In this document: positions 1 through 64,000 of the stretch, in pieces
Layout of the letters: every line of letters begins with the position of its first letter
Position numbering within the stretch: position 1 is the stretch's first letter
From: Cloeon dipterum
Taxonomy: Eukaryota; Arthropoda; Insecta; Ephemeroptera; Baetidae
Direction of reading: 5' to 3'
NCBI RefSeq assembly: GCF_949628265.1
Contig: NC_088786.1
Location: 2,232,001-2,296,000 of the forward strand
DNA: 64,000 nucleotides
Notes under the pieces: generated by a model
What the model was told of the DNA's origin: nothing
Seen by the model: only the letters and a program-made list of their open reading frames with translations
The model's database searches: none
Position numbers and translations under genes: made by a program

Positions 1-1364
1 AAAAATTTAGCGAGGTTGGCACTTTTTATTTGCTGGGAATGAAAAAGTTGGCCGACCTAGAGCTCTATTTTAAAAATTACGTCGAGGAATTTTACTTTTT
101 CACGAGATTGATGATGGCTATTGGGAGCAAATTTCCCAACTTGCAGCGCTTACACATCAACAACTTTGTCGAGTCGAGATACGTCAGCACGGACTTCGCA
201 ATGTAAAATGCCCTAATTGTCATCAGCGCCGAACCTTTACTTTTTGTTCTCTCTCTCGCAGGCTGTTAAGCATTTGCCACCCTGAGATCAAGAGGAAGAT
301 GTTACTGCATCAGGCCAGTGTCACGGAGTTGATGTTGCCTCAGTGGCCCAGCAACATCCACGTGGACACGCTGATTGTGCACCCAAAGCCCAACAACATC
401 CAAGTAAACAGCCACTCCTGCGGCATACCCTGTGGCGTGTCCGAACTTATTCTCTTAGACCCTGACGACCCTGATCTGCTCTACAAGTTGCTTGAAAAGC
501 TCGGCCCTAAATTGAAGAGGCTCAAAATCTCAGAATATCTCGGAAATGTTGGCTTCGTGCTGCCCGGAACTCTCGACCTCTACAAAGTCGTATCGCTGTG
601 CCCAAAACTGGAGCACTTTTCCACCAATTCTACCATGCAAATGGCAATCGTATCCACGTTCAACTTGAAACCAGAGTACTTTTCCAACTTCAAGAGCTTT
701 GAACTGGAGGGAGAAAATACGATGTAAGGGCTGTTTTTCAAAAATAGTCGTGTATTTAATTAAAAATATAATGTTCTCATTGTCAGACGAAGTGATGACA
801 GTCTATTGCCGTTCATCAGTCTCTTCCAAATGGTTCTCAAAGGCTCGAAAAAGTACAAAATTCTAGAACTGCAGAATGCTTACCTGCTAAGGGAAACCGC
901 CACATTTCTTGCCAACAATTCCGACTGTCTGTCTCAGGTGGAGGTTTTCAACGCTGTTGTCAATAGAAAAGAGTTGCTGACAGACATCTGCTCCATTGGG
1001 AAGCTGCTGATGATACGCTCGCCATTTTTCCGCAGAATTGAAATCCACGGCGCCTGCTGGTCAGTATACCGAACTCCGATCCCGCCTGATTTAAGCTGAA
1101 AATTTGATTTGTATCAGGGACAGTCTGCCTCACTGGTTCCTGCTGATGGCATATGAGCTGGGCGTGCAGGTCGAATGCAAATCCGATTTCTTGTATATTG
1201 GAAACATGAAGCTCAACCCCATCCACATATTCAGCACAAGCAACAGCGACGTGTTTGTCAGCAACAAATCACCCTTGATAAGTCCGTTTTTCCAGAGGTT
1301 TTTTCCAGAGCTCGTGCCATATTACAAGTTATTGACGTACGTAGGAATGAGTTATGAATTGTGA
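1..1364 (+). CDS. Leucine-rich-repeat-like protein, 5' part cut off by window edge
   Basis: Four exons are visible: <1-202 (reading frame starts at base 3), 262-723, 787-1059 and 1118-1364. All junctions are GT..AG and keep one open frame to a TGA at 1362-1364. The product carries irregular leucine-rich segments of the ribonuclease-inhibitor-like kind, such as KKLADLELYF and FPNLQRLHI, but no enzyme motif. It is a tandem paralogue of the gene at 2145-4350: the exon boundaries fall at the same codons, and the second visible exon is 462 nt in both genes. Shared blocks include CGxxELIL, GPxLKRLK and CPxLEHF. Introns are only 57-63 bp. Likely a protein-binding scaffold of unknown partner; no F-box is visible because the N-terminus lies outside the window. 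The gene structure is secure, the function is not. Confidence 0.75.
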
Positions 1365-2144
1365 CGTGTGTAGCTTAAATCTCAAATGCGTTTAGTGTTC
1401 AAACAAGTGACTCTCTCATTGTTCCATTTAATATTTGAATCGCAATTCAGCTAAATGATTTACTACGATTCAAATTTATGTTCATTGCGGATCAAACCCT
1501 ACATCATCAAAAGAAGGGATCATAATATAATTATTTCAATCGGGAGAAGAGGAAAGATCAGTCTAAAATCAATGAGTGATCAGTAGTACTCGGTGATGCA
1601 ATATATTTGATTCTTCCATGCAAAATAAATGTGGGTGATAAAATAGGACAAAATTTTTAAGCTTAAGAACTTGTAATTTCGTGGTTAATTTTGAATGTAG
1701 CAGCAACATTGTGTTATAAGTGAATGTAAGAAATAAAAAGTAGAATTTTAAGCTCTGGAAAACAAAAGAACTGGAAAATAGTGTCTTTAATTAACTCGAA
1801 TTATATTTACCACAGAGATTCTTTTTTGTCTCTATAGATAAAAACAGTTAAATTTTAATATAACTGTGTACGAAACAAATTTACGAAAAATATATGCATG
1901 GCAAATTTGAGAAATCAAACCTATGATAGTTTTTTTAGCCATTTTTGTGGCCTTCTAGGTCGAAAAACTCACACTTTTAGCAAAGAATTCTAAAACTCAT
2001 AACATTATTTAGAGAATGTGTAGCCCGTTGAAAAGTCGAAAGCAAAATTCTCCGCATACTGGGACCTTTCCCGGTTATTAGAGTGTTTGCTAGAACTATA
2101 CGTGAGCAGCAACTCATCAAGGCAAGGAAATAAAAAAATCTGCG
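1365..2144. other. Intergenic, AT-rich
   Basis: Lies between the two tandem LRR genes. It should hold the 3' UTR of the first and the promoter of the second. No coding region or repeat was recognised. Confidence 0.5.
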
Positions 2145-4350
2145 ATGCCGACGAGGTATGCGATCGATTTAATATATTCTTTAAAACATAACAAATTTGT
2201 TACAGAAAGTGCAAAATAATGAGTGTCTCTTACCTTTTTTACCTCCGCAGAGACGAAGAAACTGAAGCAGAGTTGATTTCTTCTCTGCGAAATGAAAGGC
2301 GCAGAGCTGCTACTCCAGCAAGCTTGTTTGACAAGTGCCTAGATTACGTTATCAACAACGTGGAGGAACTTTTACGATCTGATCTCATTAAGCCTTCAGA
2401 TTTTTGTGGGTGTTTTATTTATTTCTGCCGCTGAGTATTGAAATATAAAATTTACTCTTAGCGAAGGAATCCGTATCGCAAAGAGTAATGGACAAGAGCA
2501 GAAGATGGTCGTCATCCATTTTTACCAGCGCGGAGGAGGCTGGAAAAGAATACCAGGAATACCTGCGTTCTTCTATGGTTCGTCGTCTGATTCTGTATAA
2601 TAAAGACTGCCAACTCCGCCATTTGAACGTATTTGACATCACTGTATTGGGGGACGATGAGCCCGATTGGTATTTGGAAGAGGCTTTGAAAAACTGTCGT
2701 CTACTGGAGCGTATAACCGCACCTTGTCCTCTCGATTACTCGGCTTCAAAGTCGGTTACCCTGGATTTTGCCACTCGTATCGTCCAAAGTTTCCCAGCAC
2801 TACGGATTTTGGACCTAACTGGTTTTTACATCACTAACGAGGCAATGAAACTGATTAGTGAAAAATTGCCTGATTTGACGTAAGTATTTTAACTTTTATT
2901 TAAAATCAAAAGATGCAATATGCAGACTTATAGAAAAATCAACCTGAGCGTTTTCGGAGACGACCGTAAATTCACAAGCGATCCTGGAACTAGTTACCTG
3001 GTGAATTTGAAAAATCTAACAGACATTGAGATTTCTCTCAAAAACTTTTTGGCCAGCAACGCATTCTACTATCACCTGCTGCTGGTTATTAGCGGTGGAA
3101 TGCCCAACTTGAAAAATATCCACATCAACCGACACGACTCTGATAGCATATATAACTCTTTCGTCCTCACTTCTTATGCCATGTAAATTCCTTGTATTTT
3201 TTTTTAAATTAAAATTAACAAAAATATTTAACAAATTTTCAGGATGATGAGCGTTGTTTTGCCTGATACACGAATGAACCTTCGACAGGTGGAGGTGATG
3301 AAACCGCTCAAGGTGGACTGGTCGTCAAACCTTTTCGTTGATTCTTGTCTGGTCGTCAACCCTTGTGCCGTTTGCACTGATAGCCAGCTCATGAAGCTTT
3401 GCAAAGTTCCTTGCGGAGTGCAAGAACTCATCTTGATTGACTGCAGCCGTCCCGAAGTTATCTACAAATTGCTCAGGCAACTCGGTCCTCAGCTGAAAAG
3501 GCTCAAACTGGAATATTTTTACGAAGATGAATTACTTGAGTCAGGCAAACGTTTAAAACTTTCCAAAGTAATGTTTCTGTGCCCAGAACTGGAGCACTTT
3601 CGAACCAACGATCTCATCCCCCTTGTGGCGAGTTCAAAGTACAAACTGACACCCAAACACTTGAAAAAAGTCAAGAGCTTTGAGCTCAGTGGAGAGTGCA
3701 CCAAGTGAGTAAAATTTATTATTTTTTCTTAAAGCGCAGTCGTAATAATTTTGAGCTTTTATTAGCCTTGAGATAGAGAGGCTAAAGCTATTCAGCGACA
3801 TCTTCCAAATGGTTTTGCTGGGCTCGCTGGACTGTAAAGTGCTAGAAGTGCAAAACGCCTACCTGCTGAAATCAATCGCCAGATTTCTCTCTGAAAACCC
3901 GGCCTGTCTAACGTACGTGGAAGTGTTCAATGCAGTGGCCTACCAAGCTAATGTGGACCTAGTGTGCGATATTGGCAGGTCGTTAATGATTCGCTCGCCA
4001 CACCTCCGAAGAATCGAAATCCATGGTTTCCAGAGGTAGAATTTCTAAGCTAGAATAATTAAAAGTAAACTTATGCAGTTTAATTTAACAGGAAGCTGTT
4101 GCCACATTGGTTTTTAAACATGACAGATCAGCTTGGCGTTCAGGTCGCGTGCAGTAGCTTGCACCCATGGATTGGCAATGTTACAAATATATGCCACACC
4201 TTTAGTGAGAGCAACAGCGCTTACTTTAACCAAGACTTCTGCTATACAGAGTGGAGCAGAAGAGGCAAGATGACTCCGTATGATGATTTCCACGCCCTGA
4301 TGGGAGACATACCAGAATATTTGCCTGCTTCTCGTTGCTGTTCCATGTGA
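2145..4350 (+). CDS. Leucine-rich-repeat-like protein (607 aa), tandem paralogue
   Basis: Model of seven exons: 2145-2155, 2251-2405, 2462-2879, 2934-3182, 3243-3704, 3766-4035 and 4092-4350. Together they give 1824 nt in one open frame. The start is a tiny first exon coding MPTR. An alternative acceptor near 2205 would add a few residues, so the N-terminus is less sure than the rest. The product begins with an acidic/basic helix and a segment SLFDKCLDYVINNVEELL, then leucine-rich repeats such as FPALRILDLTGFYI. It has no signal peptide, membrane span or catalytic motif. It matches the preceding gene exon for exon, which shows a local duplication. The role is unknown; a cytoplasmic protein-interaction role is inferred from the repeats only. 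Confidence 0.75.
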
Positions 4351-5473
4351 TCTCAAAGTTAGTTTTACACTTATTCTTATGAGAAAGTAGGTTAAAATGG
4401 CAAAATCTCTGATACTTTCTCTAGCATTTCCTTGCAGATTAGCAGATCTAACAGAATTATATGGAATGAAAATTTTGGCTAAAATACTTTTATTTTTAGC
4501 TCTTTCTTTGCATACAATTTTTTCGTCAATTTGGGCAGACTAAATCGAAATGTAATATTTGTGGCAAAATATAATAATATGTCAACTTATCCCATTACAT
4601 TTTAAGTGGGCCATTAAAAAATAGAACAATAAAAAATTCTGCAAGGGACGAGGCAATCGTTTTATTTTTTGCTATAATAATTATTTAGCTAATATACTGT
4701 GGGTAGTGATAGTGGATCGTCGCTGTCGCTGATCGTAAATAATAATAATTATATAATCAATGCGATTTGGGGATTGATTTACCTCTCTTCTCTACTGCAA
4801 CTTCCTCTCATGCCGCGAGCGGAAAGAGCGCGGCATGGGGTCCTATAATATTCGGCACTGTCGCGGCCTAACTGCTACTTTTCATGGGACTCGGCGCTCG
4901 TCGCCTCAATCTCTCTGCGCTTTTGGACTGCATACATTCAGCTCGTGAGCTATCCTTTTGCGCTCGGCAAACCAACAATCTAATCCACCTGACAAAACTG
5001 GGGAGCACCAATCTCAATCTCCCTTTCCGTTTCCACCCTTAAATTTCAACAGCAGCATAAATAGTAAAAAGCAAAACATCTAGCAATTTTTCGTATTAGC
5101 CATATATATGAGTATGAGAGTGTAAGGAAATTTGTTGATACATTTCTCTTTAGGTTTGAATTTTTCCTTTTATTAAAATGGTTAGAATATTTTTTGATTC
5201 TCACCTAAAATTGAGAAATTAATTGTTGTTTTCATGCCTTAGTATCGTGTAGCTATCTCCCTAGAATTTATAGTTGCACGTTAATGCCTATCACGCTTTT
5301 TTATTTTGTACTTCAGTAGTAAAGTTCACTATATCAACATTTGAACTTCAGAATAATATATGAAGCAGAAATGAAACAATTTAAACAAACTTAAGCATTT
5401 TGATTTGTTATTTACCATACAAAATTACACAAATTCAATTTTTATGTTAATTTCTACAATGTAAAATACATTG
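4351..5473. other. Intergenic with GC-rich patch
   Basis: Sits between the converging LRR gene and the first GTPase-like gene. Most is AT-rich. About 4790-4990 is clearly richer in GC and CpG and contains a strong hairpin (listed separately). No open frame, tRNA or known ncRNA was recognised. Confidence 0.5.
4809..4837. repeat. Perfect 9-bp inverted repeat (hairpin)
   Basis: Arms CATGCCGCG (4809-4817) and CGCGGCATG (4829-4837) flank an 11-base loop AGCGGAAAGAG. They lie in the GC-rich patch between two convergent genes. Confidence 0.7.
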
Positions 5474-7003
5474 CTAGGATGAAGTTTGATTATGTTTTTC
5501 CAATGCGAAATCATGAAACCGGTTCCAAATTCTCATCTTCAGCGTCTCAAGGATTTCAGATTCTTGATCAACGGCAGGGTCGCCCTCAGCTACCTCTACC
5601 AGATATTCTCGTTTTTTTATTTCGAATTTAAATCTACGGTTCAACGATCCATTCATTAGTGATACGATGTATTCGAGGAATATTTCAGGTGTCATATTTA
5701 AAAATTTGTTGAGGAACGCATTACAATGCGTATTTTCCCCCAACTCCCAATTATCATCAACACAGTCATCAAAATTAACCGGGTTTAACAAACCTTCATT
5801 TGTTTCGTAGGTAAATGCAGCGTCTGAAATTTCGTCATATATGAGCGTAATTTTTGTCTCATTCAATAATGCCGCCAGGTGCGTCTTGACGTAATTACGA
5901 CTTTCCTCACTTACCATTACGTGGTATTTTTCTACACTAGCACGTGAGAATTGTGCCTTTTCAAAGAAAATCTTTCGTAACTCGTTACGATTTTCCGTCA
6001 GCTCAGTTGCATCCCAATGGTTGAAACTACGAGTTCGTCTTTTGTAAATATGAAATGCCGATTGGTCAAGAACATTGTTGAAAAGCACATTTAACTGTTT
6101 TTTTAAAGTTTTCCTGTCTTTAACGTAAACATCACTAAGAAGCGCTGCATCCGCGTTTATCCTGACTTTAGTCGAGCCGAGAAACGCCCTGAATGACCGA
6201 AGCCTCTCATCGTCCGTTCGTGAACCATTGAGAATTGGCGTGTTTATGAAAAATATCGATTCATTGAACGAAACTAAGTTTTCCCCAATGACCCCTAGCA
6301 ATTTTTCCAGTACAAGGATGAAAGGCTTTCGTGTCGATGCATCGAACTCATAGCCATAGGACGGTAAAACTAAAATCATCATCTCATCAGCCGAGTCAAA
6401 AATTAGTTTGGTTGTGAATCCGGCCGTTAAGTCAAAAAAGATTCTGTGGCTGCCTTCAAATCCAGACCAGTCAACAATCCACGACCCAGACTCGTCGTCC
6501 AAATAGAAGTTTGGAAAAATAGCATCCTCGATGTTCACGGCTTCTCCGATGTAGCCAATTGTGCCTTCTCGCAAAAATGTACCAAGACTGCTCTCTCGGC
6601 CATCTCCAAGAATGAGGATCGATTTGTTTTTGTTGTGAAGGTCTGTTTTTAGAAATGCCATCTATTTGAACATAAAAATTAGAAAAATTTAATTTTCCGG
6701 TGTTCATTATGAACTGAAAAAATATATATACTTCTCACAAATGAAACCTGTATTGATTTTTGTAGGACACTTACTTCTAAAAGACCATCAAGAGCAAGAA
6801 ATTCCCACTGATTTTCATAATTTGATGCTGCTACTGAAGACAGAAGAAGAGGCCAAATAATCTGAGAAACCTGAAAATGTTTCAGTATTGTAAGACAAAA
6901 AATATCCAAGCTTTATATGATTACAATCATACTTAATAGTTTTTGCACCTACTAGAAGCAAATACAGATGATGATAATAATAACTCACCAAATTTATGTA
7001 CAT
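5474..7003 (-). CDS. Predicted secreted GTPase-fold protein with degenerate P-loop (432 aa)
   Basis: Three exons on the minus strand: 7003-6989 (MYINL), 6870-6775 (32 codons) and 6661-5474 (395 codons). Both introns are phase 0. Exons 1-2 encode a hydrophobic leader (VSQIIWPLLLSSVAAS) that looks like a cleavable signal peptide. Exon 3 encodes a P-loop-GTPase-like domain: the G1 position reads GDGRESSL (no Lys), the G3-like site is VDWSG, and the G4 site is lost (INTP). It ends without an ER-retention signal or membrane anchor. A distal block with WDATELTENRNELRKIFFEKAQFS is shared with the paralogues at 8277-10074 and 51401-52809. Loss of the key Lys suggests it does not hydrolyse GTP (inference). 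The family is not recognised by name; it is closest in feel to TRAFAC/AIG1-like GTPases. Confidence 0.8.
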
Positions 7004-7115
7004 CGTTGTAGCTTTAGAACGATGCGTCTAATGTGTGGGCGCTGAAATAATCTTCTCTTCTGTGAGAGAAACAAAATGTTCTCTAGATACCCGACTGAGT
7101 TTGTCGTGGAGCAAA

Positions 7116-7125
7116 TATATATATA
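7116..7125 (-). promoter_or_regulatory. TATA-like element upstream of 5474-7003 gene
   Basis: On the minus strand an alternating TATATATATA run lies about 115 bp upstream of the ATG at 7003. The two paralogous genes also carry a TATA box, which supports its use. It could also be plain AT repeat. Confidence 0.4.
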
Positions 7126-8276
7126 CAATCATAATATTAATAATTTTGTTTATAGAACCTTCAACATTTATACATTTGGTAATCTTTTTTACTCCAATGG
7201 CCAACCTGACAATTAAAAGTCAGTGCATAGAATCCACCCTTTGATTGGTAGTGAAAGCATATAATTGCACTGTTCAGTAAAAATATGTTTTAAATTAGTT
7301 TTCAAAGTAAGATAAACACTTAAAATTTAGGAAAATAACATCTCGTCCCTTGTTTATTCATTACAAACACGAAAATACATACAAATAATGACGACAAAAA
7401 GGATTATGCTTTTAGATTGCTTATTATTTGACAGTTTGAGCGGTAAACATATATTCTTTGCTTTTGAGTCCACTAATTAACTCGGAAAGATTGCCGAATA
7501 TGTGACACACTCCATCCCTGATCCCTTCGGTTTAAACCTAGCACCAAAAGGGAAATAAAATTAATTGCACACAACTGCTAAAAGTTGGACGGCCTGCCCG
7601 CGCGCTATGGTTGCAGCGGCTCCCTGTTTGGTTATGCAACATGCTCTCTATTATTGTTAGCGGCGCTCCGTATAATTTATCACGGCTGCCTCTTTAACCG
7701 AAAATTCCAAACAAGCCCATGCTATACCTCTAACTTTTCATAATTGGAAACATAATTTAGCGTATTAATTCTCAGGGTTCGCAAAACACCTCATCCGAGC
7801 TGAATTCGGAAAATTCCGAAAAACTAAAACTGGTAGGTTTTTCCAGTTGGTTTTGTTGGCGCAAAAAACCAGTGATGCATTTTTGCGCATTGCAAAATTG
7901 GCGAACCCTGACAATTCTCGCATGCTTTGGTAAAAAATATTTTGAATAGAGAAATTAATAAAAGAGACAAGGAATTACACACGCAGGTTGCTAGTTACTT
8001 TATTTTAAATTTAAAGATCGCTGATTCAGAATTCGCAGCGAAGTTAATACTGTGCGTGCTGGTTATGAATTTTGTTTTGATAGTACACTGCTGATGAGTT
8101 ATTCCTCTTAGAATTCCGCTGTTATAGCTGACCATTCTATCTGAATAAACTTTCGCACAGAATAAAGCCAATGCCATTATCAAATTTTTCCCAAATAAAC
8201 ATTAATTCAATAACAGTTATGTGTAATTCGAATTTTGTCTTAAGTCTTATTTTTATCAAAACTATTTAACTATGCG
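7126..8276. other. Intergenic between tandem GTPase-like genes
   Basis: AT-rich, with a GC-richer stretch around 7590-7690 and one small hAT-like MITE (7773-7910). The short minus-strand open frame at 7995-8183 has no supporting features. Confidence 0.5.
7773..7910. mobile_element. hAT-like MITE, 138 bp
   Basis: The ends are CAGGGTTCGC and its exact reverse complement GCGAACCCTG, i.e. 10-bp terminal inverted repeats of hAT type. Flanks of 8 bp, TTAATTCT (7765-7772) and ACAATTCT (7911-7918), match at 6 of 8 positions, as expected for an old hAT target-site duplication. The interior is non-coding. Confidence 0.75.
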
Positions 8277-10074
8277 TTAAGTCCCCTTGAAATGCTCTAA
8301 AGTGACATTTTCCATGTGCGGGTATGTGTCTCCTGGTGCCGAGCCGAAATTCCTCTCCGCGTGTTGCTCTACAAGGTTTAGAACGCTAGTGTGAAATTTC
8401 CTTTTATTTTCCACATAATTCAGAATCATCGCTTTGTAGCCATACAGCTGCAATACATCAGTGTCGAGTTTAAATCTTTCTAGTCCTGTTATCTCTAAAA
8501 TGGAATGGAGCTTGCCAACTTGAAACTTCATTTCAACCCACAAGGTTTCATTCAATTCTGTGAGATAATCACGATATTCATCGAACGTGTGACCGATATT
8601 TTCAAGGCTTTTTATGTACAATTCACAGTTGAGAGCAGCCTTTTTAAAATTATATATCATTGGATGTTCCAGCGGAATCCACCTCATTAACCTTTGGTCA
8701 AAATCGCGGATGGCTCTATCATAAACGTTTGCAGAAAGCTCTTTAATTTTTGCCGTCACGTCAGGAATGAGCCTCTCGTGAACCAATTGTATGGTGGCTG
8801 CAGAAAAAGAAGCATTAAAGTCGTCAACGTAGGGCGTTGAAAACTGCAATTTCTCGAATATAAGCTTCCGCATGCGATCGTAATTTTTTTTCAATTCGGG
8901 ATAGTCCCAAGGACCGCTCTCCCAATATGGTCTTCGGAAAATGCCAAAATTGTTCCCCTCGAGGAGGTAAGACAAAAATGCTATTTGCCACGATATTTCC
9001 TCAGCTTTCGCTGCGTTTCCTTCAGATTCGCGCAGCCGCTGGAAGTGCTCTTTCGCTTTCTCTGTGTAAATTTTAACCGACTCAATTTGATCATCATCTG
9101 TTAAAAAATTATCTACTTTTGTCGATACCAAAGCGACGGAATTTTTGAACGAAACGTGATTTCTCCCAACGATGCGCATTATTCTTTCTAGAACACTCGT
9201 GAATGCCGTCAAGTAATAATTCAGTTTCAGATTGGCATCTGGAGTTACAATTACAATTTTCAATTGCCGGGTCGTCTTAAATATAGTTCTAGTGAAAAAT
9301 GTGCTGACGAAATCAATTTCAGCATGGCGCGGCTCGTCCAATCCTGGCAAATCCACGATCGTCGTTCCGTATTCTTCGTCCGAATTAATATTTGGGTAGA
9401 TTGAATGTTTGGTAAAACTGTCGCTGCTGCAGATTGTGGCATTGTTGTCGGCAAAAATTAGTTCTCGCTGTTCGTTTCTTTTGATGGAAAGGGTTTTGTC
9501 TCTGCGCAAAAATTTGCTCAGCGTACTTTTTCCAGCCAATGGGTCTCCAAGCATAACGATCAACTCCTTCTCGCTCTCCAGCTTTGATGCAAGAGGTTCG
9601 TAACTCTACAACAAATTTTAATGACGTGTGCCATATATTTAAAGAGTCATTTTCTTACACAATTTTATGACTTTGCATTTGCACTTAAAACTAGATTTTT
9701 ATAATATAAGGTATTAGAAAATCCGGAAAAGTCATTGGAATAAAAAAATCTGTCGCTGCGTGCCAACGAACTTGGGTTAAATGAGAGGCCAGTGTATTAA
9801 TTTAGAAAAATAAAAAAGTGTACACGAGATACCTTAATAAACGAGTCCATAACAGTTTCATTTTCACGCTTGTTGCCCTCAGATTGTGCAGAATAAACAA
9901 GTGATATCACGCTGAGGATCTGCAGTGCCTTTAATGAAAAATGATAGGTACCAAAGAAAATAAAAATTACTTGTGAGTTAATTTTACTCGGCAATTAATT
10001 GTACAAATGGACTGATAGAAACATAATATTATTATGTTGTAAAAATATTAAATACATACCCAGAGAAAGTGCAT
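8277..10074 (-). CDS. Predicted secreted GTPase-fold protein with intact P-loop (479 aa)
   Basis: Three exons on the minus strand: 10074-10060 (MHFLW), 9928-9833 (32 codons) and 9605-8277 (442 codons). Both introns are phase 0. The leader (ALQILSVISLVYSAQS) looks like a signal peptide cleaved near YSA-QS. The domain begins at once with G1 = GDPLAGKST (a full GxxxxGKS/T P-loop), G3 = VDLPG and G4 = TKVD, so this member keeps nucleotide-binding motifs. Further on, FRRPYWESGPWDYPELKKN and IFEKLQFSTPYVDDF are shared with the paralogues. The C-terminal third is helical and ends without KDEL or a membrane span. Exon 1 and exon 2 have exactly the same lengths as in the gene at 5474-7003. Cell site (secreted or ER lumen) and role are inferred; the biochemical target is unknown. 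Confidence 0.85.
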
Positions 10075-10319
10075 TTTGAATCCTTCTATGGAGCCAAATA
10101 CAGTGTGTGTCTCTTGAGGCGTCTCTAAATCAAATGAAGGGAATTAAAATTCTACCTGACAGCGACGAAACCTACCAGGGGCCATCAAGTGACCTTGTGT
10201 TCTCATTGACCAGTAGGCGCTTACCGCACGATAACTTCGGGAGAAGAACAGTGCCTGATGATGCACGATTGTTGTGTGGGAAAGCTCCAAAAGCATCACG
10301 GAAACGCTCTTGTAGACCG

Positions 10320-10327
10320 TATATATA
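10320..10327 (-). promoter_or_regulatory. TATA box of 8277-10074 gene
   Basis: Minus-strand CTATATATACGG lies about 245 bp upstream of the ATG. This would put the 5' UTR near 210 nt unless a leader intron exists. Confidence 0.5.
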
Positions 10328-11232
10328 GTTTTTCTTTTCCAAACGTGGCTTTTTTAATTTTATTTTTAACTTTCCTCGCATATAGAAGCCCTAAAATGTA
10401 AACCTCTTCTGCATTTTTTTACTTATTTTGTAATATTTAATATTTCATGTCCTGTTTTATTTAAAACTGTTCAAGGAATCAGAGTGGTTTTTAAATTTTT
10501 AGTTAGAATTCGGCGCACTTATTTTGAGTTTTTTTTTTTACCAAAAAAACAAAACAGCGCGTCGGGTATTTTTGTATCTAAATTCCCAAAATTCACACAT
10601 CTATTAATCCCAAACCTTTGCAATTTCCGCTGTAATGACTTTGATTTTATTGAATATGAAGTAGTGCTAATCATCACGCACTAAAAAGAGAAAAATTAAA
10701 TATTGATTGAAATAGTTAAAATGTTTTTGTTTCTGATTTTGTTTGTCTATTAATTGGTAATTATTAAATTCTCCGGGTTATGCAATGCAAACCACATTAG
10801 CAAAAGTCTTAAAGTAGATAGACCAATAAAAATAATAAGGGCATTTTGCACTGTCTCATATCGCAATAAGTAGCAAAATATTATATTATGTATGTAGTTT
10901 ATTGTATGTACATGCATTGAGTTTATTGTTTACGAAATTCAGCATCGGTTTATCTCTAATATCTGGACCGAGAAACAGTTCAATTTCAGATTTCATCAAA
11001 TATTTGGGAATATTAATCGATTTTGTTACATGCTTGATTTCGATAGCTCATAACTCGTCGAGATCTAATTTTAAAAACTTTTAAAACAATCTCCCGCGCT
11101 TACCTTTCGAACAAATGAAAGTCTCACCAAAGATGTCGCTTCTGATTGAACAAGGCAGGGCCAACCGTCATGCGCTAAAACAGCCAGTGGACTAGCGGAG
11201 CGGAGTAGAAGCTCACATTGTAAACTGTAAAC
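10328..11232. other. Divergent intergenic region (GTPase-like gene / PSMB6)
   Basis: AT-rich and without a supported gene. It must carry the PSMB6 promoter at its right end; no TATA box is evident there, as is usual for a housekeeping gene. Confidence 0.5.
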
Positions 11233-12847
11233 ATGGCGCTCACCGGAATGACAAGCCAAATGTCTATGACACCCAAATTTCAGCACAATTTCATGGGACC
11301 CGACTGGCTCCATGCTGAACACAGCACAGGTGTAAGTAGTTAAAAACCTCGACTGCAGTTTGACCGAGTTAAAATCCTCTAACCAACCGATCTTATCGCA
11401 ACTTTCAGACTTCTATCATGGCTGTGGAGTATGACGGCGGAGTCATCATTGGTGCCGACTCGCGCACTACCACTGGGTATGTAATTAATTCAATTCCCGG
11501 CTGAAAACTGAACAAATTTTAGCGCATACATCGCTAACCGAGTGACCGACAAGCTGACTCGCATTTCCGACTCGATCTACTGCTGCCGGTCCGGCTCTGC
11601 TGCAGATACCCAAGCCATCGCAGACATAGTGGCCTATCATCTGGAATTCCTCTCGTAATTTACCGTCAAGTGAACTCCTGAATCAAAGGATCTCATCTTA
11701 AAATGTTCAGGTTGGAGCAGGGAGAGCCTCCCCTTGTTGAGACAGCGGCCAATATTTTCCGACAGCTGTGCTATGACTATCGCGATCAGCTGACTGCAGG
11801 AATCATTGTTGCTGGCTGGGACAGCAGGAAGGGTGGCCAGGTTAGCTTTGCAGATACAGAGTGAAATACTATCTAATAATTAGGAAAAATTAGGTAGATA
11901 TTTCTGAGAAAAGGGCTTAAAAGTTAGCTCTCTACTGTAAAACGACGATTTATTTCACAACTTAGAGAATGTTTCCTCAAAATCAAGCGAAAAATCATTT
12001 AATTTTTGAATATTTTGGACCAATTTGTAATTTAACTGTTCCTTGGTCTTGATTTTTTCAAAATTTTTTGCTAAATTTCACTAACAATAAAATTAATAAA
12101 CCAATTGCTAAAGCCAACAAGGTAATGTATTCTGAATTGTCGGCCTTAAAAGCTTGATTGATCCTAGGTTGCAAAAACCCGCATTTAAAAAAAACCGTTT
12201 TTTATTTTTACCACTGTTTGCGCCTTAATTTTCAATATAATTTTCATATAATTTGCTCATGACTTCGACTTAAGAAAAATAAACGTTTGGAGAAATTGAG
12301 ACAGAAAATAGCAATTTTAAGAAAAAAAATCTGCACAGTAGAGGAAATTTTTACCACTCCGACCGCAAATTTCAGATTTTCTCAGATGAAAAATAGAAAA
12401 ATTCATTTCTTGCATATCTAGCGCAAGAAATTGTTAAAAACCGGGTGGTAAGCAAATGCAACCCTGATTCCTACAGCCTTTACTTACTTTGTAAGATCAT
12501 GAAAAATTTATTTTGTAGGTGTATTGCATCCCAGTTGGTGGAATGTTAGTGAGGCAGCCCCTTTCAATTGGAGGATCTGGCAGCACCTACGTCTACGGCT
12601 ACGTTGATGCCAACTACAAGGACAACATGACGAGGGAGGAATGCAAGAAGTTTGTCACAAATTGTAAGGGAGGTGTTGGTTTTTAAGAGCATAGACAAAT
12701 AATTTGTGCCATTTTGCAGCTCTTGCTCTGGCAATGATGAGAGATGGCTCCAGTGGAGGTGTCGTCCGTCTGGGAGCCATCGACAAGACAGGAATTGAAC
12801 GTTTTGTTTTCACCGGAAAGGATATTCCCAAGTTCTACGAAGGCTAA
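11233..12847 (+). CDS. PSMB6: Proteasome subunit beta type-6 (catalytic beta1, caspase-like)
   Basis: Six exons: 11233-11331, 11409-11476, 11523-11654, 11711-11840, 12519-12663 and 12720-12847, giving 233 aa. The N-terminal propeptide ends in [15 protein letters not shown], so the catalytic Thr is exposed after Gly33 by autocleavage, and the first intron falls exactly at that cleavage site. Conserved blocks follow: [35 protein letters not shown] and the SGG loop in [10 protein letters not shown]. The subunit is one of three peptidases of the 20S core and cuts after acidic residues. Length and motifs match the family throughout. Intron 4 is large (678 bp) and holds two repeats, one of them a MITE. 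The stop is 82 bp from the stop of the convergent PHOSPHO2-like gene. Confidence 0.96.
11925..12060 (+). repeat. Dispersed repeat, copy 1 (in PSMB6 intron 4)
   Basis: A stretch beginning CTGTAAAACGACGATTTATT matches 35168-35310 in the PTRHD1 intron over more than 100 bp. This copy lacks about 42 bp present in the other. The family is not recognised. Confidence 0.55.
12164..12466 (+). mobile_element. hAT-like MITE family, copy 1 (303 bp, in PSMB6 intron 4)
   Basis: The right end TGCAACCCTG is the reverse complement of the hAT-like TIR CAGGGTTGCA; the left end CTAGGTTGCA differs at two bases. The whole length is related to 16782-17107 read on the opposite strand. Shared blocks include AAATCTGCACAGTAG and GGTGGTAAGCAAATGCAACC. 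No clear target-site duplication remains. Non-coding. Confidence 0.75.
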
Positions 12848-12929
12848 AGAAAATTATCGTATGTTTGTATTGTTTGGTAAAAGCTAAAATATAATTTAAA
12901 CTGCTAAATTTGACGTAAGATACGTTATT

Positions 12930-13661
12930 TCATTGCTTTGGCGGCAAATGGTTCAGAATAATGTCCAAAATTTCGTGGCCCGATTCCCAAAGGTGGATTT
13001 TGGCACTGATTTTGTGGTCAAAATTTTCCTTGCTGATCATCTTAGCCAAAGTGTAATTCTTCCTTGGGAAAGCCCAGTCTGATGCAGACAACTTGAGACA
13101 AGGACAGAGATCGTTGTTGCCGTCCCCCACGTATCCGATGCAGTCGAATTTAACTCCTTCCCGGGCGCGCTCGTCAACGTACGACTGCAGGATGTGCCCT
13201 TTGCAGAGATTTTTTGTGCTCAGCTTGCACCAGTCCTGCTCGTGGTACATACTAATGTTGAGCAGCCCTTGGTCGTCGTAAAAAGCAGGGTTGGTGAAAG
13301 TCTTGTTAACAATGTGGTCGACAGCAGCGTTTTCCAGCCAGTCGTTTATGAAGACCGAATTCGAGTCGGAAATAATTATCACTTCGGCATCTCCTCTGTG
13401 GTGCAGCTCCCTGAGCAGGGCGTCCATGCCGGGCGTGTGCGGTATTTTCTTGATGGCGGACTGCACCTCGAGGGGCGAGAAACCGTCCGCTTTCAAGAGT
13501 TTGAAAATGCACTGCATATACGCCGTCCAGCCGTCCGTGCGATACAGGTTGGAAACCTCTTGGGGTATCGTCGTCTTCAGCATGTTGCGAGCCACAAGGT
13601 CGCTGTTGTCATTTATGATTGTGTGGTCGAAGTCAAACGCCATCAGAAGCCGCCTCATCAT
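12930..13661 (-). CDS. PHOSPHO2: PHOSPHO2-like HAD phosphatase (243 aa)
   Basis: A single coding exon; a splice acceptor (tttttaacag) directly upstream at about 13670 suggests a 5' UTR intron. HAD-superfamily motifs are clear: motif I DFDHTIIND (residues about 9-17, nucleophile Asp), motif II IISDSNS (about 96-102), and motif IV GYVGDGNNDLCPCL (about 175-188, Mg-binding). Length and sequence match the PHOSPHO1/PHOSPHO2 family, whose members hydrolyse pyridoxal 5'-phosphate (PHOSPHO2) or phosphocholine and phosphoethanolamine (PHOSPHO1). Which substrate applies here cannot be read from the motifs. Cytosolic. It is convergent with PSMB6 and divergent from glutathione synthetase. Confidence 0.92.
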   Translation of the reverse strand: MMRRLLMAFDFDHTIINDNSDLVARNMLKTTIPQEVSNLYRTDGWTAYMQCIFKLLKADGFSPLEVQSAIKKIPHTPGMDALLRELHHRGDAEVIIISDSNSVFINDWLENAAVDHIVNKTFTNPAFYDDQGLLNISMYHEQDWCKLSTKNLCKGHILQSYVDERAREGVKFDCIGYVGDGNNDLCPCLKLSASDWAFPRKNYTLAKMISKENFDHKISAKIHLWESGHEILDIILNHLPPKQ

Positions 13662-14780
13662 GTTGAATCTGTTAAAAAAGGTTCAGTTTTTAAATATTGT
13701 GAGCCATAATTTCGGTCAAATGTCGGCAGATAATTACAGAAAAAATATCATTAATTTTGTTAATTAGGATGGCTTGTTATCAAAATTAAGAAAAAAAAAT
13801 CTGACAGGTTGGCATTGGAATGAATTTCTATTTTCAAATGTAAAATAACATAATGTTATCTCGTCAACTCTTCATTTCAAAATACACTATCTACTTATAA
13901 GAAATAAAGGAATTTAAAGAACAATATTATACTTCAATGTTTATATAAGTAGTGATATAGCGAAATGCAAATTTAATAAGGAAGGTGGTGTTATTTCGCG
14001 TGGAATTTATATACATATATAATTACAGGGATATACATATCAAGTCAATGCAACAACTGATGTTGTTAATTTTAGATATTAATGTGTCTCTACCGATTTT
14101 TACTATGTATACACATTTTATGCTACTTACCGACTGTAATATCTCCAACCAACTAGCAAACTATCTGTTTCTCATCTTATGGGTTGCAGGTTGATGTTTC
14201 TGTCTCAGATAGACCCTGTCCTTGCTTGTTTTGTTTTGAATTTTAAGAATTTTAAAGCTGAAAATCGGTCTAGACCTAGTCTAGTCTGGGTTCCTGAGAG
14301 AGAGTGACTGAGCCAACAGCTGATTTGATATTTCATTGTGACTCCTGCTGATGGTTGGGGTAGGGGGCGGGGAAAAAGGGCGTGACAGCTCTTGCAGAGT
14401 CGCAGTGACAGTCACAGTCACCTGCAGGTCGTCTTCATCCTCTCCTCCCACTTTAAGATTGGAAAAATTGATTTTTTAGTCCCTCTTTCCAACCTCATTT
14501 TATCTTCAAGTTTGCGGTGTAAACACTGAAAGCTAGCTATCTTATCTACTGCATTTTGTGTATCAGGAGGCACGGCCGGCAGACACGGCAAATTAAGGCA
14601 GAGATTTATTTGAAAGTTGACCAGCTTGACGTAATTTTGTGCAATTGAACGTAAGTCAACGCGTTTTACTTGTAATTTGTTCATTACTTCAAATTACTTT
14701 CATTGCTCAGCACGCCACAAAGAGACGACACGTAGAAAAATCATCGGCTGCAAACGTGAAGAAGTCAAACAAAGGAAAAG
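13662..14780. other. Divergent promoter region PHOSPHO2-like / GSS
   Basis: About 1.1 kb holding both promoters. It is AT-rich near PHOSPHO2 and more mixed near 14280-14420, where short direct repeats of the type AGTCACAGTCACC and an E-box CAGCTG occur. No gene is supported; the GSS 5' UTR probably lies in the right third. Confidence 0.45.
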
Positions 14781-17700
14781 ATGGAGCAGAATCGAATGGC
14801 ACCCTGCATTCAGCTACCGTTGGACAATAAATTGCTCGAGAGCGTTGTAGAGAAGGCCAAGGATTGGGCTTTGATGCACGGTGAGAAATTAAATCGCTAT
14901 TTTAATTTTAACTTCTATGATCTCCATTGAATGCATAAATTTAAATCGACAGAAACTAAATTTAACTCATCAAGGGGGTCATTCCCAAATAACACGTCCC
15001 CCTGTCGTTCAGCCGAAAACTTCCACAAATGATTCACAGGAATAGTTGGTGTGTTGAGTGTATAGTGATGTAATTATACAAAATCCAATCCGAAACACAA
15101 CTTAAATAATTATTGAAAACTCCTGCCATTTCTTATTAAGTTAACATTTTTTAACTTTCATATTTTTTCTTTCTGGCTAAAAAAAGAATCTGACTGCAAT
15201 TCTCTGCAATTTTGAGCTAGATAGAATTCCTAGCCGTGATAAACTGCAAAATTCTTGTGCCATCCATGCTTTGGAATGCTGTTTTTATATATTTCCTTGC
15301 CGTTAAATATTTTACACTGTTGAAATATATGTATTAGGTGTTTCTAAATATTTGCCATCTTACAGGAGCCTGCATGCGCTCAAAAACCAACTTGAACAAG
15401 GATGTCTTGCAGTTTGCTCCGTTTGTCTTGTTGCCATCGACTTTCCCAAGGAGAGAGTTCCAAAAAGCTGTGGAAATCCAGCCTATCCTGAACGAACTCA
15501 TGCACAAGGTCGCTCACGATTATGAGTTTTTATCCAGCAGTTTGAAAAGGTATATTAAAAAATGGAAAACATCGCACAGTTTTCAAGTCACAAAATCAAT
15601 TTGCAGCACTAACACCGTTGATAATTTCACGAGAAGGTTGTTTGAGATTTACGAAACCGTGAGAAAAGATGGCATTACTCAGGTAATTTCCCTTGCAATG
15701 TCCTCTATTATAATAAACTTAAAACTGATCGTCAAGAAGTTGCTGGTTCTGTGGTTTTAGCAATTTATGGAAGCCAACCGTGAAAAAATTCAATTTCATC
15801 TTGACAAAATTAATTTGCAATGATTTCTCAGGTTCTAAATGCTTGAAAACCCTTTAAATAATATATTGGATTTAATTTAAGCTAAAAAATATCATGTGCT
15901 TCTGTCAACAAAATATTACTACAACTTTGGGGCCAGCAACACGAAACAAAACTCGGAAATTAATAATATTCGTTCCTTTAATGTTGCACAAAACTAAACC
16001 AGCCCATCAGTCTGGGGCTGGTTCGCTCGGACATTATGTTAGAGTCCGCGTGCAGTGGCAAAGAGCGCGGTTCAGCGGCCAAATCCGATCCGTATTGTTG
16101 CTGGAAGCAGGTGGAAATCAACACGATAGCGTCAGGGTTTGGCTGGTTGGGCCCAGCCTCCGGCCTCATCCATAGGTACTCTCTGGGACTTTACTCCACA
16201 CTCCAACATGCCATGGTTTTTGGTTCCGATTGTTTAAAAACAGCTAAATTTTGATGAAAATCCATCGCATGTTGCGTAGTGCGATGCGTGTTCCAGCCAA
16301 CCAGGCGTATTTGCTCCGCTTGCTTGTGATTTCAAATGAGCATGAATTGAGTCGATTCAGACAGTCGAAACAAACTGAATTTGGCCAATCTGAACGGAAT
16401 TGTTTTATGCTACACTTTCAATAGTGGGACAATGTTAACCTTCTTTCTGATAACTTTAGAAACTCGGAAAACACAACATTTATCAAGGTTCATAGTTTTT
16501 TTGTGTTTTACATCTCTGGGTCTAACATTTCACAATTTTACAAAATTGAAGGGTCCAACGTGAGAGATTTTGCGGGTCCTTATAATAATTGTCATACACC
16601 ATACACTCACAAGGAGAACACACCTATTGATCTGATAAAAATAGAGGAATTATTTTTCTTATTATCATTCAGAGTCATGCAACAGGAAAATTGCGGTTTT
16701 CCTGTTTTGGACGTTCAAATCTCGAATTTTTGAAACTCGACGGCTGTAAATTTAAACCAAAATTTTAAATTTACGAAGTACCAAGGTTGCATTTGCTTAC
16801 CACCCTCTTTTTTCACCATTATATTTTTACAAATTTCTTGCGCAAGATATGCAAGAAATTAATTATTCCCTGTGAAAATCTAAAATTTGCGGCCTGAGTG
16901 GTCTACTGTGCAGATTTTTTCTTTTAAATTGCAATTTTTGCTGCCTCAATTTTTCCAAAAATATCTCTGACAATTTTTTAAGTCGAGGTCATGAGCTTTA
17001 GAAAATTATTTAAAACTAAGGTGCAAACATTGCTTGCAAGAAACTGGTTAAAATTAAAAAAAAACTACGGTACTGAATTTTTTAAAATGCGTTTTTTTGC
17101 AACCCTGCGAATTACAAAGTGTCACGAGTTTGGCTTTAAAATTCAGCTGCTATGAGTGCTCGGTTCAAAATCTTGTTGAATTTGTAAAGTTGATAAAATT
17201 CGTAATTATTTTTTCGTATTTGCCCAATTTATTGGAAACCCCGTTTAAAAAGTTGAATCAAACTTATCAGGAAAAAACTAGAAACAGGAAAATTTTTATG
17301 ACAACCACAGCACAGAAAAAAGTAAAACTCAACGACAAACCGTTAAATTTCTGCATTCGATTTTCCCAGAGCACTTTTCTGTCAGAATACTTCTGCAAAA
17401 GTAGTAAAAATCGTATATCATTCGCAGTTTTTTTTTAATCCGACCAATTTGAAGTTTCTTAAAATTTTGACGTGTATTGTATCGAAAATACACCATATTT
17501 TTCGGATTAATAGGTGCGGTCCCCTTGTTAAGCCCATTTAATCCTAAATATGTACTACGATCTGGTTTTATTGTGCAATTTTTTCCTCATCCTCTTCGTT
17601 TGTGAATCCATCTGATGGTCCACATTCATTTCTCTTTTGTAACAATGAGACAGGGATACAGAATTTTATTGAGTTAGCCAAACTGGTCGCATACACACTA

Positions 17701-20329
17701 CTTGCAGAGAGAAAAAATCTCAGAAGCAGAAGACGTGCGGGGCCCACTTGTTCCATTTAACATCGCAACTTGATTTGCTTTTTGCATTATTTCTTTCTCT
17801 CTTCACTTTCGGCTGTTGTGCTTGTGTTGCAGCCTACCAGCCTTGGCCTCTTACGTTCTGACTACCTCTTAAATTGCGACTCTGGCACTATTAAGCAAGT
17901 CGAAATAAACACAGTTGCGTCTAGTTTCGGAGGCATTAGTACCCATTTAGGACACTACCATAGGTAAAAAAACAAACATTTTGCTTGACGCTACACGCCG
18001 CTTTTCTAAATTTAAGTTTTTGCACCCCTCCTCTAAATGGAATGTGAAGAGAGAAAGAAAAATAGTTGAAATCTGTTTGGCAATTTGGCTTGCATGCTTT
18101 GATTTTTGAATGTTTTTCTTTCTCTGCGTTTTCATGTTGATGTTCGATTTCTGTTTCTGGGCTGTTTGTGAATGTAATTGTTCAGACGATTCTCTTTTTC
18201 ATGGTTTTGATCTCGGTTCATTTTCTTTTAGGTACGTCCTGCAAGAGCTTGGCAGAATGGATATGATCCAAAACGTGAGTTTTCAATCATTCTACTTTTT
18301 AGATCGAGATTTTCTAATTATTTTCCTCGCAGCTCCCTGAAAATCGTGCTCTTCAGGGTCTCTGCCAAGGAATGCTTGAGGCTTGGAAATTATACAACAA
18401 CGAGAAGTGAGTTTCGCCTTCAGAAGCCAATGAATAAATATATTAACTCGATCTGTTATTTACAAAGAGCTGTTATCATGTTCGTCGTGGAAGATGTCAC
18501 TTACAACATTTGCGATCAACGCTTTCACGAATTCGAGCTGCGCTCCCAAAATCCAAACGTGCCAGTAATCAGACGCAATCTGACCCAGATTTCGGAGAGA
18601 GCCAAACTCGGATCCAAGAAAGAGCTCATCTTGTAAGCGCCCTTTCACTTTTTTTGGATAATTATTACACATACGTTGTTTTCCTAAGGGATGATATGGA
18701 AGTCGGCGTCATTTACTTCAGAGCAGGCTACGAACCAGGGCAATACCATTCTGAAAACGAGTGGAACGCACGCCTGCTGATGGAGCGCTCCAAAGCTATC
18801 AAGTGTCCGAGCATTTATTACCACCTGGCTGGGACCAAGAAGGTGCAGCAGGCACTCGCAAAGCCAGGCGTCCTAGAAAAATTCCTCTCACCAGACAAAA
18901 CTTCCGTCGTCAAGGAAATCTTTACTGGACTCTATTCTCTGGACAAGGTGACCATTGCATTTGTACAGCGTGGTCTACAACTCTACGACCACTGTTTACG
19001 GGGCTCTAGCTCGAAAAATTATGCTTTTTCATGAAAATCGGTGACAACACCTGTTGGGAATCTCAGCTCAAGGGGAGACTGAGGGGGCAAGTCTTGTCGT
19101 AAAAAGTTAATATTCGGTATGTGGCTAGAAAATGGCGAGCTGATCCCGAAATATTTTGGGTTTTTTAAAATCAGACCAAAATTGTAAATTTTCATAAGGG
19201 GTCCGAGTTTTGCCTTGCAGTCCGGCACCTAGGGGTCCAAAATAAAATAACCAGGGTTTCTGAAAGCTGATGAAATTTGCAATCTTATTCGTGCGTAGAG
19301 AAATTTTCTAGCACCTTCGACTTTTCCGTAAAACTCCTGAAAAAATTCGCTTAACTCTATATGAAACAAGGAAAAATATCGGGAAAATTTTCCAAGGCTG
19401 CCAAAATTGAGCAAAAATTAACATTTCATTAAATATTAAAACATTCGTGTTGCGCACCTGAAAAAAATCGAAATTGTCCAAAAAGAATTTTTTGCACATT
19501 TTTGGACTCGTCTTGAAGTGCTGATTCCAGAAATGTTTGGTTTTCTAAAATCGAATCATTTTTCAGAGAGAAACGCCATTTTTAAAAAAATTGAAATTTT
19601 CCAAAAATTCTTAAAAATTTCAAAACTTCATAAATTATCAAAAAATGCTCTGAATAATAATAAATAAGAATGGAACTCAAGATCATACATCTTGTTTCTA
19701 TCTGTATAATTAATTGGAACAGATGATTAGTAGCGTTAAACTCTCATTAAACTGGATTCGTAAGATTCGAAGCAATTTTCCTAATAAAATTTAGCTTTAC
19801 AATATTTTAAGCTGAAATTAAAACTCTTTTGCTTAACTTCCAGGATGAGTTTGGAGACCGAGCCGTTCAAATGGCGATCGAAAATCCTGGCCACTTTGTG
19901 TTGAAACCTCAGCGAGAAGGCGGCGGCAACAACGTGTACGGAGACCAAGTACGCACTGCAGTTGAGGCAATGAAGGATTCTGAGGAGCGGTCTGCGTGGA
20001 TTCTGATGGAGAGGATTTCGCCACCGATGCAGCTGAATTACCTGGTCAGACCTGGCGACCCCAACAATGGGTGTCCACCCTTGAGCGACGTGGTCGGAGA
20101 ACTAGGAATCTTTGGAGTTGTGATTGGGTAATATTACGCTTTAAAATTACGCGCCGCCCTACCTGATATTTTATTCTCAAACAGAGACTCTGAAAAGATT
20201 CTGGTGAACAAGCAAGTTGGTCACATGCTTCGAACCAAGCTGAGCACCGCAGATGAGGGTGGCGTAGCTGCCGGCCTTGGCGCCCTCGACAGCCCTTACC
20301 TGGTTGACCTTTCTAGTTGCTGCGAGTAA
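14781..20329 (+). CDS. GSS: Glutathione synthetase with a mutually exclusive exon 4 pair
   Basis: ATP-grasp enzyme joining gamma-Glu-Cys and Gly in the cytosol. Exons: 14781-14880, 15366-15549, 15607-15682, then 4a 16003-16175 or 4b 17833-17963, then 18232-18274, 18333-18406, 18468-18632, 18689-18947, 19844-20127 and 20185-20329. With 4b the protein is 486 aa, with 4a 500 aa; the human enzyme has about 474. Conserved blocks: [15 protein letters not shown], the glycine-rich ATP loop [22 protein letters not shown], and the C-terminal [16 protein letters not shown]. The start Met at 14781 opens a frame aligned with the family N-terminus. Introns after exon 3 and exon 4a are long and carry a MITE. 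Both exon 4 versions keep the same entry and exit phases (0 and 2), so using both, or neither, breaks the frame. Confidence 0.95.
16003..16175 (+). CDS. GSS: GSS alternative exon 4a
   Basis: Acceptor aaaccag|CCC and donor CATAG|GTACTC give 173 nt, entered in phase 0 and left in phase 2, exactly like exon 4b. It codes [15 protein letters not shown], a 14-residue-longer linker than 4b, then [17 protein letters not shown] and ..LIHR. The first part and the E-x-N motif align with 4b residue by residue, so this is an exon duplication, not a random frame. Where 4b has INTVASSF, 4a has INTIASGF, replacing a Ser by Gly in the loop next to the metal-binding E-x-N. The acceptor has a weaker pyrimidine tract than that of 4b. 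Confidence 0.8.
16782..17107 (-). mobile_element. hAT-like MITE family, copy 2 (326 bp, between GSS exons 4a and 4b)
   Basis: Ends CAAGGTTGCA and TGCAACCCTG form imperfect TIRs. It is flanked by CGAAGTAC (16774-16781) and CGAATTAC (17108-17115), an 8-bp target-site duplication with one mismatch, as in hAT elements. Read in reverse, it matches the copy in PSMB6 intron 4 over its full length. Confidence 0.82.
17833..17963 (+). CDS. GSS: GSS alternative exon 4b
   Basis: A strong acceptor (long CT tract, gttgcag|CCT) and donor CATAG|GTAAAA give 131 nt, phases 0 and 2. It codes [18 protein letters not shown], then [16 protein letters not shown] and HYHR, matching the usual family sequence most closely. 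This is probably the constitutive version. Confidence 0.88.
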
Positions 20330-22431
20330 TTTAGAATCCAATTTGTATTTGCTTATACGACTGTTTGTAAAAACAAACTAAAACGACACTATCACTTTCA
20401 TGCTGATAAACGACCTATTGTTATTAGCATTTATGATAATTGTGCCTATATTATTCTTATTTTATCATTCCAGCTTTTACTAAATCACATTATTTGGATG
20501 AATGAATCTTTTTTGTTTTTCGTGGTTGAAATTAGTCAATTTTTGTTATACTGATTTTATGTTCATGAGACAAACAGTTGTTTTCAGTGTAGTACCACTT
20601 GTTGTGGCTAGAGCTTGAGAATTTTTTATCTTTTTCACCTTCCAAGCCATACTTTTGGAGTGAAAAATATTTGTAATCTATGGTTGCGGCGCTGGGAGAT
20701 CAGTGGTTACCAAAAATAAAATAATATTTTTCCAAACTTGCCTGTTTTATTTGGTTTATTATATATACCACCTTTATAGCTATTTGGGAACAAGCAGTCA
20801 AATATTCAATCAAACAAAAGAGAAGCTGTCAAAATTGTTAATAATCGGCAGTTTAAAATATCAAGATTTGATGACTTAAATTATTTGATGCTCTTGATGG
20901 CTTCGATTAATTTGTCCTGCGACGACAGAGATAACTAATAAACAAAACTAACAAGAATGGCTTCAAAGCAACAAACAAAGGAATTGATTACTCTACGCAT
21001 TATAGTACATATTCAGGCAGGAATCCTATTAAGCAAACACTTGAAAGGTTTCATCAAATCAATTGCGCTTCAAAGGAGCGTTTAATAGTCGCGTTGCCAT
21101 TTAATATATATTCCACACGTACCAGTCGCGTTCTTCTGTTGATTTAAGATATTTTCGAAGGTGCGCGTATAGCTATATCGACAGAGACCGCAAGAAAAAA
21201 GAAATTGAACTATTATAGAAATGGATGATAAATACGTGAAAGGTGAAAGTAAAGATTTAGTGAAACCAATATTACAGCGAGTGTTCTTAATTATGAGTTT
21301 GCCGTGCACAATGCGTTTGACCCACAGAGAGTGACAACATAGTAATCCCCTTCTGTCACGCGATATCTTAACAGTATTCACTGTTTGCACCCTTGCTGGC
21401 TGGAGAGAAATTCTCAAACACTGTGGATCTGATTGAGATGCGTCCATTATAATGATCATGAGCATATGTTGATATGCTTATGAGGCATGCTCGTTAAGCA
21501 CAATTTAAAAAAAATAAAATATAAAATCTATTTTAACAATATGGGAACCAAATAATGGTATTGAGGACGCCAAATCTCATAATAATCAAACAACAATAAT
21601 ATTAGAAACAAAATATTGAAAAATCAGAACTTAAAATCAGATCATCTTCACACCAAAGTGTTAGAAAATATTCCCCCTCATGTCATTTCATGCTAATTCG
21701 AAAGAGATGATTTTAATATAATTACTCTTTCAAATATCGCATTAACAAAATTAAAATTTATGTTTTACGAATTAATATATAAACATAAAAAAGATCATGT
21801 CAAGTGGTTCATTTCGTTCATTCTCATTAAGAAAAGTAGTCTGAAAGCGCTCTTACTCTTCTCCTCGGACGTCTCAGCTTTCTCTATCGCTCTTATCATG
21901 ATTTTCTCTTGACAACATATTTTTTATTATTTTTCGATCTTGGTGACAGAAAGAGCAGACCTGGACGAGCCAATGAAGGAAAATGATGGAATTAGAGTGC
22001 AACCCAAAATGAAAAATTAAGCATGGAGTTTACCTGTTTTAAAGGCGCAGACCGACCAGACTTTATCTTGGCCTGACCAAAAATATAAACAAGAATGAAG
22101 TATTTATAACAAAAGTTTGTTTCAGTTAATTTATTTTTCATTTTATGCCTGGTTTTGAGGTGACGAGCTGTTTAGTTTGCTCTCAATAACACAGACGGAA
22201 TCAGTACAATGCACTGACAATGAGTCATAATATTTTAATCTCGTTTAAAAGGACGATGCCCACGTTGAATTTTTTTATGAGTGCTTTGCTCAGTGAAAAA
22301 AGGGAAAATTTCTCGGCCGCAAGTCCGAGCTCACACCTTACTTATTTTAATCTGAAACCATATGGATCTCCATATTAAATTAAAGCTATAATTCGATAAT
22401 CTGAGGGTTTCACGTCACTTATTCTTAGAGG
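20330..22431. other. Intergenic, GSS 3' side to opsin pseudogene promoter
   Basis: About 2.1 kb of AT-rich DNA. The GSS 3' UTR occupies the left end. No gene, TIR element or RNA gene was recognised. Minus-strand frames around 21082-21465 look like chance. Confidence 0.5.
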
Positions 22432-22439
22432 TATAAATA
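22432..22439 (+). promoter_or_regulatory. TATA box of the decayed opsin copy
   Basis: TATAAATA about 295 bp upstream of the former ATG. A likely non-coding leader exon with donor near 22538 follows, so the promoter still looks recognisable. Confidence 0.5.
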
Positions 22440-22727
22440 ACGGTGGAAGGAAACGATGAGTACAGTTGTTGCACAGCTCTTTTCGAAGAGGTTGCAAACG
22501 ATTTGTCCGTTTCCCCAATATCATCATATAGTGTACGAGGTAAGGCATTTGAAATTTAAAATAAAACCATAAATTTGTAGCTTATATTGCGCGCGTTCTT
22601 CAAATGCCAAAATTACAAATTAATGCTTGATGCATTACACAAATGTCGCGCAGGTTGCCTATATACGAATATTGCAGGCGTTTCGCTTCATGATCACAAC
22701 TCTCTCCATTGCAGCACCGATAAAATA

Positions 22728-24176
22728 ATGTTGCTGAATCCGAGCTTGCCGATTTACAACCTGACCGCTGGCGGTCTCCTGGCCGAGGCTAAGGTTGCCT
22801 CCGGCGGTGCTGGCGAAACGCTCGCTGGCATCGATCTCTGCCACCCGAACTAGTCGGACTCGTCGATCCTCACTGGCTCAGCCTCCCACCCGCCGAAAAC
22901 TCAAACCACATACTCCTTGGCGTTGTCTAGGCTTTTATCTTCATCGTGGGAGTCATCGGCAACTGTGTGATGCTCATCACTTTCCTCGCGTAAGTGTTAA
23001 AATATAGCCCTTTACCCAATTACTAAAATAAAAAAATCGAATTTGCAGAACCAAATCCCTGTGAACACCTCGCAAACCTTGCTGTTCTCGATCTGCTAAT
23101 GATGGCTCAGCTGCCCATTTTCGTGGCCAACTCTCTCTATCAAAAGGTCAAGTGATGGGAACGCTGGGATGCAACCTTTTCGGAATTCTTGGGGTAATCT
23201 CTGTCATGGGAAACGTCGTCAACACTGTTCCGATCGCCTACGATAGATATACAGGTAAAGGACCGAACTCTCATATCGGATCGGATTGCAGAGTAAAAAA
23301 AGGATGAATCTCGAATTGCAGATCCATTGCATTTTCGTTCTCCTCGTGTGGCTGTGGGCTTTGCCATTCTCTCTTATGCCCGCCCTTGAGATCTGGAACC
23401 GATTCATCCCCGAAGGGTACCTGACTACCTGCTCCTTATTTGATCGATTCCAAGGACACTAGGGCCTTCACCAGCCGAATCTTTACCTACGTCATTCCAG
23501 TGCTGCTGCTCGTCTTTATCTACTCTTAAGATATTGGAACACGTTCGGGAGCATGAGAAGGCGATGGAGGGTCAGGCTGCTAAGATGGGTGTCAAGTCCC
23601 TTTCCGCCGGTGACGAAGACAAGTCGGCCGAAATCAGGATCGCCAAGGTTGCATGCGGAATCTTCTTCCTCTTCTTCCTCACCGCCTGGACTCCTTATGC
23701 CACCTACGTCCTTGTCGGTTGTTTCGGATCTAACAGGTGAGACGCATTTTTTCACTTTTTTGGCCTCCCCTAAAGTTGATATTTGATACCAACGACTACA
23801 GTACATCTTTCTCCGTCGATAATTTCGTAACACACTTTTTGTCCAACCAAACTGTGCCGCCGGCTGCCCTTAATCTTAAGACCCTCGTCCGTTCTAATTT
23901 CTGCTCGTAGGATTAGTTTCAAATTTCTTCTAATGCAGTTATAATTTGTCATAATACAATTAGTCTCTATTTCCTGTCACCGATCGATTCCGCATCTGCT
24001 TGAAGGGCCATCCTTACCCAATTCGCCTCAATGGTGCCCGCCGTTTTCTCCAAGACGGTGGCTCGCATCGACCCCTCAGCCACCCCAAGTTCCTTTGGCT
24101 TATCTCCGAGGACAAGTCTGCTGTCAAGAAGAAGAGCAGCGGTGCGTCCGGTTCTGAAAACAAGCCCGAGGCCTAA
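22728..24176 (+). pseudogene. Short-wavelength opsin pseudogene (unprocessed duplicate)
   Basis: It matches the intact opsin at 24825-26312 from the start (MLLNPSLP) to the tail, including the intron positions. Recognisable pieces are ..PPELVGLVDPHWL (TM1 approach), LAVLDLLMMAQLPIFVANSLYQ (TM2), IAYDRY, WNRFIPEGYLTTCS, KSAEIRIAKVACGIFF and FASMVPAVFSKTVARIDP (TM7). The frame is broken many times: a 2-base insertion in exon 1, a TAG in TM1, loss of over 10 bases after TKSL, loss of most of the start of TM4, a stop after YS in TM5, and a 14-base loss in TM7 after the IDP. Retained splice sites show a tandem genomic duplication rather than a retrocopy. Sequencing error is unlikely given the several multi-base losses. 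Confidence 0.88.
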
Positions 24177-24448
24177 TCTAACATGACGAAATGGATGACG
24201 AAAAATGCTAAAGTACACGGACATCTTCTCCGACTCGAACTTTTCGGCGAAATCTTCGATCGGATCTCCTTTTTTCGACAATTGCGCTCAAAACGCAACA
24301 GCTGTATTCCGAAATGGACTGAATTTCAAGGAAATAAATTTCAACCCAAGAGCATACAGAGAAAACGTACAATCTGTGCTGCAGAAATCATTTTCTTACG
24401 TTACAACACCCTCGGTGCGCAAACAAACACGAACGCACACGTGTAAAA

Positions 24449-24464
24449 GCTATTAATTAATAGC
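24449..24464. promoter_or_regulatory. Perfect 16-bp palindrome with TAAT/ATTA core, opsin promoter
   Basis: GCTATTAATTAATAGC lies about 200 bp upstream of the opsin TATA box. Palindromic TAAT-ATTA sites bound by Pax6 or other homeodomain dimers (RCSI/P3-like) are typical of insect opsin promoters; the match here is by pattern only. Confidence 0.5.
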
Positions 24465-24664
24465 GCAGGGCAAGCTATATGCGCGCCAAACAGGAAAACC
24501 ACTTTATTAATAGGGTGCATGCTAATGTCATTAAGGGATCTTCTCACACGAATGCATTGACATTAGTTAAGCAGGGTGAAAGCCTTTCAAAGTCTGAGCG
24601 TATTTTATATAAAACCGATAACAGGATTAACCAAATCACACCTCCCTCGGCATGCACGCCGAAC

Positions 24665-24672
24665 TATATAAG
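24665..24672 (+). promoter_or_regulatory. TATA box of intact opsin gene
   Basis: CTATATAAGGGG about 160 bp upstream of the ATG, placing the transcription start near 24695. Confidence 0.65.
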
Positions 24673-24824
24673 GGGTCGCTGCTTGGAGATGAGGCACCAG
24701 TGACTGGTCACAGAAGCTCACAAGCAGTGCTGGTCTCGTCTGCCAATAGCATCACTCTTCGCAACAAACATAAATCTTTTCAGAAAACGATAGGATTTTT
24801 GATATTTTTTCTAAAGAACACACG

Positions 24825-26312
24825 ATGCTGTTGAATCCGAGTTTGCCTCTTGCATACAACTCTACCTTTGAAGGTCCACATGCTGAAGCAAGGTAATTTT
24901 TTTATTTTTTTAAAAATGCCAGTTGGCGCTCAATTAAACGTCGTGACTGCAGGGCTGGCTTTAGCTCCGAGGCGATGGCCGGAGTGAATTTGCCTCCCGA
25001 ACTCATCGGTCTCGTTGACCAGCACTGGCTTAACTTTCCACCAGCTTCTTCTTCCGACCACACCATCCTCGGGATCGTTTACCTTTTCATTTTCATCGCA
25101 GGCGTTTTTGGCAATGGCTGTGTTCTTTGGATCTTTCTCACGTAAGTTAATTCCGAGTGAATGTATGTACATATTTAATTTAATATTAAAAACCCCAGGA
25201 CCAAGTCGCTGCGCACCTCTTCGAACGTTTTTGTTGCAAACCTGGCGGTGCTCGACCTGGTCATGATGGCTCAGCTTCCGATATTCGTTGCCAACTCGCT
25301 GTACCAGGGCCAGGTCATGGGAAAAGTGGGATGCCAGCTCTTCGGCACCCTTGGAGGGATCGCAGGCATGGGGGCTGCAGTCAATAACGTCGCTATCGCG
25401 TACGATCGATACAGGTGAGCAACGTACACGCCAATCAAAATGAAGGTTTGACCCTCTCTGCGTGGCTTTGTGTCGCAGGACGATTGCGTTCCCACTCGAC
25501 GGCCGCATGTCGATGAAGAGTGCCCTGCTGTTCGTCCTTTTCATCTGGATCTGGGCCATGCCCTTCAACCTGATGCCTGCCTTTGAAGTGTGGAACCGCT
25601 TCGTGCCCGAAGGCTTCCTGACCACCTGCTCTTTCGACTACCTGACCAACACCCAAGACGTCCGCGTGTTCGTGATGTGCATTTTCATCTACGCCTACCT
25701 GCTGCCCGTCTCTCTGTTGGTACTCTTCTACTCCAAGATCCTGGTGCACGTCAAGGAACACACCAAGGCCATGGCGGACCAGGTAAATTTCGATTTCGAC
25801 GCCTGAAATGCTTCCCCGTCTATATAAAATCTGCCCTCGACACACAGGCTAGGAAAATGGGGGTCAAGTCTCTAGCTCAGGGCCAGGACGAAAAATCTGC
25901 TGAAATCAGGATCGCCAAGGTGGCCTGCGGAATTTTCTTCCTCTTCCTGTGCGCGTGGACTCCGTACGCCACAGTTGCCCTGATGGGCGCCTTCCACTCC
26001 AACAGAGCCATTCTCACCCCATTTGCCTCGATGGTGCCCGCCGTCTTCGCAAAGTCGATTGCCTGCGTCGACCCCTGGGTCTATGCCATCAGTCACCCCA
26101 AGTTCAGGTCAGATGAGAACAATTTTTTTCAAAAACCAATTCGTTTCAACCCATGACACACACTCAACAAAGAAATATACTGATTTTGCAGGGAACAGAT
26201 GCACAAGCGGCTGCCCTGGCTGATTTCCGAGGAGAGGAGCAGCAGCAAGGCATCTGACACAACCTCCCAGGCATCCAACATCACAAGCTCTGTGGACGAC
26301 CATAAGGCGTAA
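24825..26312 (+). CDS. Short-wavelength-class (UV/blue) rhabdomeric opsin, 385 aa
   Basis: Six exons: 24825-24892, 24953-25141, 25199-25414, 25479-25782, 25848-26107 and 26192-26312. The seven-helix Gq-coupled photoreceptor has the DRY motif (155-157), the retinal Schiff-base Lys in FAKSIACVDPWVYAIS (about Lys328), an N-glycosylation site NST near the N-terminus, and the HPKFR turn after TM7. WNRFVPEGFLTTCSFDYLT and KSAEIRIAK are typical of insect short-wavelength opsins. At the TM2 site where insect UV opsins carry Lys (LKTPIF), this protein has Gln111 (MMAQLPIF), so UV tuning by that Lys is absent; blue or UV class cannot be settled by eye. A decayed tandem copy lies just upstream. Photoreceptor expression is expected from the promoter pattern. 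Confidence 0.95.
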
Positions 26313-27200
26313 GCGCCTCTTTTGAAACGACGATTTATTTATGACGACTGCAATGGCGAAACGATACTGATAAATCTACCTGTGACCTGACACTATAGAT
26401 GATCTCCAAATTTTCGCATTTTAATCAACTTTGATGTAATTATACGCCTTTGCAATAATATTGAAATAAATTCAGTAGGAAAGCATCCTATCGCATTATA
26501 CCATCCATAAATTTTATTTCTGAAACCTTCGATCTATTTCAAAAGATTTGTCTATAATATAAGCAAATTTATATGATACGTTTTTTTAATCCGAGAGTTA
26601 CTGCGATATTCATTTCTGCCCTTTTTAATTTATTTATTTCTTGAATATTCTTAATATTAGGAAAGAGGAGAAATTAAACCATTTTAAATTGTTGACGACC
26701 TGGAAGGACACGAATAACTAAATAAAATGAATTGATTGGATTATTTTAAATTAAGATTTTAATAAAGTTTGCAACCAAAAAAGGGCCTAATATATAGTGC
26801 AGTCAGAAAGGCTACAGGTACAGAGACCGACAAGACACTATACAAGTCTTGGACTGACCGATAAAATGTTAATTAATATGTTTTTAATTATTTGTTTTTC
26901 GAGTAATTATTAAATTTAGCTTTAAAAAAGGTGGTACAGCGAAAAAGACTCGACAGTTTATTACTTGCGTGAAGCTCTAAAAGCGTGCAGAATTGCAGAT
27001 GCAGATTCACATCCATTCATTGTTCTCGAGTTGCGCCATTCATTTTCAAAGAGTATTTTGTAGGTGGCAGCACCATCAGCGTCAACAAAAGTTATCCGAG
27101 CTGGTGAGTGGTGAAAACGAAAACGAAACCAAAACACGCTACGCCGGTTTGAATTTGAACGATTGGTGTTAAGTTAAAAATTGTTTCAACTGCTTTAAAA
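26313..27200. other. Intergenic, opsin 3' side to PPIL1 promoter
   Basis: AT-rich; a possible poly(A) signal AATAAA lies near 26464. No gene or repeat family recognised. Confidence 0.5.
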
Positions 27201-28036
27201 ATGAGCCACCTGCAGCTGACAACAAATACTGGAATACCAGACAGTTCCTGGCAACCTCCCTTTTGCGTCATGGAAACAACGTATGTATGCTTAATTTTTT
27301 TATGTTCTGAAATTAATAATTTTTAAGTAATATAATTATGATGTATGTATGTTGTAAAAATTAAACCATAACCATTTGAGTATAACGATATTTCTACTCG
27401 AGTATTGGTGCGAATAGGACGAAGAAAATCAAATTGAGTACATAGAGTGTACTTGCAAAAGGTATAATTATTTTTCTATTCGACAGAATGGGAGAATTTG
27501 CCGTGGAACTTTACTGGAAGCACGCTCCAAGAACATGCAGAAATTTCGCAGAACTGTGTAGACGAGGCTACTTCAACAACACCAAATTCCACAGAATTAT
27601 CAGAGACTTCATGATTCAAGGTTTTTTCTAACTTATTTGGATTAAAATATTTATTTAAAAGTTTCTAAGGTGGAGACCCAACTGCGACCGGTCGAGGAGG
27701 AAGCTCGATTTACGGCAAAACCTTTGCTGACGAATTCCACCCGGACTTGAAACACACTGGTAATTTAATTCAGTCCATCTGTATGCTGTTGCCTTACGTT
27801 TCGTTCAAGGCGCTGGAATTCTCTCCATGGCAAACTCTGGCCCTGACACGAATGGATCTCAGTTTTTCATCACCCTCGGTCCAACCCAGTGGCTGGACGG
27901 GAAGCACGCAATTTTCGGACGCATTTCTGGTGGCATGAATGTAATCAAGCGGATTGGATTGGTCGAGACAGACAACTCGGACAAGCCGGTGGACGACGTG
28001 CAAATCAAGAAGGCGTACCCAAAGATGCAACTGTAG
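27201..28036 (+). CDS. PPIL1: Peptidyl-prolyl cis-trans isomerase-like 1 (cyclophilin)
   Basis: Four exons: 27201-27280, 27487-27620, 27670-27759 and 27810-28036, giving 176 aa; human PPIL1 has 166. The cyclophilin core is intact: [16 protein letters not shown] holds the catalytic Arg and the Phe/Met/Gln of the active site, followed by [21 protein letters not shown] and the Trp of [11 protein letters not shown] that binds cyclosporin. The family member sits in the spliceosome with SKIP and isomerises prolyl bonds. Exon 2 ends at a weak donor, CAAG|GTTTTT. The stop lies 103 bp from the PIGA stop in a convergent pair. Confidence 0.96.
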
Positions 28037-28139
28037 CCAGTGAAATTGCTTTGCTTTGAAATGAAATATGTGTCACGTCACATTTTTATTCCATGTACTG
28101 AGGTAACAATAATAATGATTTTTCTTGTAAAAAGCTTTT

Positions 28140-30946
28140 TCAGTTGAACCCGTTTTGCTTGATGGAGGTTCTTCGTTTTGATGCGTAATCGGGCGCGATA
28201 TCAATAAGCTGAAAAAGTGACTGTTTCAGTCAAAGGCATTTCCACGCATCAACTGACTTGTTGGGAACATTAACTGACAAATTCTTGGGTTTCGAATTGA
28301 ATTGACTCATTACACGGGATCTGATAAAGTAAAAGAAGGGGCTGTACTTACATGTCGGGGCCGGTACCAGTCGAAAAACTTGATTATCAAAAAACAAAGG
28401 GACAGAACCAGGAGGAATGGGTAAACTTTGGTTTGGTGCAAGCTGCAAGAAGAAGAAAATTGTAGTTTGTGAGATCAAAATAGATGAATAATTCTTACCA
28501 GTCGCTTAGCTGTTGTCCAAAAGGTTTCAGCCGCTGCTTTGCGACTGTGTCGTAAACGTGTTCAGTTCTTTTGGTCACGTCAAACCAGTTGTAGAAGGAG
28601 CAAATTTTCTCGTGGCGCTCTTCTGGACTAGGCCCTGCCCCAAGTCTGAAGGCTATGATAGCTTTTTCCAGGGCTAAGGTTAGCGCTGCAAAATAATCGA
28701 ATTTAGACACAGGAATAATTTTTTTGGCTGCTTTGACTCCCTTACAATTCACATCTGGCTCAGCCAAGTACATGAGATCGGGAGGTAAAACTTCAGGAAT
28801 GCCACCAACGTTGGTGCTCACAACATGAAGGCTGAAACAAAAATACAGGGATTTAATGAAATTTGTACGTACTATAGGGATGTTTCCTTCGACTTATGGC
28901 ACTGGGATTATTGGTGTGGTATTTTGTACTAGATTTTTTATGTCCTGAAACCGAAATGTTCGGCGGCCGATTCCGGCTGTTTTGACGCCGAATATTTTGG
29001 TTTCACGCACTTAAAAAATGGTCAGAAAATCTAGTATTTTTAATAACAAAGCCTGGTCGAAGGAAACATCCCTAATTTTCTCTTCAAATTTCACTCATAG
29101 CCGCCCAATTGATTTGTCTCGTCAAGAATAAACATTATGATAGATCAAAAATGGGACATTTCTCTAAAAAATCCTTTTTAGTCAACTTTGCGCAGTGCAA
29201 AATAATAATTATGAAGGTCGGCTAATTGCGAGTTTAATCAAACGAACGAACCCACAACAAGCTGCTTCGACGATTGCCATGCAAAAAGCCTCAGTTAGTG
29301 ACGTATTGAGGAAGATGTGTCCTTGCACAAGCACATTTCGCACTCCTCTCAGGTCCAAGGCACCAAACATTTGCATTCGGTCTCCCAGTTTTTCTTTCTG
29401 CCACATCTCCTCCAGCGCTTCTCTTTTTGGGCCATCACCAACGATAAAAAATTGAACCTATAGCGTCAAAGGCGAGCTGTTTATTGAGATATTGTTAAAA
29501 ACAGTGTGTTACTACATCTGGGAAGTTTTTGCAGATAAATGGTATGATGTGAATCATGAAATCCACTCCTTTCCGGTAAACCAAGCGGCACACCACCACG
29601 ATCGTAACTGCACACACAAATTGACGTTAGAGTAATTTAATTTGTTCGAAAACGATACTTACTTCGAGTTTTTGACCTTTTTTCCGGCTCAGGAGTAAAT
29701 AATTTGGTATCAACAGCGTTAGGAATCACAGACACAATGTTGTGTTTAATCTTTGCTCGCAAAACTGTATTTTCTTTCCTGCAATGGCAAAGCTGAAATT
29801 ATTATCATAAGAAGGTAACTTGGAGAGTGCAATACCCTATGTGAGAAACACATATACAGTGAGTGCAATTGACAAGGCTGAGTCTCAAAAACATGTTGGT
29901 AATAATGGCGGAGGCATCTGCGAAGCCGAAAAGCGAGTGGTCCGTAAAAACAGTCTAAATGAGACAAAATATTATATTATAATCTAGCCAAAAGTCGAAA
30001 AAGACATTCTCTTACGTGAAGGCCCATCAGTCTTCCAGTGTTCATAGCTTCATGGGCGATTGTCGAGAATGCTGCGTGTCCATGAACCAATGTGATTTTT
30101 TCTTGGACTAGTATGTGTCTGATGTAGGGAATCGTGGCTATCATTGTTGGCAAAATGCACCCATTGTAAAATGTCCTCAATGGCAGGTAAAACACCTGAA
30201 ATTGTAATATCGCAAATTGAATTAAGACCGGCTTTTATTAATCTGCAAGTTCCAAAACATCTAAGTAAGCTGAAAAATATTTCTTGACGTACATAAGGAA
30301 ATCAAATAACAATTATTGAACAGTTGAAATGTGCAAAAAATATCATGCCTACTTTCAGACCATTGGGCAGCCATCGAATGCCGACAACTTTATCATAAGA
30401 ATGGGTGACCACAACGACTTTGTGACCTCTTGCGATGAGGCATTGCGATAGACTGTAAATGTGCTCTTCAACGCCCCCGACATTTGGATAGAAAAAATCA
30501 GAGGCCATCCTGGAAGACGGAAGATATCATCAAATTAAAATTTCTAGCAAAACGAGACATTAAAATTTCAGGCGTAATAAAAATATAGCTCCCTTACAGT
30601 ATTCGATGTTTCATCGTTTCGTGTTCGTTTTCGTTTCTTTCTCTACATTGGCACGACGCGTTCTTTCTTGGAATTTGAGTTATTATCAAGACGTAGCGAG
30701 AACATACTTTTTGTCGAGCAGCCAGTTCAGTTTGTTTATTTACCACACCCACTTACATCAATTTCGGCACTCCACGAGTCGCGCAGCTGTTTCAACTGAA
30801 GCCACGCCCCCTTTAAGTGTCATCTCTCGAAAAAAAAATCTAGTGACAGTTCACATTCACAGTCGTTTCTTTTTACAATTTTCAAACAGTTTTTAAATGT
30901 AAATCTCATCTACCCACCTGCAATCCAGACAATTCCAGAGCACCAT
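28140..30946 (-). CDS. PIGA: GPI N-acetylglucosaminyltransferase catalytic subunit PIGA
   Basis: Eleven exons, minus strand: 30946-30918, 30509-30353, 30195-30016, 29954-29836, 29778-29663, 29607-29516, 29457-29252, 28831-28746, 28685-28499, 28442-28352 and 28208-28140; 443 aa. This GT4 glycosyltransferase makes the first step of GPI-anchor synthesis, moving GlcNAc from UDP-GlcNAc to phosphatidylinositol at the ER. Conserved blocks: [51 protein letters not shown], the EX7E region [16 protein letters not shown] and [12 protein letters not shown]. One transmembrane segment near the C-terminus ([20 protein letters not shown]) matches the family's ER anchor. The first exon codes MVLWNCLDC and joins at CR-MASDFF. 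A 53-base intron after EPDVN reads open, so a naive reading frame would wrongly include it. Confidence 0.94.
28875..29074. mobile_element. MITE with perfect 19-bp TIRs (200 bp, in PIGA intron 7)
   Basis: Left end TAGGGATGTTTCCTTCGAC and right end GTCGAAGGAAACATCCCTA are exact reverse complements. TA at both outer ends could be a TA target-site duplication (Tc1/mariner-like), or the TAGGG start could be hAT-like; the flanking 8 bp do not match. The interior is non-coding. The perfect TIRs point to a young insertion. Confidence 0.8.
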
Positions 30947-31032
30947 TAGATGACATTAACTTTAAAACAATTTATATAATCTGTCAATGTCACGGAAGTA
31001 ATTCATACTGTCGCACAAAATCCGGTCGGAAA
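30947..31032. promoter_or_regulatory. Bidirectional promoter PIGA / EIPR1
   Basis: Only 86 bp separate the two divergent start codons, so both genes must be driven from this interval or from inside each other's 5' UTR. No TATA box is evident. Confidence 0.7.
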
Positions 31033-33065
31033 ATGCTTGACGAAGAGACGCCTGTTATTTATGGACTGGAATTCCAAGTAATATACATATTATTTTTTGT
31101 ATTCATCATGATTAAGATGAAATTTATTTTAAATAAAATTTTAGGCTCGAGCTTTGGCTGCGCAGCTGGCAGAAACAGAAGCAGTGCGATTTTATGTCGG
31201 AACGCAATCTTTAAAGTTTGACAATCAAGTTCACCGACTTGAGCTGGATGAAGAGAACAACATGATAAAACGAGAGGTTTTTCATCACGGAGACGGAGAA
31301 ATTTGGCACATCTCTGCCTCGCCGACGGATAAAAACGTCATCTCCACAGTCTATAACCACATTTCTCGTTAGTAATTATGGGGGACTCACACTTTACGCT
31401 CACTCACACTTCTCGCTCTGATGGGAAGATTCAATGTTAATCCCTATCCTAGCGAGAAGTGTGAGTTGGGCGAAAATGGTGAGTCTGCCATATTCAAGTT
31501 TGAAAATATTTTATGGCTAAATATTTTGTTTCCAGCTGAAAAATCATGCACGAAACACACTGCTGTGTGGCGCACGTCAGACGAAATGAACCCCACCACT
31601 GAAATCCGTAACCTGAAATTGCTTACAAAATTAAACACCTCTTCGATGGGCGAAGACATTAAATGCACCCATTTTCACCCAACCGAAGAGAACAAGCTGC
31701 TGACAGTTGTCGACGGCACATTTGCAATTTGGGATCTCAATGCTGCTGGTGGATCTTGTGATGTATGATAGGTTAACAGGTAGAAGAGCTAATTTTAGTG
31801 TTAATTTTTTCATGTAGGCCACAACGAAAGGCGCTATTGAAGGCAAGGGTCAGCCTAAATTCTCCACGGCGAAATGGAATCCTCACCAAGGAAAGAGTAA
31901 CTTAGCCACTGCGAATGATATGTTTATCAGAGGATGGGATACAAGGACAAACCAAGAGGCTTGGCTCATTGAAAGTGCCCACAACCAACTTGTCAGGTCA
32001 ATTTTAATAACTGCAATGATGTAAATGTCAAAATACAGTCAAATGGAAAAACAGGGACATCGATTTTAATCCCAACAAGCAATATTTCCTCGCAAGCTGT
32101 GGAGATGATGGCAACAGCAAATTCTGGGACATCAGAAAAACCAAAGTGCCTGTCGTAACCAGAGCTGATCATTCTCACTGGTAAGTTAAATGACTAGTGA
32201 CCAAATTTCACGGGCTGGAAGACAAAATTGGCATGAGGTCGAACGAAATCTGGTCTGTACTGGTTAATTGCGTGATATATATTTAAGAGAGGAGTTATTT
32301 TAGTTTTTGTTTTAGACAAATTCACTTCGAACTCAAAAAAATAAATTTTTTGTGTTTAGCAGTTATTGTCAACTCCATGTCGTGGGTCCGAACCATCAGA
32401 ATTGCAAAAATTACCAACCGTTAGACTCCTATCATCCTCCTTTTACCAGCAGAAGGGTTTAGCACACTTTATCATTGAAATTACTCCACGGGGAGATGAA
32501 ATACTGAGGTTCCCGAGCATTCCTAACTCGACCCTTAAAAACTGTAAACCGTTCTATGTCACAATCAACTTGTAAAGACCGATTTTTGCTGTATATTTCA
32601 TTCAGTTTGCCAACTTTGTGCTCTGATCCTAGTAATTCCGTCTCGAGAGATATTTTGAAGTAATATTATTGGAGACAAATTTGTTTTTCTAGGGTGTGGT
32701 GCGTTCGGTTCAATCACTTCCATGACCAGTTGGTTCTCACTTCAAGCACCGATTCCAGAGTCATTTTGCTAAGCGCGGCGTCAATCTCCTCCGAGCCTTT
32801 CGGGCACATAGTGGAGGAAGATTCCGTGAATGAGGAAAAGTGAGATTTTGAATCGGCACAACGTAACTCTACTTGAAATCTCTTTTCTTTTAGACCGGTG
32901 CCTCTGAAGGACGGGGTTTTGGCAGTATACGAGGAGCACGAAGACAGTGTTTACGCCGTGGAGTGGTCCAGCGGTGATCCATGGACATTTGCTTCGCTTA
33001 GCTACGACGGACGGCTGATAATCAACCAGGTTCCAAAATCGGAGAAATACAAATTGCTTCTTTAA
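31033..33065 (+). CDS. EIPR1: EARP and GARP complex-interacting protein 1 (TSSC1 family)
   Basis: Seven exons: 31033-31077, 31145-31367, 31536-31762, 31818-31996, 32055-32180, 32693-32839 and 32894-33065; 372 aa. WD40 beta-propeller protein that binds the EARP and GARP tethering complexes and helps endosome recycling and dense-core vesicle traffic. Family blocks are plain: [55 protein letters not shown] and, at the end, [19 protein letters not shown]. It is divergent from PIGA and convergent with the DnaJ gene (103 bp between stops). Confidence 0.95.
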
Positions 33066-33168
33066 TTTGATAAATTTGAATAACGCATTCCTTGTTTGTA
33101 TAGTATCTATGTTGCACAGAATAATTGAATTTATTGTACATACTTTCTTTTCAATGTGAAAAATATAT

Positions 33169-33792
33169 TTATGAAGTTTTCCTGATTCTCTCGAACTGCT
33201 CATCTTTGCTCAGAGAAGTCGCTCTCTCCCTGACCTTTTTGTACGCGTTGTAATTCTCAACACTCTTTTGATCCAAGACGTCTCTCGAAAAGGTGAAAGA
33301 TTTCTTGATTGCCCAGAACTGAAATTCAAATATCACGTAAAGAGAGCATTAAAATTTGCTAAAAATTAAGAACAGTACTTGCAATCCACAGCCAACTCCG
33401 GTGAAAATAATGCAAGCGAACACAATCCACTTGTTGCTCAACTTCTTCAATCCTTTGATGCCGTAATAGGGTTTAGCTTGGGCTCTGCGAAAGTCGCCTT
33501 GTCCAGGGTGGTAGTAGAAGGAGTCGTCCCTGAAAACGTGGTGGCCGGCTGCTGTCGTGTAAACCGGTATTTGCCTCATCTTCAGCTGGACGTCGTATTC
33601 TCGTCGTAGGATCGGTTTGCTGAGAATGCTGTACGCCTCGTTGATTTTGACAAAGTTGGCATGGTTCTGTTTGTCGCTCGAACTGCTTGCGTCAGGGTGG
33701 TGCTCTTTAGACAGCTTGATGAAAGCACTCCTGATCTCCTGCGCTGAACAGTTCTTTTCCAATTTCAGCGTCTCGTAGTGCGTTTCAGCCAT
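33169..33792 (-). CDS. DnaJ-domain membrane protein, DNAJC4-like (187 aa or longer)
   Basis: Two coding exons, minus strand: 33792-33379 and 33318-33169. A J domain at residues about 4-70 contains the HPD triad (SKEHHPDAS) needed to stimulate Hsp70 ATPase. It is followed by a linker and one hydrophobic span (WIVFACIIFTGVGCGLQ), then a short basic tail ending KTS. J domain, single span and charged tail resemble DNAJC4. The frame stays open upstream of Met33792 to a likely splice acceptor (ctttcccag) near 33825, so an upstream exon could add N-terminal residues, for example a targeting sequence. Probably in the ER or mitochondrial membrane (inference). Confidence 0.8.
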
Positions 33793-34587
33793 AAGGAACT
33801 GCGGAGGTCGTCTTTGAGTTTTTCTGGGAAAGCATGTTTTATTTAATAAGTTACGAATCACATCAATAAGTCAGGAAAATTTAATAAACATTTACAATTA
33901 TTATGTAACCCTTTAAGTATTTTTCGGCTAGCCATTTTAATTCTTGAGTTGTTAATGAAATTTTTCATGCATCTCTCCAAATATTTAAAAATAATTTTCT
34001 TAGCTTTTCTGTACAAGCTGCCGATGAATAAATTAATACAAAAAATAAATAAGCAAAAGCCCAACACACAAATAATAACAAACGCAGCGCTCAGCTCATT
34101 CAGGCGATTTGAAAGATTTTGCAAGCAAGCAAACACGTAACCTTCGAATTAGAATTAGACACTAAAATTATCGTGACATTCTCCACTCACACATGAAAAC
34201 AAAGGATGAGTTGTTGTTAAACCTGTGTGCGCAGTTGTTAAGAAACAAGCTGCATAATATTTTGCCAATGCCAAACAGACTAGCGCAAATCACAAAAGAA
34301 TGATAGACTTGCTGCTGGACACGCACGAATCCAATTATTTTACATTGTCTCCCAACGAAAGCGAATAATTAAGCACTCTTCTCGGCCCAAAAGTTTCTTT
34401 TCACAGTCCTTACTCTTCCACTGATCGATTATTTTTCTGCACTTTCTCTCGCTCGTCTGTTGACACCCACCAAAGCGGCCACGTGACCAGCTCAGCTGTT
34501 CGTAGTAAACAAACTCGTGTGGTGTGGTGTGGCAACCCATTGACTGAGATTTAAGCCTGGTAAAATAATAATTATATAAAAACTGAA
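33793..34587. other. Divergent region DnaJ gene / PTRHD1
   Basis: Holds both promoters and probably the missing 5' exon of the DnaJ gene. The left half is AT-rich; the right half (34370-34530) is richer in GC. Confidence 0.45.
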
Positions 34588-36065
34588 ATGAGCGGTAACC
34601 CAATCGTGCAATACGTCGTGGTGCGCGGGGACCTGTTGACCCAGCTCAAGTGGCCCGTGGGGGCTGTGTTGGCCCAGGCGTGTCACGCGGTCACTGCGGT
34701 CACACACCTTTTCTATCAGGACGAACACACACAACAATACCTGGCGGACCTAGACAACATGCACAAAATAGTGCTCGAGGTACATAATGACGGATTATGA
34801 GCCGCGGGATCGGTATAGCCGAATTTTTTGTTAGCAAGATTCACCGGCGGCTGCCGGCTGCCGACGTGACGCAAAATTTGACGGCTGGTGCGGCGTAAAT
34901 TTCAATTTCATTTTATTTAAAATTGCCGGTGTCGAATTAATGTCTTTCTCTTAATTCTAAGTGTTTGTACGTAAATGATTTCCTTCTCGTTTTATTTTAG
35001 TGTATCAAATTGCGCAAATATCCGGTAAAATTTCTACGATACAAATTAATAAATAAGTACATATTTTTAACCTTTACTTGTAATGCTATCTAAAAATTTC
35101 TTAAATTGTTGTTTTAATTTCTGAGAAAATCGGCTCTAAAGTTTGCATGCTAATATTGCTAATCAGGCGTTGGCTCCCAACTGTAAAAGCACGATTTATT
35201 TAACAATTTAAGGAAATTTTCCTCTAAATTCGCACACCGTTTGATTGAGCGCGACGAGAAGGATCGAAATCAAGCCCAAAACCACTTAATTTTTCGAGAA
35301 ATTTGGCCAAGCATACATTCAAAATGTTTTTAATTGTTGGCCTGTAAAGTTCGTTAATAAAATATATTTATATTTTATACTGTGCACCTTTAGATTAGAT
35401 TTTAGATTATTTATTAGCATTTATACATCAGTTAAGCAATTAAAGTTAATTGTTTTTTGAGCGCAACAAAGTTCAGTTCAATTCAATTCGTTTTTATTTC
35501 TCCAAACAAGTCCTCTTACTTTACAAACATTTAAAGTCAATAACATCACATTTAATTGAGTACATATCATAATGTTGTTGTCTTTTACCCAAAAATGTAT
35601 AAATTCATTTGAGTAACCACTTATATGAGAAGTTCAGTCACCCGACTATTTCCTTATTTTGTAGAAATTGTATTTCTGTGTTAGCTTAATTTTGTTTACT
35701 TATTAATACATGCTTGCATTATTGCGTCAGAAATTTTGGAACCCTATAAGTGAACATTATATTTCAATTAAAAGTCCATTATAGTCGTTTTAAGTGACAA
35801 CAAATGGATTGTGTAGTGTAATGCGCACAGACTTGGACCTATAATTTATCTATAAACTACTGTTTTGTCCATGCGTATGTTATAGGCCCCTGACGAAAAG
35901 GCTCTGAAAGATCTAGCCACCAAATTGGAGGCAGCTCAAGTGGCACACAAGCTTTGGATTGAGCAACCCGAAAACTACCCTACCTGCTTGGCAACTAAGC
36001 CGGCCCCAAAGCAAACTATTCAAGCGTATTTTAAGAAATTCAAGTTGTTTAAAGGTACCGGCTAA
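34588..36065 (+). CDS. PTRHD1: Peptidyl-tRNA hydrolase domain-containing protein 1
   Basis: Two exons: 34588-34779 and 35886-36065; 123 aa. PTH2-fold domain with the family blocks QYVVVRGDL, GAVLAQACHAVTAVTH, MHKIVLEAPDE, LWIEQPENYPTCLATKP and the ending KKFKLFK. The related Pth2 enzymes free tRNA from dropped peptidyl-tRNAs; enzyme activity of PTRHD1 itself is less sure. The start Met is the first in frame and fits the family N-terminus. The 1.1-kb intron is unusually long for this window and holds two repeat copies (34797-34896, 35168-35310). Confidence 0.93.
34797..34896 (+). repeat. GC-rich dispersed repeat, partial copy (PTRHD1 intron)
   Basis: AGCCGCGGGATC at the start and GACGTGACGCAAAATTTG further on match the element at 46980-47114, which carries TIR-like ends. 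This copy lacks clear ends. Confidence 0.55.
35168..35310 (+). repeat. Dispersed repeat, copy 2 (PTRHD1 intron)
   Basis: Longer partner of the repeat at 11925-12060, sharing CACGATTTATTTAACAA-type sequence and a second block AAATCAAGC..TTAATTTTT. Confidence 0.55.
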
Positions 36066-38000
36066 TAATCTGTATTTTTTCTAATTAATAAATCAAATTT
36101 TCTCAAAACACAATTATGCGAATTTCCTTTTTTCGTCATTTGTTTGAAAGATTGCCGCAATATGAGTTTATATTTTTGCGCAAAAAATTAAATACTTTCA
36201 GTTTTTTTTTGTAATTTTAAGGTATTACTGGTTTTGCGTTGTGTTGATATCATCAGCAATAAAACAGGAAGATAATGCAAAGAGGCAGGATGTAAAAGAA
36301 TGCCTGTGCACGCGACATGAGCAATTAAATGCTCTTGCAACTCGTGGCTGCAGTGCTTGACTGTTAGTGCAACAACAGGAACAAATTGCAAGCTGACACC
36401 ATCAATTCGCTGAATTTTCTCCAGAATTGACCGATTTTTTACGGTCGCAAATTGAATTTAATTGTTTTACTTAAAATTAAACGAACAATTTATGCTAAAT
36501 TGAGTGAATTAAAAAATAATTTCACTTTTTTCCTATTTAAAAGAAAGAAAGAAAGTGCGAGTCTAAAAACGGGAAGGGCTCATTCTCTGTCTAAATGTTA
36601 ATTTTCTCATAGGTCACAATTTGATAGACTGTGCATAGTGCGTTGGCCCCATTTACGAAATTTCTCTCTCGTGAGAATTATTATTATCTATGACATTTAC
36701 CAACGCACAATTGAGAGATGCGCGAATGGAACCAGCAAAACACTAGTCGCATATACGTTTTCTGTGGCTAGATTTACTGCGTGCGACTTGCGCGCGGCAT
36801 CATGAAAATTCATCACGGAAGTTTTAGCGGCTTTCGTTTTCTAGAGCATCGCAGAAAATGCAAATTTCAGCTTGGCAAGCCTCAATTAGCCGCTAACGTG
36901 TGATAATTAGACTTAAGCAGCGTGATAAAATCTCAACCTTTCGCCACTGCAACACCCAGAAAGATGCCATCCATCATCTTTTGCTTTGCCTTTCAGCTGA
37001 TGCCAGGGGTTGTACGTTCCCTGAAAATATTATGTCGCGATATCAATTTGTAATTAGGTAACCAGCACAGGTTTTGGTAAGTTCAGGGGCCACGCCGCCC
37101 GTCCGAGCTCCCTGACACCGGATATAGATGTCTTTTTTAATCGGAATTTTCGCAAGTTTTGTCGAGTATTTCAACTAAATAATTTTGGTGTAAATCAACG
37201 TTTCAGTCAATGGGTAGTTTCCCCCGTTTTAAATTAAATTAATTGGGTTCTCAAGTGGTCTTATTTTTGGTCTTAACTTTGTAAAAAATCAAATATGATG
37301 GCTTTGACAAAAATTCAATTTATTTTACCTAATTGGGTATTTTAATTGAAACTTGGTTTAATTTGTTTATTATTAGCCTCCATTGACATCAAACTAGTAT
37401 TACAAGAGAAATTGAGGATTTTGAATCAGTATACCAGCGATAACCGCTGCTTGATTGCTATTTTAAGAGTCGTTTTGTCTTTCCCCGTGGCAGAGGATTC
37501 CCACGCCGATTTAAAACGGATCAACTGAAATTAGTAAAAAAAACCTTTTCAGCTGATTACAAGAACGATTTATTGGGCAAACATAACAGTTGCAAAAACA
37601 CTATAATGTGAATTTCCTTTATTTCAAATTATATATTATTACTCCGTCATTTTAACGGTGTTTTTATATTTATATTACCTTGAGGATGAACAATAAAAGT
37701 TTAAATGTTTATGATCGATTCTGGTGTTTGTGTAAAATGTGGTAAAACTTACCTAATGTTTTATCTTAACAAAGGAAATAGCAATTTAATTCCAGGTGAT
37801 ACAATGAAGTGCGCCTATTGTAAGCAAATGATGTTTTATTAATTGCTGAGCTATAGTGGGTGCAAGTTTATGATTTAAAGATAGCTTATTTTGACGTAGA
37901 GATATGTATAGACGCTGCTTGTCTTTGTTATAAAACAAAAATTTGGCAGGAGGCATAATTGTTGATATCGCCGTTTTTGCAGCAGTGGGGATTCTCGTAG
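36066..38000. other. Intergenic, AT-rich
   Basis: No gene supported. The short plus-strand frame 37346-37528 and minus-strand frame 37786-38034 lack features. A small inverted repeat TGCGTTGG..CCAACGCA spans about 36640-36708. Confidence 0.5.
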
Positions 38001-38008
38001 TATAAAAG
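38001..38008 (+). promoter_or_regulatory. TATA box of the Gly/Trp-rich protein gene
   Basis: TATAAAAG, with an initiator-like CACTCACTATAG about 25-30 bp downstream and the ATG at 38127. A strong TATA box is usual for highly expressed structural genes of insects. Confidence 0.7.
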
Positions 38009-38126
38009 AGCGATGAAAGTGGGGCCGCACTCACTATAGTTCACAACTACAGATTTGCTAGCATCGAGTACGAGTATAGTGCGTGGTGTTTCTGGTTTTT
38101 TCTTTCATCCCTTCAGGAGCTCCAAA

Positions 38127-41059
38127 ATGAGGGTGAGTTATTATCTTTAAATGTATTTTGAATGATAGCTATTTTGTTGGAAGCACAAAAAATGCTAAAA
38201 TTGTAACGTGCGTTTAATGCGAAAATAGTTTCCTCATCTTGAGACTGATAAATATTAAGACTATAATTCTAAATAAACTAACATGACCTTGTTAAATACG
38301 CGTTGAAAATGTAATCTTGAGTTTGCTTTAAAAAATTTAATTTAATATAATATTTTTGGTCCGATTTTGTAAATTTCAAGGAAATCATTTTTGAGTCACT
38401 AGAAAATCACACAGCGTCCTTTTGAAGTTTAGTTAATGACAAGTTGAGAAATGATAAGCAACAGAAAGTCAATTAGAGTGTTTAAATGATACGGATCTGC
38501 TTCTTTTGCGTGTCGTCTTTTTTCTTTTTATTGTCTGTCGGCAGCATAGTGCGTGAACGCGCGACGTCACATGAATGGCGCCAATTTACTCCAAAACGTT
38601 GAAATGAAGCTGTTGCAAAATGTTTTTTTTTTTTCAAGTGCGGAAAGTGTTTCTCTGTATCATTACAAAGATTTGACGCACTGGATTCAGATTTTCACGT
38701 GCGGAACATAAAAACTAATGACCGTGAGAAAAAAAATCTAGTATCATAGTTAATATTTTGCTAAGTAAGCAAACAAAGAGATGCAAAACTGATATGTCGT
38801 GTAATTTGAGTAATTATAAATGTCAATTAAAATATTAAGCTCGACCCGAATTCCACAGGTTCTCCCTTGTCTTGGATGCCTTTTGGTGTCAGTGGTGTCA
38901 GCTCAGGTGTTAGGCGGTGAGTTTGACGACAGTGGTGAATATGACGAGGACGATGATGAGCAGGGCGCGCAGGTTATGATGATGATGCCCATGACACGAG
39001 TTTCGGTTTACCTGGTCTCAGACCAAGGTTACTAAAATCGCGTTCATTACATATTATTTTACTCACACACCAATTAACTACAATACACTGCACAACAAAG
39101 TGAAAAATATCATCATCGACCTTTGTAAATATTCTGCTCATAAAAAAAATTTAAGGAATTTCAATTTTAACCCGGCCACGACGTGAAACAATTGCATCGG
39201 TATGGCTTAAAATAAATCTTATTGTGAATATAGGTGACGTGATGGGTGGTGGCTACAATTACGGCCCTCCTGCAATGGGCTCAGGCTCGACGCAAGGAAA
39301 TCCCGGCGGTGCGTGGAACCAAGCACCGCGTAAGCATTCAGCTTGAAAATATCATGATTACAATTTTAAAACTGCTCTTGCTTGGCAGCGCCCGCAACAA
39401 ATTCTGGTTGGTCTTCGAATCCGGCTCCTGCCAACAAGGGCGGATGGGACAATAATCAATCTCCGCCGGCGGCACCCACTGGAGGGGGTTGGAATCAAGG
39501 AGGTGCGCATTGAAATTTCCTTACTGAACGATCCTTCTCTAAAACCTTTCATTTTTTCAGGCAACAAGGGAGGAGGGGGTGGCTCTTCTGGGTGGGCGCA
39601 GCAGGGTGGAAACTCAGGAGGGTGGGCACCGCAAGGAGGGTGGGCGCAGCAGGGTGGAGGGCCCCAGGGAGGTGGTTCTGCAGGGTGGTCCCAGGGAGGC
39701 GGTTCTAAAGGATGGGCTCAGGGTGGTGGTGGTGGTGGTGGTGGCGGCTCCAAAGGGTGGTCCCAGGGTGGCGGCTCCAAAGGGTGGTCCCAGGGGGGCG
39801 GCTCCAAGGGGGGCGGCAGCAACGGGTGGCAACAAAATAATAAGGGATCAGGCTGGCAAAATGTTGGAGGAGGAGGCTCGAAGGGGTGGTCCTCAGGAGG
39901 AAGTAAGAAGTTGCACATTTTGTAAGCATTTTATATTAAAATTGATATTTTGCAGGCAAGGGGTGGCCATCAGGTGGAAACAAGGGGTGGTCAGGAGGGG
40001 GAGGTAAAATTTCTCAAACAAAATCGAATCTCATGTATAATAAATGCTTTTTTCCGTTGCAGGCACCAAGGCAGGGTGGAGCTCACAAGGGGGTAACAAA
40101 GGCTGGTCCAGCGGAGGAGGGGGTAGCAAAGGTGATAATTTTCCGAATTATTTGAAACTCTTGCTGAGAGTGATTTATGTTTCAGGTGGATGGCCATCAA
40201 AAGGTTCTAACAAGGGGTGGTCTGGAGGTAGTGGAGGTGCGGGCGGAGGTATAAGTCAGATTTTGAATTTTATTTTAAAGAGTAAAAGAAGTCTCCTCTC
40301 CAACATAGGCAAGGGCTGGTCTGGGAATGTAAATAACAATAAAGGCGGCGGGGGTTGGAGTAGCGGTGGAAAAGGTGGATGTAAGTTGCAACTAACCTTA
40401 ATTAACCATATATATAGTTAACTAACTCTTTCTCGTAAATTAATACCTAGCAAGCGGAGGATGGCCGCAGCAAGGAAAAGGATGGCAGCAAGGAGGTAAT
40501 AATTAATTGGAAATTCTTACGTAATTCAATTGTGAAAAGGCTTACGCAGATATTAATAAATTAATACGCACTAACGACGGGAATAATCAAAACGCTTGTG
40601 AGAACGTAGTTTGAAACAATAGGCTGCGAAAAATTAGAAACTCTTCACTCTTAATTGCTGTTGATAGCCTAGATGTAATTTAATTAACTTTCTCTGACAA
40701 AAGGTGGCAGCGGCAATAAAGGCGGATGGTCGTCTGGAGGAGGCGGTGGCGGCGGCGGTAAAGCGCAATCAGCACAATTTATTTATTTATTCTATTAAAA
40801 GTAAACCGTTCAGGTTGGCAACAAGGAGGAGGAAGCAACAAGGGCTGGACCAACAATTCTGGCGGAGGAAACAAAGGCGGATGGAATTCTAGTAAAAGAT
40901 ATTAATATTTTGCTCTGAAAGAAGAATACATATAATTCATGTCTGGTGCTAGATGGCGGCGGAGGCTGGCAGAATAATGGTGGAGGCAACAATGGTTGGA
41001 ACAGAGGAGGCAACAACGGCTGGGGAAGACGAGGAGATCCTGCAGTTTGGCGGGGTTGA
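38127..41059 (+). CDS. Secreted Gly/Trp-rich repeat protein (420 aa, 13 exons)
   Basis: Exons: 38127-38132, 38859-39027, 39234-39329, 39389-39502, 39561-39902, 39956-40003, 40063-40131, 40186-40248, 40309-40380, 40451-40495, 40704-40757, 40814-40891 and 40953-41059. The six-base first exon codes only MR; with exon 2 it gives the signal peptide MRVLPCLGCLLVSVVSAQ. An acidic stretch (EYDEDDDEQG) follows, then repeats of GGGSKGWSQ, GGNKGW and GGWAQQ types to the end (GRRGDPAVWRG). Every intron from exon 2 on is phase 1, and each middle exon is a multiple of three, so any cassette can be skipped in frame. An inner donor in exon 2 (GGCG|GTGAGT, 38914) could drop the acidic part. No Cys or known domain lies in the repeats. 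Likely an extracellular structural, cuticle, silk or adhesive-type protein (inference). Confidence 0.85.
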
Positions 41060-42106
41060 AATTGAAAAACAAAAATATTTATACCATCAGATAGATGTAA
41101 GATAATTTTATTGTATGTTATTCCCATGCTCTCAGTAAAATGTGTCAATAGTCACCTAATAAATTAATGACTTAATTATTTTAAAACATCTTGCATTTTT
41201 AATGTGATGTTTGTTACCTGCTTATTCTAATAAATGATAGATTGCCAACGTAAACGGCATAAAGAGAAGCGATTTTTCACTTTGGTGATTTTAACAAACG
41301 GAACAAAATGATTCAATTCAATAGTTGGATGACAACACCGTATACTATGGATTTTAAGGCACTAGCGTTGCGATTTCACTTAATAATTTTTCTTTTCCAT
41401 GGAATCAAGAAAAACACATTTTTTTATAAATACAAAATTCTTTTTTGTGGTGTTTCTACGGCGAATTTTTGTTTTCAGCACGTAAAGAGAAGAGATATTC
41501 AGTGAAGAATGCAAAAGTGGCCGGGATAAGTCGTAAATCAAAGCGGAATAAGTGCATTAAAATGGAAAGTATACGGTGGCGCCATCTGTTGGCGGCTTCG
41601 AGCACTTCTTGCCCAACTGGTGAATACGCAATACCAGTTACAAACAAAATCTACGTTTTGTACGAGAAAGGGATATTTTGCTCTCCCTAATGGCGCAATT
41701 CTAGAATTAATGATTTCAGGACGTACGAAGAATTAAATAAAATGTGAGAATAAACAAACATGTAATAGGCATTCTTCACAATACGTATGTGCGCCCAGAC
41801 TCAGCCAGCCACCGCATCTCATGAATAAAACTTCTCGGCCTGAACTGCCCCGACGCGCGCCTGCAGCCTGGACGCGAACAGAAGGCGCGCGTTGAGGCAG
41901 TTCAGGTCGAGTAGTTTTACGCGACAAGCAGGTAAGCCGAGCTAGGACACAACACACAGCGAACTAGCCCACCTGTCGGACACCTAACAGGACACTAAAC
42001 GCCAATAATTGATACACACCAACATTCGTGGCAAAATCTAGGCGTGGATGAGGTGAACTAATCTCACAAGTGGTCATAATTGCGTGACGACGATCGAGTG
42101 TTCAAT
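41060..42106. other. Intergenic, Gly/Trp gene to homeobox gene
   Basis: Contains the 3' UTRs of two convergent genes. About 41450-41580 resembles part of 56600-56830 in a TARBP1 intron (shared CACGTAAAG and GTGAAGAATGCA blocks). A GC-rich part near 41850-41900 has an imperfect inverted repeat (GAACTGCC..GGCAGTTC). No gene supported. Confidence 0.45.
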
Positions 42107-45756
<3,650 letters not shown>

Positions 45757-46979
45757 TCATGGGGGGGTGGGGCTTACAGTCTTTTTAACAAGTAGGTGCG
45801 AATATATGGTATGCCGGCCCATCGGATAATTTGATGGTCGACGCCAAACAGCTCTTACTTTGCCGCGGTGCGCGAATTGCGCTTTCAGTGCGGCCTCATT
45901 GCGCGCCAATTGACACGTTTGCACAAGGAAGAAGGCAGGGGGGTTGAGGTTTTTTCAATATGCTTTCTTAAAAGCTCAATGGGAGACAGGACTAAATATT
46001 ACATTTTTAAAACTAAATTGAATGAGTTCATTTCAAACTATAGGAGGTGGAAATCAACCAAAGTATTCGATATGATCAGAATCGATTCAAATTGAGCAAC
46101 TTGAAAACTTTCTATCACATTGTAAAGTTTGCTCGAGACTTGGTTTAACACGTAATTCATATTCAAACTTTATTTATTTAATGGCATAGTCATACATGAT
46201 GTGTCATTCTTCTCCAAAATGCTAGCTATCAATTTATAAATACACTCACGATATAAGTTTTATACAATATCAACATTAATTTCAAACATACATTTTTAAC
46301 GTAAGCTAAATAGGTATGTTAGTTGTAACACTCGTCTTCAACCGGTCAATGACCGGCACGCCCGGAAAACTTCATTGGATTTATTTTTGGTAAGAATTCG
46401 AATAATGGATCAAACGTCTGTAACAGGATATTGCACCACGCAAATTATACAAAAAAATTAATTATTCTCTCTTTGAATAATTACGTCCCGAGCAAATTTA
46501 CAACGCTACAATATTAAAGGTTCAGTTGCTTTTATTGATATACGTAACCAAAATTTAACAATTTTATCTTTTAATGAAATATAAATTTCACATTATTTCT
46601 TTTAAGATTGTAAAAAAGGTTGATTTTTATAATTTTGTATTGAAAAATTGCTCAACAGTTAAAACAGCGTTTAACTTTCGAAACAAAAACGGCAATTTTT
46701 AAGACCATTGCAGCATAAATATATTTTCTGTAATAATCCCCATGTTATCCGTGAGAAATTTGATCGCATCAATAAAAATAGGAAAAAAATACGTGGATTG
46801 TTAGATCGAATAAGACAAATTACAAATTTTCTGTCGATGCCATGTAAGTAGTAAAAATTGTTTCCACACGCGGTTAAGCCTTAAGACCAACTACCTCTCA
46901 TCAACACTAAATATAAAAATTGCTTTTATAAATATTAAATATATTATTCTCTTTTACTGAATCTGTTAATAATATTAAA
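45757..46979. other. Homeobox gene upstream region
   Basis: Should contain the promoter and 5' UTR of the homeobox gene near 45760-45920, then AT-rich DNA. No other gene is supported. Confidence 0.45.
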
Positions 46980-47114
46980 AGGCGTCTCAGCCGCGAGATT
47001 TTAGGCGGCGGCTGGTGGAAGCGGCTTTGGCCGGCCATTTTTTGCACTGGTGGCTGCCCACGTGACCCAAAATTTGCCGGCTGGCGCGGCGCAGCGTGGC
47101 TGGCTGAGACCTCT
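46980..47114. mobile_element. GC-rich MITE-like element, 135 bp
   Basis: Ends AGGCGTCTCAGCC and (reverse complement of the right end) AGAGGTCTCAGCC agree at 11 of 13 bases. The GC-rich inside is in sharp contrast to the AT-rich flanks. A partial relative lies at 34797-34896. No clear target-site duplication. Confidence 0.6.
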
Positions 47115-47814
47115 AAATAATATCAAATATTATTTGTTATTTGTTATTTGTTTATTCCTACTGTCATAGTTACAAAATTTAAATACATAAAATTAAGACA
47201 TGGTAAGAATGGGCAAACAAATGCTAGCAGAAAACTGCAAAAACGCTTGAAAACATAAGTTATCTCACGCCGCACTGAGCCGCATATTGGATTTTAGATA
47301 TATATATATTTATATTGGATTTTAGATAAAAGTTGTTGAAACAATTGTGAAAATATATTATGTTCAATTTTTTGGCTGAAGATATATATTTTATTGCGTG
47401 CAAAAATTTGCACATATAGCCAATTAATATGTTACACAGCGCGTGCTGGATGTACGTGAAAATTATCAGTGAGTTGGAGTTCTTTAACACCCTTTTGGTT
47501 ATTTAATCTAATTTTTTATTTTTGGTTTTCCTGTCCGAGATTCGGGGAGGGCGCGCACCGTACTAGCACGAATGCTGAAACCCGGGTCCCCAAACCACCG
47601 CGAATAACGGATAACACGGGCGCACCAGGCCCACTGAAGGGCCACTTGCCCCCGCACCGAAGACTTTTTTTGAAACGCAAAGACATTCGTCCTGTGAAGC
47701 CAAATCACGCATGCTGGAAAGGTGCAAACCAGCAAGTAGCGAGTTTGCCTATATATAGAGCTATGAAGCCGGCATGCACCTACTGACTGCACGCATGTTT
47801 GCTTTATTTTAACT
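47115..47814. other. Intergenic with 17-bp direct repeat
   Basis: ATATTGGATTTTAGATA occurs at 47284-47300 and again at 47312-47328. A GC-richer stretch at 47540-47780 ends in a TATA-like CTATATATAG (47749-47758). No gene supported. Confidence 0.45.
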
Positions 47815-48335
47815 TCAGTGATCTAACAAAACCCTAACTACTTTCAACGAACAGAAAATGTGCACTCGTATAATACTCGGAGGAGGCAGGAACTGCACAT
47901 TCAGCCGCAAACAACAATGATGTCCAAGTATAATCCGCTGACTTGTGTTGCAATGCTCTACAATATGCTGCCAGTTGCGATTCGCCTGGAGCCCAGATAT
48001 AAAGAGTTTGTGATTGCGTTGAAAGAGTTCTTGTATGCTCATAAGTTCTACTCTTTTGTTGAATATCAGAATTGTGTAGACAACTTGTGATTTTGATATG
48101 TTAACTGGAGCCAATATGTTGATGCGCAGTGTGATTTGGTTTAAAAATATCAATTTTACTGTGTTTAATATTGCTTTATGTACAGTAGTTGTAGCAACTA
48201 CTATGTTTCTTTTTGAATGAATGTTACTGTATGATTGATTTTTTTTTGCAATTGGATGTATGTAATTCGGTACAATTTATTGTGATGAGTTATGTGCATG
48301 CCAAAAGTCAAATAAAGATTATTATTATTATTAAT
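47815..48335 (+). mobile_element. 5'-truncated LINE, 3' end
   Basis: An open frame ending at 48090 reads NVHSYNTRRRQELHI .. LYNMLPVAIRL .. KEFLYAHKFYSFVEY, the C-terminal tail typical of Jockey/CR1-type LINE reverse-transcriptase proteins (YNTR..LYN.LP..FYS). A 3' UTR follows and ends in AATAAAG and an ATT microsatellite tail (48316-48332), as is common for these elements. Only about 520 bp remain, with no RT catalytic domain. Confidence 0.75.
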
Positions 48336-49009
48336 GTTCCAGCATGCTACACCCTAGACATTAATTAATAAACAATAAATTTACGTCACTTATAGAGTTT
48401 AACGCAATCCTATGCACATATCCTAACAATTTTTATGCTATTAACTATAACTGTGTTTAATACGAACGAGAATTAATAAAATTTAAATCTATAAAAAGCA
48501 GCACATTTCCTAGTAGCTAATATAATTGCCGAGGGTGCTTTAAAAGAGGCTCGCGCGGTCATTGTTCAGACAGAGTGACAGAAGACAAGCGCGGGCGCCA
48601 ATTAATTGGTCAATATGAAATACGCGTCTCGCTGTGTCGAGGTGCTAAGTGGTTGACATAGAACGGTGCTAAACGACGCTGGATAACGTGGGCATATTTT
48701 GTTAGAAAGGAACAATCGACGGCACTAATTATACAAGCGACAAATTCACACTATGGTCAACTGCGCTTGCCTCACCAACAGCTTTCAAGGTTCCATTTCA
48801 ATAAAGAGTGACTAAAAATGGATGTACTCTTTTATTGATTCAAATCGGAAGTCACTATTAAACTTTAAACTGTGACAATACATATATTTCAATTACGAGG
48901 ATTTTATTTATGGCATGAATTGGGGGAAACACATAAATTAAAAGCTTTAAAGGCCAACAGTTATGAACATTTTGTATTGTTGACTATAGCTAAAAAGGAT
49001 ATTGAAACC

Positions 49010-49262
49010 GCAAAATACTGGAAAACGCTTGTTGCCAATGCATGAACTCATCCCTTTTAGGATTCACAATAAGTATCATACATATAGCACTGTCAATTTT
49101 TTAGAAAAGTTAAAATGCTTTTCAAACAGTGAGAACTGGCTCCCTACTTTTATTTCACAACAAAGTGTTTTCCTAAAAGGTTTTATACGATGTTGGACAG
49201 ATCTCGACAAGAAGTGGAATCGAAATATGCCAAGAAAACGTGGCAAAGTGCTGGAAATTTTG
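49010..49262 (-). repeat. Three-copy dispersed repeat, copy B
   Basis: Its reverse complement aligns with copy A over more than 200 bp, from TTTCCAGCACTTTG to AAGGGATGAGTTCATGCA. Confidence 0.6.
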
Positions 49263-50429
49263 TAGATAATTTAAAAAAAATAATTGAAATTTTATAGTAA
49301 TAGCAAGGTGCTTTATTGATTATTGCAAATTTTAGAACAAATTGTGTATCGATCAACTGCTTATTATCAAACAACTCAAATAATTTTTAGTTGTCGCTCT
49401 GTATCGATCCACTTCAATTGAGTTTATTTTTGTGAACTTTAGAAAAATTTTATCTCCATTAGGATTTGAGGAATAGTTAAATTTTTAGATTTTGCAAAAT
49501 TTCTGGAAGAGTTAAATAGTTTGTCGATAATTTTTACAATTAATTTTGATCCCTCTCGTTACTCAGTGCGGCGAAAGGATTGATCGTTTCCTTTTCTTGC
49601 TTTCAAATCTGTAAGAATATACTATTTTTAATTTAAATTCCATTTTTTACTGCCTGGAAATTTTTATCTGGGAGCTGTAAATTATTTGCCAGGCAGAAAA
49701 CCAGAGGGGGGAGGTTTTTTCTCGCTTGTGAGGGTACGATAGGGCGCAATTTGTTTAAACGAACCATAAGGTGGTCAATTACACGCGGGGGAGGCCTATT
49801 TCTCATACTGGTTAAATAACGGATATCACATGAATGCGCATTAGATCGAGCAGAGGGCGAAAATACACATCGGGTGCAGATCGAGTTTCGGTTGGAGGCT
49901 GGGAAGACGGCGCGTCTGTTGCACCTGTAGCAAAAACCAGCACCCTCGACCGATAAATCACCGCGGCGCGCGCTGCTTATGTTATTATCCACTCAGCAAA
50001 CCTCACGTGCGCACACATAACAAGTACGCGACGCGACGAGTAGCGCGTCGATTGCATTAGCAGTTATGCGCACGGGTAAGTGCTGGGAAAGGGCCATTAG
50101 AGCCATTAGTGACGCTGTGAAAATTCATACCCTCGCTTTCCGCGTGAAATGATTCAAGCGTGCATCATTGACTAAAAAGACAATACTTGCGTCCAATTAA
50201 TTTACTCCCAAAGACACATTACTCAAATTAATAATATTTTGTTTTAGCGATTATTTGGATCGAGGCATCATGTTGTAATTTTTACTAATGATTTTAAAGT
50301 GGATCAATTAAGGGCGACATTTGAAAATTATTTGAATGATTTTATGCAATAAGCAGTTGATTGATAAACAATTTACAATGATCAAAAAGGAAGTTGCTAT
50401 TATATACAGTAAAATTTCAAATTTATCGA

Positions 50430-50575
50430 ATTTTCTCTTAAATTTATAGCGCTGCCCTCGTCGAGATCAGTCCAACATTGTATAAATCCTTTTGGGGAAA
50501 CTCTTTTTGTTTTGAAATAAAATAGGATTTCAAGTAAGGAGACAGCCCTCGCCATATGAAAAGGTTTGCCAGGGC
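50430..50575 (+). repeat. Three-copy dispersed repeat, copy C
   Basis: Shares TCGAGATCAGTCCAACAT and the TTTTGAAATAAAA block with copies A and B; shorter and more diverged. Confidence 0.5.
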
Positions 50576-51331
50576 TTGGATAAAAAATTATCAAATTTCA
50601 CTTTTGATTGACTGCTTTGCAGCCACTTTCATGCGATGGTTTAATAGATTTAATTCCATTAATCAGGCCTTCTTTCTATATAGTGAATAAACGTAATGTA
50701 TTTTCTAATCTCATAATCATCTTTTAATGTAAGGAAAACAACGATATATACCGAACAGGGTTTCAAGAAAAACAAAATAACTTGTACAAATCAAGTCAGT
50801 GTTAAATTAAATAAAAATTTTATGTGACTCACTTGATGGATCTTAACCAATTCAAACATGAGATTCCTAAAAAGAGTGAAAATACAACATACGTACAGTG
50901 TTTATATGTATCTGTTGCGTAATGTTTTAGGGATAGTTTTGGTCAGTTTTGTTACAGGTTCCAATAAAAAATCATTTCCACGCGTTAACAAATTTTTGAA
51001 TTATTAACACGCATGTAAACCAAATATAAACAAGTCTATTTATTATTTCGTCATATCAAACCAATTCAGTTAGGAAGGCTAAAAAGTAAAGCTGAAATGA
51101 AAATAGACGATATATTTGTCTATTTGTGTTTAACAAACACCATAAATGTTTCAAATTTAAGTGGCTAAAGTCCATATTTTAAATAAATATAAATATGTTT
51201 CAAATAGAGGTATCAGATCAGTTTATGAAATTTCTTGTAGTTCTTCATTGCTCAGAAATGTCATCCATTTTGCTTTGAGGATTGAAAACTATATCAAATA
51301 TGACAATCTTTTTGACATCTTTTTTGTGTAT

Positions 51332-51339
51332 TTATATAT
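51332..51339 (+). promoter_or_regulatory. TATA box of GTPase-like gene C
   Basis: TTATATATG about 60-70 bp upstream of the ATG at 51401, giving a 5' UTR of about 40 nt. Confidence 0.5.
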
Positions 51340-51400
51340 GAGAGTGCGTTTTGAAGTCCTCAATTTATTATTTTGAACCTGTATAAGATTGCGAGGAACA

Positions 51401-52809
51401 ATGAAAATGATGGAATGTGGAAAGGTACGTATTCCGAATTCCAAAATCCGTTTGCATAATAAAAGCAATTGTTTTTTCATAATAAATATTTCAGATTCTG
51501 AAAGTGCTTGTGTTTTCGCTTATTGTTGGGGCCTCCACCCTTCCGGATCAGGACGATTTAAGCGATTTAATTTTACAGGTATGAACCTTAACCACTTCAT
51601 GAAACATAATAATAATAATCACGCGTTGAGAGCTGAAATGCATAATAATTTTTCTCTTTGGAGTAGATCGGCTATAACGAACTCGACATAAATGGGAAGG
51701 ACAAATTCATTGTGATTCTCGGAGATGTCGACGGGGGAGAAAGCGAATTTAGTAATGTGTTGCTAAACGTCTCAACCAAGCCTAGAAAAGCGCGCACAAG
51801 CGTTTACCTCCCCAGTGTAATGTCTGACGCCAAATCCGGATCTTTGGTGATCGATTTACCCGGATTTCACGACAGCCGCAACAGCATTGCTGATTTGGCA
51901 GCTGGATTTTTTAATAAGATCGTGTTCGACTCAGTCAAACGAGTGAAAATTGTAATTATGACGACAGCAAATGAAACGCAAAATGTCGACTCATTGCTGG
52001 ACAAACTGGTTCAAATAGTCGGGGAAAACTATATTGGCCTGGACAAGTCTGTCTCTGTTGTTATCACGAAAGCCGACAATTCTACATCAGACGAGGAAGA
52101 GATAGATAATTTTGTTAAGAAAATTATTTTCGACTATTTCGTGAGTGTAGAAAAGTTTGGCGAGCAATTTTACCTGCAGAAGAGGGCCTTGCTCTCGAGT
52201 TTACTCAAGCAAAATTTCACCGCTGTGTTTAAAAGACCAACTAAAGAGGGAAATCCCTGGGACGCCCTTGAAATGAAAGAAAATCACCGAGAATTGCGGC
52301 TAATGATTTTTGAAAATGTCAAGTTCTCCAGTCCGTTCCTGGAAAGATGTCGCACAGTCGTTGCGAATGCGACAATCAAGAGACACGCTTCTTCAATTTT
52401 GGACGACTCTGTTATTACTCTGATTGCCGATATGATGCTCAAATTAATATTGGTAAACGTGTTGAATGCAAATTTTAGCAATAAGCTCTCGGTCGTTGCT
52501 GATATCAAACTCGAGGAATTTTATGAGTTTCAACAAATGTTTTCAAACCTAACTCGGGAAGAGTTTCATGATTACATCATACGGTTTGGTGAACCATTTT
52601 GGTTCGATATGAAATTTGAAATTAAAAAATTCGAGTTTGTTAGAAGCGCAATAACGGGTGACACATCTGACCAGGAATCGCCCGTCTTGGACGAGCTCAA
52701 GTTATGGATGTTAAGACGGTTGGACAGATTAGAATACATTATTTTACACTATAATCAACAGCAAAACACTCCTCACGAGGAGCCAACAACACCGCATTCA
52801 GATAATTAA
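51401..52809 (+). CDS. Predicted secreted GTPase-fold protein, partly degenerate (416 aa)
   Basis: Three exons: 51401-51424, 51495-51578 and 51667-52809, with both introns phase 0. The leader KILKVLVFSLIVGASTLP looks like a signal peptide. Start at the first of three nearby Met codons; starting at the third (51410) would give the same five-codon exon 1 as the two paralogues. G1 reads GDVDGGESE (Glu in place of the P-loop Lys), G3 is intact (IDLPGFHDS), and G4 is TKAD. FKRPTKEGNPWDALEMKEN and IFENVKFSSPF match the paralogues at 5474-10074. There is no anchor or KDEL; the tail is polar. It therefore keeps part of the nucleotide site but probably binds GTP weakly or not at all (inference). It stands 41 kb from the tandem pair and on the other strand. 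Confidence 0.85.
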
Positions 52810-54346
52810 TGTTAACAGCAGAGCTTTTAAACATTCTGTGCAGAATAAAAATCGCAGTAACTCCATCGCATGCAGTATCATTTTCTATACACTAAAGATT
52901 TGAGGGTGGTCTCTAATTAATCCACGGCAGATTCTGACGCGAGCACCATTGTTTGCGGAGATACATATCCTCCGCGGGCAAAGTGCAGCGCGGATGGATA
53001 ATGGCGAAAGCAACGCGAAAAGGAGCTCAGCGGCGGCGGCGGCGGCGCTCTCTGCGTGAAAAGCAGTGGAGAGAAGAGTGCAAGTTGGTGGCGATGGTGA
53101 TGAAGCTTTAGCAAAGTGTTGCTGCCGAGTGAGCTTCATATTTCATGTTCATGGTGTGCGTGTTGAAACGAACTTTTACCTCTATAAATCCCCACAACCC
53201 TCTCTTACTACATCATTTACTACCCAAGGCAGGGTGAAACCAAAAGAGATCACCACAGGATGATATCAAGGGAAAGCTTTTGAAAATTAAAATCATATTC
53301 AATATCATTTTTTGCGATGCAGGTTCTATTTCAAAATGCAAACAAATTTAAAAGAAAAAATTACAAATATCATTTTTATTTCAATAACGCAATAACTAAA
53401 CAATTCTCATTTTATCATTCCTAGAGTGTTTTGTTCCTTTCAATTTATGACTAGAGATAAATAGATAAAAATTAAAACGACAGTGAAACATACATGGATC
53501 TGAGTTTAGTAGCACCTGCCTTGAATTTTGAGCCTTGGACCAAGGCGTGAACTGCTCCTAATGTGTTCCGTAAACGGATGGATGCTGTAAGGAGCAGAAA
53601 AAGAGGCCATTTGCGCCGAATTCGCAGGTGCTGCTGCTTCCCACGCCCTCACCTCTCTCAAACAGCCCCTTTTACAATGTGTATTATTAGTTTTGTGGCA
53701 CCCCCTCGGGTTAATGGTGCTTTCCCGTGATTTCAACGTGCGCTCCTCTCGCTTGCTCTTATTACCACAATGCTATCGCCCATTAATCATCTCGCTCCCG
53801 CTGCAAGCTCTAAAAAGACCGCCATTTCTCACGTTTAATTGGCACGCGATCCGCACTTTCCTCCGATTAACCCCGTCCTTTTACGACTCAGATTGTAGAA
53901 AAAATTATTTTTCGATAAAAACAAAAAGATCTCGATAGAATTTATGGAATTTATAAATTACTAAAAATTACGGTTACTCACTCTCTTATATCCTCAATAT
54001 CCTCTGTCACAATAAATTCAGTATTCATAAAAGGTAATGTGTTTTTTCCTAATTTTTCTCAAGAATCCATCGTAATACTAACTATAAAATCCAATTTGTA
54101 TTTGAGGTCATTAACTTATGTGCTTGACGAGACTATATTTTTTCATATTCTCATGTCCTGATATACTGAATATTTAGTTGTTTAAAAAAATACGCAGGAA
54201 AATATGGAAACTTGAACCTTTTTGTGAGTGTTAAATGTAGTCAAGCCTAATGTTCTTCAAAAAAACATTTAAGAGGACAGAAGAGGAAGAAAATAACTTT
54301 ACCAAATAAACTGCTTACTTTGGTAACTTTTATTTCATAGGCCAAT
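52810..54346. other. Intergenic, gene C to TARBP1
   Basis: Contains a (GGC)n run near 53032-53045 in a GC-rich patch (52920-53110) and a TATA-like CTATAAATC at 53182. No gene is supported; the overlapping frames there have no family features. Confidence 0.45.
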
Positions 54347-57300
54347 TTATTGTTTCATAACCTGAGGTGCCAAATGATGTTGTTGGAAGTACTGCCAGAT
54401 GAAGAGAGCACCGGTCACGTGAACATTTAGTGACCGGATTACACCCATTTGTGGAATTTCCACACAGACGTCCAAAAAGGGCAACAGCTCAGCAGGAATA
54501 CCCTCTTTTTCATTTCTGTTAAACAATATTTGTACATTTTAAGACAAAGAAAGAAAAACAAACATGGGTTTAATCTCTGCTTTGTGTGAAACATTAACTA
54601 TGGACTGTTAGCTATGATAAAGGAAATTTTTAAATAATACGTTTTAATATTAAGGTTTTGGAACTTTTCCTCATAGAATTTTCATTACTAGCTAGCCGTC
54701 CAGAATTAATCAGTAATTTTTAAATTTAAATAAATGTAAGAAAATTAGCTACCCAAGGAGAAGAAGGCTCTTTTTATTGAATTCAACGCTCTGCAGTGGG
54801 ACGCTCTTTGAAGTTTGTTCTGCAGCCATCAAGGTGTAGCCTTCATTTTTCATGAACTGCAGATATTCAACCAGATTTTCTGGTTTAACCTGGCAAACCA
54901 ATTTTGATTTAATTTATATTCAATTCAAAATCATGCAAACTTACTTCCGAGAGATTGATCCACTTTTCGGCAGTGACGCTCAAACTTTTGAACGCAAGTT
55001 CATCCAAGATTTTCATGTTTCCAATAATTAGTTGAGAGGCGCCAAAAATTTCGCAAGTTCGACTCAGGCCTCCCAAATTTGGAGCCTTGTCCACCAGCGA
55101 CGCGACCACCACAAGTCCTTCCTGATTTTTTTGTGTGTCATAAATTTATATAATGAAATGCAACAAACCAGAGGAGGTGCCCTCTTTTCGCGAGTGCTGT
55201 TTTCAGGAAACATGTCTCTCCAAGGGGTCACTTTGCGTTGGACCACCGAGTGCAAGCATTCATCCTGGCTTTCACTATCGCCTGCAGCTCCTACAGTTCA
55301 GCCGCTAACATGAGGAAAATGCTGATTGCAAGAAAACCTTAATTACCAGTTGCTTTTAAAATCCAGTTTGCAACTTTCGACTTGGCAAGGCTGTCATTTG
55401 AGTTCTCAAGTTTTAATTCAAGTTCGGAGGCATTGTCAAAGGCAAAAAACGAGTTAGGCAGCCACTCATCCTGCCCAACGTTTGTAAGCCTTGGGAACTC
55501 AACTAATATGGTCTTAAAGAAAAAAAAACAACGTATTAATGCAAATGACTAGTTTTTAACGGTTACTAACCTCTAGCGACAAATGTTCTATGGGGTCAAA
55601 GACACTAAAGAAAAAGTCTTCTTGAAGCTTGACTGCGTTTTTCACTCCACTTGACTGCTCAACACTTGACCTCACACCTCGTTTCAAACATGAATGTTCT
55701 TCCAAACTGTGATCGTCGCAGACAGAAAAAATTCGGAGCAGTGCAACCTGATGGGAACCATAAAAAGATAATAAAACTATTACCTAGTTGAATCATTTTG
55801 GATTACCTGAGCGTAGAGGCGAATATTATAATTTTGGGCCATGCACCATGGAAGCATTAAATCAATTGAAAATCTTATCAACCGCGCCAAATCTTGATTT
55901 CTCGATTTGTTTTGCGCCAGACTGACAATCCAAAGATAGAGAACAGAGACAAACGATGGAATGGAATTCAGTCTCTTCGAAGTAGCCTGCAAAACGTTTA
56001 CAAGTTGGATATGATATAGTGCGCCCAGTCTAAAAAAATTGCACCTCTTGAATCTGTTTGACAAATCCATCTTTAAAGCTGCTGTTGCTGACAAGTATGA
56101 GTGCAACTAGCCACTCCATCATGTAGCGAACGCTTGGCTGATGGTTTTCTTCGGCTAAACTGCGAGTGGACCATTTTAAAATAGTGCTTTGCACCTTACT
56201 CTGTAATTGAAAATATATCAACATTTGGAAATTTGTTTGGAGGCAGCTCACATTTATTGTTGTGCAGCTAATGACTAGTAGTGACTGTGCGATTCTGTGT
56301 TTGATTCTGTGTACTTGGGATTCGGCAAAGTATCGCAGTTTTTTATTTGTACTCAATTCCACGTCTCTTTTAATGAGCAGGGCAGCTATTTGGCTTTCGT
56401 CAGCTTCGTTGAGCAGAAGGAACTTCAGTGCTTTAGCTCTTATGTATTGGCTGGACTGACAGTTGCTGAAATATAAATGAGATCAGCAGAAAAATAGCGA
56501 AAATTCACCAGTGATCGAATCGACAAATAGATGGTTTCTTTCGATTTAAATTATTTCAGACTCATTTCTGCTGCTGTGCATTCTGCTCCTAGGATTATTT
56601 CATCTTTAGACGTGCTGAAAACAAAAATCAGTCCAGCCATTGGCCGTAGAAACGTCGGAAAAGATTTTTATTTTTAACAAAATAGTAGTTTTCTTGATTC
56701 TACAGCGATTGGCTAAACCGATCTTGGTTTCTAGAACGTCAAAGGAAAACATATTAAGTGAAGAATGCACAGTGGCAAGATTGAGCCTGGAATCACGTCG
56801 CAAGTGCCTTAATATCCAAAGTGTATGGTGAATTGCTTACCTGCCAACTAAGATGTTTGCTGGAATTTTTTCCCCTTGGGAAATAATCTTCATGCTGAAA
56901 TCATTCAGGATTTTTTGATCTCTCCTCAAAACAGGTCCAAAAAGAAGTGCAAGGTACAGTTGGCGAGTGAAAATAACTCCTTCATTCACACTCTGATCAC
57001 ACAAGTTTTCGATGACCAGGTTGAAGAGACCAGCAATTATTTGGCTTTGTTCGTGGAGATCTTCTGTAATCTAAATTTCCATTTAAAAGTTGCACCTTTG
57101 TCAATTATAAATAAATACCTTGATGAGGCAAGCGACAAGATCGTTTCTAACAAGCATCTGAGCATCAAAAGCCATTTTAATAAATGCTTTTATATCCAGC
57201 CAGAAGAGTTCGGATTTGCGGTGCTCAAAGCATTTTGAGTAGCACTTTTCCAACAGCGCCACCACTCTAGGAGTGTCCATTTCTTGATGAAGGCAGTGCT

Positions 57301-59699
57301 TCAAGCACATCATCACAAATGGAAGAGTTTCTGGTCCACTGATTTCCACGGCATCTTCTGCGAGACTCAAAAAAATTGCGTGAGGTAATGTGAGTGCTTC
57401 CGAGCCTTCCAAGAGTGCCAAAAGGCAGTTCCAATTTGAGGTGAGTACGGAAGACACAATTTTGTTCCTGTTCTCTTTGTGTTCAAAATTTGCAGTCTGA
57501 TCAGAAAACTGGATGTTGTTCATTGAACCAAAGAGCGCCCTTCTTTCAACAATTTTTTGCAGAGTCCAAAGAACATCAGCATTGCTGGAAAAAAATTCAT
57601 TCAATAACATAAATTAAAGAGTTGTATCACACTTACCTCTTCGATTTGCAGAAATGCTCGACAACTTTGGATGCAAAGTATTTGGACATTAATGATCTCT
57701 CATCAGATTCCAGGATATCTCGGGCACACAAAATAATTTTTTCAGCGTCAATGAGCCTGGCAGCGGTCTTGGTTTCAAAGAGTCGGAGGCTGCTGGTGTA
57801 CAATCTGACAAGTTGCGGCTCCTCGTTCTGCTCCCTCTTGAGTTTCAAACATGCATAGCCAAAAATTCCTTGTATCGATTTTGGCCTGAGCACCTTCTCC
57901 AAAATAGAGCCTTGCCAACTTTCCTGATTAAGCTCAGCTTCGACTTCGACAATCAATTCAATCAAATCGTCCACTTGGGTTCTGCCTCCAGATGAAATGG
58001 AATAGAGTCTTGTTTGCAGTTGCTGCAGTGATAGCTCAAATTCGGACGCCAACTCATCTATCTTTTCATTTGATATTAGTCCTGCGTCACTCATGAGCAA
58101 AATATATCTCGCAGCGGCCTTGCTCGACACTTTCAACACGAAATCAACTGGGTTGAAATGGACTTGAGGCGTTTTGCGGATGAACTTGACCAACAGCTGC
58201 CAGTCCTGCAATCCCCGAGCTATCGATTCCTTTCTGTTGAAAGAGGCTATCAAGTCCAGCCAGGGCTCCATGGTGATTTTTGACACGTCCACCAAGCTCA
58301 GAGTTGCCCTGAGCAGCATGGACTGGGCGGTGGCTCGGAGGAAAACGTCCTGGGTCGACATGGCACTCGAGAGAAGTTGCTTCAACTCGTTCAAGTCGTC
58401 AGAATCCCAAGCTTTCAGCGGGGACACATTCCCCAAGGCCTTGCACACTACGTAAAGTGGAACCGGGCCCCACGAGATGGACCGTATGGCTGGCAAGACC
58501 TGTTTGAAGAACGCAACATCTCCAAGGGCAGCGCACTTTAGGGTAAAATGTTCTAGTTTTTCATCCAGGTCGGATTCGAAGAAGAGAGGCGTGTTGTCCA
58601 AGGCCGGCATCACTTTGTTCAAGAGGAATCGGCTTGTGTGCGAGCTGGGTTCGAGACTAAAGAAAAACTCAAGGCCCCATTTGATGATGTTGCTGTTGTC
58701 GTGGCTAATCACCTGACTCAGGGCTACCAAAGTCCACTGCGGCCCTATGCTGGCGAAAAGATTTTCTATCAACGGCAGCACTGGCTTAATAATGTGCACT
58801 TGCTTCTCTTCGAGGGTTTCCATGACCAAAAAGAAGTCATTCCACGATTCCAGGCTTGAGACTTGTGGCGTCCAGGTGATGGAAATTTGGTTGCAGTTGA
58901 TGAAGTCGAGAGCTCGTTTGAGCATGAACCGGCCTTGCTTCCTTGTCATTTGATCTTGACTCGTGAGGCCTCGCTGGATTAGCTGCCAGAAGTGATCCTG
59001 CTGCAAGAATGCCACATCAGGATTCTCAGATGACAAGACGAGCGCCATCAGCAGGCACAAAGGAGTCAGTTGCGGACTTTGGTCATTATTTTTGTGCAGC
59101 AGCAGCAGCCTATGCCAAATTTCTGTGATATATTCTTCACTCGAACCCATTAGTTTCGGGACCAAGTTTGAAATTGCAAACGAGCTCAAATTTTCGTCTG
59201 CACTGAAAATCAAGTGCGAGGAAACGACTCGAATTTTAGCCATCAATTCAACGTTTTGGTCTGAGCTGAAGTTTAACAACTGGGCGAGCAAGTTGACAAA
59301 CGTTTTAGTCTTTTCTGTATTTTCTTCAAACAGACTCTCCTCGCTGAAACTGAATAGGTACTCATCAGCTGCGTTGTCTGCGAAATTGACTGACACATCT
59401 TTGGGCAGGATTAGCAAGGAATCTCTTAAAATTGCGATAAGCTTGGGCACAAGCTGAGATTGTTGGCTGTTCATGATGAGGCTTACAGCCGCAGAAGCCA
59501 GTGATTCAAACTCCTTGATCTCCTCATCTCTGCACTCGTATTTGCAGGCTAATCTTAAAGCCACGAGGCGCTGAACGTCTGACACGGTTTTTTCCTCCTC
59601 AGAAAGAGGAAGTAGAGCTTTGAGGTTGTCATCAAAGACTCTTGCAATCTGCTTTCGTCCATCGTCCGAGATGAGCTCATGATAGCTGCCTACATCCAT
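54347..59699 (-). CDS. TARBP1: TARBP1-type tRNA (guanosine-2'-O-)-methyltransferase (1418 aa)
   Basis: Twelve exons, minus strand: 59699-57637, 57584-57119, 57070-56841, 56465-56252, 56200-56045, 55986-55807, 55747-55571, 55512-55347, 55290-55169, 55121-54945, 54889-54753 and 54515-54347. The N-terminal 1200 residues are helical HEAT-like repeats. The C-terminus is a SpoU/TrmH (SPOUT) domain with its three motifs: [20 protein letters not shown] (motif 1, with the catalytic-type Arg), [19 protein letters not shown] (motif 2) and [20 protein letters not shown] (motif 3, the trefoil-knot AdoMet site). The yeast relative Trm3 makes Gm18 in tRNA. The human protein is about 1621 aa, so this one is somewhat shorter in the repeat part. 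It ends VMKQ. Exon 1 is unusually long (2063 nt). Confidence 0.95.
56600..56830. repeat. Intronic repeat in TARBP1, related to 41450-41580
   Basis: One part (56600-56655) matches 41448-41490 in reverse complement (TTTTTGTTTTCAGCACGT), and another (56735-56830) matches 41480-41580 in direct orientation (GTGAAGAATGCA). This suggests a fold-back or rearranged repeat. Confidence 0.4.
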
Positions 59700-60947
59700 A
59701 TTAACATCCTCTCTGAAAATAAGCCGTTCAAATTATACAAATTATCATATTAAAGGCATAATTAACAGAGGCATTGGATTTAAAAAGAAAATGTAAATAA
59801 TTAATAGTTTGCCTTGTTTAGTCTCTATTATGTATAATATGTCTGATACATCGATGATTTGCATCTCCATAGCTCCTCAAGCTATTTTCAAGCATTTTTG
59901 CCATTGATATAATATTATTAAATTGTAAGTTGTTTTGTTTCCGTTGACCATTAAGGACCACTTTGGACAGAAAAACAGTTTGGTGTTGATTGATAAAAAA
60001 CAGGACCTCAGATCAGACCACAAGCTCATAAAGTCAGATAATGTCATAACAATCATACTCTTTGATCCTGTTAAAGCAGTGGTGCTATCCGTGCTATCCA
60101 ATGAAAACAAAAAACAAAACAGGACACACCATACATAACATTCAAGCATACATGTGTGAGACTAAATTGCGACGATTGCGACTTACTTTGTTTTGGTTTT
60201 AAATTTGAAAGCGGTTCCGGTTAATATTTTATCCGTTTTGATACCGGTATATTAAACGGAGTTAAGTCCTAATGTTGAAAAAAATAAAAAAAACAATGTT
60301 AATTTTCTTTATGTTATCTAAAGAGCAAAGAGTTTTCCGAGTTTTCCTTGATAAAAAATATAAAAGCTTATTTGAAAGATTGCTTTTTAAAATGTAAGCA
60401 TAGAATCGGTATCTTACCTTTTATATCTAACCGGTATAAAGTATCAGTTTTACAAACCTTTGGTTAGTAAAGAATCTATTTTATACCCGTTAAGAATAAC
60501 AATTCTCCCTTATTCCACACAATTATTAATATATTTAAACTGATGTGTACGTATTTTTTAATAATTTGAACTGCTGCATTATTTCAAGAAATCGCTTCTG
60601 ATAAACATATTTTGTTAGGTTGGTGTACAAATGGCATCTAAATTCAGCCACACCCACTACGCAGAGCCAGAGGCCAGAGACACAGCTGGCAGTTGGCTCA
60701 ACTCAAAACATCACGTATCATTTCACACACAAGCAAGACAGACCAATGTTGAGTCCAAGAAATGTGCGTATTTATTTTTAGTTCGTCGTAGCAATTACCT
60801 CATTTGAGATTTACTCAATAATTAAGTGGCGACCGCCAGTTGATCTCCAACCTAACTTCGAAAGTGCCTAGTCTCGAATTAGATTTACATAGACGAAAAA
60901 TTGCACACTGAGAGCAGTAGCAAGTTGAAAAAGTGGAAGAAACCAAA
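59700..60947. other. Divergent region TARBP1 / EI24
   Basis: Holds both promoters. ACCGGTA-type motifs occur three times between 60190 and 60440 (for example GATACCGGTATAT). No gene supported. Confidence 0.45.
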
Positions 60948-63267
60948 ATGGGAACCGTCGAAATTTTCCAGGTATATGTGCATCCGTAAAAAAGAGTGTT
61001 TTGCCCGTTTTGCCAAGATTCTAATAAAAAAGATTAAAAGCGTACATATGTAGGTTACATAAGCCTAAAAGCATGAAATAATGTTATTTGGTTATATTAT
61101 CTAATGTAGCATAATATGTACATAATACATATGTGTGTCACTGCAGTTCACAGCACGGTACCAAATTGCATTTTTTCTCGATGGCATTTAGAGATATGTA
61201 TTTACATATTCTTGGTAACAGCCGCGAGGTTGTCACTGAGCAAATTGTGTCAATCAAGAATGCAAAGAAGCAATGATTAATTGAAAACGTTCTTATGTTT
61301 TCAGAGAATTTTGTATGCAATCGCCCGCGGAATCTATGACAGCTCAATGGGATTTTTTAATTTGGCCCATCTAGACAAGAAGATACAAGAGCGAGAGCTA
61401 CAAACGCCAGTTCGAAGGCAAAGCAGTAAAAAGAACGAGAAATCCGCCGAGTATGTAGTTTCAAGTATTTATAATTATGCCACAGCCTTTTAACCAATCT
61501 CTCTAACAGGAAGTCAAACTTGATGCAGCAAACTCTGCAGTGTTGCACTCTCAACGGTGGCATCTTCCTCTTCAGCATCGTTGTGTTTGACTTCTTCCTC
61601 CTGCCCGTGCTGGGAGAAATTGTTATATTCCTGGGGACTGACCAAGAAACGTGGTTGTGGACAAAGTCACTGCTCTCCTGGACCTTCGGGGCGGTTTGGG
61701 TCTTGCCAATATTTTTCCTGAGCAAACTGATCAACGCCCTTTGGTTTCAGGTAAGCGCGCAAGGTCACCACTCGCAACTTTTAAATTTCAAACCTTTCTT
61801 TCCGCAGGACATTGCAAACTCTGCGTATCGCTACTCGCGAGGTCGGCCTGTAATGATGCCCAGCCTGAGCAAAACCGTGGCTGACTTTCTGTTCAGCCTG
61901 CTGGTGCAGTCGCTGTTTCTAGTGCAAGCCACGCTGGTGAGCAAGTTGCCGCTGCACCCGCTGGGCTACGTTCTCAGCTTGATCCACCTGAGTCTGCTCT
62001 ACTCGTTGTACGCCTTCGAGTACAAATGGTTCAACATGGGCTGGGAGCTGCACAAAAGGCTCACTTTCATCGAAACCCAGTGGCCCTACTTCTTGGGATT
62101 TGGCTTGCCGCTCACTTTTTGCACATCGATGGCGACCTCTCCTATTATGAAGTAGGATTTGGCCCTTTCAAATTGCAGCGGTGGCTCATATGTCTCTTTT
62201 TCAGTGGCTGCTTGTTCTCAATTTTGTTCCCGTGGTTTATCGTCAGTGCCAACGAAGCTCAAGTTGTTGCCAACTCTTGGTGAGTGCTCATTTCCAGATA
62301 CACAACATTACTATGTAGCCTGCCTTTAAATTTTGAGGACAGGGAAACTTTAAATTTTGAGATCCAGGTTAAAAAAGGGTATTTTTTGTTGGGGAGAATA
62401 TTGTGAGAATCAAAGTGGCACAATTGGTTGACTTTTATCCTCGGAACATGCCCGAGGTGGGATAAGACCATCAGGACAGGTAAGAAATGGAACCCTGGTG
62501 TCAGGGTAGCCTCCAAGCAATTGGTAGCCTGATGGATTCCAAAGGGTCGAATTGCACATTTTCTGATAGACTTGGATGTTCAAATTGTGTGCAGATCAAA
62601 CCAGTACAGTGCCTTTCAGGCTTCGTTAAAGTGGCTAAACGTGGCATTTAATGAAACAGCTTTTTATAATTTTTGCCAGACATTTAAATTCGCTCAGGAG
62701 ATTTATTCAACGTCTTAGACTTTAGAGACAGGGAGGGACTGCTATTTTTTCTGTTGGAAATTTAAAATACGCCTCTCTCAGGGAAACCAATGAATTAACT
62801 GCAATCAATCGCTTACAATCGAATTTACTGCAGAAAAAGAAATTTAGCCACAGTGTTTAAAATTTAATCATAGCGCAAGACACGTGCTGTTTGCTTGCAC
62901 TTTATGTGACTGCTCAATTCAGTCTCCAAAACAAGACAGAAGCCAGATTAAAACATATAACAAGAAGTGTTTTTTTTTACCAGCAGAAAAATGCCATAAA
63001 ATTCTGTGCACACGGCTGAAAAATTCAATAAGTCAATTTTATCTACATGAACCTTGTCTTGGTTTATTTACTCTGTTGCCCTTTCTTCGGGGTCAAATTA
63101 TGAACAAGTAAAAATGTGAAATTGCAATTTTCAGTGATTATCCAATGCAACTCTTCATGCCCGTGATCGCAATTTCCAACTTGGCGTTCAACAAAACTGT
63201 TGGAACTGGTGGAAATGCAGCTGGCGCGAACCCAAAAACAGCATCTGCTAGAGTGCAGAAGTCGTAG
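60948..63267 (+). CDS. EI24: Etoposide-induced protein 2.4 homologue (EI24/PIG8)
   Basis: Six exons: 60948-60971, 61305-61450, 61510-61750, 61808-62151, 62205-62279 and 63135-63267; 320 aa, human about 340. Multi-pass ER membrane protein linked to autophagy and p53-induced apoptosis. Family blocks: CCTLNGGIFLFSIVVFD, ALWF-type KLINALWFQDIAN, LHPLGYVLSLIHLSLLYSLY, FEYKWFNMG, WPYFLGFGLPLTF, GCLFSILFPWFIVSANEA and LFMPVIAISN. The frame runs on past the donor after PIM to a stop (TAG at 62152-62155 region), so the C-terminal exons must be joined to give the full protein. Intron 5 is 855 bp, much longer than the others. Confidence 0.94.
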
Positions 63268-64000
63268 AGGAGGCTGATGTCCAAACGCCGACTACCGGAG
63301 CACCCATCAATATACATTCATATTTTTGCTGCATATTGAAATGATGACAAAAGTGACTCAATTGAACCATCATAAAAAATACCACAAGACTGATGCATTA
63401 CTTGCAACATATTGACCGTTTTCAAGGATCACGCAAACTTTTTGTTCAATTTTCATTTTGGATAATGTTTGATTTTCAAGTGAATGGCTGTGATTGATTT
63501 AAAATAAAGCATGAATAGCCACTTAACTAATTGCGTCGTAATTATATTTGTACACGTGCAGTGAATGTACATTTCAGCAACGCTGCTTTCATCAGAAATC
63601 TAGTGCGTGTTAATTTTTTCAATAACTTGGGGTTGATATTGACTATCAAAAAATTATGTTGAGCGGTTTTTTTCTGCCTACAGTGTAATCATTTCTCGCC
63701 ACAATTTCACTTTTAAAAATGTATGATTATCTGACGACGAATGGTGCGGAATAAAAACAATTAACAAAATGTAACACTTTTCCTGGTCCAAATTATTTCT
63801 GCAAAATCTGTCAATTTTAGTTAAAAATCAAATCGGCCAAATTTATTGTCAATTCGAGCCCAGCAACTGAAAGTATGAATTTTTGGAAGAATTTCCAGAA
63901 GGATATTTGTGTATTATTAACAGGACAAAACGGCATTTCTCAAAGAGTCGCATCGTTGTTGCGAGGGTGATGCATGGTCTGGGGTAAAAAATGAGCCTCG
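63268..64000. other. EI24 3' UTR and intergenic end of window
   Basis: A poly(A) signal AATAAAG near 63503 probably ends EI24. The rest is AT-rich without a supported feature. Confidence 0.5.

Follow-up and report, generated by a model that had tools for sequence, protein, structure and literature searches.

GTP switches are normally cytosolic. Do the two neighbouring genes at this locus of the mayfly Cloeon dipterum encode GTPase-type proteins that are destined for the secretory pathway? The window, that is the whole stretch of 64,000 nt analysed, corresponds to positions 2,232,001-2,296,000 of contig C1 in a 190 Mb assembly of ten contigs. Genes A and B both lie on its minus strand and share a plan of three exons, the first 15 nt, the second 96 nt and the third large, each in phase 0 and separated by GT-AG introns:

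10060..10074, minus strand: gene B exon 1 (15 nt, MHFLW), from the splice check and identity to the NCBI record
9833..9928, minus strand: gene B exon 2 (96 nt), the remaining signal-peptide-like leader
8277..9605, minus strand: gene B exon 3, through to the stop codon, with the G domain and a helical C-terminal part
9525..9548, minus strand: intact P-loop of gene B (GDPLAGKS), from the motif check
7094..7125, minus strand: possible core promoter of gene A (TATATAT at 7125-7119, TCAGT at 7098-7094), from a motif scan
6989..7003, minus strand: gene A exon 1 (15 nt, MYINL), from the splice check
6775..6870, minus strand: gene A exon 2 (96 nt, or 87 nt by an alternative acceptor), the remaining leader
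5474..6661, minus strand: gene A exon 3, through to the stop codon, with the pseudoGTPase domain
6584..6607, minus strand: degenerate P-loop of gene A (GDGRESSL), from the motif check

Both genes splice exactly as the preliminary description had claimed, with exons 1 and 2 equal in size in the two. The spliced product of gene B (479 aa), whose leader starts MHFLWALQILSVISLVYSA, is identical to the NCBI model 'uncharacterized protein LOC135934745 [Cloeon dipterum]'. No NCBI record was found for gene A, whose leader starts MYINLVSQIIWPLLLSSVAAS, in a word-limited search made with B. An alternative acceptor in gene A lies 9 nt further on, and the splice model scores the resulting 15/87 arrangement at 16.8 vs 15.4 for 15/96. 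We favour 15/96 because exon 2 of the paralogs L032 and L033 begins with VSF, compared with VSQ in gene A. Moreover, exon 2 of gene A is matched in two paralogs on contig C2 at 72% identity. Upstream of gene A, TATATAT lies 122 nt before the ATG and TCAGT, a possible initiator by the general consensus, 95 nt before it. TATATAT is also present at -253 of gene B and at -69 of a third gene, C (see below); TCAGT was not found in the stretch scanned upstream of either.

Genome searches returned 48 places with B as the query and 43 with A. Joining those whose starts were <1.5 kb apart left 45 merged family places, 41 of them at E <=0.001. The genes do adjoin, as the term 'tandem pair' implied, but they are not merely a pair: the family has at least 45 places in the genome and a third member in the window. 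This further short member, gene C, was absent from the preliminary description and spans 51401-52809 (+):

51401..51424, plus strand: gene C exon 1 (24 nt, or 18 or 15 nt from later ATGs), from the splice model
51495..51578, plus strand: gene C exon 2 (84 nt), the remaining leader, from the splice model
51667..52809, plus strand: gene C exon 3, through to the stop codon, with the pseudoGTPase domain
51721-51744, plus strand: P-loop of gene C (GDVDGGES), with the lysine lost and DLPG and TKAD kept elsewhere in the domain

Short family frames are mostly 380-457 residues; besides A, B and C they include two at 16.2 Mb of C2 and a group clustered at 0.54-0.71 Mb of C4. Long frames run from 614 to 1679 residues, and those read through have a glycine-rich GxxG stretch. 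A midpoint-rooted tree of 73 G-domain rows, built without truncated or weak ones, unites the 13 short rows (96/90) and places B as sister to the other 12 (100/97). The short group joins the long relatives L002-L016 more weakly (95/65).

A spliced-model search found the leader plan (a first exon of 12-30 nt and a second of 84-102 nt, in phase 0/0, with a hydrophobic leader) in 13/13 short-family loci and in 4/390 dinucleotide-shuffled controls of their upstream DNA, the exon size window having been set after the 13 loci were viewed. Some model of any size exceeded the score limit in 84/390 controls. The 13 loci are not all independent, as L032 and L033 have one common leader. Seven loci were fetched later, and the plan was present in four and absent in three (C4 536k, which has a short frame, C1 14.8M and C4 561k). 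The shared exon plan is a family trait, recurring in 17/20 short-family loci tested, a total that leaves out at least four further weak places. The exact 15/96 sizes are not universal; 15/93, 24/84, 18/84, 18/102 and 15/102 occur elsewhere, and the top-ranked model had a longer first or a shorter second exon in L030, L032, L039 and L060. Splice thresholds were relaxed to the point at which the search recovered A and B, with identical values applied to the controls. At strict thresholds the plan was found in only 4/15 listed loci, two of those four being the same gene.

The leaders themselves were assessed with simple rules; the weights for splicing, the hydropathy scale and the cleavage criteria were generic, hand-set ones. 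All 13 have a hydrophobic core of 9-16 residues, a start with a net charge of +1 or +2 (amino terminus counted) and a possible small-residue cleavage site, and the 15 residues after that site are net acidic in 10/13. By these simple rules, which hold in 13/13 short-family leaders, the leaders of A and B look like the signal peptides that had been claimed. There is no strong second hydrophobic stretch in gene B (best 19-residue mean 0.80). Sequon enrichment failed as a mark of secretion, with z >2 in 8/74 rows and z <-2 in 3/74. From the leaders, we consider that the short members very probably enter the secretory pathway.

Whether the large exon encodes a GTPase fold was addressed by profile comparison. 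A profile of 58 family G domains matched the E. coli GTPases Era, YihA, Der and MnmE with 96.0% probability (E 4.3e-9, 133 columns), and the G1, G3 and G4 motifs coincide in the alignment. Control comparisons gave 94.0% for three ABC proteins, but over only 24 P-loop columns, 86.7% (E 4.4e-6, 169 columns) for two AAA proteins and 36% for FtsY; ABC and AAA were dropped as candidates on these figures. A profile of the 12 degenerate short members scored 1.1% against the GTPases and 99.8% (E 1.5e-30) against the family. At the level of sequence profiles, a GTPase-type G domain in the family is supported.

In searches of Pfam, NCBIfam and PDB sequences, the P-loop matches of the family mostly fell short of the cut-off, and gene A had none, in Pfam up to E 1. 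Gene B stays below the Pfam cut-off for MMR_HSR1 (16.0 bits, 21.9 needed) and has only sub-cut-off matches in NCBIfam; PADLOC returned nothing for it. The homologues P0047 and P0049, recovered with the family profile, and the proteins L064 and L065 pass the PF01926 cut-off. The preliminary description had named AIG1, dynamin and septin as profiles to search, and none is above its cut-off for A or B. AIG1/GIMAP (PF04548) gave no match to either gene up to E 1 and 0 matches genome-wide at E <= 0.001, gene B reached 14.7 bits on Dynamin_N (PF00350; 27 needed), and up to E 1 the matches listed for the two genes do not include septin (PF00735).

Gene B has all three motifs intact and in order (G1 GDPLAGKST, G3 DLPG, G4 TKVD). 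Gene A reads GDGRESSL and DWSG and has no TKxD. Both genes had been described as carrying a P-loop GTPase-like domain with G motifs. The homology of the domain holds for both and the motifs hold for B, whereas the motifs of A, with neither G4 nor the lysine of G1, are not those of a GTPase. By profile a homologue and by motif content degenerate, gene A is a pseudoGTPase. The P-loop lysine is found in gene B and in 0/12 of the other short rows, compared with 15/15 of the long relatives L002-L016, 6/6 other long mayfly rows and 39/40 of rows P0003-P0042 (the one remaining row having a gap there). The switch-I threonine is a serine in B and is found in 0/12, 14/15, 5/6 and 40/40 of the same sets, respectively. 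From this motif loss we infer that A, C and ten other short members are pseudoGTPases that do not bind nucleotide. The lysine and the threonine were probably lost once, because B is sister to the other 12 short rows and a single loss suffices. Gene B, judged by its motifs, is likely to bind nucleotide. Even among rows with an intact P-loop there is variation in the column assigned to the G4 aspartate, partly perhaps through alignment shift, and strict guanine specificity is therefore not assured.

The long relatives differ at their 5′ ends. Just upstream of the large exon, 14/15 of the loci L002-L016 have a first exon of 30-48 nt in phase 0 with no hydrophobic stretch, short and acidic (for example MKEETINLDMVLK and MAEATRNVQELDSLLR); these exons were chosen by eye among candidates, without a shuffled control, and L011 is the exception. 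These first exons finish in LDxxLK or LDxxLR, similar to the way exon 2 closes in the short genes, and because of this likeness the last intron is probably common to long and short genes. One branch would then probably have acquired the leader, or the other dropped it, and the long relatives with intact P-loops look cytosolic from their sequences. The mayfly members L023, L024 and L025 have a leader within the G-domain exon.

Outside the mayfly, a 12-sequence profile found at least 50 proteins, including ones from Bemisia tabaci and five spider species in three genera (Trichonephila, Larinioides, Caerostris), in a word-limited search in which absence from a taxon is uninformative. A leader-like start (a 10-residue window with mean hydropathy >=2.0) was present in 24/42 of rows P0001-P0042, the whitefly Bemisia included, and in 0/7 spider rows, whose models may be missing first exons. 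Distant bacterial relatives among the matches listed, from genomes of Rickettsiales type, are P0045 (Rickettsia endosymbiont), L064 (Rickettsiaceae) and L065 (alphaproteobacterial), the last of which carries a U-box (58.3 bits) and a G domain as well as a leader-like start.

Several other explanations bear on where these proteins act. They may work within the secretory pathway, in the lumen of the ER, Golgi, granule or lysosome/vacuole, and not outside the cell; this is possible though rather unlikely as a separate account, and it overlaps with the one we prefer. A leader predicts entry into the ER only, but the C-termini of A (KHNQTSS), B (LEHFKGT) and C (PHSDN) have no KDEL-like tail, and the default is release. 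It is improbable that the leader stays uncleaved and anchors a cytosolic G domain. This is the arrangement of the beta subunit of the signal-recognition-particle receptor, and N-terminal anchors do occur in some membrane GTPases. However, the hydrophobic core is short for an anchor at just 9-16 residues, cleavage-type small residues are found in every leader, and the acidic flank past the core in 10/13 favours a lumenal C-terminal side. That the leader exons are unused, with translation starting in exon 3 and the proteins remaining cytosolic, would fit with exon 3 of gene A opening with an ATG and with the cytosolic appearance of the long relatives with intact P-loops. We consider it very improbable, given that exon 3 of gene B is not Met-initial, that the NCBI model includes the leader, that the plan is kept across diverged paralogs and that promoter-like elements lie just before exon 1 of gene A.

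A different objection is that A, C and the members clustered on C4 are non-functional copies in decay. Catalytic residues have indeed been lost, one more copy (C4 536k) has a short frame, and dN/dS is 0.48-0.71 in six short pairs vs 0.25-0.49 in eight long pairs, values given without a significance test. Against decay, all 12 lysine-less short members keep frames of 380-457 codons together with leader exons, dN/dS is below 1 (again without a significance test), and the pattern is that of one loss followed by radiation. Decay is thus a highly improbable explanation.

The reading that we prefer, with evenly balanced confidence, is of a secretory-pathway branch of an arthropod family of P-loop GTPase type, consisting of a likely active B and a rapidly evolving radiation of pseudoGTPases, in which G domains would serve as assembly modules. 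The first two exons of A, B and C would encode a cleavable signal peptide, bringing the G domain into the ER lumen; lacking both a further anchor and a KDEL-like tail, the protein would then be secreted or retained in a lumenal compartment. Gene B, which keeps the P-loop lysine, DxxG and TKxD, would be the likely nucleotide-binding member. A, C and ten others would have lost the lysine and the switch-I threonine once while keeping open, constrained frames. The nucleotide-free members may form complexes with each other or with B, as in degenerate septins, and by that analogy we tentatively suggest that the pseudoGTPases may act as assembly partners. Because the family has expanded and evolves quickly, its task could be a variable one, for example defence, which we regard as doubtful. 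More speculatively, the whole could form a lumenal or extracellular GTP-type switch or assembly system, its leader gained in an insect lineage by a first-exon change, with one catalytic GTPase and at least a dozen pseudoGTPase partners, perhaps the exported equivalent of the immune GTPases that act cell-autonomously. If true, the family, conserved and expanding as it is, would make it possible to test directly whether GTP serves as a signal or as a cofactor of assembly outside cells or in the ER lumen, and what role pseudoGTPases have in those places. Cytosolic-looking relatives with a matching exon boundary in the same genome provide a comparison set.

Lastly, we compared the family with known systems. 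In the open-licence literature we found no description of a comparable family of GTPases with signal peptides, and the word 'GTPase' is absent from passages of the Cloeon genome paper (PMC7250882). The nearest case of a secreted GTPase is human GBP-1, which has been described outside cells (PMC5571548). However, GBP-1 is released non-classically, in a caspase-1-linked manner and without a signal peptide of its own (PMC5571548). Degenerate septins are pseudoGTPases from a lineage in which some G-domain paralogs have lost the nucleotide pocket (PMC10731463), and in this they resemble the mayfly family. They differ in being cytosolic, and the Septin Pfam model is not among the matches listed for A or B. 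The bacterial proteins P0045, L064 and L065 share a DCPGF-D or DLPGF-D motif and G-domain similarity, to which L065 adds its leader-like start; they differ in having LRR, TPR or U-box partners and are only 22-28% identical to the query. TRAFAC GTPases of the MMR_HSR1 kind (Era, YihA, Der, MnmE; PF01926) are alike in that G1, G3 and G4 align with the family profile, whereas the family has a signal-peptide-like leader, a long helical part and short members that mostly lack the lysine. What is new here is a set of GTPase-fold proteins, without a curated Pfam family, that carry a putative export leader and are mostly pseudoGTPases.

A third short member of the family, gene C, is found about 41 kb from the adjacent genes A and B and on the opposite strand, and its P-loop is degenerate. 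The stretch between A and B itself contains a hydrophobic run that begins at an ATG and reads MALALFCAKVYSDRM (window 8177 downwards, minus strand), which is possibly a relic leader exon. Other features of the window are listed here with gene C.

51401-52809, plus strand: gene C, exons of 24, 84 and 1143 nt
74-727, 764-1099, 2449-2883 and 3232-3708, plus strand: mutually similar open frames, leucine-rich in style
12930-13682, minus strand: Put_Phosphatase gene (PF06888, Pfam)
33349-33870, minus strand: DnaJ gene (PF00226, Pfam)
57633-59732, minus strand: TARBP1-domain protein gene (PF25050, Pfam)

The last three genes are ordinary neighbours. A Pfam scan of three of the four leucine-rich-style frames (74-3708) returned no matches at E 0.01.

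The 15 long mayfly relatives (L002-L016) are found in clusters on contigs C1 (41.1-41.2 Mb), C2 (35.9 Mb) and C3 (5.6 Mb). Their P-loop is intact, a glycine-rich GxxG stretch is present in those read through, and the first exon, picked by eye at 14 of the 15 loci (all but L011), is acidic and without a leader.

Among the matches listed in the homologue search was a distant relative from an alphaproteobacterial MAG (L065, 3584-5881, plus strand), whose protein begins with a leader-like stretch and carries both a U-box and a G domain of the MMR_HSR1 type. The U-box is a domain typical of eukaryotes.
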